From: Planctomycetaceae bacterium
Lineage (GTDB): Bacteria; Planctomycetota; Planctomycetia; Planctomycetales; Planctomycetaceae
DNA length: 61,773 nucleotides
Assembly (NCBI GenBank): GCA_021732415.1
Contig: JAKFVC010000178.1
Coordinates: forward strand, 1-61,773
Direction of reading: 5' to 3'
The notes beneath the pieces were generated by a model. It was not told the origin of the DNA, made no database searches, and saw only the letters and a list, made by a program, of their open reading frames with translations. Below are positions 1-61,773 of the stretch, piece after piece (the stretch's first letter is position 1; each line of letters opens with the position of its first letter). The translations under genes and the position numbers were made by a program.

Positions 1-36
1 CACTTCCGGCGACAACTCTTGCTTGGATTTGGCCAT
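1..36 (-). CDS. Start of a gene truncated by the left edge
   Basis: On the minus strand an ATG at 36-34 opens a frame reading MAKSKQELSPEV to the window edge. A purine-rich AAGGA lies about 9 bases upstream of it, which fits a ribosome binding site. Only 12 codons are visible, so the product cannot be named. It would be divergent from the lipoprotein gene at 267. Inference only. Confidence 0.35.
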   Translation of the reverse strand, partial: MAKSKQELSPEV

Positions 37-266
37 CTCCTGACTTCCTTGTCTAAATGGCGAACACGAAAAGCTCCATTGACTTTTTATCACACTCAGT
101 GCGCCGCGCGAACCCCGTCCCGCACTCTGGGGTGTGAAGCAATTCGAATCCGGGATTGACCCTTAGCCCAATTTCGCATATCACCCCGGCCTCATATCTC
201 TACTCCTGCCGTTGGTTGTCTGCCTTATTCCCGCTCGTCAAAACTTGCCCTTCCTGGAGGATGCCC

Positions 267-1232
267 ATGCCGGCCATCCGTTGTCTGTGCGCGTCGCTAC
301 TGTTGGTGTTGGTTGGTTGTACGTCGACGAAGACGTCCAATACCGCGCGCACCGGGACCGAGCAACTGCTGATCTCGAATGCGGTTGATCAGGCTCTGGG
401 GAAGGTCGATTTTGCCCCGATGGCGGGGAAGAAAGTGATGGTCGAGGAGAAGTATCTCGACTCGGTGGATAAGGGCTATATCGTCAGTTCGATCCGCCAT
501 AATGTGCTGCACGCGGGAGGACATTTGACCGCCAAGCCGGAAGAGGCGGATATCATTCTCGAGCTACGAAGCGGTGGTGTCGGGACCGATATTTCGGATG
601 CTTTTCTGGGTGTGCCGGGTATCTCATTGCCAGGCATGGTCGCCCTGCCTGATCTGAAATTGATCACCCGCTCGCGGCAGTCCGCGTTTGCCAAACTGGG
701 GATCGTCGCCATCGACGCCAAGACGCAGCAGGAGCTGCCCGTCGGTGGAGTTTCGCTGGCGATGTCGGACGATAACAACTGGTATGTGATGGGCGTGGGA
801 CCGTACCGTCAGGGCACGGTTGAGAAAGAAGTCGGGGTGTCGGTGGGGCCAGGTACCGGAGCGATGGATGGAATGATCCCGCCCGTCGTGTCATTCAACA
901 AGCCCAGAAGCGGAAGCACCACAGCGAACGGAATCCCGGTCGCGAATGGTCGTCAGAATCTGCGACGCGCACCCAGCAACGTCACCACGCCGCGGCCAAT
1001 CGCCAACGAGCCTGCCACAGAAGAAACGACCGGACGCATTCGGTTAACCGCGGGTGACGAAGAGCCCGCGAAGGAATCTGTCGTAGATGGGCAACGAAGT
1101 CTCCGACGTTGGCCTGGGCCGGTTGACCCAATTGGGGGCGAAGAGATCCCGGCGAAAGAACCCGTAGCGAACCAGCCGTCGCCACGTCCAGCCGAGCAAC
1201 TGCCTGCGGACGAGAAGTCGTTGTTTGAATAA
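267..1232 (+). CDS. DUF6655-like lipoprotein
   Basis: Predicted outer-surface or periplasmic lipoprotein of 321 residues. The ATG at 267 is preferred over 156 and 261: a GGAGG sits 6 bases before it, and it gives a clean signal peptide ending in a lipobox LVGC at about residues 15-18. After the lipobox comes the stretch TSTKTSNTARTGTEQLLISN, which I recall from planctomycete proteins annotated DUF6655. The conserved part runs to about residue 200. The remaining 120 residues are low-complexity, rich in Pro, Arg, Glu and Ala, with repeats such as EEPAKE and EEIPAKE, so probably a disordered tail. No catalytic motif is visible and the function is unknown. It is convergent with the HAD gene at 1316-2194. 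Confidence 0.75.
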   Translation: MPAIRCLCASLLLVLVGCTSTKTSNTARTGTEQLLISNAVDQALGKVDFAPMAGKKVMVEEKYLDSVDKGYIVSSIRHNVLHAGGHLTAKPEEADIILELRSGGVGTDISDAFLGVPGISLPGMVALPDLKLITRSRQSAFAKLGIVAIDAKTQQELPVGGVSLAMSDDNNWYVMGVGPYRQGTVEKEVGVSVGPGTGAMDGMIPPVVSFNKPRSGSTTANGIPVANGRQNLRRAPSNVTTPRPIANEPATEETTGRIRLTAGDEEPAKESVVDGQRSLRRWPGPVDPIGGEEIPAKEPVANQPSPRPAEQLPADEKSLFE

Positions 1233-1258
1233 AGTAGCCTTCTTTGACCGCAAATAAA

Positions 1259-1290
1259 GCAACCCGGATGCATTGCTGCAACCGGGTTGT
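1259..1290 (-). terminator. Possible bidirectional terminator hairpin
   Basis: The arms AACCCGG (1261-1267) and CCGGGTT (1282-1288) form a stem between the convergent lipoprotein and HAD genes. On the minus strand the stem is followed by a T-rich run (TTGCTTTATTTG), so it mainly serves the HAD gene. The tract is weaker on the plus strand. Confidence 0.4.
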
Positions 1291-1315
1291 GTCGTTAGTT
1301 GGGTGCTGATCTAAG

Positions 1316-2194
1316 CTAAGCCGAATGAATTGCCGGCAAGGCCGCCCGTTTTTCACGGCCATTCCGGCGCTCACCCCCACCGGTAGACCACAACGGACGC
1401 CAGCCCGATTGGTCTAGCAACTCGGTGAATTCCGCGACCGAATCGACGATCACTTCGGGGCGGTAGGCATACTTCGGGAGATCCTCAGCACGCGTCCCAC
1501 CACTCAGCACGAGGCCCGTGTGGAAGCCAAACTGTACGCCGCCGAGGATATCGGTTTCCATGGTGTCGCCGATCATCGTGATCTCGTCGGTGGCCAGGCC
1601 CAGTTCGTCTCCCGCGATTCGCATCATGACGGGGCTGGGTTTGCCGACGCTGAAGGCCTTGATGCCGGTCGCTAACTCCAGCATGGCGACCATCGCTCCA
1701 CAGCCGGGCCGCAATCCGTGCTGAGTCGGGCAGTTGGCATCGAGGTTGGTGGCGATCAGCTTCGCACCCTCCATGATCATGCGGACGGCCGCTTCAACCA
1801 TCTCTAAGTTGAATGTGCGGCCTTCGCCGACCACGACGTAGTCAGGCTCATGGTCCACGACCGAGAAGCCGTTCTGGTGCAGGGCTGTCAGCAAGCCTCC
1901 TTCACCAATCACGTAGGCAGTTCCTCCTGGTTTTTGCCTCGCCAGAAAGCGCGCGGTGGCCATCGCGCTGGTAAAGATATGTTCCTCTTCGACTTCGATA
2001 CCCAACCGAGCCACCTTGGCCACCACATCGCGCCGCGTTCGCTGGCTGTTGTTCGTGAGCAGGCGGAAGGGGATCTGCCTGGCTCGCAACTGCCGGATGA
2101 ACACGTCAGCACCGGGGATCATTTCCGGACCGCGGTAAAGGACCCCATCCATGTCCACAAGATATCCATGCTTGACCGTCGTTGTGCCCTTCAT
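1316..2194 (-). CDS. HAD-IIA family hydrolase (NagD/phosphoglycolate phosphatase-like)
   Basis: Cytosolic phosphatase of the haloacid dehalogenase superfamily, subclass IIA, 292 residues, the family's normal size. Motif I is DMDGVLYRG with D14 as nucleophile and D16 as acid/base. Motif II is TNNS (47-50), motif III GKPSP (184-188) and motif IV GDTMETDI (209-216). The C2-type cap lies between motifs II and III. The exact substrate (sugar phosphate, nucleotide or phosphoglycolate) cannot be read from sequence. The ATG at 2194 is preferred, with AGAGGGA upstream; an in-frame TTG at 2221 is the only longer choice. It stands alone and is convergent with the lipoprotein gene. Confidence 0.9.
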   Translation of the reverse strand: MKGTTTVKHGYLVDMDGVLYRGPEMIPGADVFIRQLRARQIPFRLLTNNSQRTRRDVVAKVARLGIEVEEEHIFTSAMATARFLARQKPGGTAYVIGEGGLLTALHQNGFSVVDHEPDYVVVGEGRTFNLEMVEAAVRMIMEGAKLIATNLDANCPTQHGLRPGCGAMVAMLELATGIKAFSVGKPSPVMMRIAGDELGLATDEITMIGDTMETDILGGVQFGFHTGLVLSGGTRAEDLPKYAYRPEVIVDSVAEFTELLDQSGWRPLWSTGGGERRNGREKRAALPAIHSA

Positions 2195-2864
2195 CAATAC
2201 GTACCGTCCCTCTGAAAGCAAACACTGGAACGTCCGCGACAGTCCGAAATCTCAATCCCACGAGATGTTTCAATACCGCAAACCATGCGGCATATTTTCG
2301 GCGGAGCACTTCGCGAACACGCGCACTATAAGTCCATGACATTCAGCGTCGAGCGCGCATGAAGAACGGTCGGTCGACCGCAATAATAACATCAGACAGA
2401 TCAGGCAATTCCCATGCCGGTGGTTGGTTAAAGGCGTCTTCTTGTGTGATAACTGCCTATGGACTAATGAGATGAGCGTGTCAGTGGTGATGCCGGTGAC
2501 TCAGTGGTGAGGGTGAGGTCCGCTTAAACATTTGGCACTGATTGCCAGACAAGCCAGTGCTGAAGGCGGATTCCTGCGGAACTGAGATGTGGGAGCAGTC
2601 AATTAACTATTAAGGGAAGTCTTCCGAGCTACTAAGGCATGATAAAGAGTTGACGAGCCATTCTGATGCGGCCGCAACTCGCTGAGCCTGGCAGTCTGAT
2701 TTTGAACACGTCCAATCTGTTTATTTGTCTTGCTGTCGAATAGGATTCCGAGAGCCGATTTCTGTCCAGCAGCTCGGAAGGTGTCGGAATTGAACTGAGA
2801 GTATCGATCGCTCGGCGTCCCGGTATTGTTCGTCTAATCCGTACTCGTATTGTGGGAGCACATC
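2195..2864. other. Intergenic region, no gene seen
   Basis: A 670-base gap between divergent genes (HAD on minus, WD40 on plus). Short ORFs on both strands have no family signal and no ribosome binding site. I see no strong inverted repeat, unlike most other gaps in this window. It presumably carries both promoters, but no convincing -35/-10 pair is visible. Confidence 0.5.
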
Positions 2865-4415
2865 GTGCCCAAAACGCAATTCACTTTCATTGCAGTTCTG
2901 TTGGCTGCTGCGAGCTTAATGGGAAGTTTGGCTCAGGCTGACTCCAAGCCCAATGCTCCCGCGACTGCATCGGACAAGCAGGCTGCCGGCCCGGAAAAGG
3001 CTGCGGCTGCACCGGCGGCGAATTCCGATCGTCAATACGATCCGAAAGGTCGATTTTCCATTGTGTTGCCTAAAGACTGGGTAGAGGGCCGGCAGGAAGG
3101 ACACTATCAAAGTCCTGATAACACGGGCTATACCGAAAGTCTGACTACCGGAATTAAAAAGGATTCGTCGATAGGTCCGACTGCGTATTTGGACAAGGCG
3201 ATCCCTTCGATGCAGAAAAGAATACCTGAATTTAAAGAGATCGAACGCTGGGAATTGAAAATCGACGACAAGCCAGCAGTGGGCATGATCTACACGTTTA
3301 AAGTTTTGACGCAAGACTGCAAGAATGTCCTGTATGTCGTGTCTCAGGGCGACCAGCACGCGTTCATGACATTCTCGACATTGACCGAATCATTCGATGA
3401 GTGGAAGGATCAATTCCAGAAATCGGCTGTGACATTTCGTTTCACGCGGCCGGGCGATCCGCCACCTCCCAAGCCCAAGCCTCCGGTCGTGCCCGATGAA
3501 GTCCCCGATCCCAATGCACCCAAGGATTCCAGTCAGATCCTGTTAACGCTACGGGGCCACGCAGGCTCGGTCGATGGCGTCAAATACAGTCCCGATGGAA
3601 AGCAATTAGCATCGTTCAGCCAGGACAAAACAATTCGACTATGGGATTCGGCCACAGGAAAATCCATCGACTACTTGCCCGGACATCGCGCTCAAATTAC
3701 GGGAATTGACTTCAGTCCTGACGGAACTCAACTGGCCTCTGGAAGCGTCGACGAGAAAGTGTACTTGTGGGACGCGAAGTCCGGAGAGTTGCAGACCAAG
3801 TTGGAAGGTGCTCGCGGATTTATCTTCGGAGTTGCCTATAGTCCCGACGGGAAAACGTTAGCGTCGTGGGGGAATGACATTGAAATTCAACTTTGGGATT
3901 TAGCTCAAAAGAAGCCGCTCCGAAAAGTGGGTAGTTATCGGATTGCGAACATCAATTCCGTCAAGTTTCATCCGGACGGAAAATCCTTGGCTGCTGTCGC
4001 ATTGGACCCACAGATCGACCAAATGAAGTTGTGGGACGTGGCGTCAGGGAAGGAAGTCCGGGCTTGGAAAACAGACGGTATGGTGAATGGAATGGCATTC
4101 AGCCCTGATGGGAAAATGCTCGCCGGGGTGGAGAAGAACGGTCTAACATTTTGGAATTCGGCGACTGGGGAAGTAATTCGCCAAATTCCCTTGAAGTATG
4201 CCCGTCTCGTCGCATTTAGTCCGGACGGTAAACGTGTGGCAACAGCGTCGAGCGTAGACATTCGGATCTTCGACGTCGCCTCAAGCAAGGAAGTATTGGC
4301 ACTGACAGGACACAGTGCGACGATCCACGGATTGTCATTTAGTCCGGATGGGACGCGTTTAGCATCCGCGAGTTATGACAAAAAAATCAAAATCTGGAAC
4401 GTTAAGACGGAGTAG
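2865..4415 (+). CDS. Secreted WD40 beta-propeller protein with N-terminal PsbP/DcrB-like domain
   Basis: Exported 516-residue protein. I use the GTG at 2865 because GGGAG lies 8 bases before it and the protein then begins with a signal peptide (VPKTQFTFIAVLLAAASLMG, cleavage after AQA). Residues 45-195 form a domain opening RFSIVLPKDWVEG, of the PsbP/DcrB-like lipid- or stress-related type. A Pro-rich linker (PPPPKPKPPVVPDEVPDPNA) joins it to seven WD40 repeats at about 220-516. Each repeat carries the signature SPDGKxLAS followed by LWD, IWN or a variant. Seven blades would close a propeller, so the protein probably scaffolds periplasmic partners. It has no enzymatic motif and no operon neighbour. 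The two-part architecture is seen directly; the first domain's family name is tentative. Confidence 0.85.
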   Translation: MPKTQFTFIAVLLAAASLMGSLAQADSKPNAPATASDKQAAGPEKAAAAPAANSDRQYDPKGRFSIVLPKDWVEGRQEGHYQSPDNTGYTESLTTGIKKDSSIGPTAYLDKAIPSMQKRIPEFKEIERWELKIDDKPAVGMIYTFKVLTQDCKNVLYVVSQGDQHAFMTFSTLTESFDEWKDQFQKSAVTFRFTRPGDPPPPKPKPPVVPDEVPDPNAPKDSSQILLTLRGHAGSVDGVKYSPDGKQLASFSQDKTIRLWDSATGKSIDYLPGHRAQITGIDFSPDGTQLASGSVDEKVYLWDAKSGELQTKLEGARGFIFGVAYSPDGKTLASWGNDIEIQLWDLAQKKPLRKVGSYRIANINSVKFHPDGKSLAAVALDPQIDQMKLWDVASGKEVRAWKTDGMVNGMAFSPDGKMLAGVEKNGLTFWNSATGEVIRQIPLKYARLVAFSPDGKRVATASSVDIRIFDVASSKEVLALTGHSATIHGLSFSPDGTRLASASYDKKIKIWNVKTE

Positions 4416-4436
4416 ACCCAAGTGTTAGTAATGAGC

Positions 4437-4847
4437 TCAGGCCCTGGGCCGTGAGAATACTTCCACCACATGTCCGTCCGGATCCATGCAGAAGACCTGC
4501 AGGCAACCATCGGGACGATGGCGCGGTTCGCCCTTCATCTCAACGCCGTGGGCTTTGAGGATGTCGGGGACGATTGTGGCGTCGGCGAGTTCGAAGGCAT
4601 AGTGGAAGGTGCGGCCGGGGCGGACGTATTCGGCGGGGGCCGGGAAGCCTGCTGGGGCGCTGCCTTCATGTGCCTGGATCAGATGGATCTGCTGGTTGCC
4701 GATTTGAAACCAGGAACCTGGGAAGTTGAAGCCGGGGCGCGGGACGACTCGCATCCCCAGAATGTCGCAATAAAACCGGCGGCTGCGCTCCAGATCGGCG
4801 ACGACGAGAGTGACGTGATCAATTCCGGTAACCTGGAGTGCGGACAT
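4437..4847 (-). CDS. VOC family (glyoxalase/bleomycin resistance-type) protein
   Basis: Small metal-dependent enzyme fold of 136 residues. The N-terminal half begins with GIDHVTLVVADLERSRRFYC, where His11 is the usual first metal ligand. The C-terminal half ends DPDGHVVEVF, where the Glu is the usual second ligand. The spacing matches single-domain glyoxalase/dioxygenase-superfamily proteins with two paired beta-alpha-beta-beta-beta units. The substrate is unknown; fosfomycin or glyoxal activity should not be assumed. The ATG at 4847 is used, with AAGGA 8-10 bases upstream; a longer start at 4883 would add residues outside the fold. It is convergent with the WD40 gene, with only about 20 bases between the stops. 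Confidence 0.85.
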   Translation of the reverse strand: MSALQVTGIDHVTLVVADLERSRRFYCDILGMRVVPRPGFNFPGSWFQIGNQQIHLIQAHEGSAPAGFPAPAEYVRPGRTFHYAFELADATIVPDILKAHGVEMKGEPRHRPDGCLQVFCMDPDGHVVEVFSRPRA

Positions 4848-4936
4848 GATGGACATCCTTATGGAGGGAGCGTGAGCGGCCAAGGTTGCAGTATAGCCGC
4901 GATTGTCACGTCAGGCCAAGTGGCCAGTCGAGTGTC

Positions 4937-5158
4937 GTGGGATGGGTCTCCAGGCCCGTCCGTCCCCTAAGAAGTGGCTCGGCATACGCTTAAGGACGAC
5001 GGTTTGAGGCTGCGCGAGATGAATGCATGATCGGAAACATCACGGATTTGTGGAGCCTAGAATAAGTCGCAACCCGTGCGCTGCGCGAAGCTCGCGGGGG
5101 TCGAATCTATGTGAAGTTGAAGGTTACGGGCTCGGACGGGCCTGGAGACCCATCCCAC
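4937..5158. repeat. Inverted-repeat element, family A (with a B right half)
   Basis: The left arm begins GTGGGATGGGTCTCCAGG at 4937 and the right arm ends CCTGGAGACCCATCCCAC at 5158, forming a stem of about 30 bases. Inside it, 5070-5130 matches the right-hand B layer of the composite at 59631 (shared GTGCGCTGCGCGAAGCTC). A partial third copy of the A arm follows at 5163-5181. It fills the gap between the VOC and aldolase genes. Confidence 0.8.
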
Positions 5159-5283
5159 GAACACTGGAGACCCATCCCATGGATTCTTTGGGCAGCACTT
5201 GCCGCCGGCGGCGGGTTTCGCGACATTGGTGAATGTGGAATCGCGATCCTGACAACTCAACAAATGCTGGAAGAATACAACTC

Positions 5284-6078
5284 ATGAAGAAGAATCCGGT
5301 GAAGGCGGCACTTCGCGCTGGGAAACCTCAAGTCGGTACCTGGCTGTCGTTCGGTAGCGTGTTTGCCGCGCGCGTGATGGCGCGGGTCGGTTTTCCGTGG
5401 CTGACCATCGACATGGAGCACTCGCCCATCGACTGGAATGAAGCCAGCCTGTTGTTCGGTTGCATTGCCGATGCGGGTGGGGTGCCCCTGTGCCGCGTTC
5501 CCAAGGGAAGCCACGATCTCATCAAGCGAGCTCTCGATGCCGGCGCGTATGGGATTGTTGTTCCGATGGTCAATACCGTGGAAGAGGCCAAGATCGCCAT
5601 CGCGGCCTGCAAATATCCGCCGCAGGGTAATCGTTCGGTCGGTGGCGGTTTGCACTCGTTTAATTTCGACGCGACTCCGGGTGACTATTACAAGAACGCC
5701 AATGACGAGATTCTGGTCGTGTTGCAGACCGAATCCCCGGAAGGTGTTGACAACGCGGAAGCCATCTACAGTTTGCCCGGAGTCGACGCGATCTTCATCG
5801 GTCCCGCCGACCTGCAGGCTCAGATGCGCGGTCCTGATGGCAAGGATCCCTCGGTCGAGGAACACGAAGCGATGATGCAGCGGGTGCTGACCATCGGCAA
5901 GAAAGTCGGGACACCGGTGGGGCTGCACGTGCAGTCGGTGGAAGACGTCAAGAAGCGGATCGAACAAGGCTGGCAGTTCCTGGCCATTGGCAGCGAGATG
6001 CGCTTTATGACTGCGGAAGCTCAGCGGGTCGTTTCGGCGTTGAATCTCAAGCAGGCGGCTGACTTGGCGCGATACTAA
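5284..6078 (+). CDS. HpcH/HpaI aldolase family protein (2-oxo-3-deoxy acid aldolase type)
   Basis: Cytosolic class II pyruvate aldolase of 264 residues, full length for the family that includes HpaI, GarL and RhmA. These enzymes cleave or form 4-hydroxy-2-oxo acids, releasing pyruvate. The family signatures are [10 protein letters not shown] (D43, E45, H46 with the base His), R71 in LCRVPKG binding the carboxylate, E150 in QTE, and D176 in FIGPADL; the last two are the metal ligands. The ATG at 5284 gives the normal family N-terminus; the longer frame from 5233 runs through spacer DNA. Nothing in the neighbourhood fixes the substrate (aromatic, rhamnonate or glucarate degradation). It is convergent with the UbiB-like kinase. 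Confidence 0.9.
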
Positions 6079-6103
6079 TTCCGGCGCCTGTTACCAAGTT
6101 TTT

Positions 6104-6316
6104 AGCCACAGAAGGACACAGAAGAAACACAGAAAAAGACCGAGTGAAAGTGCATAACAAGATGAGCAGGTGAGCCGGGCGGCGTGAGCCCCCGGATTCT
6201 TCTTAGGTGCGTGTTTCTGTATCAAAAGAAGAATCCCGGGGCTTACGCCACCGGGCTCGCCTAGATCGTTGTTGATTGCTCCTCTTTCTGTGTTTCTTCT
6301 GTGTCCTTCTGTGGCT
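6104..6316. repeat. Nested inverted repeat: family E outside, family F inside
   Basis: Outer arms 6104-6137 and 6283-6316 are near-perfect complements (AGCCACAGAAGGACACAGAA against its mirror). Inner arms 6168-6205 and 6226-6262 are built on GGTGAGCCGGGCGGCGTGAG. The result is one hairpin lying in the loop of another. It sits between the convergent aldolase and UbiB-like genes, so it may act as a bidirectional terminator or transcript-end protector. Confidence 0.85.
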
Positions 6317-6361
6317 GAAAGTTCTTTATCAATTGAACTTCGCGATTGGCTGGGGTGTTTT

Positions 6362-8044
6362 TTATAGCCTTCCGCTGCGGAAGATGCCGTAGACCAGCCA
6401 GACTCCCAGCAGGCTGGAGAGGATGAAGACGGGGATTGTGATCCACGTGGAGTTGATGCCGGAGACTGTTCCCGAGCGCACGATCAGGGCGGAGGCCACG
6501 ATCAATGAGGACATCACCAACCCCACGACAATCCGATTGCCCGAGCGATCGAGTTCCGTGACGAGATAATCGAGGTTCTGGTGTTCGAACTGAATCTTCA
6601 GTTCGTCCTGGCTCAGTTTTTTTAGCGTCCGTTCGATGTGTAGCGGAACATCGTGCAGAGCATGCAGCAGGCTCTCGGTTTCGTACTTCCAACGCTGAGC
6701 CAGCCGTTTGGGGTTATACCGCTCGGCGACGACGTGCTTGATAAACGGGGCCAGGTGTTGGGCCAGGTTGAATTCGGGGTCGAGGTCCCGGCCAACACCT
6801 TCTAAGGTGATCGTGGCCCGGATGAGCAGCATCAAGTCGGCCGGGTAGCGAATACCGTGGTTCGACAGAATGGCGACGAAATCGCTGAGGACCTTGCCCA
6901 TGCGCAGCCGGTCCAGTTCGACTCCGTAGTAGGATTCGATGAAGTCGCGGACGTCCGCCTGCAGCAGGCCGCGATCGACTTCCTGCGACGGCTTGCCGAC
7001 GACCAGCACCAGATCGACTGCGCCCTTGACGTTGCGTTGCGAGATGCACAGAAACAGATCGACGAGTTGCTCGCGGCGTTCTTCTTCCAGTCTGCCGACC
7101 ATGCCGTAGTCGATCAGGCCCAACGTGCCATTGCCTGTGATGCGGAGGTTGCCGGGATGCGGGTCTCCGTGGAACAGGCCGAGCTCGAACGCCTGCTTGA
7201 AGAAGATGCGGGCCCCGTTGGCGGCGATGGCCTTCGGTGACAGGCCGGCCGCCAGCAATCCCTCGTGATCGGTGACGCGCAGACCGTCGATGAATTCCAT
7301 GGTGATGACGGCATCGCTGGACAAATCCGAATAGATTCTGGGAACGACCAGCGTCGCGTCATGACTGAAGAGTCTCGAGAATTCCTCGACCGTCCGTGCC
7401 TCACGCAGGAAATTCATTTCACGGCGGATGGAGCGCGAGAATTGCTGGACCAGGCCGACGGGATCAAAGATTTCGGCTTCGGGAATGTGCCGTTCGATCA
7501 TACTGGCCAGTTCCAGCATCAGATCCAGATCGCGTTCGACGTCCCGCACGACGTGTGGCCGGCGAATCTTGACGGCCAGTTGGGTGCCGTCGAAATGCTT
7601 GGCGCGATGGACCTGGCCCAGCGATCCCGCAGCGAGAGGCTGAGGATCGAATTCGGCATACAGCGTGTTGACAGGACCGCCGAGTTCCCTTTCGAGGATT
7701 TCGATGGCCGTCGCGGAATTGAACGGGGGGACCCCTTCCTGCAGCTTGGTGAGTTCGGTGATGACATCGGGCGGCACGAGATCGGGGCGGGTGCTCATCA
7801 CCTGCCCGAACTTGATGAAGGTGGCCCCCAGATCTTCCAGGGCCATGCGGATCCGCTGCGGCCGGGTGAGGCGGGTTTCCTGATCCGCCCGGCGGCGGAA
7901 CAACAGCCGTTGGCCCCACCGAATGTAGCGCATCAGGCCGAGCCGCTCGACGACATCACCGAAGCCGTAGTTGAACAATACGGTGGCGATCTGCCGGCTG
8001 CGGCCCAGGCTGCGCAAGAACCGAAAGGGGTGACGTTCAGGCAC
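6362..8044 (-). CDS. ABC1/AarF/UbiB family atypical protein kinase-like membrane protein
   Basis: A 560-residue UbiB-family protein. The family supports quinone biosynthesis or lipid handling in bacteria as an atypical ATPase/kinase. The diagnostic parts are all present: KFGQ at 78-81 in the N-terminal extension, the Ala-rich loop AAGS at 138-141 replacing the Gly-rich loop, Lys159 in LAVKI, the ERD and EMNFLREA helices near 170-216, HGDPHPGN at 292-299 and DYG at 312-314. The C-terminus from about 500 holds two hydrophobic segments (VVGLVMSSLIVASALIV and ITIPVFILSSLLGVWLVYGI), as usual for the family. No quinone genes are adjacent, so the pathway is inferred from family only. Confidence 0.92.
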   Translation of the reverse strand: MPERHPFRFLRSLGRSRQIATVLFNYGFGDVVERLGLMRYIRWGQRLLFRRRADQETRLTRPQRIRMALEDLGATFIKFGQVMSTRPDLVPPDVITELTKLQEGVPPFNSATAIEILERELGGPVNTLYAEFDPQPLAAGSLGQVHRAKHFDGTQLAVKIRRPHVVRDVERDLDLMLELASMIERHIPEAEIFDPVGLVQQFSRSIRREMNFLREARTVEEFSRLFSHDATLVVPRIYSDLSSDAVITMEFIDGLRVTDHEGLLAAGLSPKAIAANGARIFFKQAFELGLFHGDPHPGNLRITGNGTLGLIDYGMVGRLEEERREQLVDLFLCISQRNVKGAVDLVLVVGKPSQEVDRGLLQADVRDFIESYYGVELDRLRMGKVLSDFVAILSNHGIRYPADLMLLIRATITLEGVGRDLDPEFNLAQHLAPFIKHVVAERYNPKRLAQRWKYETESLLHALHDVPLHIERTLKKLSQDELKIQFEHQNLDYLVTELDRSGNRIVVGLVMSSLIVASALIVRSGTVSGINSTWITIPVFILSSLLGVWLVYGIFRSGRL

Positions 8045-8068
8045 GTTGATGATCCGGTCTACTTCACT

Positions 8069-8323
8069 GTAGGATGGCCGCCTCGGCCGTCTTTTTGCTC
8101 ATTTCATACAAGTTTTTTGAGCCACAGAATGACACAGAATAAACACAGAAAATAGCAAGAGAACTCATCCTCTGATTCTGTGTTTCTTCTGTGTCATTCT
8201 GTGGCGAAAACTCCCTCTTCTTAGACCTCTGTGTTCTCCAAGTCTCCGTGGTGAAATCCTCTATCTACTGGTTCATCAAATACAGCCGGGCAAAGAATTC
8301 GACGGCCGGGGCGGCCATCCTAC
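8069..8323. repeat. Nested inverted repeat: family G outside, family E inside
   Basis: Outer arms 8069-8091 and 8301-8323 complement each other (GTAGGATGGCCGCCTCGGCC). Inner arms 8119-8152 and 8175-8205 are the same E family as at 6104 (GCCACAGAATGACACAGAA). A lone half of family H (CTCCGTGGTGAA type) lies near 8225-8255. It fills the gap between the esterase end and the UbiB-like start. Confidence 0.85.
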
Positions 8324-8336
8324 ATCCCTTGGACGG

Positions 8337-9206
8337 TTACTTACGCCATAACCAGCGTAGCGAATCGGGCAGGATGGCTCCGCCGTGTTTGCCGTTGTGG
8401 CCGCCGTCTCCGTATTCGAACTTGTAGTCGTACTTGGCGAACTTCAGGGCTGAGGCCATTTCCTGGTTGGCGAGCGGCCAACTGCCGTGCAAATTGTCGA
8501 GGTCGTTGGAGCCCTCCTGCAGGAAGACCCGAATCGGCTTGCGTTCGGTCTTGCGGATCCAATAGGGATAGACGTTACCGCCGCGGATATTGGTGAAGCT
8601 GCCGACGTGGCTGAGGACCTTGCCGAATTGATCGGGACGTTCCCAGGCAACAGTAAAGGCACAGATCCCGCCGGAGCTGATTCCGCAGATTGCACGCTGG
8701 GCGGGATCCTTCGAAATGTTGTAGCTCTTGTCGATCTCGGGGAGGAACTCGTCGATCAGGAACTTGGCGTATTGATCGCCCAGCGAATCGTATTCGAAGC
8801 TGCGGTTGCCGCGGGCCTTCTGCTTCGGGTCAGCGGCGGGGACAGCGCCGGGGCTGATGAAGATGCCGATCGTGACGGGCATCTCCTTCTTGTGAATCAG
8901 GTTGTCGAACACGATCGGGACCCGGAAGTCGTTCTTCTCGTTGACGTAGGCGCCGCCGTCCTGGAAGACCATCAGGCTGGCCGGCTGGGCTTTGTCATAT
9001 TGAGCCGGTACGTAAATCCAATAGTCGCGATCGGTTCCCGCGAAGATTTTCGAATCCTTCCACTGGTGCTGAGTGACAGTCCCTGTGGGAACCCCTTCCT
9101 GGCGGACGGAATCGGGGCCGTGCTTGTAGTCGTCCGCCGCGGGCAACCGACTGCCTGCAGCGGTTAGGATCAGACTCAACAGCAGAATTCTTCCCCAGAT
9201 TCGCAT
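8337..9206 (-). CDS. Secreted esterase, alpha/beta hydrolase (esterase D/enterochelin esterase-like)
   Basis: Exported hydrolase of 289 residues. It starts at the ATG 9206, with a strong AGGGGGA about 5 bases upstream and a signal peptide RILLLSLILTAAGSRLPAA. The body matches the putative esterase family (PF00756): a beta-strand IYVPAQYD, an oxyanion region MVFQDGGAYV, the nucleophile elbow GISSGG at 175-180 with S177, and the C-terminal GGHNGKHGG carrying the catalytic His. In planctomycetes such proteins often accompany polysaccharide esterase or sugar-release pathways, but no carbohydrate genes adjoin it here. The substrate is unknown. Confidence 0.88.
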   Translation of the reverse strand: MRIWGRILLLSLILTAAGSRLPAADDYKHGPDSVRQEGVPTGTVTQHQWKDSKIFAGTDRDYWIYVPAQYDKAQPASLMVFQDGGAYVNEKNDFRVPIVFDNLIHKKEMPVTIGIFISPGAVPAADPKQKARGNRSFEYDSLGDQYAKFLIDEFLPEIDKSYNISKDPAQRAICGISSGGICAFTVAWERPDQFGKVLSHVGSFTNIRGGNVYPYWIRKTERKPIRVFLQEGSNDLDNLHGSWPLANQEMASALKFAKYDYKFEYGDGGHNGKHGGAILPDSLRWLWRK

Positions 9207-9644
9207 GGTTCCCCCTTTTGGCAGCAATAGTTGTGGTGTCAGTGATGTCTGTCAGCCGTTTTCACCATAATACCGGCCCGCCAATAGCATGCATACCTTC
9301 CTTCGAGTAGCGATTGAGAGGTCGAAGGATACTCCCGACAGTCCGGCGACCGTAGCGACAGGATTTTTGCTGGCTGTTGATCCGCCGCTCTTTTGGTCTG
9401 TCCCGACCGAAACCGGTACGCGCAAGTACGAGCAGTGTTTGGAGTGTACCAATGGCTTCAAGATACACTAGTCGGTCATCGGTTCAGATACTGATTGACC
9501 CCTGGCCCGATCGAAAAAAAGACGTGCCGTTGATGACAATGTATTCATGTGGTACTATATGTTTTGTATAGCAGTAGGAACTGTCGAACAGTATTGGCGG
9601 CTTCGCGATGTGAATTTGTACCAACAGCAAATCGTGAAGAAATT

Positions 9645-9666
9645 GCAAAAATGCAAGCATTTTTGT
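9645..9666. promoter_or_regulatory. Inverted repeat upstream of gntR-family gene
   Basis: CAAAAATGC and GCATTTTTG are perfect complements separated by two A bases. It could be an operator or a small hairpin; there is no evidence to choose between them. Confidence 0.3.
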
Positions 9667-9765
9667 ACTTACTGCAACTCATTTGGCGGTCTCGTATTCA
9701 AAAGGTCAGGGAGGTGATTCCCCTATAAGTTGACCGGGTGGCACTATATTAAACATCTAAACTAA

Positions 9766-9775
9766 GGGTATACCC
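9766..9775. promoter_or_regulatory. Candidate GntR operator GGGTATACCC
   Basis: Perfect 10-base palindrome GGGTATACCC about 120 bases before the regulator start, embedded in AT-rich DNA. FadR/FCD-type GntR proteins usually bind short palindromes with a GT..AC core, so autoregulation here is plausible but inferred. Confidence 0.3.
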
Positions 9776-9896
9776 CTAATTTCCATATAAAATACAAATT
9801 GTGTCCAGATGACAATTGCAGCACTTGCACGGTTGTTGATAACATCTTTTTAAGGTCGTTGGGTCAGATCTGTGTCCTCTCTACGAGGTGCTTGTG

Positions 9897-10616
9897 ATGA
9901 GTACGATTATCGGGCTGGCGTCGATTTCCGATCACGGTTTGAAGCGTCAAGTCGTCACACAAAGGCTGCTGGAGTCGGTGATCGAGGGGCGACTGGAAGA
10001 AGGGACTCGGCTGCGGGTCGAGCATCTTTCTGACCAACTGGGCGTGAGCGTCACGCCGATTCGCGAGTCGCTGGTGGAATTGGCCGGGATCGGCATGGTC
10101 GAATTGCGGCCGAATCGGGGCGCCATGTTGCGTCCGTTTGGTCCTCAACAATTGCGTGAGATTTACGATCTCCGCAGAATTCTCGAATCGGAAGCGACCC
10201 GCTATGCCTGTGGTCGGATTCCGCAACCCGAATTGGATGAGTTGAATCGCGAGTTGACTCGTCTGGTCGCAGCGCGACGCAGCGTGGTCTGGATTAAGGA
10301 AACGCGGAACTTCGACTCCCGATTGCACGAACTGATTGCCAATCATTGCGGCAACGAGCGTCTGGCCAATGAGATTCGGCGTTATCGCATTTTATTTTCG
10401 GCGTTACGCGATGTCCGCTACGAGCGTCGCGAGTCGCGTGCAGATTACCGCGACATGAACGAGAATCAGGAACATCTGGCGATCGTGAAGGCCTTGTCCG
10501 CGAACAAGCCGGACTTGGCCGCGGCGGCGATGGCCACGCATCTGGTGTCGGCTGCCAAGGCTTTGGAAGCGGAAGTCTTTCCGCCGAAGAAGCGACCGGC
10601 CAAAGAGAAAGTCTAA
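9897..10616 (+). CDS. GntR family transcriptional regulator with FCD domain
   Basis: DNA-binding repressor or activator of 239 residues. The winged helix is at about 15-75 (LRVEHLSDQLGVSVTPIRESLVELAGIGMVEL, written here in full only as a motif description: GVSVTPIRESL is the recognition helix). The C-terminal FCD domain of about 130 residues starts near EIYDLRRILE. It contains the metal-binding-type positions of the family, including D in FDSRLHELIA and H in NQEHLAIVKAL. The ATG at 9897 is chosen because GAGG lies 8 bases before it. The ligand is probably an organic acid, as in most FCD regulators. It has no adjacent operon, so the target may be itself or a distant gene. Confidence 0.9.
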   Translation: MSTIIGLASISDHGLKRQVVTQRLLESVIEGRLEEGTRLRVEHLSDQLGVSVTPIRESLVELAGIGMVELRPNRGAMLRPFGPQQLREIYDLRRILESEATRYACGRIPQPELDELNRELTRLVAARRSVVWIKETRNFDSRLHELIANHCGNERLANEIRRYRILFSALRDVRYERRESRADYRDMNENQEHLAIVKALSANKPDLAAAAMATHLVSAAKALEAEVFPPKKRPAKEKV

Positions 10617-10675
10617 GTTTCCTAGATATTGTCAGGGATTTGCAAAAAGTCGGTCCGATTCGTGATTCGAATCGA

Positions 10676-10760
10676 TGGGAGGGTGAGGCTCCTGCCGAAC
10701 CGCATAGTCTGGCGACGGTCGATAGACGCTTGCGGTTCGGCAGGAGCCTCACCCTCCCGT
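10676..10760. repeat. Inverted-repeat element, family I, copy 1
   Basis: Arms of about 32 bases begin TGGGAGGGTGAGGCTCCTGC and are mirrored at the right end, with a loop of about 20 bases. It lies exactly between the convergent gntR-family and pbpC stops. A second copy is at 54515-54603. Confidence 0.85.
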
Positions 10761-10774
10761 GGCGTCGAATATTC

Positions 10775-12784
10775 TTACCGCGAAATTCCCTGCACCGAAA
10801 ACTCCACGGCACTCGCCTGCCCGGCGGTATCCACACAGCGTAGTTCATAGCGACCGGGCTGTAATTCCAACGGTTCGGGGCGACGTTCTGCGATCAGACG
10901 GCCGTTGAGAAACCAGCGTGCGTCTCCCTCGCGATTGGTCGTTGGCTTGATCACCACCGGCCCCGAGGCACTGAGATAGACGTCTCCCCGGGTCGGGGTG
11001 GTGATGCGCATTGGTGCCGTGGCGGGCTGGGTGAGCGAGTATGGTCGCGAGACCGTCCAGATGGCGCACGGACCGGGATGGCGAAGTTCGCGGAACTCGG
11101 GCGAGGCGAAGAGCTTTGCGAGGAGTGGTTCGGCGGCCTCTTGCCCGACGTAGTCCACATGGCCGGCTCCGGAAAAACGCCCGACCCAGACGCCGATCGC
11201 ATAGCGGCCGTTATGTCCCAGAGCCCAGGCATCGCGGTGGCCCGAACTCGTTCCTGTCTTCCACATGCACCACGGGAGTTGAGACTCACTGAGCTGTTCC
11301 CATCCGCGGGGGCGACGATGTCTCACGCTGAGGATGTCGGAGATGGCCGTGCAGATATCAGCGTCCAAGGCTCGCTCGGTGGGGGAGGTCTCATCCAGGA
11401 ACAACCGCGGACGCTGAGCGATTCCGCCACGGCCGAGTGTTGCATATGCTGCCGTGAGATCCAGCACGTTGACCTCAATGCCGCCCACCGCCAGTGCCAG
11501 GCCGCCGCGTTGGGCAGCGTTCGAGGGCAGGGTGACTCCCGCAGCCGCGAGCGTCCCAACGCAACGTGACAGACCTACTTGCTCCGCGACCAGGATTGCT
11601 GGAACATTGAGCGATCTTCGTAGCGCTTCCGCCGCGGGAACCTCGCCGGAGAAAGTCTTGTCGAAGTTCTCGGGAGTCCATCCGGCTCGTTCCAATGGTC
11701 CGTCGTAGACGCGCGAGTCTGGATTCAACCGACGTGTTTGGAATGCTGCAGCGTAGAGGAACGGCTTCAACGCCGATCCCGGACTGCGCTTGGCGAGACC
11801 GCCGTTGACCTGGCCGTCGCGCGGGTCGCTGGGGTCCGCGGAACCGACCCAGGCGACGATATCGCCGGTGGCAATGTCGATCACGCAAACCGCGGTATCC
11901 GTGGAGGCTGGCCACTGGGGAACCTGTTGAGCGACCGCTTGTTCCACAGCTCGCTGCTGGGTGAGGTCGATGGTGGTGCGGCCTCCCAAGGGACGCTTTT
12001 GTAGTGCCAACCAGGCAGCGTGCGGTGCTGATGAGACCCGCCTGGTGGATGTCAACGGCAACGGTTCCGCGGCGGCCGCATCGGCTTGAATTGCGTTGAT
12101 CATCCCCAGCTCTCGCATCCGACGCAGCACGAATTGCCGACGGATACGGGCTGCGGTGGGATGTCGATCAGGACGAAACCGGTTCGGAGACTGCGGCAAT
12201 CCGGCCAACAACGCCGCTTCCCCGAGAGACAGGTCGGCGGCATGTTTCCCATAGAACCACTGCGCTGCGGCTTCGGCACCGAGCACGTTGCCACCGTACG
12301 GTGCGAGGTTGAGATACACCGCGAGGATCTGATCTTTCGTCCGCAGTTGTTCCAGTTGCCACGCACGCAGCACTTGCCACAGCTTGGCCGAAAGAGTCCG
12401 CGGTCGCCGGTCCAATTGTCGGCAGACCTGCATCGTCAGGGTACTGGCTCCCGAGACCACTTTGAGGTGTGCCACGTTCTGGGACAGCGCTCGTACGAGT
12501 GCGGAATAGTCGACCCCGCGATGTTCTCGAAACCGGGCATCCTCGGCGGCGAGTGTGGCTTGCACCAGCCACGGTGAGATCTTTTCAAGCGGTACCGGTT
12601 GCCGCCATTGGTCGTTCTCGCCCACGAGATAGAGCAGGGGATGGCCGGTGCGGTCAGTAACCAGGGGACTTACGGGCTGCTGATCAAACTGAGTGACTGG
12701 GAAGGGGCACGCGTACCAGACGTAGCAAAACCCGGCATAGGCGAGGAGCAGGATGCCGCAGGTGCCGAGTGCGAGACGCTTCAA
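10775..12784 (-). CDS. pbpC: Penicillin-binding protein 1C (bifunctional glycosyltransferase/transpeptidase)
   Basis: Inner-membrane peptidoglycan synthase-like protein of 669 residues from the TTG at 12784. A signal anchor (RLALGTCGILLLAYAGFCYV) is followed by the GT51 glycosyltransferase domain with EDARFREHRG (catalytic Glu81) and GASTLTMQ. The transpeptidase has SALK (S337), SLN (391-393) and KTGTS (509-513). A C-terminal BiPBP_C-like domain completes the PbpC layout. The start is uncertain: the open frame continues upstream to a GTG at 12931, but those extra 49 codons are translated from a family A repeat and another short palindrome, so they look acquired. No good ribosome binding site is seen before the TTG. 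It lies downstream of the alpha-2-macroglobulin gene, the usual pairing for protease defence and wall repair. Confidence 0.92.
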   Translation of the reverse strand: MKRLALGTCGILLLAYAGFCYVWYACPFPVTQFDQQPVSPLVTDRTGHPLLYLVGENDQWRQPVPLEKISPWLVQATLAAEDARFREHRGVDYSALVRALSQNVAHLKVVSGASTLTMQVCRQLDRRPRTLSAKLWQVLRAWQLEQLRTKDQILAVYLNLAPYGGNVLGAEAAAQWFYGKHAADLSLGEAALLAGLPQSPNRFRPDRHPTAARIRRQFVLRRMRELGMINAIQADAAAAEPLPLTSTRRVSSAPHAAWLALQKRPLGGRTTIDLTQQRAVEQAVAQQVPQWPASTDTAVCVIDIATGDIVAWVGSADPSDPRDGQVNGGLAKRSPGSALKPFLYAAAFQTRRLNPDSRVYDGPLERAGWTPENFDKTFSGEVPAAEALRRSLNVPAILVAEQVGLSRCVGTLAAAGVTLPSNAAQRGGLALAVGGIEVNVLDLTAAYATLGRGGIAQRPRLFLDETSPTERALDADICTAISDILSVRHRRPRGWEQLSESQLPWCMWKTGTSSGHRDAWALGHNGRYAIGVWVGRFSGAGHVDYVGQEAAEPLLAKLFASPEFRELRHPGPCAIWTVSRPYSLTQPATAPMRITTPTRGDVYLSASGPVVIKPTTNREGDARWFLNGRLIAERRPEPLELQPGRYELRCVDTAGQASAVEFSVQGISR

Positions 12785-12800
12785 CCAGCGAAGCCGAATC

Positions 12801-13039
12801 GTGGGACGGGTCTCCAGGCCCGTCAGTCCCTGTAACCTTCGAGTGTGAATAGTGGAATCCCTCGCGAAAGGAGATGACCGTAGAACGGGCACTCCTGCCC
12901 GTCGTCGTTGTTGTTCTTCACTGCCTCGCACTGCTTAACGACTGGGTACAGTCGCGAAGCAGTGGCACGATGTTGAATGCTTTAATCGTCGTTCAGTTTC
13001 CGAGGAAGGGGGACGGACGGGCCTGGAGACCCGTCCCAC
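12801..13039. repeat. Inverted-repeat element, family A, overlapping the pbpC start region
   Basis: Arms 12801-12830 (GTGGGACGGGTCTCCAGG) and 13011-13039 are complementary. Between them are smaller palindromes, ACGGGCACTCCTGCCCGT at 12885-12902 and a CACTGCTT stem at 12930-12964. The left arm reads in frame with pbpC. Confidence 0.85.
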
Positions 13040-13052
13040 GACACGATGCGAC

Positions 13053-16000
13053 TTACTTCCCAATCTCTACCGTTCCCCCACCGTGTACTGACGCATAATC
13101 CGTGCTGTACATGCACGAGGCTTGAATGGGCGGTGCTGCGAATTTGCCGGTGGCGACGGCTCGTAAGGCGTAACGGTAGGTGACCGGTTGCTGGTATGAC
13201 GGCGTGAACAGGACGACTCGGTCGTCCAGGAATTCCACGTGATCTGCAGCCGCGGTGTTCGGTTTGTCGGCGGTCTCCGCGGATGTACTCAGTCGAGGAT
13301 TTTCGACTTCGAAGCCACCCGGTAGAGCATCGACAACGGCCACGTTTTGCACGAAGTTCTCATTGGCATCGGGCAGCGTGCGAATCGTTACGGCCACCTG
13401 GACGAGATCGCCCACCTTGATGTGCCGAGGATCGACTGGTTGACCTTGGGAATTGGTCCACTCCCGGCGTACTTGCAAGTGACGGTCATACGTCACTCCC
13501 GCGGCGGCCTTCTGCAAGCCGGTCGTTGTGACGTTCACGAAGTACTGCCCCTGGCCAGCCGATTCAAACTTCAGCGGGGCCGTCTGGTTGGCCACCGTGA
13601 AGACGGAGGGTTGAGCGTGTTGGAACGGGTAGACCGCCCCACTGGCCTCGGTGACGGTGCCGGTATAACTGGCAGGCTCCGTCGGTGCTCCTTGATAGCG
13701 GATGAGTGCCCGCAAGGCCATTGCGTTCTCGGCCGTGTTGCCCCAGTGACCATACTTGCGGGACTCCATCAAGGTCGTGACGAGACCCGGGATCCACGGG
13801 TGATCGCGGTCCAGTTCCAATAGGGCATTCAGCAACGTCGCCGTCTGCTGTACCGGCGATGTAATGCGCTCGTAATAGCTGAAGGGGGCCGCTTGCGTCA
13901 GCGTGTCCTCAGTGAGAATCGCGAGGGCTCGATCCTTGCGGCCGATGGTATTCCAAGCCAACGCCAGATCGGCGCGGCTCGACCGTTCGAGCTCTTTAAT
14001 CTGCTCGGTGAGGCGGGTCATCCAACCCTCTTCCGAACGCTGGAATTTCGCCAGCACCAGGCAGATCTGCGCTTTGGTCTGTATGCTGACATTCTCACCG
14101 TTGCGGCCGTGCAAGATGGATGTCAAATAGTCGAGGAGCTCGTCGCGGAATCGCGGATCAATCTGATGACCTTGTTGCACCGCCTCAGCGAGAACTTCCG
14201 AGGCATAGACGGAGCCCCAGGCGTTGGGTTCGGCTGCTCCCGGCCAATAGCCCAGGCCACCGTTGCGCGTCTGCATCGACCACAACCGGCCAATGCCCGA
14301 GGCGATCATGCTGTCGACGACCTTCTCGCGGCCGGTCCCCGCTTCCTGCTGCAAGATGTCCTTCGCTGCCAGCAAGGCCCACAAGCGGCTCGATGTTTGT
14401 TCGACGCACCCATACGGATAATCGATCAAGGAATCGACGGCGGGAAGAAACTCCAGTGCCGGTCGCGAGTTGATACTCACTTGTGTTTTGAAGGTCCCGG
14501 GTTCGAAGTTGTTGCTCGGCGGCACTTCGAGGGGGGCTCCCGCTTTGACTTGAAACGCGATCGATTCCGAGTGCAGCGGCAAGCCCGGTCGCACGGGAAG
14601 TTGCGCGACCTGGTATGAACTCAAAACAGATTCCGCGGAGACCTGAGACACTCCACGCAGGGTGATCTCTGCCGTCCCCATCCCGGTCGCCTTAACCGGC
14701 AACCAGACGGTTGTCGGTAGCTGCGGCGCGACGGTGATGTTGGATGTTTCGGCGGGCAGCGTCACTGTGACGGGGCCCGCGACCTTCAAGTTCAATTGCA
14801 CCGACAGGGGTTCGGCCGTGGAATTGAACAGTTTTACTGGCACGAGGAACTCATCGCCGGGAGCGACGAATCGCGGCCAACTGGCTTCGAGTAACAGAGG
14901 CGACGTGACAGTCACGGCCTGCTCCGTGGAACCATAGCGGTCGCCGTCCACGACAACGGCCATGAAACGCAATTCGCCAGTAAAATGCGGCAATTGGAAA
15001 TCAAAGCGGGCGTGTCCGTCGGCATCAACCGGCGCGAATCCACGCCACAGGACGGCCATATCGATCTTCTTCGGAGGGACCAGACTACGGCGCTGTCCGT
15101 CGACTTCGCGGCCCTCTCCATCACCACCAATCCGCGACCAGTCGGCCGGGCGTTGATGGTCGGGCAACAAATCGGCGTAGACGTCGGACGTCGAAACTCC
15201 CAATTCACGTTGCCCGAGGAAATGCTCGCCCAGGTTCGGCGTAGGGTAATTGGTCGTCAGCAAAATCCCTTCATCGACAGCCCACAGATGGACCAACGGA
15301 GTTGGCTTGCCACTTTCCGGCTTGGCGGTCTGTATGGTGACGGTCGTCGACTCTGCCGGTTGGACTCGTGAGGGGGCAGTCAGTTGAATGGGCACCTTGT
15401 GATCCGCATGGTCAGTGACAACGCGAGCCAGGCCGAACGCCCGGTGCGGCAACCACGATTTGTCTTCGGGTACGATCGCTCGAACAACCGCTGCCGTAAT
15501 AAACGCTCCGCCGCGGAGCGTCGCCGGAATGGGAATTTCCAGGGTCGTCGTGTTCTCTGCCATCGCGATGACACGCTGCTCAATGACGCGATCCGTTTCC
15601 ACACAGAGCACCAGCGTGCCGGCGAAGGGGCTCTTTACGAGGACCTTTGCTGTTGTTCCGGGCTTGTATTGGGGCTGATCGAGAACAATCTCCAGTCGCT
15701 CGGGCTTGTTCAATGCAATCGTGTTGCTTTCGTTCGACTGGCTGGAGGCATAGAAGCTGGCCACGGTGACTCGGCCCGACAACTTGTCGATGGCTCGCAA
15801 ACGATAACTGCCGCTGGAGGGGCAGGTGATACTGACTTGTCCCTTACCATTTTGAATGGCCTCGGCAGCGACGGTTTGTTCCGTGGCAGTGACGGGGCGT
15901 TCGCTCGAAATCCAGTGATAGGCCCCGTCGACTTGCCGCAAGACAGTGTCATATTCCAACCGCTCAAGGACGAACTGGACTGGCCCTGGTGCGGCCGCCG

Positions 16001-18503
16001 CGTCGGTCCCCGTCCATTGGACGAAATCGATTCCGATTGGCATCTCGACCGGCAAAATGGTACCTACCTTGAAGCCCACATGTCGGTCGGCCGTGTCACA
16101 CAGCACCGAGACCGAGTGCGAAATCGAACGTCCGCCGGGCTCGGTCACGGTCGCGGTCAGATTGGCCTTCCAGATGCCGGTGGGCGTCTTGGGGGGAGCC
16201 GGGAGTTCGACTTGAGCCAACCCTTGGGCATCCAGAGTCACGGGGGGAATCTGAATGCTGACCCGTTTGGTCGCGGCATCGATGGGGAATTCAAACTCAG
16301 CCGCGGTTTTGGATTTCAGCGGCACCAATTGATAGGAGCCTTGAACGACCAACGGCAGATCGGCGGCCGGCTGACCAAACAAGTAGCGTCCGGCGACTTT
16401 GATGGACGCTTTCTCGCCAGGCCCAAATCGCGGGCTGCTGGGTTCGGCGGTGACTTCAATCCGTGCGGGGACGAAGGCTTCGACGAGTGCGCTCGTCTCT
16501 CCCAGGATCTCGTCAGCGCCGGGCAGGGTGACGGTGAATTCATAGGGTCCGGTCTGGCTGTCGTCACGAGTCGGGAAGTCAAACTGGAACGTTCCCTGCT
16601 TGTCAGGTTCCGGCGTAGCCGTCACCGTCGCGGCAGTGCGTCCGTCTGGTCGTTTGATCTTAATGGCCAGCGGGAAGCTGGGCGGAGTGGCTCCCTGGGC
16701 GTCGCGGATCAGTCCGGTGATATGCAGCGTGTCACCGGGCCGATAGACTCCGCGTTCGGTATAGAGTACCACATCATAAGCCCCTGGATGGGCGCGGCCC
16801 GATTGGTTGACGTCATCAATCACCCATTCCCGCCGATCAGTGACGAGGTACGCCAGATCGTTTTCCTTCTCGGCGACAATCGCCCACGCGGCACCATCCG
16901 GATGCTTCGGCGAGACCGGTAGTCGCGCGATCCCATCGGCTCCCGTAACAATTGTGGCCAGCGTTTGATTGGTGTGAGAAATCGCCGAGACTTTTACTCC
17001 AGCCACCGGCTGAGCCGTCTTCAGCGAAGACACCCAAACCCACACGCCATCGGCTTCTTGCTTGGTGATCAATGCCAGATCGGTGATCGTGACCGTGGCT
17101 TCATCGCGGCGCCAAGTTTCATCAGTGGCCCGCGCTTCGATCTCATAAATCCCCAGCGGAGCGTTGTCGTTGAGGAGCTTTTTTAGTTCCAGGACCTGCG
17201 TCTGAGGTTCGGTCCGTGAACCGCTGATCTTGACCGTTTTTTCAACGACAGTCCGACCAATATCGTACGAGTAGCGTCCCTTGAGATGTTGCACGAGGTT
17301 GTTGGCGTGAATCCGTGTGGCCCGGAATCGCAACTGGCCGACGTTGACCGTTTTCACATCCAGTGCGAGGTTGCCCTGCGGCGACAGCACCCCCTGGTTC
17401 TGGGCGAATTGCACGGTCGGCTCACGTTCTGGTATCGAGAACGCCACCCGAGCGTCATCTTCCAGTGTCTGTCCGTCGGCTGACAGCAGCGTCTTGCCGA
17501 CCGTCACTTGATAGGTCCGGCCCGGTTGGAAACTGCCCTCAAGAATCAGTGACGCTCGACTCCAACTGTGATGATCTACGCGCGTCGACAATCCCGTCAC
17601 TGGGGGTTCGACGGTAATCGGCGGCAGCTTCTGATCTTGCTCGAGATCCTCAGAGAAATAGAGCCGGGCCGTCAATTGCACTTCGGTTCCGGGTGAGGGC
17701 ACCTCACTGCGCAAGTAGGCGAAGGTCTGATTCAACGTCAGGTTGCGAGTCGTCACCTTGCCCAACGCTCGATCCGCTTCGTGACCGGTGAGCTCGGCGG
17801 CGAGGATCACGTCCAGCGACCGGCGTTGAGGCCGATCACAACGCAGGACGATTCGTTGGCTGGGTTTGGATGTCAGGCAACTCGGATTGAGGTTCTTAAA
17901 GGCCGTTGTGGGAGCGACCGGCTCCGTATTGTTGAGGTCGGGCGCCGCTGCCAGTGGCAAGCTTTCCTGGACCTTCAAATTTCGCAACAGCGCACCGGGA
18001 TCGACCGGTTGATTGAAGACCAGTTCGAACTGCACTTCGTTCCGGTTCGAAGACAGGATGTTGCATTGATCGAGTTCCAGTGCCCGGGTTTGAAACTCAA
18101 TCTCCGCCGAGATCTGCACGGCCCGCCCGAGCTGCACTTCCAGGTCCGCTGACGGTTGAATATTGATTGTCCGTCCCGGAGGCAGCGGATCTTCGAGCAC
18201 AAAGTCCAACTGTTCGGCCGAGGCCCATTGCCACTGGCCGGGGACATCGGGCGAGACCTTAAAGAGCGGGGCATCTTCGACCTTACCGATCTTCGCCGGT
18301 GCAACGGCGGGACCGTCAAACACGATGCTCAGCCGATCGGTGTCGTCGATCTTCTTCTGCGGCAGACTCGCGATGACTTTCAACGCCTGACGAGCGTTCG
18401 AAGGCCGTCGCTGGGCAGCACGGTGCACCCAGCACCAGGCACCGAGGTTGAGAGCGATCAGAACGGCAGACAAGCCCCAGAATCGAAGCGGAATCCCACG
18501 CAT
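13053..18503 (-). CDS. Bacterial alpha-2-macroglobulin family protein (YfhM-like), thioester type
   Basis: Large periplasmic protease trap of 1816 residues. The N-terminus has a signal anchor (FWGLSAVLIALNLGAWCW), not a clear lipobox. Many MG (macroglobulin) domains follow, including GVYRPGDTLHITGLIRD near residue 590. The A2M central domain has ILWRGFAP-like text (AVLWRGFAPVDADGHA). The thioester motif GCVEQ is intact with Cys1366 and Gln1369, then the alpha/alpha toroid and receptor-like C-terminal domain. In the known mechanism a protease cuts the bait region, and the thioester then crosslinks the protease. The ATG at 18503 has AAGGA 10 bases upstream. It is followed by pbpC, as in many proteobacteria, where both are thought to defend and repair the envelope. 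Confidence 0.93.
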   Translation of the reverse strand: MRGIPLRFWGLSAVLIALNLGAWCWVHRAAQRRPSNARQALKVIASLPQKKIDDTDRLSIVFDGPAVAPAKIGKVEDAPLFKVSPDVPGQWQWASAEQLDFVLEDPLPPGRTINIQPSADLEVQLGRAVQISAEIEFQTRALELDQCNILSSNRNEVQFELVFNQPVDPGALLRNLKVQESLPLAAAPDLNNTEPVAPTTAFKNLNPSCLTSKPSQRIVLRCDRPQRRSLDVILAAELTGHEADRALGKVTTRNLTLNQTFAYLRSEVPSPGTEVQLTARLYFSEDLEQDQKLPPITVEPPVTGLSTRVDHHSWSRASLILEGSFQPGRTYQVTVGKTLLSADGQTLEDDARVAFSIPEREPTVQFAQNQGVLSPQGNLALDVKTVNVGQLRFRATRIHANNLVQHLKGRYSYDIGRTVVEKTVKISGSRTEPQTQVLELKKLLNDNAPLGIYEIEARATDETWRRDEATVTITDLALITKQEADGVWVWVSSLKTAQPVAGVKVSAISHTNQTLATIVTGADGIARLPVSPKHPDGAAWAIVAEKENDLAYLVTDRREWVIDDVNQSGRAHPGAYDVVLYTERGVYRPGDTLHITGLIRDAQGATPPSFPLAIKIKRPDGRTAATVTATPEPDKQGTFQFDFPTRDDSQTGPYEFTVTLPGADEILGETSALVEAFVPARIEVTAEPSSPRFGPGEKASIKVAGRYLFGQPAADLPLVVQGSYQLVPLKSKTAAEFEFPIDAATKRVSIQIPPVTLDAQGLAQVELPAPPKTPTGIWKANLTATVTEPGGRSISHSVSVLCDTADRHVGFKVGTILPVEMPIGIDFVQWTGTDAAAAPGPVQFVLERLEYDTVLRQVDGAYHWISSERPVTATEQTVAAEAIQNGKGQVSITCPSSGSYRLRAIDKLSGRVTVASFYASSQSNESNTIALNKPERLEIVLDQPQYKPGTTAKVLVKSPFAGTLVLCVETDRVIEQRVIAMAENTTTLEIPIPATLRGGAFITAAVVRAIVPEDKSWLPHRAFGLARVVTDHADHKVPIQLTAPSRVQPAESTTVTIQTAKPESGKPTPLVHLWAVDEGILLTTNYPTPNLGEHFLGQRELGVSTSDVYADLLPDHQRPADWSRIGGDGEGREVDGQRRSLVPPKKIDMAVLWRGFAPVDADGHARFDFQLPHFTGELRFMAVVVDGDRYGSTEQAVTVTSPLLLEASWPRFVAPGDEFLVPVKLFNSTAEPLSVQLNLKVAGPVTVTLPAETSNITVAPQLPTTVWLPVKATGMGTAEITLRGVSQVSAESVLSSYQVAQLPVRPGLPLHSESIAFQVKAGAPLEVPPSNNFEPGTFKTQVSINSRPALEFLPAVDSLIDYPYGCVEQTSSRLWALLAAKDILQQEAGTGREKVVDSMIASGIGRLWSMQTRNGGLGYWPGAAEPNAWGSVYASEVLAEAVQQGHQIDPRFRDELLDYLTSILHGRNGENVSIQTKAQICLVLAKFQRSEEGWMTRLTEQIKELERSSRADLALAWNTIGRKDRALAILTEDTLTQAAPFSYYERITSPVQQTATLLNALLELDRDHPWIPGLVTTLMESRKYGHWGNTAENAMALRALIRYQGAPTEPASYTGTVTEASGAVYPFQHAQPSVFTVANQTAPLKFESAGQGQYFVNVTTTGLQKAAAGVTYDRHLQVRREWTNSQGQPVDPRHIKVGDLVQVAVTIRTLPDANENFVQNVAVVDALPGGFEVENPRLSTSAETADKPNTAAADHVEFLDDRVVLFTPSYQQPVTYRYALRAVATGKFAAPPIQASCMYSTDYASVHGGGTVEIGK

Positions 18504-18656
18504 CTTCGTGCATCCTTGCAACTGTAGAGTGAGCCTAAGTCACGGCCCAGATGGACGTTCAGACTTTCTACCCGGAACGGTTCAGCAACGGTCGGGTCGA
18601 TGTAGAGAACGTGCAGGTGCCTTATATCACACCGGCCAACTCAGGTGAAGATGGGT

Positions 18657-18767
18657 GTAGTCTGACTCTCCAGAGTCGGGCGAATCGGGTGCCATAAGGC
18701 CCCAGCCCCCGTGGCAGACGCTGCTAGCGTCTGAACCTCCGACGCTGGCAGCGTCGGCCACGGCGGT
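18657..18767. repeat. Family J half-element followed by a family K hairpin
   Basis: 18657-18680 carries the J core (GACTCTCCAGAGTCGGG), itself a short palindrome. 18705-18767 is a K hairpin with arms on CCGTGGCAGACGCTGCTAGC and its mirror. It lies between the Cys-rich Feo protein stop and the macroglobulin start, both on the minus strand. Confidence 0.8.
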
Positions 18768-18768
18768 C

Positions 18769-18963
18769 TTAAGGCTGACGAAACAGATCCAACTGCACCA
18801 ACGGCGGGTCAGTCTTCAGCGATCCGGTTGGACACCCGTGACAGCCTCCGCCACAGGATCCGTCATCCGAGACCATCATGCCTCGCCAAACGCGCAGAGC
18901 GACGCGCCAGCCAGCGAGCAGCACGCAACCCATCACAATCCAATATTGCCAATCGAAGGACAC
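18769..18963 (-). CDS. FeoB-associated Cys-rich membrane protein
   Basis: Small membrane protein of 64 residues. One hydrophobic helix (YWIVMGCVLLAGWRVALRVW) is followed by a Cys cluster GSCGGGCHGCP and a polar tail. This layout and its place directly after feoB match the FeoB-associated Cys-rich family (PF12669), thought to assist FeoB-mediated ferrous iron uptake; a role as a FeoC substitute is proposed, not proven. The GTG at 18963 is chosen because GGAG lies 6 bases upstream. An H-family hairpin separates it from feoB, so it may be co-transcribed but differentially stable. Confidence 0.8.
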   Translation of the reverse strand: MSFDWQYWIVMGCVLLAGWRVALRVWRGMMVSDDGSCGGGCHGCPTGSLKTDPPLVQLDLFRQP

Positions 18964-19002
18964 GGCACACTCCAGCACTCTGAGTCGCTGTTCGAAACTC
19001 CT

Positions 19003-19072
19003 CTCCCTCTGTTCTCCGTGTCTCCGTGGTGAATACTAAGAATTGCACCACGGAGACACGGAGGGCACGGAG
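19003..19072. repeat. Inverted repeat, family H
   Basis: Arms 19003-19031 (CTCCGTGTCTCCGTGGTG at its end) and 19046-19072 (CACCACGGAGACACGGAG) are complementary with a 14-base loop. It lies inside the feo operon, between feoB and the small Cys-rich gene. A single half copy lies at 8225-8255. Confidence 0.8.
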
Positions 19073-19090
19073 TTTCTATTAACATGAATT

Positions 19091-21268
19091 CTACGCCCAC
19101 CGACTACCAATCTGGTAGACGAGCAGCGCCGCCACATAGGCCAATCCCGTCATATAAACGAACGTAAAAACAGCCCAGCCCCAACTGTTGGTCTCGCGTT
19201 TGATCACGAGCAGAGTCGACGCACACTGGGCACAGAGTGCGAAAAAGACCATGATGGAGATAGCAACCGGCAGCGTAAAGACCGGCCGGCCATCGGGCCA
19301 TTTGGAGTTCTTCAGCGTGTTCTGCAGGTCCGGATTGCTCTCGTCGACATCGCCTCCGAGGCTGTAAATCGTGCCCATGGTGGCCACGATGACTTCGCGG
19401 GCCGGGAACGAAGCAATCACCCCAACGCCGATCTTCCAGTCCCAACCGAGCGGTTTCACAGCCGGCTCGATCGCGTGCCCCAGGCGTCCCAGCAGGCTGG
19501 TCTCCAGCAATGCACCAGTCAGTTCGTTCTGCTTCTCGGACAACGTGGCCAGCTTATCCGCGGGCGGTTCCGGCTGTTTTTCTAAATCTTCGATTTGTGC
19601 CTGCAACCGATCGGACTCCTGGTGGTTGCCGGGAAAATACCCCGCCGCCCAGATCAGAATGCTCATCGCCAGAATCAAAGATCCGGCACGCGTGACGAAC
19701 GAGTAAGCACTGTCGAATACACGTCGCAAGACAATCCAAGCCGACGGCCATTTGTAGCTGGGCAACTCCATAACGAACGGCGGCGTCTCACCGCGGAACA
19801 GCGTCTTCTTCAAAATCCACGCGACGGGAATCGCCACGAATGCTCCGAAGAACGTCATGAAAAACAGCGTCAGACCCTTCAGACTCACGACACCGCCGAG
19901 CCAACGGATATCGGGGACGAACGTTTCAGTCATCAAGACATAAACGGGCAGTCGCGCCGAGCAACTCATCAGTGGAGCAATCAGAATCGTCACCATGCGG
20001 TCGCGGCGGTTCTCGATCACGCGCGCCGCCATCACACCGGGAATCGCGCACGCAAAGCTCGACATGAGCGGCACGAATGACTTGCCGCTCAGTCCCACCT
20101 TGGTCATCAGTTTGTCCATGAGGAACGCGGCTCGGGCCATGTAGCCGCAGTCTTCCAGCAGGGCGATGAACAGAAACAGAAAAATAATCTGCGGCAGAAA
20201 CACCAGCACGCCGCCGACCCCGGCGATGATGCCATCATTGAGCAAACTGCGCAGAGGACCGGGGCCAATCAGGAATGCGACTTGGCTCGACAGCCAGCCT
20301 TGTCCCTCTTCCAGCAAACCCTGCAGTGGTGGTGAGAGCGTGTGGAGACTCAGGAACACCACCAGCATGATGAAGAAGAACGAGATCAGCCCGACTACGC
20401 GATGGGTCAACCACTGATCAACGCGGTCGCTGAACGTGACGGCCCGGGTTGCGGGCTGCACGACGAGGCCTTTCAGAGTCTCTCTCGCCCACGCATAGCG
20501 GGTCCGGGCCTCGATCATGGGGACCTTACAGCCAGCCGCCGCGAGACGTTCGCGGGCGTGCTGCAGATACTGGAATAACTCGTGAGCATGCTGGCCGCCG
20601 TAGTGCGATTCCAGCCAGCCACCGACATCAAGTAACAGTCTTTCGAGCAAATACGGTGCGAAGTTAGGATGACCCCACCCACTCAGCTTCTCAGCTAGCG
20701 ATTGAGATTCAGTCACAAAAACCGTTGGGAAGAACGATGCCACCGGGCGCGGTCCCGCGGCGACTGCCCGTTCCACGGCCGCCTGAATCTCCGAAACGCC
20801 CGTCTTTTTATGGGCCGAACAGGTGACGACTGGAATCCCCAGCCGTGTCTCCAGTCCCGCCGCGTCGATCTTCTGACCACGGTCTGCGGCCACGTCCCAC
20901 ATATTCATGACCAGGACCGTGGGCAGACCGATATCCAGGACCTGGCTGAACAGATAGAAATTCCGCTCGAGGTTGGAAGCATCGACGATGCAGACGACTG
21001 CGTCAGGATTCCCGACATCGGCTTGAGTTCCCAGCAGCACGTTGACCGACACCATCTCGTCTAGAGAACGTGGCGCCAGGCTGTAAGTCCCCGGCAGGTC
21101 GATCAGTTCGACCTTCGATTCGCCCCATTGGACTCGGCCGATCTTCTTTTCGACGGTCACCCCGGGAAAGTTGCCAACGCGCGACTGCAATCCCGATAGG
21201 GCATTGAACAGCGTACTTTTGCCCGTGTTGGGATTGCCAATCAGAGCGACTTTCAACACGTCAGGCAT
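19091..21268 (-). CDS. feoB: Ferrous iron transport protein B
   Basis: Inner-membrane Fe(II) transporter of 725 residues. The N-terminal GTPase has G1 GNPNTGKST (11-19), G3 DLPG (57-60) and G4-like NMWD (122-125; the usual NKxD is changed to NMWD, as in many FeoB proteins). A helical GDI-like spacer follows. Two Gate/nucleoside-recognition domains with many transmembrane helices start near residue 290 (GLISFFFIMLVVFLSLHTL). An extra acidic coiled stretch of about 35 residues (SDRLQAQIEDLEKQPEPPAD) sits in the second membrane half, facing out of the bilayer. It is downstream of two feoA genes with a 50-base gap after the second, so one operon is likely. I see no Fur box with confidence. Confidence 0.96.
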   Translation of the reverse strand: MPDVLKVALIGNPNTGKSTLFNALSGLQSRVGNFPGVTVEKKIGRVQWGESKVELIDLPGTYSLAPRSLDEMVSVNVLLGTQADVGNPDAVVCIVDASNLERNFYLFSQVLDIGLPTVLVMNMWDVAADRGQKIDAAGLETRLGIPVVTCSAHKKTGVSEIQAAVERAVAAGPRPVASFFPTVFVTESQSLAEKLSGWGHPNFAPYLLERLLLDVGGWLESHYGGQHAHELFQYLQHARERLAAAGCKVPMIEARTRYAWARETLKGLVVQPATRAVTFSDRVDQWLTHRVVGLISFFFIMLVVFLSLHTLSPPLQGLLEEGQGWLSSQVAFLIGPGPLRSLLNDGIIAGVGGVLVFLPQIIFLFLFIALLEDCGYMARAAFLMDKLMTKVGLSGKSFVPLMSSFACAIPGVMAARVIENRRDRMVTILIAPLMSCSARLPVYVLMTETFVPDIRWLGGVVSLKGLTLFFMTFFGAFVAIPVAWILKKTLFRGETPPFVMELPSYKWPSAWIVLRRVFDSAYSFVTRAGSLILAMSILIWAAGYFPGNHQESDRLQAQIEDLEKQPEPPADKLATLSEKQNELTGALLETSLLGRLGHAIEPAVKPLGWDWKIGVGVIASFPAREVIVATMGTIYSLGGDVDESNPDLQNTLKNSKWPDGRPVFTLPVAISIMVFFALCAQCASTLLVIKRETNSWGWAVFTFVYMTGLAYVAALLVYQIGSRWA

Positions 21269-21318
21269 GGAAACTCAACGTCCCGGGCAAGCAGTAGAGG
21301 GAATAATCTGGAGGGGAA

Positions 21319-21555
21319 TCAGGCAGGTCCCGGCGATTGAATCAGCACCCGCCGAGCCTCGGTTCGTCGCAACGACAACCGGTAGCCGCGGATCTCGTAT
21401 TCGACCGGATCTCCCAGAGGTGCGACGGCCAGGACACGGATTTCTTCACCCTCGGTCAGCCCCATTTCCATGAGGCGAATCGCGATGGCGTCATTCCCCT
21501 GGATTTCCGTGATATTGGCGCTCTGGCCAACGGCCAGGGTATCAAGAGTAGTCAT
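21319..21555 (-). CDS. feoA: FeoA domain protein (second copy)
   Basis: SH3-like cytosolic protein of 78 residues that is thought to act with FeoB. It has the family pattern LAVGQSANITEI, then RLMEMGLTEGEEIRVL and a closing LSLRRTEARRVLI. The frame is open far upstream, but residues before MTTLDTL are encoded by a J-family palindrome, so the ATG at 21555 is used. No strong ribosome binding site is visible. It sits 50 bases before feoB. Confidence 0.88.
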   Translation of the reverse strand: MTTLDTLAVGQSANITEIQGNDAIAIRLMEMGLTEGEEIRVLAVAPLGDPVEYEIRGYRLSLRRTEARRVLIQSPGPA

Positions 21556-21624
21556 GAAGAGATCAATCAGGCAGGCATCGCGCAAACTAGAGGTAGGATC
21601 ATAACTCAACTCTCCGAGTCTGCT

Positions 21625-21689
21625 GTAGCCCGACTCTCCGGAGTCGGGCACTCTTCTGAGAAGGTACCCCGACTCAGAAGAGTGGTACC
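21625..21689. repeat. Inverted repeats, family J, between the two feoA genes
   Basis: GCCCGACTCTCCGGAGTCGGGC forms one short stem (core CCGACTCTCCGGAGTCGG). A second related stem runs from GGTACCCC to GGTACC around CGACTCAGAAGAGT. The 149-base gap containing them separates the two feoA genes. Confidence 0.7.
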
Positions 21690-21704
21690 ACATTAGACAA
21701 GAAT

Positions 21705-21950
21705 CTAAACGGTGACCGCACCGGCGGGAACAACCTCCACAAACACGTGAGTACAATCCTCCGGTCGGAAACTCAAACGTTGATTATCGAGGGCCAGAAT
21801 GCAGGGACGCCCCGGTTGGACCATGCGCACCACGGCACCGTTTCGCAGGCCAATTTCCGCCAGGCGAGTCACGATGTCCACACAGCCTTCAATATCTGCA
21901 ATCCGCGCCGTTTCACCGGCTTGCAGGCAATCCAAAGGCACAATATCCAC
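21705..21950 (-). CDS. feoA: FeoA domain protein (first copy)
   Basis: First gene of the feo operon, 81 residues. The SH3-like FeoA pattern is LQAGETARIADIEG, RLAEIGLRNGAVVRMV and LSFRPEDCTHVFV. It differs strongly from the second FeoA, so the pair is not a recent duplication. Two FeoA proteins per FeoB are common outside enterobacteria and may form different contacts with the G domain. It is divergent from the ECF sigma gene at 22256. Confidence 0.9.
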   Translation of the reverse strand: MDIVPLDCLQAGETARIADIEGCVDIVTRLAEIGLRNGAVVRMVQPGRPCILALDNQRLSFRPEDCTHVFVEVVPAGAVTV

Positions 21951-22032
21951 AGGCGTCTCCCCATTTGAGATTGAGTCTCAACTCCGATTGATTCTACACA
22001 GAAAGAGGGCCGGGAGCAAGCTAATTGGGAAA

Positions 22033-22123
22033 TGCCTAATGTCTAATGACTAATGTCTAAAAGGAGGGATCACAGTCCGTGCCGCTCATTTTCTGAGGCA
22101 TTTTTAGACATTAGTCATTAGGC
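22033..22123. repeat. AT-rich inverted repeat, family L
   Basis: Arms GCCTAATGTCTAATGACTAA (from 22033) and its complement ending at 22123 form a long AT-rich stem in the 305-base divergent region between feoA and the ECF sigma gene. The rest of this gap shows no gene. Confidence 0.75.
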
Positions 22124-22255
22124 AATTAGTCATTTACTCATCTCCAATCCCAGTAAACCGACACTTCGACCTAATAAAACCTCCACTCCACCCGTTGTCT
22201 CTCTGCAGAGCGACGTGCCTGTCGACCACATCGCTCCGCCAAACAATGAGGCCTC

Positions 22256-22765
22256 ATGACTGCCAATAACGGGCATTTCGGTTGGATCACAGCGGCCCTG
22301 GACCGACACGGCGGGGACCTGGCGCGGTATGCGCTGCGGTTCCTGCACGATCACAGCCGGGCGCAAGATGTGGTGCAGGAGACGTTCCTGCGACTCTGCC
22401 AACAGCAACAGGCCGAGCTCGATGGCCGACTGGTCCCGTGGTTATTTACCGTGTGTCGCAATGTCGCTTTGGATGTCCGCCGTAAGGAGCAAAAAATGTC
22501 GTCACTCGCTGAAGAGGGCGTCGCGACGGTGTCGTCACCGCAACTCCCGCCGCCCGAGCAAGCCGAACAAACCGAGCTGGCCGGCCATGTCCTCCAGATG
22601 CTGGCCCGCCTGCCAGAGAACCAGCAGGAGGTCATTCGGCTGAAGTTCCAACAGGGAATGTCATACAAGGAGATCAGCAGCGTGACCGGCCTGTCGGTCA
22701 CGAACGTCGGTTTCCTGATTCATACCGGACTCAAACGTCTGCGGGAATGGGCCCGGGCCGCCTGA
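22256..22765 (+). CDS. ECF-type RNA polymerase sigma factor
   Basis: Sigma-70 family group 4 protein of 169 residues. Region 2 covers about 20-90 with HSRAQDVVQETFLRLCQ and WLFTVCRNVALDVRRK. Region 4 covers 115-165 with LPENQQEVIRLKFQQGMSYK and the helix-turn-helix SSVTGLSVTNVGFLI. GAGG lies just before the ATG. The next gene, 86 bases downstream, carries an anti-sigma-like N-terminus and a membrane segment and is probably its regulator. The trigger signal is unknown. Confidence 0.92.
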   Translation: MTANNGHFGWITAALDRHGGDLARYALRFLHDHSRAQDVVQETFLRLCQQQQAELDGRLVPWLFTVCRNVALDVRRKEQKMSSLAEEGVATVSSPQLPPPEQAEQTELAGHVLQMLARLPENQQEVIRLKFQQGMSYKEISSVTGLSVTNVGFLIHTGLKRLREWARAA

Positions 22766-22851
22766 TTCCCCGAACGCTTCGAATATCGAAAAAACGCGAA
22801 TCAAACATTCAAAATCCTCCCGCAAATTGCGGATCAATACGGAGCAAAATC

Positions 22852-25665
22852 ATGTCAGAACAAACCCCTCAGCCGGTCGATGTCGACGACCCCGGCTTAA
22901 CGGCATATGCCCTCGGTGAATTGGAAGGGCCCGAAGCGGCCCGGTACGCAGCGGCGGTCACCGCCTCCACGGAATTGCTGGCGACCGTCGCCGAAATCCA
23001 GGCGGAGGCTCGCCTGTTGACGGACGAACTTGCTCGCGAACCGCAGATTCCGATCACGGCCGAACGCCGCGTCGAGATCGTCGTCGAAGCGAGTAAGTCG
23101 CCAGTGGAGCCAGTGATCTCCCAAAAATGGAGTCCCAAGTTTGCCCGCCGCGCCGCGGCCGTCGCGGCATCCATCGCCTTGATACCGGGAGCGTGGTATG
23201 TGTATCAAGCCACATCTCCAAGAGTGAATTACCACTCAGTAATAGCCTCGCAGGATACGGCTTCCTCTAAGGCGTCCTATGACGCTGTGGAAGTGCAATT
23301 CCGTCCTAACGCTCCCGCCAGTCAGAAACCGGCGGCGGTAAGTGCAAGTTTATCGGCTCGTCCGGAGCACATGGTCGATGGCCCGGGCCCTGGCGTGCTG
23401 GCAGTGCGAACTCCCGCCGCTGAACCGCTCGGCGAATCGAAGTCGGAGCCGGCTTCAGACCCGTTTGGGTCTACGCCACTCAAGCGGTCAGGAAAGGGCA
23501 TTTCACTCGGAGATCAAATTGCGGATGCTCCCGATAGCGCTCGTCACGCCGCACCGTTGGATACCTCTGCAGCCGCCGCTGATTCAAATCAAGGACTGCG
23601 GGGTACTACCGACCGGTACGAGAAGTCCGATGAGAGCCGGCGGCGCGATTTCGTGAAGGAGCAGATTCCCCAAGGCTCGCAATCTGCAAAAAATCTTCCG
23701 TCGCCATCAATGGGGATGTCTAGGCCAAGAAATGATGAACGCAAGGCAGTTCTACTCCTCGCGGATGAGTTCAAACGAAAAGAGGCACTCAGTAAATCGA
23801 ATCGAGCGGCAGGTCCCAAGTCGGATAAGGGCTTTACAGGAGAACGGGCCGCAGAGCAGGCCCCCCAATCAGCACCGGCGGGTGTGGTTGTGCCTAGCTT
23901 AGTGGCCGGTCGCACGCCAAGTCGTGCCAAATCAGAACGTGAACTCCGCGAGGATAAGCTAGCCTTGGCTCCCTCGAAGCCGAAAGCGTTCGATTTCTCG
24001 GATGAATCACTGGATGGGCCACGGGATGGACAACCGGAAGGTTTTCGGCTGAAAATTGCCGACCCGACTTCCGCTGAAGCGTATAAACCCATCTTCGAGA
24101 ATGCGTTTATCACTCCCCAAGAGCAGCAGCTTTCGACGTTCTCCATTGATGTCGATACAGCCTCCTATGCCAACCTGCGACGGTTTCTGCAGGGGGGCCA
24201 ACTGCCACCGCCGGATGCCGTGCGCATTGAAGAACTTGTCAATTACTTTGCCTATCAATACCCCCAGCCCCAGGATGGCCGGCCGTTCTCGGTCCAGACT
24301 GATATCGCCGCCTGCCCCTGGAGGCCCGGACATCAGCTCGTCCGCATCGGCTTGAAAGGGAAGGAAATCCCGAAAGAACAGCGCACGGCTACGAACCTGG
24401 TATTCCTGGTCGACGTCTCGGGATCCATGCAGGCCCAGAACAAACTGCCGCTGGTCCGTGAGTCGTTGACGACACTCGTGAATCAACTGGATGAGCGCGA
24501 CAAGGTCGCCATCGTGACCTATGCCGGTGAAGCCGGATTGCGACTGCCGTCGACTTCGGTCGCTAAACGCGAAGTCGTTCTGGCCGCGATCGCGAGCTTG
24601 GGGGCCGGTGGTTCGACCAACGGCGCTGCCGGCATCAACACGGCCTACGATATCGCTGCCCAAGAGTTTATTGAGAAGGGCACCAACCGCGTCATTCTCT
24701 GCACTGATGGAGACTTCAATGTCGGTGTGACCTCCAATGAAGCCCTGGTGCAGATGATTCAGACTCGAGCCAAAGGGGGCGTGTTCCTCAGCGTGTTTGG
24801 GTTCGGCATGGGAAACTTGAAGGACGATAAGCTGGAAGAACTCGCCGACAAGGGCAACGGCCAATACGGCTACATCGACGATCAGCAGGAGGCCAACAAA
24901 GTCTTCGTCCAGGAGCTGATGGGAACGCTGGTCACGATCGCGAAGGATGTCAAAATCCAGATCGATTTCAACCCAGAGGTGGTCTCGTCATACCGGCTTG
25001 TCGGCTACGAAAATCGCATCATGGCAGCCGAAGATTTTCACAACGACAAGAAGGACGCCGGCGAGATTGGTGCAGGTCATACTGTAACGGCTCTCTACGA
25101 GATCGTTCCCACAAAAGAACTCGTGACCAACGATCAAACCCGCTGGTTAACAGTCAAACTGCGGTACAAACAACCCGACGCGGCGACCAGCGTTCTGTTC
25201 GAGAACCCGCTAATCGGTCAGCCGGGCCAATTGAAACTGGCGTCGTCGGACTTTCAGTTCGCCGCGAGCGTCGCTGCCTGCGGAATGCTGCTGCGACATT
25301 CGCAATACGCCAGTCACGCCAACTGGGGCCTGGTGAAAGAACTGGCTCAATCCGGCCTCAGCTACGACCCACACGGTCACCGCCGAGCCTTCCTGGGCCT
25401 GGTCTCTCAAGCCGAATCGTTGATGGGACAACTTCGTCCCGTCCCCGCACCTGCGACAGACTCCACAGTAGGCGGCAAGTACAAGAGCCTGCTACGCCGG
25501 CTCCACGCTCCCGGAGACACCGAGAAATACGGCCAGTTCAACGACTACGGCCACGCTGACACGAAGTCCTACGCCGGCTCCGACAATCTCCCCGAGGGCT
25601 ACTGGGTCTACGCCGCCCCGTACTGGTACATCTGGGCCGAAACAACTCAAAAAGCCGGCAACTAA
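22852..25665 (+). CDS. VWA/DUF3520 protein with anti-sigma-like N-terminus (YfbK-like)
   Basis: Membrane-anchored 937-residue protein. Residues 1-100 look like an anti-sigma domain without zinc ligands (LTAYALGELEGPEAARYAAAV is the typical start). One transmembrane helix is near 105-125 (AAAVAASIALIPGAWYVY), followed by a low-complexity Ser/Pro/Lys spacer to about 400. Then come the PF12450-type domain (ISTFSIDVDTASYANLRRFL-like; here LSTFSIDVDTASYAN), a von Willebrand A domain with MIDAS DVSGSM (D521, S523, S525), and the DUF3520 C-terminus. The ATG at 22852 has GGAG 8 bases upstream. It is co-oriented with the ECF sigma gene and ends at a strong terminator. Family function is unknown; I infer that it senses an envelope ligand and releases the sigma factor. 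Confidence 0.9.
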   Translation: MSEQTPQPVDVDDPGLTAYALGELEGPEAARYAAAVTASTELLATVAEIQAEARLLTDELAREPQIPITAERRVEIVVEASKSPVEPVISQKWSPKFARRAAAVAASIALIPGAWYVYQATSPRVNYHSVIASQDTASSKASYDAVEVQFRPNAPASQKPAAVSASLSARPEHMVDGPGPGVLAVRTPAAEPLGESKSEPASDPFGSTPLKRSGKGISLGDQIADAPDSARHAAPLDTSAAAADSNQGLRGTTDRYEKSDESRRRDFVKEQIPQGSQSAKNLPSPSMGMSRPRNDERKAVLLLADEFKRKEALSKSNRAAGPKSDKGFTGERAAEQAPQSAPAGVVVPSLVAGRTPSRAKSERELREDKLALAPSKPKAFDFSDESLDGPRDGQPEGFRLKIADPTSAEAYKPIFENAFITPQEQQLSTFSIDVDTASYANLRRFLQGGQLPPPDAVRIEELVNYFAYQYPQPQDGRPFSVQTDIAACPWRPGHQLVRIGLKGKEIPKEQRTATNLVFLVDVSGSMQAQNKLPLVRESLTTLVNQLDERDKVAIVTYAGEAGLRLPSTSVAKREVVLAAIASLGAGGSTNGAAGINTAYDIAAQEFIEKGTNRVILCTDGDFNVGVTSNEALVQMIQTRAKGGVFLSVFGFGMGNLKDDKLEELADKGNGQYGYIDDQQEANKVFVQELMGTLVTIAKDVKIQIDFNPEVVSSYRLVGYENRIMAAEDFHNDKKDAGEIGAGHTVTALYEIVPTKELVTNDQTRWLTVKLRYKQPDAATSVLFENPLIGQPGQLKLASSDFQFAASVAACGMLLRHSQYASHANWGLVKELAQSGLSYDPHGHRRAFLGLVSQAESLMGQLRPVPAPATDSTVGGKYKSLLRRLHAPGDTEKYGQFNDYGHADTKSYAGSDNLPEGYWVYAAPYWYIWAETTQKAGN

Positions 25666-25680
25666 AAGCCCCCCAAGAAA

Positions 25681-25709
25681 ACAGCCCGGTTTGACCGGGC
25701 TGTTTTTAT
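25681..25709 (+). terminator. Rho-independent terminator
   Basis: A perfect 9-base stem, ACAGCCCGG with CCGGGCTGT around loop TTTGA, is followed by TTTTATT. It ends the sigma/VWA transcript. Confidence 0.9.
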
Positions 25710-25827
25710 TAGCGTTCTATAAAAGGACAGGCATATCTATTGACAGCTCGACACAGTTTGGGCAATGATCACACTACAAGCGAAGGGAACTGCGTTCTCT
25801 CCATCCAATATTGAACGAGGTCCTGGC

Positions 25828-26871
25828 ATGACCACCGCCCGCAAATTCGTCGTGGATCCAACCGTAACTCCGTTCTACCACTGTATTTCTCGCTGCGTTC
25901 GCAGAGCACAGTTGTGCGGCGATACTCACTCCCATCGCAAGCAGTGGATCGAGTCGCGACTGCAGGAACTCGCGGGCCTGTTCGCGATTGATGTCTGTGG
26001 TTTCGCCATAATGGATAATCACCTTCATGTGTTGCTGCGGTTGAATCTGCAACAGGCACAGGCCTGGACCGCCGACGATATCGCCCGCCGCTGGCTGGCG
26101 TTGTGTCCGCCCCGTGGCATCGATGGAAAACCGCTGGCTGTCACCAAACAGTGGATTGCAGATCGAGTACACGATGAGGCCTGGATTGCAGAAGCTCGCC
26201 GCCGATTGGGCGATCTTGGCTGGTTTATGAAGTTCCTCAAAGAACCGATTGCTCGACGAGCCAATAAAGAAGACGGGTGCACTGGCGCTTTCTGGGAAGG
26301 CCGGTTTAAGTCGATCGCGATCTTGGACGAAGCCAGCCTGTTGGCGACGTGTGCCTATATTGATTTAAATCCAGTCGCGGCGGGGGTTGCGGCCACTCCG
26401 GAGAAATCGCCGCATACTTCGGTGAAGTCGCGCGTCGAGCATTGTGCGAAGCAAGGGAAGCTCGAAAAACTTCGCGAAGGATCGCCGTATGTGTCGAAGA
26501 TCCAATTGGAAAAAGACCACTGGCTGTTTCCAATTGAGGACAAGCGAGATCCCAACGGAAATGGCTTGGCGGGCATGTTGCATGGGATTTCGTTGACCGG
26601 CTATCTGCAGTTGGTTGATTGGACAAGTCGATTAGTACGGCCAGGCAAGTCTCGTGTTTCTTCAGAGACGCCGGCGTTGTTGTCGAGACTGGGGATCGAT
26701 ACCCAAGGCTGGCAAGTCACGCTCGAAAAGCTGCTGAGCAATACGAAAAGAGTTGGCAGCTATTTCGGCGGCGACTCGCGACTGACGGAGATCGCCACGA
26801 AACACGGTCGCCGCTTCGTGAAGAATGTCACGGGCCGTCAATCCGCATTGACCGTGCCTCATGCAGGCTAA
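25828..26871 (+). CDS. REP-associated (Y1/IS200-like) transposase-family protein
   Basis: A 347-residue protein of the TnpA_REP/Y1 transposase superfamily. The N-terminus has TPFYHCISRCVRRAQLCGD and the HUH metal motif DNHLHVLL with H65 and H67. Later comes the conserved CTGAFWEGRFKS (151-162) and CAYIDLNPVAAGVA. In typical members the nucleophilic Tyr lies in the helix before the WEGR motif. Here that helix reads WFMKFLKEPIARRANKED and has no Tyr, so catalysis as known is doubtful. A long C-terminal extension of about 170 residues has no recognised domain. The ATG at 25828 is preferred (GAGG 7 bases upstream). A chromosomal REP-processing role is as likely as transposition. Confidence 0.85.
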   Translation: MTTARKFVVDPTVTPFYHCISRCVRRAQLCGDTHSHRKQWIESRLQELAGLFAIDVCGFAIMDNHLHVLLRLNLQQAQAWTADDIARRWLALCPPRGIDGKPLAVTKQWIADRVHDEAWIAEARRRLGDLGWFMKFLKEPIARRANKEDGCTGAFWEGRFKSIAILDEASLLATCAYIDLNPVAAGVAATPEKSPHTSVKSRVEHCAKQGKLEKLREGSPYVSKIQLEKDHWLFPIEDKRDPNGNGLAGMLHGISLTGYLQLVDWTSRLVRPGKSRVSSETPALLSRLGIDTQGWQVTLEKLLSNTKRVGSYFGGDSRLTEIATKHGRRFVKNVTGRQSALTVPHAG

Positions 26872-27085
26872 CTCCTGTTGTCGCCGGGAATCAATCACGA
26901 TTCTCATCGTCATGTCTTCTTAGAGCCGCTATTGGTGCGCTCCTAGCCATTGTTCGCACTACCCAAGGCGAACTCTTCGTCGTCTGCGACAACGGAAATG
27001 CGTTTGAGGCAGCCGTTCGCTGGCAAGCTGGTCTATCTTGGATCCCTGTCGATTGATTCTACTGATGATGTTGACACCTTCAATA
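26872..27085. other. Gap inside the RAYT element, possible gene remnant
   Basis: About 210 bases between the transposase-like stop and the right REP-like end. One frame at about 26930-27050 reads LLAIVRTTQGELFVVCDNGN, which looks protein-like but has no start of its own. It could be a decayed fragment or chance. Confidence 0.3.
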
Positions 27086-27112
27086 ATATGCTTGTCCTTT
27101 AATTAGAGCGAG

Positions 27113-27152
27113 GGTAAAAAACAAAACCCTTCGTTCCGTTGGGAACGAAGGG
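27113..27152 (-). terminator. Rho-independent terminator of the anti-sigma gene
   Basis: On the minus strand an 11-base perfect stem (27127-27137 with 27142-27152, CCCTTCGTTCC and mirror) is followed by TTTTGTTTTTTA. It lies 47 bases after the stop of the gene at 27200. Confidence 0.92.
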
Positions 27153-27199
27153 CTTTGCCAGGAGAACTTCTTGTTACTCCGCCGTCGAGCCGGTAAGGC

Positions 27200-28294
27200 T
27201 CAGTTGGGCTGGACGGGATTCGACAAGAGCGATGCGGGAGCTTTTTCCAGGACTATCAACAGCTTTCTGCGAGAGGGGTCGCCACCATTCAGCGACTGCG
27301 CAATTCCTGCCGGTTGTCCGCGGCGGGGTTTGTTAGCTGCGAGTTGCTCGGTCGGCACTCGGTTCACACCTAATGTTGCCAGTTCTGAGCTCTTGAGCGG
27401 AACTTGCTGCGAAGCAACATCGCCCGACTGCTCCTTGATAACTTTCTGAACGTCCGCGACTTTCACGGGATTTTGAACTGCCAGAGCCACGAATTGCTTT
27501 TGTTCTTCACTTTGCAATTCGGCGATGACCTTGTCTAGCTGATCCTGGTTTGCCTGGACATAGACTGCCACCGTACCGGACTGGCCCTGCTGACCTTTGG
27601 GACCCGAAATCTGCTGGGCCGAGAGAATCATCTGCAGTGAGTCGAGACCGGGTTGGATGTCCAACACCATCAGATGGAAGACGGTCACGTCTTTGTCTGA
27701 TTGCTTCAGGAACCGGACGATCTTGCCAAAGTTGGCTTTTTTCAGATTCTCAATCACTTCCAGCGGCAGGTCTTCAGCGACCAATTGCACGCCTGGAGCT
27801 GGTTTCTCGGGGGTGACGTTCGCGACAGCATTGGTCGTTGTCGGCTGAGTTTTCTCGGGTTGCGGTACGACGTCAACTGGCGGCGTTATCGGGGCTGGCT
27901 TCACCTCTTGGTGAGCAACCACCGGATCGTTCCCGGCGTTTTGCGGGATAACTCGCACAGCGATTATTAGAGCGGCTGCTGCTGCGGCAATCGCGACCGC
28001 CCATTTCGTCCAGGCGTTCCCCTTACGGGTTTCGGTCAGGGGCCGCGCTGCCGTTGTGGGCAGCAGCATGCGTTGTTCAATCATCTGCATGACGACGGGC
28101 GTCAGGTCAGATTCGAGGGTAGGGCGTCCCACTTCTCGCAGCATGCTGGTCAGCGTGCGGTACGATTCCAGCTCGGCCCGAGCTTCCGCGGATGACGCGA
28201 GGAGTTGTTCCACGTCAGCACGTTGGGCAGCGGTCAGCTCACCGTCGTGGTAGGCGGAAATCAGATCCATGTTGTTGGCGGATTTGTCGTTCAT
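27200..28294 (-). CDS. Membrane anti-sigma factor-like protein
   Basis: A 364-residue protein encoded directly after an ECF sigma gene. Residues 8-60 match an anti-sigma/putative zinc-finger N-terminus without Cys ligands (ISAYHDGELTAAQRADVEQL). One transmembrane helix is at about 95-115 (WAVAIAAAAAALIIAVRVI). A Pro-rich periplasmic linker follows, then a domain from about 175 to 300 containing DLPLEVIENLKKANFGKIVR. A Gln-rich polar C-terminus ends the protein. It probably holds the sigma factor at the membrane until the periplasmic part senses stress. It ends at a strong terminator, so sigma and anti-sigma form a two-gene operon. Confidence 0.85.
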   Translation of the reverse strand: MNDKSANNMDLISAYHDGELTAAQRADVEQLLASSAEARAELESYRTLTSMLREVGRPTLESDLTPVVMQMIEQRMLLPTTAARPLTETRKGNAWTKWAVAIAAAAAALIIAVRVIPQNAGNDPVVAHQEVKPAPITPPVDVVPQPEKTQPTTTNAVANVTPEKPAPGVQLVAEDLPLEVIENLKKANFGKIVRFLKQSDKDVTVFHLMVLDIQPGLDSLQMILSAQQISGPKGQQGQSGTVAVYVQANQDQLDKVIAELQSEEQKQFVALAVQNPVKVADVQKVIKEQSGDVASQQVPLKSSELATLGVNRVPTEQLAANKPRRGQPAGIAQSLNGGDPSRRKLLIVLEKAPASLLSNPVQPN

Positions 28295-28435
28295 GGTTCA
28301 TACCCATGATGTGGTAACACCCCCCAGCGGTACCACTTCACCCTTTCTAGTAACAGATGTCAGTCCTTGACATTCCGGCAATTCTGCACCGGGGAAAAAT
28401 CACGTTCCGTCCACTTACCCTAGTTTGTTGATCGC

Positions 28436-29011
28436 TTAAATCAGTTGATCGCCCAGCAGCTTTTCCAGAATCTCTTTCAATTCTGCTCGACCCCGATGGA
28501 TGCGGCTGCGAACCGTACCGACCGGAATTTTCACCAACGTGGCGATCTCTTCGTATTTTAAGTCTTCCATCTCTTTCAAGATCAGCACTTGCCGGTATTC
28601 CGGTGACAACTTGCTGAGAGCCAACTGGACCAGCTTTTGTCGTTCGTTACGCTCGATATTGAAAGAGGGCGATGTATCTGTGTGTAAGTCTGTCGGTTCG
28701 GCCCCGGTTTGTTCTCGGGCTGCGTCAATCGACACTGTCGGGCGTCGTTGCCGGCGGTGATGATCGACCGAACTATTTAAGGCAATTCGGAACAGCCAGG
28801 AATAAAAAGCTGACTGTCCGCGAAACGAATCCAACTTTTGATAAGCTTGGACGAAAGCCTCTTGAGCCACGTCCCGAGCATCCTCAACCGATCCCAACAT
28901 TGTTACCAGAGTGCCAAAAAGCCTTTCCTGGTAACGTGTTACGAGCTGGCCGAACGCATCCGTTCGACCTTGCAGGCATTCGGTGATCAATTCAGAATCG
29001 GGCTTAATCAC
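28436..29011 (-). CDS. ECF sigma factor (RpoE-like)
   Basis: Group 4 sigma factor of 191 residues. Region 2 is at about 20-95 with GSVEDARDVAQEAFVQAYQK and FYSWLFRIALN. Region 4 is at 130-185 with LSPEYRQVLILKEMEDLKYE and the helix-turn-helix TLVKIPVGTVRSRIHRGR. This is very close to classic RpoE spacing and unlike the shorter sigma at 22256. The GTG at 29011 is the only in-frame start that keeps the usual N-terminus; its ribosome binding site is weak. The anti-sigma gene follows after 141 bases. Confidence 0.93.
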   Translation of the reverse strand: MIKPDSELITECLQGRTDAFGQLVTRYQERLFGTLVTMLGSVEDARDVAQEAFVQAYQKLDSFRGQSAFYSWLFRIALNSSVDHHRRQRRPTVSIDAAREQTGAEPTDLHTDTSPSFNIERNERQKLVQLALSKLSPEYRQVLILKEMEDLKYEEIATLVKIPVGTVRSRIHRGRAELKEILEKLLGDQLI

Positions 29012-29231
29012 GATGCTTGCATGTGTGAGACGGAGGAAGCAGGAAGAGAGTTCCCTGGAACGATGAAGTTGACGCTCGCCGGAACGGTGAACGACACACA
29101 GTCAGTCTATCCGTAAAAGTCGCCACACGCGACGCCGCGGCCCCTGAACTTGCCGCAGATTGTACAGGGCAGATGATCAAAAGGGCACAAATGTCTCGAT
29201 CTGCCGGTGTGGAACGGCAGTGAATTTGACC

Positions 29232-30098
29232 TTAATACAAAGCTGTGGAAAGTTTACGTCGATACTGTTGAACGAGTTCCGAGGCCGGTCCCAATACGGT
29301 GAAGATCTGGACCATGGTCGCTTTCGCCTTTTCTCCCATGCTCGATTTATGACTCTTCACCAAGGTCAGACAAATCTCCAACGCTTCAGGATATGCATGA
29401 GCGGCGGCCAATGTATCTGCCAATTGGATTAGAAGATCGAGATTTTTGGGATCTGCCTCAACGGCGGCGCGGGCTGCGCCGACTCCACCGGATTCGAGGG
29501 CGGCGGCCCGAATTTCCAATTCTGTCTTGACCTGTTCGGCTTCGGGCTCAAGAAACCCACGAGCTTCCAGTTCGGTGATGACGGCCAGGGCGTCAGCGTC
29601 TCGATGTTGGCTGGTCAGCACGCGCGCCAGCCCGATTGAAGCGGCAGGAAAGTCCGGCACCAGAGCGAGCGCCGCACGGTATTTCTCTTCCGATTCCGTG
29701 GCGTTGGTCGCTTCGAGTGCTACGGCTTCTTTAAAGAAGGACTCGGCGGGACTGGGCAGGAATTTGTTAAGCCATTCGCGAACTTGATCTTCGGGCAGGT
29801 TCCCCATGAACTGATCGACGGGCTGCCCGTTGACGACCGCGAAGACGGCGGGGATCTGCTGGACGCCGAACCAGCCGGCGATGTCCGGTTGCGCGTCGAC
29901 ATCGACCTTGAGCAGCAGGAATTTCCCGTTGGCTTCCCGAGTCAGCTTTTCCAGCGTGGGACCCAATTCCTGGCAGGGGCCACACCAGGTCGCCCAGAAA
30001 TCGATGACCACCGGCACTTGCTGTGACCGTTCGACGACGTCTTTCTCGAATGTCTCGGCAGTGGTTTCGATGATCCAGGGACACGGTTCGCCAAACAT
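29232..30098 (-). CDS. Thioredoxin-TPR chaperedoxin (CnoX/YbbN-like)
   Basis: Cytosolic protein of 288 residues. The N-terminal thioredoxin fold (about 10-110) has WCGPC with C39 and C42 and the cis-Pro in QQIPAVF. A TPR-like C-terminal part (about 120-280) follows (YRAALALVPDFPAASIGLAR). This combination is the CnoX/YbbN layout, a holdase that protects proteins from oxidation and hands them to GroEL or DnaK. E. coli CnoX lacks the classic active Cys pair, whereas this one keeps it, so it may also be a working reductase. It is transcribed alone or just ahead of the sigma operon (220-base gap). Confidence 0.9.
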   Translation of the reverse strand: MFGEPCPWIIETTAETFEKDVVERSQQVPVVIDFWATWCGPCQELGPTLEKLTREANGKFLLLKVDVDAQPDIAGWFGVQQIPAVFAVVNGQPVDQFMGNLPEDQVREWLNKFLPSPAESFFKEAVALEATNATESEEKYRAALALVPDFPAASIGLARVLTSQHRDADALAVITELEARGFLEPEAEQVKTELEIRAAALESGGVGAARAAVEADPKNLDLLIQLADTLAAAHAYPEALEICLTLVKSHKSSMGEKAKATMVQIFTVLGPASELVQQYRRKLSTALY

Positions 30099-30263
30099 GG
30101 TGCATGCTTCGTAAAAAAAGTGAACGGACTGACTCAGCGTAGTTCTGATCCCAGTTTAGGCCTTCAGGCTCAACGGATCAAACGTAGAGCGGAAACGTAT
30201 GGCTTGGCGTGAGATCGGACCGACCGGACATCTGGGACAGACCCCGTCGTACCCCGACATCCA

Positions 30264-30441
30264 GATGCCTGTCCTTTAATGGCTTTGAAGCGTCCCAAGG
30301 TTGAGCGGAATCGTCTGGTAAGCCGCGACTTTGGATCGAGTCGGCATCTGAGATAGGGACTTACCCCATAAAAAGAGATGCCTGTCCTTTAATTAGAGCG
30401 TTAGGGGGATGTGGGACGGAATCGTCTGGTGTTGCGTGACT
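30264..30441. repeat. Two direct copies of a REP-like unit, 113-base period
   Basis: GATGCCTGTCCTTTAAT occurs at 30264 and again at 30377. Each copy is followed at the same distance by GGAATCGTCTGGT (30307 and 30418) and a GCG.GACT tail. The core matches the ends of the RAYT element. The units lie in the 418-base divergent gap between the cnoX-like and VWA genes. A J-family half element lies at 30481-30503. I see no gene in this gap. Confidence 0.75.
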
Positions 30442-30516
30442 TCTGGTACAATTTCTAGCGAGATGGGGCCGACGAAGACTGCCCGACTCAGAGAGTTGGG
30501 CTAGGGGATGCAACTG

Positions 30517-33051
30517 ATGACGCCGCAATTGATCTGGCATGGATTGGGGAACTCGCTGCTGTGGCAGTGCGTCCTCGTCTTATCGCTGGTCGGTGCGGCT
30601 GTGATGATCTGCATGCTGTATGGCTATGAGCGGCGGCTGGTACCGGCGGGTGTGGGGAATACCCTGTTGATGTTGCGGCTCATGGTCGTGGGTTGCCTGT
30701 GCATCACGTTTCTGGAGCCGGCGCTGACTTGGACTCATCAATCGAAACGGGATGGTCGCATTGTTGTCGCAGTGGATGTTTCTGACAGTATGACGACGGC
30801 CGATGTGCATGCCCTTCCGTCGGAGAAATTGCGCTGGGCGCGGGCGCTCGGGATCGTGGGCGAGCAAGCTGCCCCGGAACGTCTCGCGGCTTGGCAGGCT
30901 TCTTATGACAACCAGCAGGAGCCCGAATGGGTGGCTCCGCAGGAGACTGCAGATCCGGAACGGCGGGCGCGGTTGTCTCAGTTGCGCAAGAAGAACCTCG
31001 AGCAGTCGATGGAGGATGCCTGCCAGATCCCGCGTAAGGAAATCGCCCGGCGGTTGCTGACGCTGACTTCTCCCCCATTGCTGCCGGCTCTGGAAAAGCT
31101 GGCCAAGGTCGATATCGTGGTTTTCGGTGGGAAGTCGCAGGGAACCAATCCGGCCCTGTTGCCGCAGGTCGTTGCCGCGCCGCCTCCCAGTCTGGCGCCC
31201 ACGAGCTCCGACCTGTCTGAACCGCTGACTGCTGCCTTGAGTGGTTCTGAAGGTGAGTCGTTGCTGGGAGTGGTGATGCTGACTGATGGCCGCGATAACG
31301 GCGGACATGATCCGACCGGAGCGGCATCGCGACTGGGAAATACGCAGGCGCCGATCTTTCCGGTGTTGTTGGGATCGCGACTTCGTCCGAAGGATTTGGC
31401 CATCGGGTCGCTCGACTTTCCGCAGACGGTGTTTAAGGATGACAAGCCGGTCCTCAAGGCGACCATGAATACGGCGGGCTTCGAAGGGCAGGCGATTACT
31501 ATCAAGTTGCAGCCCGCTGAGGGTGAGCCGGTCCTGAAAACGGTGACTCCAGCGGGACCTCATGTGGATCTCGAATTCCCGCTGCCGGTGAGCAAGGTCG
31601 GTCGGTATGAATTCACCTTGTCGACCGATCCGCTGCCCGGTGAGACTCGCAAGGACAACAACAGCCGGCAGTTCGCCATGACTGTGGTCGATGACAAAGT
31701 CCGGGTGCTGTTGCTGGAGGGTGAAGCGCGTTGGGAGTTCCGCTATATCGATAACGCTTTGAAGCGCGATACTCGAGTGGAGCTCTTCTCGGTGGTGTTC
31801 GATCAGCCTTATCTCGGAGTTCTGGAAGATACGTTCTTCCTGCGGAACCTGACGTGGCCGGTGAATACCGAGCTGGAAAAGTCGCCGCTGGCCAACATTG
31901 ACTTGGTGATTCTGGGAGACATCGCTCCGCAGCAGTTGCCGCCGCAGGCCTGGCAGCTGCTGGAGAAATTCGTCTCGGAAGGTGGCGGGACCCTGGTCTG
32001 CACAGCGGGTAAGCGGCATTTTGCGAATCAGGCGGCGAACCCCATTCTGCAGCAATTACTGCCGGTCACGCAGGTCACGCCTGTGGAGACCGCGGGTCCG
32101 GCCGGTGCGGGCTCGCCTACCGAGCGTGGCTTTCATTTGAAGCTCACGCCGGAAGCCGAGAACGAAGCCATGTTTCAATTCGATACCGATCCTGCGGTGA
32201 ATCGAGTCATCTGGGCCAATCTGCCCGGTCACCTGTGGGGTCTGATGGGACCGGCCAAGCCGGGCACAACCGTGTACGCTGCACCGTATCAGGGGCAGGA
32301 ACAACTTGGTCTGGCCGCCGAGCGTCAACGGGCGTTGATCGTTCAACAGTACTACGGGCAAGGGCAGGTCCTCTGGTTGGGAATCGACAGTACCTGGCGC
32401 TGGCGGCATCTCGTGGGCGATAAGTATCACCATCGTTTCTGGGCTCAGTTGGGACGCTGGGCGGCTCATGCCAAAGCGGTCGCCGGGAATGCCTTCGTCA
32501 AGTTCGGCCCCGAACGGCCGGACGTCAATGTCGGGGACGATGTTCTGATACGAGCTCGCTGGACTCCCGAGTTCCTCAGGCGGTTTCCACAGCTCAAGGC
32601 CCGCGTGGACATCTTTCGGGCGAAGGATCCCGCGAACGCGAAGCCCTTCACGTCGCTGGAATTGAAACCGGATCAAACTCGGCACCAGGTTCACGAAGCA
32701 CGATCGGGGTCATTGCCAGCTGGTTCGTATAAAGCCAGGCTGGCCGTGACCAACGCTGATCTGGGGCCGCAAGAGATCTCCGCCGGGATATTCGTGGAGG
32801 AACCCAAGAGCCTGGAGCTGTCGGACCTCAGCGGCAATCGGGAGCTGCTGGCTCAACTGGCTCAATTGAGCGGCGGGCAGCTCATCTTGCCTGAGAAAGT
32901 CCACACGATCCCCGAACTATTACGCGGGCCAACTGCCACCCAAACACTTCGCGAAGAGTCCCTCCTGTGGGATCATTGGTTGGTCATGGTCTCCTTCTGT
33001 GTGCTGTTGATGGCCGAATGGGTGATCCGAAAATTGAATGGGCTGCCGTAG
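30517..33051 (+). CDS. Membrane VWA protein with GATase-like domain
   Basis: Envelope protein of 844 residues. Two transmembrane helices open it (about 10-35 and 48-68). A von Willebrand A domain follows with MIDAS VDVSDSM (D87, S89, S91) and the later VVMLTDGRDNGG. The middle, near 400-510, reads VRVLLLEGEARWEFRYIDNA and LVILGDIAPQQLPPQAWQLL, the pattern of a class I glutamine amidotransferase-like fold used as a non-catalytic domain. A last helix near the C-terminus (LVMVSFCVLLMAEWVI) anchors it. Proteins of this build are common in planctomycetes next to BatA-type genes, but none is adjacent. ATG 30517 is preferred (AGGGG 9 bases upstream); ATG 30508 is also possible. Function unknown. Confidence 0.85.
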   Translation: MTPQLIWHGLGNSLLWQCVLVLSLVGAAVMICMLYGYERRLVPAGVGNTLLMLRLMVVGCLCITFLEPALTWTHQSKRDGRIVVAVDVSDSMTTADVHALPSEKLRWARALGIVGEQAAPERLAAWQASYDNQQEPEWVAPQETADPERRARLSQLRKKNLEQSMEDACQIPRKEIARRLLTLTSPPLLPALEKLAKVDIVVFGGKSQGTNPALLPQVVAAPPPSLAPTSSDLSEPLTAALSGSEGESLLGVVMLTDGRDNGGHDPTGAASRLGNTQAPIFPVLLGSRLRPKDLAIGSLDFPQTVFKDDKPVLKATMNTAGFEGQAITIKLQPAEGEPVLKTVTPAGPHVDLEFPLPVSKVGRYEFTLSTDPLPGETRKDNNSRQFAMTVVDDKVRVLLLEGEARWEFRYIDNALKRDTRVELFSVVFDQPYLGVLEDTFFLRNLTWPVNTELEKSPLANIDLVILGDIAPQQLPPQAWQLLEKFVSEGGGTLVCTAGKRHFANQAANPILQQLLPVTQVTPVETAGPAGAGSPTERGFHLKLTPEAENEAMFQFDTDPAVNRVIWANLPGHLWGLMGPAKPGTTVYAAPYQGQEQLGLAAERQRALIVQQYYGQGQVLWLGIDSTWRWRHLVGDKYHHRFWAQLGRWAAHAKAVAGNAFVKFGPERPDVNVGDDVLIRARWTPEFLRRFPQLKARVDIFRAKDPANAKPFTSLELKPDQTRHQVHEARSGSLPAGSYKARLAVTNADLGPQEISAGIFVEEPKSLELSDLSGNRELLAQLAQLSGGQLILPEKVHTIPELLRGPTATQTLREESLLWDHWLVMVSFCVLLMAEWVIRKLNGLP

Positions 33052-33056
33052 TTCAT

Positions 33057-33896
33057 TCAACTTCCTGCCACTCTTTCGCCCAACCAATCCAAAACGAGTT
33101 GGGTCGTTTGCCGGCGATCATTCTCCTGTAACAGTTCATGCAGCCGCCCGGGTAAGACCTCCAGCTTGCGGTCTACGCTGCTGATCTTTTGGAACCAGTC
33201 AATCGTCGCCTGAGGCGTCACGATCCGATCCTGATCACCTTGCACCGCCAGCAAGGGCGTATGTACTCGAGCCGCGTCGGTATGAACTTCAAGCAGGGCT
33301 CGTTGGACTGCAAAAAACCAGCCCGCCGTGACGCTCCTTTGAATCAGCGTGTCCTGACGACGCAGTTCGAGATAGTACGGGTCGGGAGACAAGTCGTTCG
33401 CCCGAACGCGTGTCTTGAAGCGGTACCACGGCCAGACCCAGGCGAGGATCTTCCCAAAGAACAAGGTGAAGGCATCGATTTCAATCTGCAGACCGAGATA
33501 GGGTGATAGCAGGCAGGCCGCAGTTGCGAGTTCGCTATTCGATTCTAATAATCGCGCGACCACTAAGCCACCCATGCTGTGTCCGATGATGGCAGTCTGT
33601 TCGGGTGCCAGAGAAAAGTGACGGCAGTGCAGTCGCACATCGTCGAGGTACTCATCAAAGCTCCCGACATGGACCCGGATTCCCTCTGATAGACCATGCC
33701 CGCGATGGTCAGGGATGAGCAACCTCCAACCGGCGGCAGTCGCAGCCGCGGCCAGTTCTGCATAGCGGCCCCCATGCTCGCAAGCGCCGTGGATGAACAG
33801 CAAATTGCGTCGCGGAGCGGGCCCCTCGGGCAGATACTCGCGGACGAACAGCTTCAAGCCATCAGGTGTCGTGACAGTATGCTGGTATGCTTGCAA
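33057..33896 (-). CDS. Alpha/beta hydrolase, monoacylglycerol lipase/lysophospholipase-like
   Basis: Cytosolic serine hydrolase of 279 residues. The strand-oxyanion motif is FIHGACEHGGRY (about 35-45), the nucleophile elbow GHSMGG with S107, the acid in VQGDQDRIVTP and the His in PGRLHELL. The opening TTPDGLKLFVREYLPEG is the usual monoglyceride-lipase-like start. The start appears to be TTG at 33896 with AGGA about 6 bases upstream; no ATG or GTG preserves the first beta strand. It shares orientation with the HAD gene upstream (97-base gap holding an M-family hairpin) and is convergent with the VWA gene, with stops only 5 bases apart. Confidence 0.87.
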   Translation of the reverse strand: MQAYQHTVTTPDGLKLFVREYLPEGPAPRRNLLFIHGACEHGGRYAELAAAATAAGWRLLIPDHRGHGLSEGIRVHVGSFDEYLDDVRLHCRHFSLAPEQTAIIGHSMGGLVVARLLESNSELATAACLLSPYLGLQIEIDAFTLFFGKILAWVWPWYRFKTRVRANDLSPDPYYLELRRQDTLIQRSVTAGWFFAVQRALLEVHTDAARVHTPLLAVQGDQDRIVTPQATIDWFQKISSVDRKLEVLPGRLHELLQENDRRQTTQLVLDWLGERVAGS

Positions 33897-33921
33897 GGGA
33901 CGTCCTATGCCGGGTTGCTCT

Positions 33922-34012
33922 ATCAGCCGGAACGCGTTAGCGTCCGGTTCGAGTTATCACCGACCCGGCTGGTTGATTGTGCCGAACCGGGGGCTAACGC
34001 CCTGCGGCTGAT
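33922..34012. repeat. Inverted repeat, family M, entering the HAD coding end
   Basis: Arms 33922-33950 (ATCAGCCGGAACGCGTTAGC) and 33981-34012 (complement through GCTAACGCCCTGCGGCTGAT) form an imperfect stem. The right arm covers the last five codons and the stop of the HAD gene. A half copy lies near 44406-44435. Confidence 0.75.
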
Positions 34013-34752
34013 TTGACGAATGTTTGATTCACAATACTCCTCATAAGCTGCCGCAAATCGCTAATGGCGAGTTCCGACGCGCCACCCTCCCGATTAATCC
34101 ATACGGCTTGCAGACCACTCACCTGGGCCGCCACGACGTCATTCTCCAGATCATCGCCGACCATCAGAATCTGATCGGCCGGGCAACCGGCGATGTTGAT
34201 CAAGTGCGTATAAAAATGAGGACTCGGCTTGTGCCAACCAATACTGGCCGAGACCACTCGTTCCCGCAACAGCCTGAGGTCGGGCAGCTCGTCGCAGATG
34301 GGATGTAACCGCTCGTCAAAGTTGCTCGCGACCAGGACTTTAATTCCTTGCGCATCCAGATGCTGGAGCGTCTCAGCAACATCCGGAAAGGTACGCCAGG
34401 CCGACGGCTTTCCGAAATGAGCGTGCAGGTCAGCGAAGCAGGCATCAATGTCTTTCACATCAAACAGCACCTGACAGACGATCTGCCGCCAGCGTTCTTT
34501 TTCTTCCGTCTCGCTGGTTGAATAATCTCCCCGCGCACCACCCGCCAGCTCCTGAAAGGCCTGTTGGAAGCCCGCTCGCACCTGATCGAGAGTCTGCTGT
34601 GATCCAAATTGCCGCCCGACACTCCAATACACTTTGGAGACCGAGGGTTCGGGATAGATCAGGGTCCCGACCGCATCGAAGGCCACGCAACGAATCGGGG
34701 CTGTCCCCGAGAAAAGTCTGGTCAAGAAGTCACTTCGCCTTTCAGAAATCAC
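33994..34752 (-). CDS. HAD-IA family hydrolase
   Basis: Cytosolic phosphatase-like protein of 252 residues. Motif I is VAFDAVGTL (D26 nucleophile; the usual second Asp is replaced by Val, as in the REG-2/HDHD3-like branch). Motif II is VASNFD, motif III a Lys in GWHKPSPHFY, and motif IV GDDLENDVVAA. The helical cap lies between about 35 and 110. The substrate is unknown. Its last residues (SAAGR) and stop codon lie inside an M-family palindrome, so the original C-terminus has probably been replaced. The catalytic core is complete. Confidence 0.88.
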   Translation of the reverse strand: MISERRSDFLTRLFSGTAPIRCVAFDAVGTLIYPEPSVSKVYWSVGRQFGSQQTLDQVRAGFQQAFQELAGGARGDYSTSETEEKERWRQIVCQVLFDVKDIDACFADLHAHFGKPSAWRTFPDVAETLQHLDAQGIKVLVASNFDERLHPICDELPDLRLLRERVVSASIGWHKPSPHFYTHLINIAGCPADQILMVGDDLENDVVAAQVSGLQAVWINREGGASELAISDLRQLMRSIVNQTFVKSAAGR

Positions 34753-35186
34753 AGGGACGTATCAATTGTGTTGCGCGTCGCTGGCACGACGCAATTCCCG
34801 TTGCGATCGTGAGTTAATCTTATCTCACAACGGGGTTCGCAGCGGTCCGGGGCGAATTCGTGGCGTTCGCCGAACTGGAGCTTCACCAATTATAGGAGAC
34901 GGTGCAAGGCACCTCGGATTCGCTTGATCTCCCATCAACCTCAATGACTGCCAGCCGATCAAAACGTGGCTTCATTTGCGGGTTATTACGACTGCGGCGA
35001 CTGGTATGCAATTTGCCAATTGGGGTGACCGGGCAGTTTTCATCAAAGCGGAAGGGGTGTCTTTTCTCAACCTCCCTGTTCCCAGTATGGCAGTCGCGAC
35101 TTCCAGAATTTCAACGTGTCACGCTGAGTTCGATCGGGGTGATCGATCAGCCATTTTAACGGTCGACTTTTCAGGGGGGATTCAAG
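34753..35186. other. Intergenic region, no gene seen
   Basis: A 434-base divergent gap between the HAD gene and the first Gly-rich secreted gene. Short ORFs here have no signal. It must carry the promoter of the secreted protein gene, but no clear -35/-10 pair is visible. Confidence 0.45.
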
Positions 35187-35474
35187 ATGTCTCGTCGGAT
35201 CATGACAATCGCTAGCGTGTGTGTGGCATTGGCCTGTTTGAGCATGTTTGCGTCCGAAGCCGGGGCTTGTTGCCGGTCGCGCTGCGGCGGTTACGGTGGC
35301 TGCGGGTACCGTGGTGGCAGTTATGGCGGTGGCTACCGGGGCGGCTGCTGTGCCAGTCGCTGCGGATATGGTGGTGGTTACTATGCAGGCGGATATGCCA
35401 GCACCGGCTACGTCGGGAACGGGACCTACCGCACCGTCGTTTATGCCGGTACTCCGGTTCCGCTCGCGTATTGA
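35187..35474 (+). CDS. Small secreted Gly/Cys/Tyr-rich protein
   Basis: A 95-residue exported protein of unknown function. The signal peptide is SRRIMTIASVCVALACLSMF with cleavage after SEAGA. The mature part is rich in Gly, Tyr, Arg and paired Cys (CCRSRCGGYGGCGYRGG and CCASRCGYGGGYY), ending in a short hydrophobic tail TPVPLAY. GGGGGG sits 8-10 bases before the ATG, a very strong ribosome binding site that suggests high expression. The first 20 codons closely resemble the gene at 35722. It may be a matrix or cell-surface protein; Cys pairs could form disulfides. Confidence 0.8.
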   Translation: MSRRIMTIASVCVALACLSMFASEAGACCRSRCGGYGGCGYRGGSYGGGYRGGCCASRCGYGGGYYAGGYASTGYVGNGTYRTVVYAGTPVPLAY

Positions 35475-35721
35475 CTCATTGATCCGGAGATCAGATCCAT
35501 TCTCCGACAGTCGAACAACTGTCAACTGGGGCATGGTATGCGATTTGCCTTCAGGTGTTTGAGTGAATTTCATCGCGGAGAAGTAAACGCGTAGCGCCGA
35601 CCGTTGCCTTCGCAGGATCGTAGTCGCGATCTTGAAGCACGCTTCTATCGCGTGGAACGCTGCGATCGGTCAACGGGATCGATTGGCAGTTTGAAATGTC
35701 CAGGTTTTAGGGGGAATAAAC
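35475..35721. other. Gap between the two secreted-protein genes
   Basis: About 250 bases with no gene. It holds the leader of the second paralogue and no clear terminator after the first, so read-through is possible. Confidence 0.4.
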
Positions 35722-36111
35722 ATGTCTCGTCGATTGCTCACAATTGCTAGTGTGTGTGCGGTTTTGGCTTGCGCCACCATGGTGGCTACGGAAGCACAAG
35801 CCGGACGTTACTGCCGCGGCCGTCATGGCGGCTACTATGGCTGGCATGGTGGTCACTATGGTTGGAATGGTGGTTACACCACCAATTACACCAGTGGCTA
35901 CGGCAGTGTCGGCACTTGGAACAACAACGGCACCTGGAACAATGGCGCCGGTGTCAACGCCGGAGCCGGAGTCAACGCGGGTGCCGGCGTGAATGCCGCT
36001 GGAGCCAATGCGAGTGCTGGCGCGAACGGCGCGGGCGCCAATGCCGGAGCCGGTGCGGCGACCAATCCACCCGCACCACCTGCTGCTCCTGCGAACCCTG
36101 CCAATGACTAA
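35722..36111 (+). CDS. Small secreted Gly/Ala/Asn-rich repeat protein
   Basis: A 129-residue exported protein and paralogue of the gene at 35187. The signal peptide SRRLLTIASVCAVLACATMV ends near TEAQA. Next comes a His/Tyr/Gly stretch (GGYYGWHGGHYGWNGGY), then Thr/Asn-rich text, then a tandem repeat GAGVNA in three copies with variants GANASA and GANGAGANAGAGA, and a Pro/Ala tail. AGGGGGA precedes the ATG by 6 bases. It ends at a strong terminator. Unlike its paralogue it has no Cys pairs. A structural or adhesive surface role is a guess. Confidence 0.8.
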   Translation: MSRRLLTIASVCAVLACATMVATEAQAGRYCRGRHGGYYGWHGGHYGWNGGYTTNYTSGYGSVGTWNNNGTWNNGAGVNAGAGVNAGAGVNAAGANASAGANGAGANAGAGAATNPPAPPAAPANPAND

Positions 36112-36147
36112 CATTTGCTGAATCGTTTTCATAGCGATTTAAGCAGT

Positions 36148-36195
36148 CACAATCGGACTGCCGACCTCGGGGACGGCGGTCCGATTGTGTTTTTT
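36148..36195 (+). terminator. Rho-independent terminator
   Basis: A 16-base stem (36148-36163 with 36174-36189, CACAATCGGAC and mirror) is followed by TTTTTT. It ends the Gly-rich protein transcript. Confidence 0.92.
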
Positions 36196-36231
36196 ATGAT
36201 CATCATTAGCCAGCGCCTCAATATTCTGCAT

Positions 36232-36487
36232 TTCAGCCCGGAGGGCTCGACGTAGGTAGCCAGAGGCGGGAGCCTCTGGAATAGAAGAAAAGATTGAACC
36301 CAGCGCCCCGGAGGGGCCGCCGTAAACGAATTTGCTTGAGATTTTCAAAGAACGTCTATCGAAGTTCACAACGTCGCGTGGATCTGTCGCCAATGTTCGC
36401 CGGCCCCCTCCGGGGCGGATGCCTCGTTACTTACTACAACCAGAGGCTTCCGCCTCTGGCTACCTACGTCGAGCCCTCCGGGCTGAA
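36232..36487. repeat. Nested inverted repeat: family N outside, family O inside
   Basis: Outer arms of 48 bases (36232-36279 and 36440-36487) include GTAGGTAGCCAGAGGCGG and its mirror and are almost perfect. Inner arms at 36302-36322 and 36399-36419 use GCGCCCCGGAGGGGCC. It lies between the convergent secreted-protein and DUF1501 genes, just after a normal terminator, so it is not needed for termination. Confidence 0.88.
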
Positions 36488-36504
36488 GACACCACCACGC
36501 CCCG

Positions 36505-37950
<1,446 letters not shown>

Positions 37951-37990
37951 TGAAGTTGCCTCATTAGTTCAACGGGAGGGCGCAGCCCTC

Positions 37991-38058
37991 TGTAGCCTGA
38001 CTCTCCGAGTCGGGTCATTCGACGATGGAAAAACGACCGACGTAGCTGGTCGGGCTAC
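37991..38058. repeat. Inverted repeat, family J
   Basis: The left side has TGTAGCCTGACTCTCCGAGT and the right end has TCGGGCTACA, with a looser middle. It lies between PSD1 and DUF1501 of cluster 1 on the same transcript. Confidence 0.65.
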
Positions 38059-38060
38059 AA

Positions 38061-41000
38061 CTATCGCCTCATCACCGCTTCATCCAGATTCAAAATCGCC
38101 TCGGCCAAGACCGTCCCCGCGGCCAATTCCACAACGTCTAAAGCGGCGTCATTCTTAGTCTCGCCCACGGCCAACAACTTTGTGGCTTCGGCTCGGTTGG
38201 CATTAAACAATTCACGTTGCTCAGTTAGCAATTGCACGAGGATCGCACCCTCTTTCTCGGTCGGTATGCGACCGGTGATCGTGCGGAACAACCACCCCAC
38301 GCGTGCATCGTCGGTACTGCCTCCCGCCTGCAACATCCGCTGTGCTGCAAACCGGGCCGACTCGACAATCTGCACATCGTTCAATAACGCCAAAGCCTGC
38401 AATGGGGTACTCGTCGATTGCCGTTTGGCGACGCACACATTGCGCTCGGCGGCATCAAAGGTGACCATGGCCGGATGCGGCACGGTTCGTTTCCAGAACG
38501 TATAGAGGCTGCGTCGATGCAGGTCGTCCCCGTGCCCCTGGTCGTAAATCGGCTGGCCCATGGCAATCAACCACAGCCCGGGTGGCTGATACGGCTTCAC
38601 ACTCGGACCGCCCGATTTGTCGACCAGCAGGCCACTCGTCATCAATGCCGAGTCTCGTAACATTTCGGCTGTCAACCTCTTCGCCGGCGCACGGGCCAGC
38701 CAGTGATTGGCCGGATCATGAGCTCTCAAATCGGGTGAGGCCACAGACGACAACTGATAGGTCGCCGACATCACGATCAGTTTTAAGAATTGTTTAGTAT
38801 CCCACGCCGGTTGAGGATTGGCGGCTCCTGGAAGTGATCCTTCCGCGAACTCCAACGCCAACCAATCGAGTAACTCCGGATGCGTTGGTTGGGCTCCCTG
38901 GTTCCCAAAATTGTCACTCGTTTCGACCAGTCCCTGACCAAACAGCAACTGCCAGTAGCGATTCACGGTGACGCGGGCGGTCAGCGGATGCTTCGGATCC
39001 AGCAACCACTTTGCCAATCCCAACCGATTGCGCGGTTGATCGGCCGGAAAGGGGGGCAGGGCATGGGGCGTATCGGCCGCGACTGGATCACCCGGAGAAT
39101 CGTACGCTCCGCGTTTCAGCAGATAAGCGGGCTTCGGCTGCAACAACTCCTTCATCACCATGATTTCGGGGATGGGATTCAGCAGCGTATTGTGCTCGCG
39201 CCGCAAGGCATGCAGGGCCTCGCGAGCCGTCTTGACCGTGGGCGAGATTTGTGACAGATAATAATCGAGTAGCCCCAGTCGCTGTGCCGCATTCAATTGA
39301 TCGGCGGCCGTCTTCCAAGCCGTTTCGAAATCGTTGCTGCCGGCGAGACGTCTAATCTCCAGAGGCGTCAGCTGGCGACTGAAGACTTGGAATTCATCGA
39401 CCGCGCCTCCTTTAAAACCGTTGTCGCGGAACCGATTGCCAATCGCGAGATCGGGCTCGCCGCCGTACGTGATGTCCTTGGACAAACCATCCCGAACGAC
39501 TTCGAGCTCCGCCGGCTCCCCATTCAAAAAGATTCGCACTCCCGCCGCCTGGCTGGAGCCGTCGTAGGTCATTGTCACGTAGGTCCACGTATCAATCGGA
39601 ATCGCAGTTTTGGTTTTGACCTTCAGCGAATTCCCCGGCCACATGTGATGCAGCCCGACCGCCACCTGCCCGTGTTCCAGCAGCAATTCATAGCCTCGGC
39701 TGCCGGCATCAATGGGGGCTCGACTGTGATGTGCTACGACCATTCGCGGTGCATGCGTCGGGGTCTTCAACCACAGACTCAGTGAAAACGGATCGACCCG
39801 GGTGAAGTGCGCGATCCCGGGGAACGTCGCGCCGTTTTCACCACTCAGCAACAATCCTTTGCCGACCTTACCGTCAATCAGGGTCGGGGCCTCGACCGCC
39901 TTACCCGGCTTCATCGGATCGGCGGAGTTCTCGACCTTGCCGGCCTCCAGCGTTTCGAAGTTGAAAGCTGCAACAGGCGACAACGAGGGGACCGCTGGTT
40001 CGCGAGCCGCGAGCCAAGCTTGGAACGCCGGCTGTGCCGCCCGTTGGGCTTCAACGACTTGCTGACGCTGGGCCGCGATCTTCTGTTGCAGATCATTCAG
40101 GCGAAGATCCGTGGCGTCGTCCGACAGTAACAACGTCGGTACTGGCGTGGCCGCCGTAAAGTACGAGGTTTGCCCCGACTCATCGATGTTCTGGAAGAAC
40201 GAAAACAACGAGTAAAAATCCTTCTGCGACAACGGATCATACTTATGATCGTGACAGCGGCAGCATTCGAACGTGAGTCCCAGAAACGCAGTCCCCATCG
40301 TATTGACGCGATCGGTCACGTAGGCGACACGGAACTCCTCTTCAACGACGCCCCCTTCTTCATTCTGCATATGCAACCGATTGAAGGCGGTCGCCAACCG
40401 CTGATTCCTGGTCGGTTGGGGCAACAAATCACCCGCGAGTTGCCAGGTCAGGAATTGGTCAAATGGCAGGTTCTGATTGAAGGCTTGAATCACCCAATCA
40501 CGATACTGCCAGACGGGCCGAAACCGGTCCATCTGATACCCATGAGTATCCGCATACCGCGCAATATCCAGCCACTCGACCGCCATCCGCTCGCCGAAGC
40601 GCGGTGAATCCAGCAACCGGTCGACAAGCCGTTCATACGCTTGTGGCGTGTCGTCGGCGAGGAACGCATCAATCTCGGCCAATGTCGGCGGGAGACCGGT
40701 CAGGTCGAACGTCAGGCGGCGAATCAGCGTCGCCTTGCTGGCCTGAGGTGCCGGCTGCAGTCCTTGTTGCTCAAGAGATTTCAATACGAATCGGTCGATC
40801 CCATTGCGCACCCAATCGGCCTGTTTCACTTCTGGGAGGGCGGGCCGCTGAGGAGGCAGGAAGGCCCAGTGGGTCCCCCACTTCGCTCCTTGATCAATCC
40901 AGCGTTTGAGCAATTCAACCTGTTGCGGCGAGAGATCCCGATTCGCCGACTTGGGCGGCATGACCTCTTCAGGATCGGTTGAAGTGATCCGAGCAATCAA

Positions 41001-41243
41001 TTCGCTATCGGCACTCTTCCCCGGCACGATGACCGCGGTCCCCTCATGGACGCGAAAGGCCCCGGCCTTGGTGTCAAACCGCAGCTCGGCCTTCCGAGCC
41101 TGTTCGTCAGGACCGTGGCAGTAGTAGCACTTGTCCGACAGGATCGGCAGGATGTCCCGCGAGAAATCCACCGGTGTGTCGGCCTTCACGATCGGCGCGC
41201 ACGCCAAGACTCCACAGAACAACATCCAGCGCAACATCATCAT
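38061..41243 (-). CDS. PSD1 and planctomycete cytochrome C domain protein with LamG (cluster 1)
   Basis: Exported 1060-residue protein. After a signal peptide (LFCGVLACAPIVKA) the PSCyt1 domain carries one haem motif CYYCH (C39, C42, H43). PSCyt2 (DUF1549) runs from about 140 to 345 with LRRLTFDLTGLPPTLAEIDA-type text (IRRLTFDLTGLPPTLAEIDA). A concanavalin/LamG-like insert at about 440-625 includes FSLSLWLKTPTHAPRMVVAH and GAVDEFQVFSRQL. PSD1 (DUF1553) runs from about 730 to 1030 with NRLGLAKWLLDPKHPLTARV and STPLQALALLNDVQIVESAR. The ATG at 41243 has GAGG nearby. LamG suggests carbohydrate binding; haem suggests electron transfer coupled to a DUF1501 partner. Confidence 0.93.
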   Translation of the reverse strand: MMMLRWMLFCGVLACAPIVKADTPVDFSRDILPILSDKCYYCHGPDEQARKAELRFDTKAGAFRVHEGTAVIVPGKSADSELIARITSTDPEEVMPPKSANRDLSPQQVELLKRWIDQGAKWGTHWAFLPPQRPALPEVKQADWVRNGIDRFVLKSLEQQGLQPAPQASKATLIRRLTFDLTGLPPTLAEIDAFLADDTPQAYERLVDRLLDSPRFGERMAVEWLDIARYADTHGYQMDRFRPVWQYRDWVIQAFNQNLPFDQFLTWQLAGDLLPQPTRNQRLATAFNRLHMQNEEGGVVEEEFRVAYVTDRVNTMGTAFLGLTFECCRCHDHKYDPLSQKDFYSLFSFFQNIDESGQTSYFTAATPVPTLLLSDDATDLRLNDLQQKIAAQRQQVVEAQRAAQPAFQAWLAAREPAVPSLSPVAAFNFETLEAGKVENSADPMKPGKAVEAPTLIDGKVGKGLLLSGENGATFPGIAHFTRVDPFSLSLWLKTPTHAPRMVVAHHSRAPIDAGSRGYELLLEHGQVAVGLHHMWPGNSLKVKTKTAIPIDTWTYVTMTYDGSSQAAGVRIFLNGEPAELEVVRDGLSKDITYGGEPDLAIGNRFRDNGFKGGAVDEFQVFSRQLTPLEIRRLAGSNDFETAWKTAADQLNAAQRLGLLDYYLSQISPTVKTAREALHALRREHNTLLNPIPEIMVMKELLQPKPAYLLKRGAYDSPGDPVAADTPHALPPFPADQPRNRLGLAKWLLDPKHPLTARVTVNRYWQLLFGQGLVETSDNFGNQGAQPTHPELLDWLALEFAEGSLPGAANPQPAWDTKQFLKLIVMSATYQLSSVASPDLRAHDPANHWLARAPAKRLTAEMLRDSALMTSGLLVDKSGGPSVKPYQPPGLWLIAMGQPIYDQGHGDDLHRRSLYTFWKRTVPHPAMVTFDAAERNVCVAKRQSTSTPLQALALLNDVQIVESARFAAQRMLQAGGSTDDARVGWLFRTITGRIPTEKEGAILVQLLTEQRELFNANRAEATKLLAVGETKNDAALDVVELAAGTVLAEAILNLDEAVMRR

Positions 41244-41478
41244 CCGACCTCACGAGGTACCCATGACTTCCTATCCCGACGGCCATCACATGAATGATAT
41301 TCCATGAGACGGCCAACGGGCAGTGCAACGCTGGGCGGATGCGGTCTTAAACTGGCGCGAATGTTTCGATCCCTTCGACTTCTTTGCCTCCTTCGACCTC
41401 TTCGATCCCTTTGACTTCTTTGGCTTCAGCCGACTTCTTTGAACTCTTCGACTTCTTTGACCGCTTTGAATGCCCTAG

Positions 41479-41548
41479 TGCCCCCGTGGCCGACGCTGCT
41501 AGCGTCGGCGGACACAGACGCTGGCAGCGCCTGCCACGGGACTCGGAT
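41479..41548. repeat. Inverted repeat, family K (copy in duplication 1)
   Basis: Arms around CCGTGGCCGACGCTGCTAGC and GCTGGCAGCGCCTGCCACGG. The same family is at 18705, 41858, 42437 (half) and 44933 (half). Confidence 0.75.
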
Positions 41549-41654
41549 CTGGATTGTTACGGCGTGACTTCTTTGAACTCTTCGACTTCTTTGATCTCTT
41601 TGATTTTGGAAGAAGGGGGCAAGTGACGTAGAACGCTCAACCTTCCTGTCTTCA

Positions 41655-41722
41655 AATCTGCGTCATCTGCGAAATCTGTGGATAATTCCGAAGTGATCCA
41701 CAGATTTCGCAGATGACGCAGA
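41655..41722. repeat. Inverted repeat, family Q
   Basis: AATCTGCGTCATCTGCGAAA at the left is mirrored by TTTCGCAGATGACGCAGAT at the right; the stem is nearly perfect over about 28 bases. It sits between the two halves of the 380-base duplication. Confidence 0.8.
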
Positions 41723-41857
41723 TAGAAAAAGGTATTAACAGGCTGCTTCGATCTCTTGGAATTCTTTGATCCCTTCATCCACCAGAAATCTGGTCGATAT
41801 TTTTCTGGCGTGACTTCTTTGAACTCTTCGACTTCTTTGACCGCTTTGAAATCCCTA

Positions 41858-41924
41858 GCCCCCTGTGGCCGACGCTGCTAGCGTCGGCGGATACAGACGC
41901 TGGCAGCGTCTGCCACGGGGGCTG
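41858..41924. repeat. Inverted repeat, family K (copy in duplication 2)
   Basis: Arms around TGTGGCCGACGCTGCTAGCG and CGCTGGCAGCGTCTGCCACG; the same as the copy 380 bases earlier. Confidence 0.75.
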
Positions 41925-42122
41925 GATCTGGATTGTTACGGTGCGACTTCTTTGAACTCTTTGATTTCTTTGAACAATCGTCCCCTGTTAACCTGTGATT
42001 TCCGCCCAACCTCGGCTCGCCGGCACAGTTTGTTCTGCAAGTTCACTCAGCGATGTCCGGCCGAAGATCGCAGCGACTTCTTTGATCCCTTCGAATTCTT
42101 TGAACTCTTTGATTTCTTCAAT

Positions 42123-42406
42123 CCTCTCCAAATCGACTTTCAACGGACTCCGATCAATTTCTCGCGCGCAGACGCACCATGTGCGCCCTCGAACCGTCGC
42201 GCAATTCAAGCCCGCCGCTTCCAGATTCCCGGAATCTCTACGTCACTCCGGAATCACCGCTTTGTCCCCCGAGACCGAGTCTCCGGATGTCAGCCCAGCC
42301 CCCGAAATCCCATGATTCCCCTTTGGCGTCTCTCGAGATGAAGTCGTAATCCGCAGATCAGCCCCGATCATACAACTACCAGTTAAACTCTCAAAATTGG
42401 AAAAAG
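42123..42406. other. Part of a 1.6-kb geneless divergent region
   Basis: No gene, family motif or strong repeat is visible here. The whole gap 41244-42879 between PSD1 (minus) and DUF1501 (plus) is made of repeats plus this unique part. Confidence 0.4.
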
Positions 42407-42528
42407 GTGCGTGTCCTTTAATGGCTATGTGCCGTCGCCCCGTGGCAGACGCTGCCAGCGTCTGTTTGAATACGTAAACAAGATGCCTGTCCTTTAGTGC
42501 TTGTAGCCTGACTCTCCGAGTCGGGTGC
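42407..42528. repeat. Two REP-like cores with K and J half-elements
   Basis: GTGTCCTTTAATGGCT at 42411-42426 and GATGCCTGTCCTTTAGTG at 42482-42499 match the RAYT end core. Between them is a K half (CCGTGGCAGACGCTGCCAGC) and after them a J half (TGTAGCCTGACTCTCCGAGT). Confidence 0.65.
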
Positions 42529-42546
42529 TTGACCCTGGAAGGGTCA

Positions 42547-42714
42547 GAGAGAGTAGCCGGTGGTTGAGCGCAGCGACACCACCGGAAAGGGTTTACGACC
42601 AAATTCCGACCCTGGAGGGGTCGCATATACGTTGCTCTGCGACCCCTCCAGGGTCGGAAATTCTTCATGCCGTCTACCGGTGGTGTCGCTTCGCTCAACC
42701 TCCGGCTACTCTCT
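42547..42714. repeat. Nested inverted repeat, family R
   Basis: Outer arms 42547-42585 (AGAGAGTAGCCGGTGGTTGA) and 42678-42714 are complementary. Inner arms 42602-42625 (AATTCCGACCCTGGAGGGGT) and 42638-42662 are near-perfect with a short loop. It is a further hairpin-in-hairpin case. Confidence 0.82.
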
Positions 42715-42879
42715 TTAATCCCTCCGGGATATAGGAAATAGACGCCTGTCATGGCTGCCATCCGCAAAGAATTCGGCTTCCAGCGCAAACCGTAGCGACT
42801 CACACCTTGACGCATCAATAAGTTCCTTGGTATTGTCGATAGTTAAGTTAGGGACAATATCTTCGTCGGGAGCGTAAGC

Positions 42880-44256
42880 ATGCTGCAGGTGCAACAGGGG
42901 CGAGGCCTTTCCAATTGCCAGGGAATGAATCGCCGGACTGCCATCAAGGCCGGTTTTTTGGGCCTGTCCGGGCTGTCGCTGGGCGATTTGAACCGCCTGC
43001 GCGCTGAAGGAACGGCTCAGAAGAACGACAAATCGGTCATTCTGATCTGGTTGGATGGCGGCTGCAGTCAGCTCGAAAGCTACGATCCTAAGCCCGAATC
43101 GCCGTCCGAATATCGCGGTCCGTGGGGTGCCATCCCGACCAATGTGCCGGGGATTTTTCTCTCCGAGACCCTGCCGCACCATGCCAAGCATGCCGACAAG
43201 ATGGCGTTTGTCCGTTCGCTGCATCATGGGACCGGCGACCACTTTGCGGGTGCTCACTGGATGCTGACCGGACGGTTCGGGTCGACCTCGGTCAACCTGC
43301 CGCAGAAATTTCCGAGCGTTGGTTCGTATGTGTCACGCGTTCGCGGACCGAACAAACAAGGTTTGCCGGCGTATGTCGGATTGCCTGCTGCGCAAAGTGT
43401 CTACCTCTTCCCGGGCTATCAGGGCGCCGCGTATCTGGGGGCGGCCTACAACCCGTTTGATGTGGATACCGAATCGAAGTATCTCCACTACACATCGGCC
43501 GTAACGGTCGGCCGACCGCGATGTCTGGACAGCTTTACCTCGGTGGAAGCGACCCGGGCGGAAACTCGTCAGAGTTTGCTCACCGGCTTGGACGGCATTC
43601 AGCGGCGAGTCGACCAAAGCGGCATGATGAATGCCTTGGACCGCTACCAACAGGACGCGATGTCGATGATCCTGGGTGGCCAGGCCAAGCGGGCCTTCAA
43701 CATGGATCTCGAAGACCCACGGCTGATCGACAAATACGGCAACAACCCGTGGGGCCGCTATACACTGATGGCTCGCCGACTGGTTGAATCCGGCGTGACC
43801 TTCGTCACGGTCGACATGCCGCACTGGGACGATCACTCGAACATCAAGGTCGGTCACGGCGGTAAGCTGGAAGTCGTCGACAAGGCGGTTGGCGCGTTGA
43901 TGGACGACTTAGTCGATCGCGATTTGCTCGATCGGACACTGGTCATCGTGATGGGCGAATTCGGTCGCACACCGCGGATCAACACCGGGCAGCCGGGGAT
44001 TCCGATTCCGGGTCGCGATCACTGGGGCGATGCCATTTCGGTGATGCTGGCGGGTGGCGGAATCAAGGGTGGCACGGTGATTGGCGCGACCAATTCCAAG
44101 GCCGAATTCCCGATGGAACGGCCCCTCAAACCGCACGATCTGCTGGCGACCGTCTACAAGGTCATGGGGATCGACACGCAAACCTCGTTCAAGGATTTCG
44201 CCGGCCGACCGGTCCCGATCCTGACCGAAGGCGAAGCGATTCACGAGCTGATCTAG
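42880..44256 (+). CDS. DUF1501 protein (stand-alone)
   Basis: A 458-residue DUF1501 protein. The ATG at 42880 has GGGAG 8 bases before it and gives the usual family leader, with a twin-arginine type MNRRTAIKAGFLGLSGLSLG. Core motifs are VILIWLDGGCSQLESYDPKP, FVRSLHHGTGDHF, VTFVTVDMPHWDDHSN and VIVMGEFGRTPRIN, then GRDHWGDAISVMLAGGGIKG. It belongs to a different subgroup from the two clustered copies, being shorter with no adjacent PSD1 gene on its strand. PSD1 at 41243 is divergent, 1.6 kb away. Enzymatic role unknown. Confidence 0.9.
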   Translation: MLQVQQGRGLSNCQGMNRRTAIKAGFLGLSGLSLGDLNRLRAEGTAQKNDKSVILIWLDGGCSQLESYDPKPESPSEYRGPWGAIPTNVPGIFLSETLPHHAKHADKMAFVRSLHHGTGDHFAGAHWMLTGRFGSTSVNLPQKFPSVGSYVSRVRGPNKQGLPAYVGLPAAQSVYLFPGYQGAAYLGAAYNPFDVDTESKYLHYTSAVTVGRPRCLDSFTSVEATRAETRQSLLTGLDGIQRRVDQSGMMNALDRYQQDAMSMILGGQAKRAFNMDLEDPRLIDKYGNNPWGRYTLMARRLVESGVTFVTVDMPHWDDHSNIKVGHGGKLEVVDKAVGALMDDLVDRDLLDRTLVIVMGEFGRTPRINTGQPGIPIPGRDHWGDAISVMLAGGGIKGGTVIGATNSKAEFPMERPLKPHDLLATVYKVMGIDTQTSFKDFAGRPVPILTEGEAIHELI

Positions 44257-44301
44257 AAGAGCGTCGTTGATAAATGCATTGACAGTAGTCGGAGTGCGTA
44301 C

Positions 44302-44373
44302 GTAGCGGAATCTCGTAAGAGTTCCGCGGAAGTCTCCAGACGTTCGGGCGGAACTCTTACGAGATTCCGCTAC
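44302..44373. repeat. Perfect inverted repeat, family S
   Basis: Arms of 26 bases (44302-44327 starting GTAGCGGAATCTCGTAAGAG and 44348-44373) are perfect complements around a 20-base loop. It lies between the DUF1501 and DUF493 genes on the plus strand. An M-family half follows at 44406-44435. Confidence 0.88.
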
Positions 44374-44556
44374 ATCGACTATCGATCGGCTGCAGTGGAT
44401 GTTTTGAACCGTGAGCTAGCGCGCAGCGGCTGATTTAGTCGCTGGTTTTGCAGACAAGGCCTTTCCATCGGCGGTGTTCCGGCATATTCTTCTACCTGAC
44501 AGATCCGTCCTGTCACGTCACTTTTCGATGCCGGCGGATCACTGGAAAGGCTGCTA

Positions 44557-44841
44557 ATGAACGAGTTTGAATCGCTGGAATTGTTGCTCGCCACGCACCA
44601 TTTTCCTGGTCCGTATATGTTCAAAGTGATCGGTCGAGACGTCAACGGCTTTCAGGCTCGCGTGTTATTGGCGATCCGTGAGGCGTTGAAGATCAGCCAG
44701 GATCCGCCGTTTCGGACTCAACCGTCATCGGGCGGCAAACACGTGTCGATCACATTGGAGCCGCACGTGTTTGAACCGAGCGAAGTCATCACGGTCTATC
44801 AGCATCTGCGAGCGACCGAAGGCGTGCTGATGGTGATGTAG
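44557..44841 (+). CDS. DUF493 family protein (YbeD-like)
   Basis: Small cytosolic protein of 94 residues, full length for the DUF493/UPF0250 family, a ferredoxin-like (ACT-resembling) fold. The family pattern is FPGPYMFKVIGRDVNGFQAR, followed by SSGGKHVSITLEPHVFEPSE and the ending YQHLRATEGVLMVM. E. coli YbeD lies between lipoate and cell-wall genes and may bind a small ligand; its role is not established. It stands alone here, convergent with larB, and a long T-family hairpin follows its stop directly. Confidence 0.85.
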   Translation: MNEFESLELLLATHHFPGPYMFKVIGRDVNGFQARVLLAIREALKISQDPPFRTQPSSGGKHVSITLEPHVFEPSEVITVYQHLRATEGVLMVM

Positions 44842-44849
44842 CTGTCTCT

Positions 44850-44961
44850 AATACAAGCTCGAAGCGCAAGCGAGTGAATTCTTTCCGTAGTCACCAGGAA
44901 TGCACTCGCTTGCGCGTCGAGCTTGTATTCAGCGCCGACGCTGGCAGCGTCGGCCACGGGG
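44850..44961. repeat. Inverted repeat, family T, plus K half-element
   Basis: Arms 44850-44876 (AATACAAGCTCGAAGCGCAA) and 44903-44929 are complements. A K half (GCCGACGCTGGCAGCGTCGG) follows at 44933-44961. It sits between the convergent DUF493 and larB stops. Confidence 0.82.
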
Positions 44962-44963
44962 GG

Positions 44964-45734
44964 TTATTGAGCACTCGCCGCTCGTCTGGCAATCAACCCG
45001 GCTACATAGCCCGCTTTAAACCCGCTGTCGATGTTGACCACCGTCACATTCGACGCACAGCTATTCAGCATCCCCAGCAGGGCCGAGACGCCCCCGAAGC
45101 TGGCTCCGTAGCCCTGGCTGGTTGGTACGCCAATCACCGGGCACGAGACATAGCCGCCGACGATCGAGGGCAGGGCTCCCTCCATCCCCGCGACAACGAT
45201 GATTGCGTCTGCGGATTTCAGTCGTGGTAACTGAGCCGGCAGGCGATGCGGACCGGCGACTCCGACATCGACGATGAGTTCGACATCGCAATGCATCCAG
45301 CGGACCGTTTCCAAAGCTTCTTCCGCGATCGGTCGGTCGCTGGTTCCCGCAGTGACGATCACCACTTTGCCGCGCGTCTCTGTCGGCAGGCCAGCTTCCA
45401 TGCGTACCGTACGGGCCACGCTATTGTGTTGGGCTTGAGGGTATGCAGCCAGCAGGATTGTGGCTTGTTCGGGAGAAACCCGCGTGGCGAGACAGTCTTG
45501 CTGATGAGCCTGCAGGGCCCGGAAGATCTCGACGATGGCTGCGGGAGTTTTTCCCGGGCTGTAGACGACCTCGGGATAGCCGCACCGCTGCCGCCGATCG
45601 AGGTCGACCGCCGCATCAGGCGTGTGAGCCGTCGCCGGGGCCGTCAGTTGCTGCAGCGTTTGTTGGAGATCAAGCTGTCCCTGCTGAAAAGCCAGCAAGA
45701 GGCGGACAAGTTCGGATTGGTCGAGAGACGTCAT
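44964..45734 (-). CDS. larB: Nickel-pincer cofactor biosynthesis protein LarB
   Basis: A 256-residue PurE-related carboxylase. LarB carboxylates the pyridinium ring of nicotinic acid adenine dinucleotide, the first step toward the Ni-pincer nucleotide cofactor of lactate racemase. The N-terminal part contains [18 protein letters not shown]. The AIR-carboxylase-like part from about 120 contains [51 protein letters not shown] and [20 protein letters not shown]. The ATG at 45734 is used, because upstream residues are translated from a family A repeat. No larC, larE or larA lies in this window, so the rest of the pathway must be elsewhere or absent. Confidence 0.92.
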
Positions 45735-45771
45735 ACGGGCCTGAGGTTGGTGCAGAGACGTCGATGAAACC

Positions 45772-46017
45772 GTGGGACGGGTCTCCTGGCCCGTCCGTCC
45801 CCCGATGTCGCGATCTCTGTCAGCGTGCAAAAGAATCCAGCTTGGTGAGCCCCGTCCCGTCAGGGCGGGAGTTCCTCGGTATCCAGTCGCGAGGTACCAT
45901 CAACCCCAGGCCTGACGGCACTGGGCTCACCTGGGACAATGAGAGAAATGTCAATCGCTTGGCGGCATGGTTGAATTCAATTCCAAACCGACGGACGGGC
46001 CAGGAGACCCGTCCCAC
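45772..46017. repeat. Nested inverted repeat: family A outside, F-like inside
   Basis: Outer arms 45772-45803 (GTGGGACGGGTCTCCTGG) and 45990-46017 are complements. Inner arms 45844-45876 (GGTGAGCCCCGTCCCGTCAG) and 45889-45931 are imperfect complements. The outer arm family is the same as at 4937, 12801 and 59631, but the inner content differs from all of them. Confidence 0.85.
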
Positions 46018-46029
46018 GACACGTCACAC

Positions 46030-47508
46030 TTATACCAGAATATCCTTAATGACCTTGCCATGCACGTCGGTCAGGCGGAAGTCGCGGCCCTGGAAACTGT
46101 AAGTCAGACGTTCGTGATCGATACCCAGGCAGTGCAGGATCGTCGCATTGAGATCATGCACATGAACGGGCTTGTCGGTGACGTTGTAGCTGAAATCGTC
46201 GGTCTCGCCGTGGACGATTCCTGGCTTGATGCCGCCGCCTGCGAACCACATCGTGAAGTTACGCGGATGGTGATCGCGACCGTAGTTGTCCTTGGTGAGC
46301 GTTCCCTGGCTGTAGACCGTGCGGCCGAATTCGCCGCCCCAGACGACCAGGGTGTCGTCCAGCATGCCGCGCTGCTTGAGATCCTTGATCAACGCGGCAC
46401 TCGGCTGATCGGCGGTCTTCACCAGTTGCTTGATGCTGCCCGGCAATCCGCCGTGATGATCCCAACCGCGGAGGAAGACTTGCGTAAACCGCACGCCACG
46501 CTCGGCCAGGCGACGAGCCATCAGGCAGTTGGAGGCGAACGTTCCCGGCTGCGTGACCTCGGGGCCGTACATGTCGAGAATGTGCTTGGGTTCCTTCGAC
46601 GTATCGACGAGGTCGGGGACGGAAGTCTGCATCCGGAAGGCCATCTCGTACTGCGCGATGCGGGCGGCGATTTCCGGGTCGCCCTGTTCGGCCAGATGCT
46701 TCTGATTCAGCGCCGCGAGACCATCCAGCATCTTACGTCGCACATCGGCCGAGACACCCGGAGGATTCGACAGATAGAGCACGGGATCGCCGACCGAACG
46801 CAGAGCGACGCCGGCGTGCTTGGTCGGCAGGAAACCCGATCCCCACAACCGCGAGAACAACGCTTGGGTCATCGAACCCGGGGCCAATCGTGAGTGCAAC
46901 ACCACGAACGCCGGCAGATCCTGGTTGGGACTGCCAATGCCGTAGGACAACCAGGCACCCGCACTGGGCCGGCCGGGGATTTCACTGCCGGTCTGGATAA
47001 AGGTGATGGCCGGATCGTGATTGATCGCATCGGTGTTCATCGACTTGACGATGCAGATGTCATCAGCAATCGAACCAATCTCCGGCAGGAGTTCACTGAT
47101 CCAGGCGCCGTGCTTGCCGTGCTGATTGAACTTGAACACGGACGGAGCACACGGGAACCGCTGCTGTCCCGAGGTCATCGTCGTGATGCGCTGACCGTTG
47201 CGGATGGACTCGGGGAGGTCCTTGTCGAAATACTCCTGCAACTTGGGTTTGTGGTCATACAAATCCAACTGCGAGGGAGCATCGGCCATAAACAACCAGA
47301 TGACCCGCTTGGCCTTCGGAGCATGATGCAGGATCTGCATGTTGCCGAATGTCTTCATCGGATCATTGGCGGCGGTTGTCGCCGGTTCTCCAGCGAACAG
47401 CTTCGGATTCAGCACCGAAGCCAACGCCGCTCCACCCAATCCCGCCGCCGAGCGACTAAAGAAATACCGGCGAGCCTGCAACAAAGCGTGTTCACGAATC
47501 GGATCCAT
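46030..47508 (-). CDS. DUF1501 protein (cluster 2)
   Basis: A 492-residue exported DUF1501 protein, closely similar to the cluster 1 copy. The twin-arginine type leader is [20 protein letters not shown]. Core motifs are [50 protein letters not shown] and [19 protein letters not shown], ending with [20 protein letters not shown]. The ATG at 47508 has AAGG 9 bases upstream. It is the last gene of a co-oriented set PSD1 - Uma2 - Uma2 - DUF1501. An F-family half-repeat lies in the gap upstream (47580-47611). Confidence 0.92.
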
Positions 47509-47636
47509 TTGAGCGACCTTGTGACTATCGATGAGTTCCGGACATTTTATTGGTAAGCACAACCGCAATATCAATTCACCCAGGTGAGCCGGGCGCCGTG
47601 AGGCCCCGGACCGAGTGCATATTGGACTTTAATAAC

Positions 47637-48221
47637 TCAACTTTGTTCTTTGGTGAGGAAGACGACGTCCTCGTAAAGTTCCGACAGAGCCAGATCCCAA
47701 TCCAGAGATCCAAGCCTCATGACGGCGTCCATTCCCTGAAACGCCTCTCGGGCCCAGGTCCCATCCATCTGCCGCGTAAATCGCTCAGCTGCCACTGCTT
47801 CTTGAGAAATCAGGACATACTCGGCGAGGGTCGGAATCTGTTGATACAACTCAAATTTGCGACCGCGGTTAAATCGTTCGGTCGAAGGCGACAGGATTTC
47901 AAACACGATTATTGGATTTAGGACCGTATCCAATCGGAGCGGCTCATATTCACATTCGCCTTTGACGACAGATGCGTCTGGAAACAAATAGGAAACGGGA
48001 CTGGCAATTCGCAGTCGAGTGTTTTCCCAACAGACTCGATAGTGTGGTTTGCGGAAGGTCAGCTTCAACAGAACATGCAGGTTACTGGAGATATCATTGT
48101 GGGGAGTACTGCCGCCGACCATTTCCAGAATTTCTCCATCGACATATTGATGGCGCAGCTCTGAAGCGAATTCCACTTCGAAGTATTCATCCACGCTGCA
48201 GTGAGAAGTCGTCGTCGACAT
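47637..48221 (-). CDS. Uma2 family restriction-endonuclease-fold protein (copy 2)
   Basis: A 194-residue protein of the Uma2/DUF820 family, which has a PD-(D/E)XK nuclease fold. It opens TTTSHCSVDEYFEVEFASEL, typical for the family. Putative active-site residues are in YLFPDASVVKG (Asp) and IVFEILSPSTERFNRGRKFE (Glu and Lys). It is about 60% similar by eye to the gene 15 bases upstream, so this is a tandem duplication in one operon. Uma2 genes are abundant in planctomycetes and cyanobacteria and often scattered; their biological role is unresolved (nuclease, defence or mobile). Confidence 0.9.
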   Translation of the reverse strand: MSTTTSHCSVDEYFEVEFASELRHQYVDGEILEMVGGSTPHNDISSNLHVLLKLTFRKPHYRVCWENTRLRIASPVSYLFPDASVVKGECEYEPLRLDTVLNPIIVFEILSPSTERFNRGRKFELYQQIPTLAEYVLISQEAVAAERFTRQMDGTWAREAFQGMDAVMRLGSLDWDLALSELYEDVVFLTKEQS

Positions 48222-48236
48222 AGTCGCTCTCTTGAA

Positions 48237-48812
48237 TTACTCAGGCCTTAACTGAACGTATTGGTAAAGCTCGGCTAGACTTAGAGTCCAGTTCAGTGAT
48301 TCAAACGGGACGAAAGCGTCCACCCCGACAAATCGTTGCTGCAGCCATTGGCCATCGGGTTGGCGAGAAAAATATTCTGCTGCAATTTCATCTTGGGAGA
48401 TGAGCACATAATACTGCAGTGAATCGATACTTCGATAAAGCTCAGATTTACGACCGCGGTTATAGCGCTCGGTCGAGGGCGACAGGATTTCAAAAATGGC
48501 AAGGGGATCAAGCAACGTCTCCAGTGGGCGTTCTTCCAACTGACCACGACCAGCAATAAGTGTCGCATCTGGAAACAAGTAGCTGACCGGGTCACCAACT
48601 CTGACGCGAGTGCTCTCTCCACAAACTCGAAACTCAGGCTCTGGAAACACTCTCGCCAGAATTATGTACAGCCTCATTAGAATGTGGTTGTGCGAATAAC
48701 TGCCCCCACCCATTTGGATAATTTCCCCATCGACGTACTCATGACGCTCTTCCGAAGTCGATTCCACTTCGAAGTATTCATCCACGGTATAGCGATTTGT
48801 AGTGGTTGACAT
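48237..48812 (-). CDS. Uma2 family restriction-endonuclease-fold protein (copy 1)
   Basis: A 191-residue Uma2/DUF820 protein with start TTTNRYTVDEYFEVESTSEE, active-site Asp in YLFPDATLIAG and Glu/Lys in IFEILSPSTERYNRGRKSEL. It starts 51 bases after the PSD1 stop and ends 15 bases before its paralogue. Both keep all expected residues, so neither looks decayed. It may have entered between PSD1 and DUF1501, a pair adjacent in cluster 1. Confidence 0.9.
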   Translation of the reverse strand: MSTTTNRYTVDEYFEVESTSEERHEYVDGEIIQMGGGSYSHNHILMRLYIILARVFPEPEFRVCGESTRVRVGDPVSYLFPDATLIAGRGQLEERPLETLLDPLAIFEILSPSTERYNRGRKSELYRSIDSLQYYVLISQDEIAAEYFSRQPDGQWLQQRFVGVDAFVPFESLNWTLSLAELYQYVQLRPE

Positions 48813-48863
48813 AGCTAGTTTCCGAATGCTTTGCAGAGTGCGTAATCACTCTGCGTTGTCGCC

Positions 48864-51800
48864 TTACTCCTTCGTCACCGCTTCATCCAGATTCATCACA
48901 AGATTCGCCATCATCGTCCAAGCGGCCAACTCGCTGACATCCAGCGTCTCATTCCGCTTGGAATCGCCATAGCTCACCAGCTTGGTCGCACCCTCTTTAT
49001 CGGCTTGATAGGCCGCCAGCTGAGCCTGATACAACGGCACCAGTACGGCCAGTTCATCCGCAGTCGGGCGTCGAGAGGTCGTAATGCGGTACACGTAGGC
49101 CAGCCGCTCCTCAGGAGTCGCGCCCCCTTCGAGCATCGTCCGTTGGGCCAGGGCCCGCGAGGCCTCTACGTATTGCTTGTCGTTCATCAGGGCCAGGGCC
49201 TGCAGCGGCGTGTTGGTGCGTGGACGGCGGACCGTGCAGTTTTCTCGCGAGGGGGCGTCGAACGTCGTCATGGAGGGCGGCGGTGAAGTCCGCTTCCAGA
49301 ACGTATACATGCTGCGGCGATAAAGGCTTTCTCCCTGATCCTGCTTGTAGATCGAGGTGTTACTTCCCTGGAACGCGACCGCTTCCCAGACGCCGTCCGG
49401 TTGATAGATTTTGACGCTCTTGCCGCCGACTTTTTCGATCAACAGGCCGCTCGTGGCGAGGGCCGTATCGCGGATCACTTCCGCATCAAATCGGAAGCGC
49501 GGTCCACGCGCCAACAGTTCGTTCGAGGGATCTCGCTGCAGCAAATCTGAGGTCACCTGCGACGACTGCTGGTAGGTGTTGGACATCACCATCAGCTTCA
49601 TCATGGCTTTGACGTCCCAGCCAGTGCGGATGAACTCCGTCGACAGCCAATCGAGTAACTCGGGATGGGTCGGCCATTGGCCTTGGGCACCAAAGTCTTC
49701 GGACGTCTTGACAATTCCCTGGCCGAAAATCTGCTGCCAGAAGCGGTTGATCGTCACACGGGAGGTCATCGGATGGCTGGGGTCAACCAGCCATTTGGCG
49801 AGTCCCAGTCGATTGAGCGGGGCTCCGGCGGGGATCGGCGGGAAGACTGCGGGCACACCGGCCGTGACCTTGTCCCCCTTCTTGTCGTACGCTCCACGAA
49901 TCAACATGAAGGTCTCACGAGCCTGAGCCATGTCGGCCATGACCAGGGTCGTCGGGATCGCGTTGTCGTAGTCCGTCCGAGCCTTCTGCAGGTCGGCCAG
50001 TTGCTTCTTGAAGGGATCCAGGACCGGCTTGCTCTTGGCCCAGACGTTTTCGAGGAAGTAGTTGCGAACGACCTTCTTCTGGTCGTCGTTCCGCTTCGCC
50101 ACTTCCACCTTGAAAATGTCTTGCACAGGTTGCGGCAAGGTCGACTTGGTTTGGGTTTTTTCGTAGGCTTCCCACAGCACCAGCGAATCAAACGACTGAC
50201 CCGCTTGCGGAGTCTTCGTCACGCTGCCCGCTTTGTCCCAGTGCACGGTGCCGGCGTGTTGCGTGAAGGCCCAGCCGTTCAAAACGGCACCGGGTTTGAG
50301 GCCGACCTTGTCAGCTTCGATCTCCAGTCGGACCCATTCGCCCAATTTGGGAAGAGGTCCCGCTTCGACTCGACCGACAGTATTTTCGGCTCCCCAGGGG
50401 ATGACATTTTTCTCGCCCCAATATGCCCGATGCTCCCAGCTGCCGTCATTGAATTGCAGCATCACAGCTTTGGGCGGATTCTTCGGATCGAGATAGCAAT
50501 AGGCGAACAGCTTGTCCCCTTCGCCAATCTTCAGGCCGGTCGTCGCGCCCGTGAAGAAATGCTGGCTGAGTTCAGTCGCCGTCCGCGTACTGGCTCTCTC
50601 ACCGCTGAAGACCGGGAAGTCCGTCTTCGCGATAAACTTCCACTCGGTGTTCCCCTGCAACTGAGCTCCAGCCGGGGCATCGTCTTCGATCCAGACGTAG
50701 TCTTTCGCCATCAACGCCACCGGGTCACCGGCATCGGGCGGCTCGGCGTATTCGATCTTGGCCAGTACTTCGTTGAACTTCTTCTGAGCGTCCGCAATCT
50801 GCACATCAAACGCGGCCAGCTTCGTCTTCTGCTCTTCGGTCGAGGTCTTGATCACTGGCGGCGGGGAGAGTGCATTCCCGTCCATCGCGGCATCGGCGAC
50901 GCCGTTGTAGAACGCGAAGAGTTGATAAAACTCCTTCTGGGTAATCGGGTCAAACTTATGGTCGTGACACACAGCGCAACCGAGCGTCATTCCCATGAAC
51001 ACGGTCGACACAGCCTCGACGCGATCCACGGCGTAGCGCACGAGGACTTCCTCGTTGATCGAACCCCCTTCGCTCGTCGACACGTTGTTGCGGTTAAAGC
51101 CCGAGCCCACCACTTGGTCTAGAGTGGGATTCGGCAGCAAGTCGCCCGCGATTTGTTCAATGGTGAATTCGTCGAAATGCTTGTTCGTGTTGAAGGCTTT
51201 GATGACCCAGTCACGATACGGCCACAAAGACCGTTCGTTATCCAGGTGCAGCCCATGCGTATCGCCATAACGGGCGGCATCGAGCCACACGCGCGCCATA
51301 TGTTCGCCATAACGGCTGGATTGCAGCAGGCGGTCAACCACCTTTTCAAACGCGTTGGGATCCTGATCGGCCACGAAGGCATCGACTTCCGCCGGCGTCG
51401 GCGGCAGCCCGGTCAGATCGAAGGTCACGCGGCGAATCAGCGTGATCTTGTCCGCGGGTTTTGTGGGTGTCAGGCCTTCGGCATCGAGACGCGCCAGGAT
51501 GAGGCGATCAATCTCGTTCTTGATCCACGCTTCGTTCTTCACGACCGGAGGTGCCGGGACTTTCGCCGGAATGAAGGCCCAGTGCTTCGACCACGTGCCA
51601 CCTTCTTTGATCCAGCGCTTCAGCAACTCCAGTTGGGCCGGAGTGATCTTCTTGCCTGAGGCGGGAGGCGGCATTTGTTCGTTGGGATCGGTCGAAATAA
51701 TTCGCGCGATCAGCTCGCTTTGTTCCACGTTGCCGGCGACAACCGCTTGCATTCCGGATTCGAGTTTGGCTGTGCCACCCTCTTGGATATCCAGCCGCAA

Positions 51801-51980
51801 ACCACCTTTGCGCTCCTTCTCATCGGGGCCGTGGCACTTGAAGCAATTGTGCGACAAGATGGGCCGGATGTCGCGCGCAAAATTCAGCGGACGATCGGCC
51901 GCGAACAGCGGTGACCCGAGCAGAGTACACAACGCAACGGAGAGGACAAAACAGACCCAACGTGGGCGAGGCACGATCAT
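48864..51980 (-). CDS. PSD1 and planctomycete cytochrome C domain protein (cluster 2)
   Basis: Exported 1038-residue protein. The signal peptide is VCFVLSVALCTLLGSPLFA. PSCyt1 has CFKCH (C46, C49, H50). PSCyt2 at about 150-355 includes IRRVTFDLTGLPPTPAEVDA and NNVSTSEGGSINEE. The middle, near 430-640, is not LamG-like by eye but a beta-rich region with EWKFIAKTDFPVFSGERAST. PSD1 at about 715-1010 has NRLGLAKWLVDPSHPMTSRV and NTPLQALALMNDKQYVEASR. Compared with the cluster 1 protein, the middle domain is changed while the flanking domains are conserved. This suggests that the middle sets substrate specificity. Confidence 0.93.
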   Translation of the reverse strand: MIVPRPRWVCFVLSVALCTLLGSPLFAADRPLNFARDIRPILSHNCFKCHGPDEKERKGGLRLDIQEGGTAKLESGMQAVVAGNVEQSELIARIISTDPNEQMPPPASGKKITPAQLELLKRWIKEGGTWSKHWAFIPAKVPAPPVVKNEAWIKNEIDRLILARLDAEGLTPTKPADKITLIRRVTFDLTGLPPTPAEVDAFVADQDPNAFEKVVDRLLQSSRYGEHMARVWLDAARYGDTHGLHLDNERSLWPYRDWVIKAFNTNKHFDEFTIEQIAGDLLPNPTLDQVVGSGFNRNNVSTSEGGSINEEVLVRYAVDRVEAVSTVFMGMTLGCAVCHDHKFDPITQKEFYQLFAFYNGVADAAMDGNALSPPPVIKTSTEEQKTKLAAFDVQIADAQKKFNEVLAKIEYAEPPDAGDPVALMAKDYVWIEDDAPAGAQLQGNTEWKFIAKTDFPVFSGERASTRTATELSQHFFTGATTGLKIGEGDKLFAYCYLDPKNPPKAVMLQFNDGSWEHRAYWGEKNVIPWGAENTVGRVEAGPLPKLGEWVRLEIEADKVGLKPGAVLNGWAFTQHAGTVHWDKAGSVTKTPQAGQSFDSLVLWEAYEKTQTKSTLPQPVQDIFKVEVAKRNDDQKKVVRNYFLENVWAKSKPVLDPFKKQLADLQKARTDYDNAIPTTLVMADMAQARETFMLIRGAYDKKGDKVTAGVPAVFPPIPAGAPLNRLGLAKWLVDPSHPMTSRVTINRFWQQIFGQGIVKTSEDFGAQGQWPTHPELLDWLSTEFIRTGWDVKAMMKLMVMSNTYQQSSQVTSDLLQRDPSNELLARGPRFRFDAEVIRDTALATSGLLIEKVGGKSVKIYQPDGVWEAVAFQGSNTSIYKQDQGESLYRRSMYTFWKRTSPPPSMTTFDAPSRENCTVRRPRTNTPLQALALMNDKQYVEASRALAQRTMLEGGATPEERLAYVYRITTSRRPTADELAVLVPLYQAQLAAYQADKEGATKLVSYGDSKRNETLDVSELAAWTMMANLVMNLDEAVTKE

Positions 51981-52071
51981 CGGTGGGACCTTTCACTGGC
52001 GGAAAAAATCAATGTTGTATTATATGTCCTCTGGGAGACCCATCGCCAGCGTAATCTCCCGAAAATCCACC

Positions 52072-52142
52072 GTAGCCCGACTCTCCGAGTCGGGTGCCTC
52101 CTTCTCAAAATGGGCACCACCCGACTCAGAGAGTCGGGCTAC
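52072..52142. repeat. Inverted repeat, family J, full copy
   Basis: Arms 52072-52098 (GTAGCCCGACTCTCCGAGTC) and 52113-52142 are complements around a 14-base loop. This is the cleanest J hairpin in the window. It is followed directly by a terminator of the next gene. Confidence 0.85.
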
Positions 52143-52178
52143 AAAAAAACAGCCGCTGGATCGCCATCCAGCGGCTGT
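52142..52178 (-). terminator. Rho-independent terminator of the Cys-rich secreted protein gene
   Basis: On the minus strand the stem ACAGCCGCTGGAT with its mirror (52149-52178) is followed by TTTTTTT. It lies about 30 bases after the stop at 52208. Confidence 0.92.
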
Positions 52179-52207
52179 TTCACTTGTTCGACAGTCAATT
52201 CAACGCA

Positions 52208-52732
52208 TTAGGCGTCGTAATCGACGGTAATCGTGCCATTGCGATTCGAATAGATATCGATGGCGTACTTGCCGTAGTCGTACCGCGTATGGCGGCCCAA
52301 GCGGCTGACCTTCACCTTGGCACAACCACAGGGCGGGGCACAAATCTTGACCTGCACGCACTTGGTTTCGCAATCACACTTGCTTGAGCAAGGATCGATA
52401 ACGCTGACGACCAGGACTTCAGCACAAGGAGCAATCTTGCATTTGTCCTTGTAGCAGACGCGGCTGTAGAACTGGCAGCAGCAATTCTCGACGGGCATCG
52501 GAGCCCCGTCAATTGTGGGGGCGATGACCGTTCCGCCAGGAGCGGGGACGACAATCGCGCCGCTGGTGATGGGCTCAGGACTGGCCGGCACTCCGACGGG
52601 CGGAATGGGGGTCGCGTCTTGGAAACTCTGAGCACCACCGAAATTGGGTTCTGGGAACTGGGGGCCTTGAGCCAAAGCAATTCCCGCCACCAGGCACAGG
52701 CTGGCAGCCATCAAACAGGATTTCAGACTCAT
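52208..52732 (-). CDS. Secreted Cys-rich protein of unknown function
   Basis: A 174-residue exported protein. The signal peptide SLKSCLMAASLCLVAGIALA is followed by a Pro/Gly-rich part to about 75 and then a Cys-rich part with about 18 Cys (NCCCQFYSRVCYKDKCKIAPC, CSSKCDCETKCV, CAPPCGCAKV). The tail HTRYDYGKYAIDIYSNRNGT looks beta-stranded. Many Cys pairs suggest disulfide bonds, as in planctomycete surface or cell-wall proteins rich in Cys. The ATG at 52732 has AGGAG 10 bases upstream. It is monocistronic with its own terminator. No family recognised. Confidence 0.8.
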   Translation of the reverse strand: MSLKSCLMAASLCLVAGIALAQGPQFPEPNFGGAQSFQDATPIPPVGVPASPEPITSGAIVVPAPGGTVIAPTIDGAPMPVENCCCQFYSRVCYKDKCKIAPCAEVLVVSVIDPCSSKCDCETKCVQVKICAPPCGCAKVKVSRLGRHTRYDYGKYAIDIYSNRNGTITVDYDA

Positions 52733-53399
52733 CTTCAACAATCTCCTATGTGTAAGTTTGAAGCCGCTGACAGCGCTTCAAGGTTTATGTCACCGCAAAC
52801 GACAGGCATCCTGCCGACCGCATGGCACGCGGCGCTCTCCTACGGAGTGTCTGCGATTTCCGCTCGCCATTCAAGTTTACTACGCAAAGTTTACCCCAGT
52901 ACCCCAAGGTCAGGACAGTCGAACTCTTCTCGAGGTTCAACGCGCGATCTCTAACGGCATGTCGTGATTTGGCATCAATGTGTCAGTTGTCGACGTCAAA
53001 TTGACATTTAGATTAGACGTAACATGCTTATTAGGAACTGGTTGCGATTTGTTTTTATTCAGTCTCTCAAGCATTCCCATTGGTCCCATAAGTCCCATGT
53101 GTCCCATCCGTCCCATAAAAAGTGCCAAAGAAAGTCGGATGGCGGGTATTCTGGGCGGTCAGTCAAAAAAACTGACTTTCAGCCACAGAATGACACAGAA
53201 GAAACACAGAAGTCAGGAAATGGCTGCTGTCCCTTTCTGTGTTTCTTCTGTGTCATTCTGTGGCAAATCCCCTTCTGGACCACTTTTCAATCGAATCTTG
53301 CATCCCCAGCGAAGGGTTTCGATAATAGAGTGAATCTGCGTGATGTCATTTAACGTCGTTCTCTGACGCGTTCGCCGTCGGGGGCGCGAGGAAAATCAG
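52733..53399. other. Divergent intergenic region with a 9-base tandem repeat
   Basis: A 667-base gap. 53077-53117 holds four to five units of TCCCATNNG/GTCCCATAA type, a minisatellite that reads MG-rich in one frame. An E-family hairpin lies at 53182-53264. No gene seen. Confidence 0.55.
53182..53264. repeat. Inverted repeat, family E
   Basis: Arms 53182-53211 (GCCACAGAATGACACAGAAG) and 53235-53264 are perfect or nearly perfect complements. The loop is 23 bases. Confidence 0.85.
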
Positions 53400-54509
53400 A
53401 TGGCTCAAGTCAATTCGAAGATGTCCCCATTTCTGCGCCAGCAAGGCTTGGCGTGGGGTCTCGTTGGCGTGCTTGGTTTGAGTTTGTTCCTGGGCTGTTC
53501 GCGGACGCCCCCGCCCGCCGCGGTCGCTCCTGAGGAACATGCCGCTGCCCCCGCCAAAGGGCATAGCAAATCGGGATCTGACGAATCCGACAGCGCTGGT
53601 CAACGAGCCGCCAAGACGAAACGCCCCATGATTGGCGATATTCCGCTGGATGTCTGGCTCGATAATCCGATCGCTGAGTCCAAGAAGACGGGCGCGGCGG
53701 CCCCAGCTGCTTCCGCCAAACCGGTAGAGACCGCAGCAGCAGCCAAGCCGGCTCCCATGCCTGAGGGCGGCGCGAAAGAACCTGCGACGGCAGCACCGGC
53801 CGCTGGTGGCGACGATTGGGCCAGTATCATCTCGGCTGAAGAATTGCAGGCTGAGATCAAGAAGATCAAGATCGAGTTGACCGACAGCTTGTCGGCGATT
53901 GGCAAGTACAACGCGCACTACAAAGAGATCGCGATGGAGGGGGCTGTCCTGGCGGCTTTGGCTGGGATTGCGATCAAGCATTCCGAAAAAGTGAGCTGGA
54001 AGGACCAGGCCCCGCATGTCCGCGACGTCGCGTTCGAGATGGCCAAGAAGGCGAAGGGCCTGGGGCAGAAGCCGTTCGACGATACGAAGAAGGAATTCGA
54101 AAAGCTGGAAGGTTTGCTCTCCGGCAATCCACCGCCAGGTCTCCCCGAAGCGCCTCCCGATATCCCCTTCAGCGAAGTCGCCAGCCGCCGCGGGATCATG
54201 CAGCGCTTGCAGATCAATTCCGATTATCTGCGAGCCAATTTCCAGACGGAAGCGAAGCTCGAAAAAGGTCAGGATGACGCGGCCCACGCGGCCTCGGTCA
54301 CGGCGGCGATTACCAAGGTCATCGGCACAGAAGGTTATGGCAGCGCTGACGAGGATGAATACAAGGCATTCGTCAAATCGATGGTGGAATCCAATCTGGT
54401 TATGATGAAGGCCGCGAAGGACAAGGATTTTGCAGCGTTCTCGGACGCGAACGGCAAGGTGACGAAGTATTGCTCAGACTGCCACCAAGCCTATCAAGGC
54501 AGCCAGTGA
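53400..54509 (+). CDS. Lipoprotein with C-terminal haem motif (cytochrome c'-like)
   Basis: A 369-residue predicted lipoprotein. The signal peptide ends with lipobox LFLGC near residue 33. A low-complexity Ala/Pro/Lys spacer runs to about 135. A helical domain from about 140 to 365 ends in CSDCHQAY with C358, C361 and H362. A single haem motif at the extreme C-terminus of a four-helix region is the class II cytochrome c' layout. In planctomycetes related proteins are found as lipoproteins. The start 53400 has GAGG 8 bases upstream. A family I hairpin directly follows the stop, and the protease gene comes 152 bases later, so the two may be co-transcribed. Confidence 0.83.
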   Translation: MAQVNSKMSPFLRQQGLAWGLVGVLGLSLFLGCSRTPPPAAVAPEEHAAAPAKGHSKSGSDESDSAGQRAAKTKRPMIGDIPLDVWLDNPIAESKKTGAAAPAASAKPVETAAAAKPAPMPEGGAKEPATAAPAAGGDDWASIISAEELQAEIKKIKIELTDSLSAIGKYNAHYKEIAMEGAVLAALAGIAIKHSEKVSWKDQAPHVRDVAFEMAKKAKGLGQKPFDDTKKEFEKLEGLLSGNPPPGLPEAPPDIPFSEVASRRGIMQRLQINSDYLRANFQTEAKLEKGQDDAAHAASVTAAITKVIGTEGYGSADEDEYKAFVKSMVESNLVMMKAAKDKDFAAFSDANGKVTKYCSDCHQAYQGSQ

Positions 54510-54514
54510 CGACT

Positions 54515-54603
54515 CGATGGGAGGGTGAGGCTGCCGCCGAACCGCAAGCATCTATCGACTCTCGCCAGACTTCGCGGTTCGGCGGGAGCCTCACCCTCCC
54601 ATG
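54515..54603. repeat. Inverted-repeat element, family I, copy 2
   Basis: Arms of about 32 bases starting TGGGAGGGTGAGGCTGCCGC with mirror at the right end, as in the copy at 10676. It starts six bases after the stop of the haem lipoprotein gene. Confidence 0.85.
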
Positions 54604-54661
54604 GGGGCGGAAACTGACAGCTCAACATTTCCCCATATCTTCTGGCAACTGAAAGCCCTTC

Positions 54662-55657
54662 ATGAAATCTTGCTGGAATCTGATTCCCTGCTGCCTGACC
54701 TGTCTGGTGGTATTTGGAGTGACATTGCCCGCTGCACGATCCGATGTGATTGAACTCACGACCGGCCAGAAAATCGAAGGGGATGTCCTCAAGGAACGCC
54801 CCGAAGAACTGGTGGTCGATATCGGCGTGGATGTCATCCGCATTCCTCTGGCGCAGATCAAGCATCGGGTCGTCAGTAAAGCCACCGACACCCCTGCCGC
54901 AGCCAAGGGGCATGACGAAGCCCTCTTTCAGACGGCCGATTTGCCTCACAAGAGTGTGAAGGACCTGTCACAGCAATACGGTGAAGGGGTCGTCTTGATC
55001 CAGACACCGGGCGGCCTGGGCTCGGGCTTCATCCTCAACGAGCGTGGCTTCTGCGTCACCAACTACCACGTGATCGAAAAAGAAACCCGCATTGCCGCGA
55101 CCATCTACCATCAGAACGCTCAGGGCGAGTTCACTCGTCGTCGGATTGATGATGTGAAGATCATCGCGTTGAATCCGTATTTCGACCTGGCGCTGGTGCA
55201 GATCCCCGAGCAGAAGGACCTCAAGTTCCGCCCGGTCTTCATCGCCAAGAACCAGGACCTGCGCGAAGGCGACCAAGTGTTCGCGATCGGCAATCCGCTC
55301 GGTCTGGAGCGGTCAGTCTCACAAGGCATCGTCAGCACCCGGAACCGCAATTTCGAGGGCCTCACCTACATCCAAACGACAGCTCAAATCAACCCGGGGA
55401 ACAGCGGTGGCCCGTTGTTCAACATGAAGGGTGAAGTCGTCGGCGTCACCAACATGAAACTGGTCCTGGGCGAAGGCCTGGGATTCGCCATCCCGGTTGC
55501 CTACTTGCGGCATTTCCTCAGCAACCACGATGCGTTCGCCTTCGACAAGAACAACGCGAACAGCGGCCAGCGCTATCTCGACGCCCCCCGCCGCCGCAAC
55601 GCAAAGCAACCGCCTAGCCCCTCCATCAAGGTCAGCGCAGAGAAGGATGGGAAATAA
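54662..55657 (+). CDS. Secreted trypsin-like serine protease (S1C/DegP-type, no PDZ)
   Basis: A 331-residue exported protease. The signal peptide is [21 protein letters not shown]. Residues 28-70 form a small beta-rich domain ([20 protein letters not shown]) frequent at the N-terminus of planctomycete envelope proteins. The protease domain has H136 (TNYHVI), D175 (YFDLALVQI) and S248 (NPGNSGGP), a complete triad. There is no PDZ domain, unlike DegP/DegS, and the tail of about 45 residues is basic and low complexity. The ATG at 54662 gives the signal peptide. It could be a quality-control or processing protease. The haem lipoprotein upstream may be part of the same transcript. Confidence 0.9.
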
Positions 55658-55691
55658 AGGGGAAGCCGGCTGATCGGCAAAGCGAATTTTT

Positions 55692-55777
55692 GGCCACAGA
55701 AGGACACGGAAGAAACACAGCAGGGAAAGGGAATTGTCCTGTTCCTATTCTGTGTTTCTTCTGTGTCCTTCTGTGGC
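55692..55777. repeat. Inverted repeat, family E
   Basis: Arms 55692-55720 (GCCACAGAAGGACACGGAAG) and 55748-55777 are complements. It lies about 35 bases after the protease stop. Confidence 0.85.
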
Positions 55778-56326
55778 TAATTCTTCGTCTGATGGCACTC
55801 TCCCAACTCTCAGCAGCAGCTTCGGTGGCTTTACGGCTCCTGGCTGATCGAGTCGCCGCATTTCATCCAGCACGAACAGCGGCCAGCTCAGCGAACGTTC
55901 GGCTAACGGAACGTAGTTCTCCCGCGCCCAGCTGCGGCACTGGGATTCTTCTTGCGTGTCGATTTCGCTGAGGTGCTGGGGCATGGCCCGGTCCGCCGTG
56001 GTGAGTCGCTGCCAGGGAGGTTTTCAATTCATTGGTCTCGGCAGAGATCGCGGGTGACGTCAATAATCCCGTTGTTCTGGGGATGAACCGCATATTCCGT
56101 GCAATCGCTATAGCGGTTGCCGACGGGCCGACGGCGAGCTTGCGCTGAGTTCTGGTCGGTATAATCGATAGAGTCGCTGTGATTGCCCGAGCATCATCGC
56201 CGGGCGGTGATTCCGATCTCGCTTGTGGTGAATTGCCAACATAAGTTTGAAGGCAGTCTGGTCGAGCAATGCACGACCGCGATCACTCACCACTTGTTAT
56301 CATTCCCAGTGACGATTTGATTTCAC
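55778..56326. other. Geneless stretch, possible decayed coding region on the minus strand
   Basis: No complete gene. On the minus strand, 55800-55980 reads WARENYVPLAERSLSWPLFV followed by LDEMRRLDQPGAVKPPKLLL, and 56108-56293 reads another open frame, both without starts or family signal. These may be fragments of a lost gene; confidence is low. Confidence 0.3.
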
Positions 56327-57952
56327 ATGGCTACCACAATAGCTGAACCGGAAATGCAGTTGGCTTCCGAGGCTCCCACCGAGGCGACCTCCGAGGAGCA
56401 AGTGGACATGGTCCTCGTCGAACGGTTGCCTGAGTACTTGCGGATGTCGCGCGGGGCGGCGTTGGTGACGGCGTTGCTGTCGCTCTTCTTCTGGCGACTC
56501 TGCAGCCGGCCGTTGTTCCATACCGACCTGTGGGGGCATCTGTCCTACGGTCGCTGGATCTGGCAAAACGGTGCGCTTCCCGCGACCGAACCGTTCCTGC
56601 CGCTGGCTCAAGGCGTTTCGCTGGTTGATACAAGTTGGCTGGCCCAATTGCTGGGCTATGCCGTGTACTCCGTGACGGGTCCCGCCGGACTGCAATGTGC
56701 GATGGCAATCAGTGTCACGGGGACTCTCGCGTTGATTGCTTACGCACTCTATCACCGCACCCATCGAGCCAGCATGGCGGCGTTGGGGATTGGCGTGTGC
56801 CTCTGGCTGGCGATGCAGCAGTTCTGTGTCGGCTGGGCGGAAATGCCCATGCTGATCCGTCCGCAAGTGCTCGGGGTGTTAATCTACACCTGGATTTTCT
56901 GCCGGGCCGTCAGCGGTGCTCCCACGCGACAAGATTGGATCCTGATTCCACTGGCGACCTGTTTGTGGGCCAATCTGCATGGCTCGTTCGTGATGGGACC
57001 TTTGGTGCTGGTGACGCTCAGCGTGGGCCGGGCCGCGGATCTGCTGATTCGTACCGGAAGCTGGACTGCGGTCTGGCGTGACAAGCGAGCGGTGAACTGG
57101 TTGCTGATTGCCGAACTGTCCGCCGTGGCCGCATTGGTGAATCCGTATGGGGCAGGCCTTTATGCGGAAGTCCTGACATTTGCCAGTAACCTCAATCTGG
57201 CCGATCTGCTGGACTGGGAACCGATCACATTGCGAGATGGCCAGGGCCGGGCAATTGCCACCGTGGCCGGCTTGCTGGTGATCCTGTACCGCCTGAGTCC
57301 GCGGCGGGTCAGCTTGGGTGAATTCCTGCTGCTTGCCGGGTTGGGAGCATGGGCCTTGTGGGCCAGTCGCATGTTGGTCTGGTTCGCGATTCCTGCGGCT
57401 TATTACACCGCGTTGCATTGGAACGCCGTCAGCCGTCGTCGTCAGCCGAAGTCGGAATATTTTGAAATGCCGCACCGAGCGGGAATGTGGACCGTCGTCG
57501 CGGTCGGGGCCTGCTGGATTGGATTTGCCTTGTCGCCGATTGGCGTCTTCGCCATGCATCGGAAACAGTTGCCGCTGAAGAATTCGGTTTCTTCCGACAC
57601 GCCGATTGGCGCTGTCGAATACCTGTTGAAGCAGAAAACTCCGTTAAAGGGTCAAGTCTTCAACTCGTACGAGTGGGGTGACTACCTGTTGTGGGCGGGG
57701 CCGAAGAATCTGCAGTTGTTTGTGAACTCGCACGTCCATGTCATCCCGCGCGAGATCTGGCAGTCGTACCTGAGTATCAGCCGCGCGAGTTCGAGTTGGG
57801 ACGACCAACTGGATCGCTACGGCGTGAATTATGTGGTCATTGATCATCGCGTCTTGAGCGGATTAATGAGTCAGTTGAAGAATGATGAGCGCTGGCGCCT
57901 GGGTTATCAGGATGGGATCGCCGCGGTCTTTATTCGGAAGAAGTTGATTTAA
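56327..57952 (+). CDS. Polytopic membrane protein, GT-C glycosyltransferase-like
   Basis: A 541-residue inner-membrane protein with about 10-11 hydrophobic segments. After a cytosolic start of about 40 residues, the first helix (LVTALLSLFFWRLCS) is followed by an outer loop HTDLWGHLSYGRWIWQNG with an Asp in DLWGH, as in GT-C enzymes that use lipid-linked sugars. Later come NPYGAGLYAEVLTF and a C-terminal soluble part (QVFNSYEWGDYLLWAGPKNL and GVNYVVIDHRVL), seen in planctomycete and chloroflexi homologues. I cannot tell whether it transfers mannose or another sugar, or is inactive. It stands alone. The ATG at 56327 has no strong ribosome binding site. Confidence 0.78.
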   Translation: MATTIAEPEMQLASEAPTEATSEEQVDMVLVERLPEYLRMSRGAALVTALLSLFFWRLCSRPLFHTDLWGHLSYGRWIWQNGALPATEPFLPLAQGVSLVDTSWLAQLLGYAVYSVTGPAGLQCAMAISVTGTLALIAYALYHRTHRASMAALGIGVCLWLAMQQFCVGWAEMPMLIRPQVLGVLIYTWIFCRAVSGAPTRQDWILIPLATCLWANLHGSFVMGPLVLVTLSVGRAADLLIRTGSWTAVWRDKRAVNWLLIAELSAVAALVNPYGAGLYAEVLTFASNLNLADLLDWEPITLRDGQGRAIATVAGLLVILYRLSPRRVSLGEFLLLAGLGAWALWASRMLVWFAIPAAYYTALHWNAVSRRRQPKSEYFEMPHRAGMWTVVAVGACWIGFALSPIGVFAMHRKQLPLKNSVSSDTPIGAVEYLLKQKTPLKGQVFNSYEWGDYLLWAGPKNLQLFVNSHVHVIPREIWQSYLSISRASSSWDDQLDRYGVNYVVIDHRVLSGLMSQLKNDERWRLGYQDGIAAVFIRKKLI

Positions 57953-58336
57953 TTGGAAGGAAGTCTTCGCAGGCGAGCGTCCGGCGTCGTCCAATAATGA
58001 CGGGGCGGATGGCTGTCTTGCGGACGCTGAAACTTTCACCGTGATTTGCAGATTAACTCTCTGCTTAATCAATAAACTCCAAATTGGGTGCCACTGGCTC
58101 TGCCAGTGCTTTGGCGGATCGGGCATCGATAGACAACCGGCACTGGCAGAGCCAGTGGCACCCGACATAAGCCGTATTGATTGTTGAGACCGAGTGTTTA
58201 ACTCACGAAAACAAATTGCCCGGTGCCTTACGGCACCCGGCTCGCCTAGTTAATTATTTGTGTAACGTTCCCTATTGATTGGACGTCGCTAACAACCATC
58301 CGGCTCACGCCGGACGCTCGCCTAAAAGTCATTACT
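57953..58336. repeat. Intergenic gap with family D hairpin and F-like halves
   Basis: 58086-58163 is a D hairpin with arms GGGTGCCACTGGCTCTGCCA and its mirror. F-like halves (CGGTGCCTTACGGCACCCGG, 58221-58240, itself palindromic) and GGCTCACGCCGGACGCTCGC follow. No gene is seen in the 384 bases. Confidence 0.75.
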
Positions 58337-59626
58337 ATGCCAACTTCACGCATCTCGAAATTGTTGCCCGTGTTCCTCACCGTTCAAGTTGCGGTGGTGA
58401 TTGCTTTCGGTGTCGGCTTTGCCCGTAATTCCTCGGACGCCACATTGCGGCTCGAGCAGATCCGCAAGGGGCGGATTGACTTCCCCGAGATGAAGATGAC
58501 CCGGCAGGAACCGCTGCGGATTGCTCCGTTGTATGACGATCACGAGATGATCAGCGATGAAGATCTGGCCGCCGTGTTGCGACAGGTCCAGCCGCGATTT
58601 CCCGCTCAGAAGATGAAGCCGAACTACGTCGAGCATGCGTTGCGCGTGTGGGGCGTGGATGCCGAGTTCCGTGACCCCAAGGTCATGTCGGGTCGCAAGA
58701 TGGTCGATTTCCTGCTGAATAACTCGCAGTACGTGGCGTCGTGGGGGACGAAGGTCGCTCCCATCCTGCAAGAAGAGGAAACGGGCGTCTCGATTCGCTG
58801 GGGCAAGGAAGAAGGGGCGTCAGTCCATCACGATCACCTGCTGGCATGCCTGTCTGAAGCCGGCGTCTCGCTGAATGAGCCGGTTTATACTCCGTCACAT
58901 CGCGAGAAAACGATCAACGACATCTTGCAGCAGGCGCTGCGTGATTTCCGTCTGGACGAACGCGAAACCGAATGGTCGGTCCTGGCGTATGGCCTGTGGC
59001 TGCCTCCGGAAGGAAAATGGAAGAACAACGCCGGCCGCGAGATCACGTTTGATATGCTCGCCGATCGGCAGATTCGCGGAGCCTTGCCGTTAGGTGTGTG
59101 CCACGGGACGCACCGGCTGTATTCGTTGATGGCGCTCGTCCGATTGGATGATGAATTCAACGGCCAACTGATTCGCAAAGACACGCGTGAGAAGATCATG
59201 ACCCACCTCAAGAAGGTCCGGGACATCATCATCGCGGCCCAATTTCCCGATGGCCACTGGGCGTCGAACTGGCCCGAGGGAGCCGACTCGGTCAAGAAGC
59301 CGGTCGAGGACGAATTGTTCCGCCAGGTGATCGCGACCGGTCATCATCTGGAATGGCTCGCCATTGCCCCCCTGGAATTGCACCCGCCGCGTGAGAAACT
59401 GCATCTGGCCGCGAAGTGGTTGATCAAGACCACGAAGGACCAGACACGCTCGGAAATCCTGGAGAAATACACGTTCTTCAGTCATGTCGGTAATGCGTTG
59501 GCTCTGTGGCGACACACCCGCCCGGCCGACTTCTGGAAGCAGTGGGAAGGGGCCCATGCCGACGAGGGAACGCAAGTCGAACCCGAGCCGATATTCCCCG
59601 CCAAGGCGAAGCCGGCAGCCCATTAA
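58337..59626 (+). CDS. Anchored protein of unknown function, possibly alpha/alpha-toroid
   Basis: A 429-residue protein with one N-terminal membrane helix (LLPVFLTVQVAVVIAFGVGF), otherwise soluble and helix-rich. It faces the periplasm if the anchor is uncleaved. From about 225 the text suggests a toroid: GVCHGTHRLYSLMALVRLDD, IIIAAQFPDGHWASNWPEG (QF..DGHW resembles the QW motif of terpene cyclases and of the alpha/alpha toroid) and ATGHHLEWLAIAPLELHPPR. No DxDD or other catalytic signature is seen. The C-terminal 40 residues are polar. No recognised family; I would not assign a reaction. It stands alone between repeat-filled gaps. Confidence 0.75.
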   Translation: MPTSRISKLLPVFLTVQVAVVIAFGVGFARNSSDATLRLEQIRKGRIDFPEMKMTRQEPLRIAPLYDDHEMISDEDLAAVLRQVQPRFPAQKMKPNYVEHALRVWGVDAEFRDPKVMSGRKMVDFLLNNSQYVASWGTKVAPILQEEETGVSIRWGKEEGASVHHDHLLACLSEAGVSLNEPVYTPSHREKTINDILQQALRDFRLDERETEWSVLAYGLWLPPEGKWKNNAGREITFDMLADRQIRGALPLGVCHGTHRLYSLMALVRLDDEFNGQLIRKDTREKIMTHLKKVRDIIIAAQFPDGHWASNWPEGADSVKKPVEDELFRQVIATGHHLEWLAIAPLELHPPREKLHLAAKWLIKTTKDQTRSEILEKYTFFSHVGNALALWRHTRPADFWKQWEGAHADEGTQVEPEPIFPAKAKPAAH

Positions 59627-59630
59627 TTGT

Positions 59631-59972
59631 CGTGGGACGGGTCTCCGACCCGTCTGAAGCACGTAACAATTCACGTCAAAATGCGTTCGTCCCTCGCGAG
59701 CTTCGCGCAGCGTACGACGTGATTTCGGTATCGAGCCTCGTTTGCTTCAATACAGCCAAAATCCGGGTGCCACTGGCTGTGCCAGTGCTTTGCCGGACAG
59801 CGAGCCGATAGACACCCGGCACTGGCATAGCCAGTGGCACCCGAGGAGAAGCGTATTGAGGAATCTGGCCGTATTGATTGCGGCAACCTGTGCGCTGCGC
59901 GAAGCTCCCGAGGGCAGATCCTGTGTCGCGGCGAATGTTACAGGCTCGGACGGGCCTGGAGACCCATCCCAC
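59631..59972. repeat. Four-layer nested inverted repeat (A-B-C-D)
   Basis: Layer A: GTGGGACGGGTCTCC from 59632 pairs with GAGACCCATCCCAC ending 59972. Layer B: GTAACAATTC..CTCGCGAGCTTCGCGCAGCG (59661-59715) pairs with GCGCTGCGCGAAGCTC..GTTACA (59885-59943). Layer C: TTCAATACAGCCAAAATC (59746-59764) pairs with AATCTGGCCGTATTGATTG (59862-59880). Layer D: GGGTGCCACTGGCTGTGCC (59765-59783) pairs with GGCATAGCCAGTGGCACCC (59824-59842). D also exists alone at 58086, A with other loops at 4937, 12801 and 45772. Confidence 0.88.
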
Positions 59973-60000
59973 AGGCTGGTTTTCGGTATAATCACCCATT

Positions 60001-61485
60001 ATGCCCGAGCAACTCAAACTTCTGATCCGATCCGGCCATCCCATCATCGCCATTGAAACCGGCGACGAACCGCGCGCGATGGACCTCATCAACAAGGTCT
60101 CTGACGATTTACAGGTTCCGGCCACCGTCTGGTCGATGACGTCCGGGCTGATCTGTAACAACAAAGGGACGATCGAACGGCTGGTGAGCGAAGGCAAACC
60201 GCTGCACGCCTTGCAGACGATTAAAGAATCCTCGCTGTGCGGGATCTATGTCTTCAAGGATCTCGGCGCCCATCTCAAGGACCTGACAATGTTGCGCTTG
60301 ATGCGTGACATTCACAACGAGTTCACACTCAATCGGTCGACGTTGTTCCTGGTCGATTCTGCTCCGCTCCCCGATGCCATTCGACGCTTCACGTTGCCCT
60401 ACGAAATCAAGCCGCCGTCGTTCGAGGAACTGGAGCTGGTGGTCCGCAGTACCTTCCGCAAGATTGCCGCGGAATCGATCTATGAAGTCAAAGCGGAAAT
60501 CACCAAACGGCAGATGGAGCAACTGGTGCAGTCGCTGCGCGGCTTAAGTTGTTCCGAAGCAGGGCGCGTGGTGGCGTCGGTGATTTATCAGGATTACAAG
60601 CTCGATGGTGGCGATTTAGGGCAAATCATTGAAGCGAAGCGGCGGGTCCTCGCGTCGGCCGGCTGCCTGGAGTCGGTGGCCGTCGATCGCGCGTCCGAGG
60701 ACATCGGCGGACTGACGAATCTCAAGGCCTGGTTGAAAGTGCGGCGTGGCAGCTACTCGGATCGCGCCCGCGAATTTGGTCTCGAACCACCTCGCGGTAT
60801 TTTGCTGTTGGGAGTCCAGGGCTGCGGCAAGAGCTTGTGCGCAAAAGCGGTCGCGGCCGATTGGAATATGCCGCTGCTGAAACTTGATCCGGGCGTCCTC
60901 TATCAGAAATTCGTCGGCGAAAGCGAAGGCCAACTGCGGCAAGCATTGCGACAGGCCGAGGCGATGGCTCCGGTGATCCTGTGGGTCGATGAGATCGAGA
61001 AAGCGTTTGCCTCAGCCAACGCCAGTTCGGCGGACGGAGGTTTGTCGCAGCGAATGTTCGGCACGTTGCTCTCGTGGATGCAGGAGCACCGTCATCCGAT
61101 CTTCTTGATCGCCACCGCCAACAACATCGAAGCGTTGCCGCCCGAGTTGATGCGGAAGGGCCGCTTCGACGAGATCTTTTTCGTCGATCTGCCCAACGCA
61201 GCAAATCGCGAGGGGATTCTCAAGATTCATCTGCAACGTCGCAAGCGAGACCCCGACGACTTCGATCTCGAGGTACTGGCCGAGGCCGCCGACGGCTTCA
61301 GCGGGGCTGAACTCGAGCAAGTAATTATGTCGTCGCTCTACCGAGCCTTCGCCGAAGACAGCGAACTGGAGACGCAGCACATCCTGGCGGAAATCGCCGC
61401 GACCCGGCCGCTGTCGGTGGTCCTCGGGGAGAAGATTGCAAACCTGCGAGCGTGGGCGAAGGAACGTTGCGTCGAGGCGGATTGA
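60001..61485 (+). CDS. AAA ATPase, Ycf46-like
   Basis: Cytosolic AAA+ protein of 494 residues. The N-terminal half (1-225) has [20 protein letters not shown] and VWSMTSGL, the start typical for the Ycf46 family. The ATPase domain has Walker A GVQGCGKS (271-278), Walker [12 protein letters not shown] (D330, E331), sensor/arginine region [16 protein letters not shown], and the AAA small lid with [20 protein letters not shown]. Ycf46 proteins in cyanobacteria and other bacteria affect CO2 response or photosynthesis, but the molecular substrate is unknown. The ATG at 60001 lies about 30 bases after the four-layer palindrome, whose end could enter the leader mRNA. Confidence 0.88.
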
Positions 61486-61498
61486 GGTCGCAAAATTT

Positions 61499-61651
61499 GT
61501 GGGACGGGTCTCCGACCCGTCTGAGCCTGTCACATTCGGCGCGACACAGGATTAACCCCTCGCGAGCTTCGCGCAGCGCACGATTTCCTTTCCGCAGCGA
61601 GGCTCGTTCGCTTCAATACGGCCAGAATTCGGGTGCCACTGGCTGTGCCCA
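61499..61651. repeat. Left half of a second A-B-C-D composite
   Basis: The same order of layers as at 59631: A (GTGGGACGGGTCTCCGACCC), B (CTCGCGAGCTTCGCGCAGCG), C (CTTCAATACGGCCAGAATTC), D (GGGTGCCACTGGCTGTGCC), then the match ends abruptly and no right half is seen before the window edge (61773). The remaining 120 bases show no gene. Confidence 0.8.
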
Positions 61652-61773
61652 ATACCGTCCGGAAATTTGTCGGTACGCGTCTGGGCGGTCGTATTCTCGG
61701 GGGAAAAAGATCACCGCGAGTGGGGCGATCTGGTTGAGTGTCGTTGATTTCGCGTTAAAAACTTCGCTCGGCA

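Follow-up and report, generated by a model that had tools for sequence, protein, structure and literature searches.

At an intergenic site in this planctomycete genome, the inverted arms A, B, C, and D are stacked coaxially over 341 bases (positions 59632-59972), and the structure is probably a composite of non-autonomous palindromic REP/RAYT-type elements (MITEs) that were inserted into one another and then multiplied via the A ends. The window analyzed here, a stretch of 61,773 nucleotides, corresponds to contig 36 in a draft assembly of 9.87 Mb (350 contigs). Its near relatives are planctomycetes, and the protein encoded at 60001-61485 is 97% identical in the MAG Planctomycetaceae bacterium RYN_439. 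One open reading frame ends at 59626, just before the stack, and the next starts at 60001. Inverted-repeat search, self-alignment and folding located the arms where the sequence-only reading had placed a stacked palindrome:

59632-59654, plus strand: layer A, left arm, itself near-palindromic, GACGGGTCTCCGACCCGTC (sequence and self-alignment)
59655-59672, plus strand: layer B, left arm, taken to continue the A arm inward (sequence)
59691-59715, plus strand: layer C, left arm, 92% complementary to its partner (inverted-repeat search)
59744-59757, plus strand: extra arm between C and D, left, GCTTCAATACAGCC (read from the sequence)
59764-59788, plus strand: layer D, left arm, 96% complementary to its partner (inverted-repeat search)
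59819-59843, minus strand: layer D, right arm, paired with the left D arm (inverted-repeat search)
59867-59879, minus strand: extra arm between D and C, right, GGCCGTATTGATT (read from the sequence)
59890-59914, minus strand: layer C, right arm, paired with the left C arm (inverted-repeat search)
59933-59947, minus strand: layer B, right arm (sequence and self-alignment)
59948-59972, minus strand: layer A, right arm (sequence and self-alignment)

The centers of A, C, and D agree to within 1.5 bases at this site. Folded as DNA, the region reaches -104.2 kcal/mol, compared to -64.4 ± 4.5 for 100 shuffles, none of which equaled it (z -8.9), and the RNA fold of the same region also stands far from its shuffles (z -12.8). 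All four arm pairs that had been claimed are real and stacked in the order A-B-C-D, but B is better taken as belonging to the A arm, at its inner end, which gives three modules rather than four. In an A element of contig 9 that carries a RAYT (REP-associated tyrosine transposase) gene, the arms run A and then TGAGCCCGTCACCTTCGA / TGAGCTCGTAACCTTCGA, matching the ABCD consensus at only 21 of 34 positions (29-62); the arms of a corresponding element on contig 40 match it at 16 and 18 of the same 34.

The A and D repeats are not due to chance, since the 15-mer core of A has 454 exact matches in the 9.87 Mb genome (227 per strand) and the core of D has 239 with up to one mismatch, compared to zero for either pattern read backwards. 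Among the 100 A core matches listed, most form inward-facing pairs with varied spacing. The whole element has at least 91 matches in the genome (40 of 457 candidates scored). At least 24 full ABCD copies of 337-361 bases have A arms and a D core in one layer order, both C arms being recognized in 22, and in these 24 the center of D is offset from that of A by a median of 0.5 base (outliers 9.5 and 14.5). Their alignment has conserved patches corresponding to A, B, C, the extra arm, and D, and the linkers between these are poorly conserved. In 20 of the 24 copies, namely wherever it was found, the GCTTCAATA sequence of the extra arm (up to one mismatch) begins at a distance of 27-30 bases from the left C arm. 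The linkers from C to D are about 28 bases per side (left, 27-30 in 20 of 20 measured copies; right, 26-29 in 13 of 15, the other two being 16 and 23). Two empty A-B-C shells have loops of 56 bases, which fits two linkers of about 28 bases, and of 45 bases; that a D element was placed at the exact middle of the C loop is only suggestive. Distinct D pairs number 39, of 68-80 bases, most of them within ABC shells.

Elsewhere in the window the same arms occur in other arrangements:

4937-5158, no strand: hybrid A element with a CGTC-type left arm and an A-B-C-type right half (sequence)
12801-13039, no strand: A pair around a different palindrome, of the GGGCACTCCTGCCC type (sequence)
45772-46017, no strand: A pair around a GGTGAGCC..GGCTCACC palindrome, family E (sequence)
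58086-58164, no strand: D pair between arms of another family (57972-57986 and 58308-58322), beside a third palindrome lacking its left half (sequence)
61499-61649, plus strand: copy truncated to A-B-C and half of D, close to the end of the contig (80% identity to query 8-159)

As had been noted from the sequence, A arms surround other contents at 12801 and 45772. The element at 4937, described there as A with only the right half of B, does have a right half of the A-B-C type but is a hybrid, and 4937-5180 appears to be a recombinant or a copy of which half was replaced. It is followed by a further A-like right arm at 5166. The D pair at 58086 exists but does not stand alone, as had been thought: its outer family is a GGCGAGCGTCCGGCG..CGCCGGACGCTCGCC pair, and adjoining it is the right half of an E palindrome that is intact at the place corresponding to 57972-58322 in a sister species (locus L094). 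The same outer family, with an inner element and the right half of E, also occurs at C18:5703 and C18:86542.

The idea that the layers are modules able to combine was borne out by what A arms enclose. Among 75 distinct A pairs, a partly biased sample in that 29 scanned loci were fetched for their similarity to the query, 40 clusters of interiors were distinguished (one with 27 members, which is ABCD-like, two with four, three with two, and 34 singles). Eleven inner motif families were recognized (C, D, E, F, G, G2, H, I, K, Q, and T), and 18 of the 75 pairs held no recognized inner motif. Some A-B-C shells hold D; two have no inner palindrome (L087:6120 and L111:17444) and one has a CTCACGCAAAGG palindrome as its core (L125:14454-14831), while C-D occurs without A at L076:7949. 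Other nests include P around S, Q around R, and E around T and F, with G found beside C, and in G027, which belongs to a related genus, there is a nest in which the D pair is outermost and encloses another palindrome (L219). The genome-wide search that had been proposed for distinguishing one large palindrome from nested parts returned at least 24 copies in a single order, and yet the layers also occur in other combinations, so it did not reduce the structure to one large element. The recurrence of ABCD in one order at least 24 times does mean that the composite behaves as one multiplying element as well. As a separate observation, a fixed S-U-U-S double palindrome of about 127-131 bases, with the TTAGGCTCGGCGGGAGCCTCGCCCTCCC type outside and the GGTCGGCGTCCGCCGGAGGCC type inside, is common in the sample (L107:9292-9422; similar in L074, L075, and L109).

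Both A and D arms enclose transposase genes. A search of the genome for Y1 transposases gave 13 matches, and at eight of these loci the gene is surrounded by exact inverted repeats of at least 28 bases. Two RAYT genes, whose proteins are 65% identical, lie inside A pairs on contigs 9 and 40 (the Y1-bearing A elements are L078:14736-15634 and L073:1077-1894). The contig 9 gene is absent from the 13 matches and was recognized by reading the interior of an A pair, then confirmed as a search query; the contig 40 protein just reaches Pfam Y1_Tnp with its neighbors in the genome search. Against NCBIfam NF047646 (REP-associated tyrosine transposase) the two proteins score 1.4e-18 and 6e-16 (67 and 59 bits, curated cut-off 80), and against Pfam Y1_Tnp 14.1 and 20.5 bits, both under the cut-off of 23. 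Residues H130, H132, W171, Q172, and Y192, comprising the HUH histidines, WQ, and the tyrosine column, are invariant in an alignment of seven proteins, all of which have the HUH motif and the catalytic tyrosine. No sequence match to the contig 9 protein was found in the PDB.

The arm subtypes associate the ABCD copies with one of these genes. TGAGCC-type arms are present in 24 of 24 ABCD copies, on both sides in 23, and the contig 9 RAYT element is of the same type. CGTC-type arms flank 35 of the other 51 A pairs on both sides, as in the contig 40 RAYT element, and only four of the 51 have TGAGCC on both sides, namely the contig 9 element, two D-less A-B-C shells, and a single degenerate copy of ABCD. 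In two related genera another RAYT gene lies between D arms, at two places in G028 and one in G027, always with an arm spacing of 660 bases; the one of these three copies that was scored, from G028, reaches 92 bits against NF047646, above the cut-off of 80. No close D-type RAYT was found in this genome (G000) or in its congeners G002 and G003 (one match in G000, at 33% identity and without flanking D; none in the others), and thus D may not be mobile now in these three. No transposase was found next to C. The proposed link to HUH transposases stands as an association only, with RAYT genes found within A pairs in this genome and, in relatives, within D pairs; the elements are putatively mobile.

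Exact-pattern searches of 59 genomes found A in five and D in 19, with D present without A in 16. Because their arms enclose different RAYTs and their phylogenetic ranges differ, A and D are best read, on these sequence comparisons, as separate mobile families that met in this genus.

To follow individual sites, sequences flanking 30 elements were used to search three genomes of the same genus (G001, G002, and G003), and the sites in G003 and G002 were then compared, with the window site added to the set. Of the 31 A or C-D sites, 25 could be resolved (L076:7949, L081:2168, L081:6530, L085:16640, L123:9389, and L124:9603 were left out). The search for empty sites suggested by the sequence-only reading found several. 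In classes read from the gaps by eye, which overlap where G002 and G003 differ and of which none includes L077:7848, six of the 25 sites are empty in every relative resolved (window 4937 and 45772, L085:8895, L087:6120, L090:14116, and L092:15626), and a further two are empty in G002 only (L090:11654 and L091:8940), for a total of 8/25 empty in at least one relative; 12 of the 25 hold a different palindrome without A in some relative; and A arms or remnants with another core or none occur at six sites (the window site, L091:4015, L120:8408, L111:5816, L125:9464, and, in G002, L091:14204). The copy at L092:15626, of ABCD type, is missing in the relatives, where gaps of 39 bases (G003) and 8 bases (G002) are found. 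At the degenerate ABCD copy L091:14204, G002 has an A remnant and G003 another palindrome. The same element of A around F is kept in G003 at two sites, with arms more conserved than linkers.

Several of these sites share a shell and differ in the core. In G003 the window site keeps the A arms and the same right-hand junction around a GGTGAGCC..GGCTCACC palindrome; and the orthologue of L120:8408 keeps A-B-C with D replaced by another core. The cores observed in A-B-C shells include, in a G003 orthologue, a AATCAGCCG core. In G002, the GGGCACTCCTGCCC-type palindrome stands without A at the 12801 site, and the 45772 site, where A encloses E, is empty. A shell that is common to sister species and holds a different core in each favors nested insertion over one fixed element, and some differing sites are better called core exchange than addition. 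Inspection of the empty-site junctions by eye gave no clear target duplication or tetranucleotide rule; a target site duplication is not expected of Y1 elements.

Of 18 other nested sites, 12 were compared flank to flank (C16:72750, C16:75574, C18:34675, C2:76671, C7:31203, and C8:34599 were left out). At C9:63227, a left arm of family 23 and an E pair are present in three species and the right family-23 arm only in G000; across the three species the E loop holds nothing, a GGGCACTCTTGCCC palindrome, or a GACGCTGCTAGCGTC palindrome. C16:1740 in G000 consists of a family-23 shell around an empty E, and in G003 the E is of a different subtype and contains a further palindrome. Family 23 is filled at C9:37890 in G000 and bare in G003, and C2:11637 has P around S in G000 and a single bare P hairpin in G003. 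At C18:86542, C18:5703, C18:1437, and others, the relatives simply hold other palindromes. It was also observed that a GTGGGATAGGC..GCCTATCCCAC palindrome recurs in G003 (L162, L277, L287, L293, and L295) where G000 holds other palindromes. Different palindrome families seem to have been amplified in different species.

We then asked how nesting compares with chance placement. De novo detection of inverted repeats, with a non-coding mask based on a simple ORF rule, gave 30 families and 256 elements in 1.145 Mb, a partly chosen sample in which contigs 2, 5, 8, 9, 16, 18, and 21 already had A or D matches and contigs 1, 7, and 19 were added on other grounds (7 and 19 nevertheless had matches). 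This set contains 45 direct nests in 21 combinations, and four partial overlaps compared to 26 under random placement. When the combinations (14,22) and (20,12), both regarded as fixed units, were excluded, 36 nests in 19 combinations were left. A sequential random-insertion model predicts 10.6 ± 3.1 nests, or 14.8 with a 30% smaller background, and none of 1000 runs reached 36, a total that counts repeated composites many times. The 19 combinations compare with 10.3 ± 2.9 expected (P 0.002), or 14.2 ± 3.4 (P 0.098) if the non-coding background is 30% smaller. In these combinations the inner element lies on average 0.147 from the center of the outer loop, compared to 0.25 if uniform (P 0.0008), and in 7 of 19 it lies within 0.05 (P 0.002); without combinations involving A, C, or D (n = 16) the mean is 0.164 (P 0.008), with five within 0.05 (P 0.017). 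The commonest nests, A around F and A around I, are off-center, at 0.29 and 0.28. An earlier test with 18 hand-picked, motif-defined families in 651 kb gave four distinct combinations compared to 2.5-3.3 expected (P 0.21-0.43), and 10 nests compared to 2.6-3.5, six of the ten being A around F. The suggested preference for hairpin loops is thus favored by inner elements centered beyond chance but unproven, given the two off-center nests and the modest excess of combinations, and we consider insertion at hairpin tips to have moderate support. A broader possibility, which we put forward tentatively, is that HUH/Y1-mobilized palindromes prefer the tips of other extruded hairpins for insertion, so that coaxial stacks would build up in genomes of this genus, with shells that persist and cores that turn over, such tips being a target common to many unrelated RAYT families.

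On the most probable reading, nested insertion, the outer A(+B) arms would be the ends of one HUH/Y1-transposase element, the D arms the ends of a second, and C another palindromic module, for which the searches turned up no partner gene. Each element would have inserted inside the next, near the hairpin apex, giving a coaxial stack, and the A ends would then have allowed the whole stack to multiply as one unit, presumably with the A-type RAYT of contig 9 acting on them. The RAYTs may mobilize the arms in single-stranded hairpin form, and D and C may have arrived inside A with hairpin tips as their target. Counted against this reading are the A-RAYT scores below cut-offs, the failure to find a close D-type RAYT in G000, G002, or G003 or a transposase by C, the absence of a readable target duplication or tetranucleotide rule at the empty sites, arms of ABCD copies that match their own partners no better than the arms of other copies, and sites at which the core seems swapped rather than added. 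All the same-genus genomes are drafts, 85-98% complete, and nested repeats are prone to mis-assembly, but similar kinds of nest turn up repeatedly in separate genomes, which speaks against an artefact of assembly alone.

The same observations bear on four other accounts. ABCD might be a single ancient palindromic element in which the layers are conserved patches of one long hairpin and the other combinations are decayed relatives, and the 24 full copies, with the same order and spacing, are what this would predict. A-B-C shells that lack D or have other cores, C-D without A, roughly 40 unrelated kinds of interior between A arms in the sample, and the separate transposases and phylogenetic ranges of A and D make it very unlikely; one fixed large palindrome was rejected as a full account on the basis of such shells and ranges. 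The single-element account is contradicted in its full form and is still right for the spread of the present ABCD copies. It is similarly improbable that the sites are simply occupied by selected hairpins, with intergenic positions requiring a strong hairpin (for termination or mRNA protection) and palindromes replacing each other. The 12 resolved A sites with a different palindrome in some relative are consistent with such a requirement, whereas the eight that are empty in at least one relative are not.

Random crowding, in which palindrome families insert randomly in limited non-coding DNA and nesting follows without any loop preference, is somewhat unlikely; it accommodates the near-chance combinations of the hand-picked motifs, the weaker de novo excess with a smaller background, and the off-center nests of A around F and I, but not the excess of nests under either background or the centering of inner elements, which persists without A, C, and D. 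Recombination between similar arms could also swap interiors as cassettes, so that shells and cores are reshuffled without transposition into loops. The window site and L091:4015, which share A arms with G003 around a wholly different interior, the hybrid of two A subtypes at 4937-5158, and the E core at C16:1740, which differs between species in subtype and content, are all compatible with swapping. We nonetheless regard this account as unlikely, as swapping alone explains neither the centered inner elements nor the empty sites, and arms of 25-30 bases are short for homologous recombination. Correction of each arm by its partner (quasi-palindrome repair) was also tried and rejected: across the 24 ABCD copies, identity between an element's own arms is 0.651, not higher than the 0.683 between copies.

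The sequence-only reading went too far in stating that no described element has this architecture. REPINs are described as inverted REP pairs with a variable spacer and with reads indicating excision (Bertels and Rainey, PMC3116915). As in the account given there, the families studied here have inverted conserved arms with a less conserved spacer (39 D pairs; 24 ABCD copies aligned), are extragenic and of high copy number, are predicted to form single-strand hairpins, and are associated with Y1 genes; a cognate RAYT is flanked by the same repeat for A in this genome and for D in G027 and G028 only. Unlike the REPINs in the sections of that source drawn on here, the families are stacked coaxially, other families occupy the spacers, and the arms of A and D, which begin GTGGGACGG and GGGTGCCACTGG, lack a GTAG-type (or similar) tag at the hairpin foot. 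Other local families do have such a tag (GTAGCCCGACTC, GTAGGATGG, and GTAGCGGAATC). Six A sites fit the description of MITEs, as short non-autonomous elements with inverted ends and empty sites in relatives.

TIRtrons, or TIRYT, have a tyrosine transposase within long, sometimes self-complementary inverted repeats that in some genomes form dispersed families (Di Nocera et al., PMC3733652), and the A elements likewise have a Y1 transposase in long inverted repeats that are also dispersed. The same source mentions DNA inserted between dimer partners, and inverted repeats joining degenerate REPs to unrelated hairpins, with hundreds in Pseudomonas. The GGGGWSAS motif, present in only some TIRs, does not occur on either strand in the first 60 bases of any of the four arms belonging to the two A-RAYT elements, and, compared to the portions of that account used here, our case differs in having three families stacked on one axis and cores exchanged at orthologous sites. 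ISPsy8 inserts at the symmetry axis of a REP hairpin, and IS1397 and IS621 also target REPs, as outlined in PMC1525189; insertion at a hairpin axis would be common to both cases, with short palindromes here and full insertion sequences of other families there. Thus, with REPINs, TIRtrons, and axis insertion by ISPsy8 in print, the component pieces are already known. Our literature searches found nothing on nested bacterial REP palindromes and no case of unrelated palindrome families stacked around a common axis with cores that can be interchanged, and relative to REPINs, TIRtrons, and REP-axis insertion, such coaxial stacks look like an undescribed variation on known elements. The spread of REP sequences is still called poorly understood (PMC8266576, in the part consulted). 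The 30 recurring palindrome families in a 1.1 Mb sample, with RAYTs between matching arms and shared shells with different cores at orthologous sites, supply natural pairs of states before and after an event, with which target choice can be studied both from sequence and in vitro.

Finally, class 3 of the TnpA_Y1 superfamily, with atypical secondary structures, is found mainly in Planctomycetes, Acidobacteria, and Proteobacteria, according to the sections of PMC6006769 used here. The A-RAYTs resemble IS200/IS605 and TnpA_Y1 in having HUH and one tyrosine and, presumably, in the single-strand substrates, and they have WQ and YIGRN, unlike the W[TA] and YV[VI].EQ given for class 3 in those sections. 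IS200-type or related Y1 genes also occur in this genome within long, internally palindromic inverted repeats of 43-54 exact bases, at L071 (G000:C231:11075-11296), L061, L063, and L064, with the repeats of each locus forming a family of their own.
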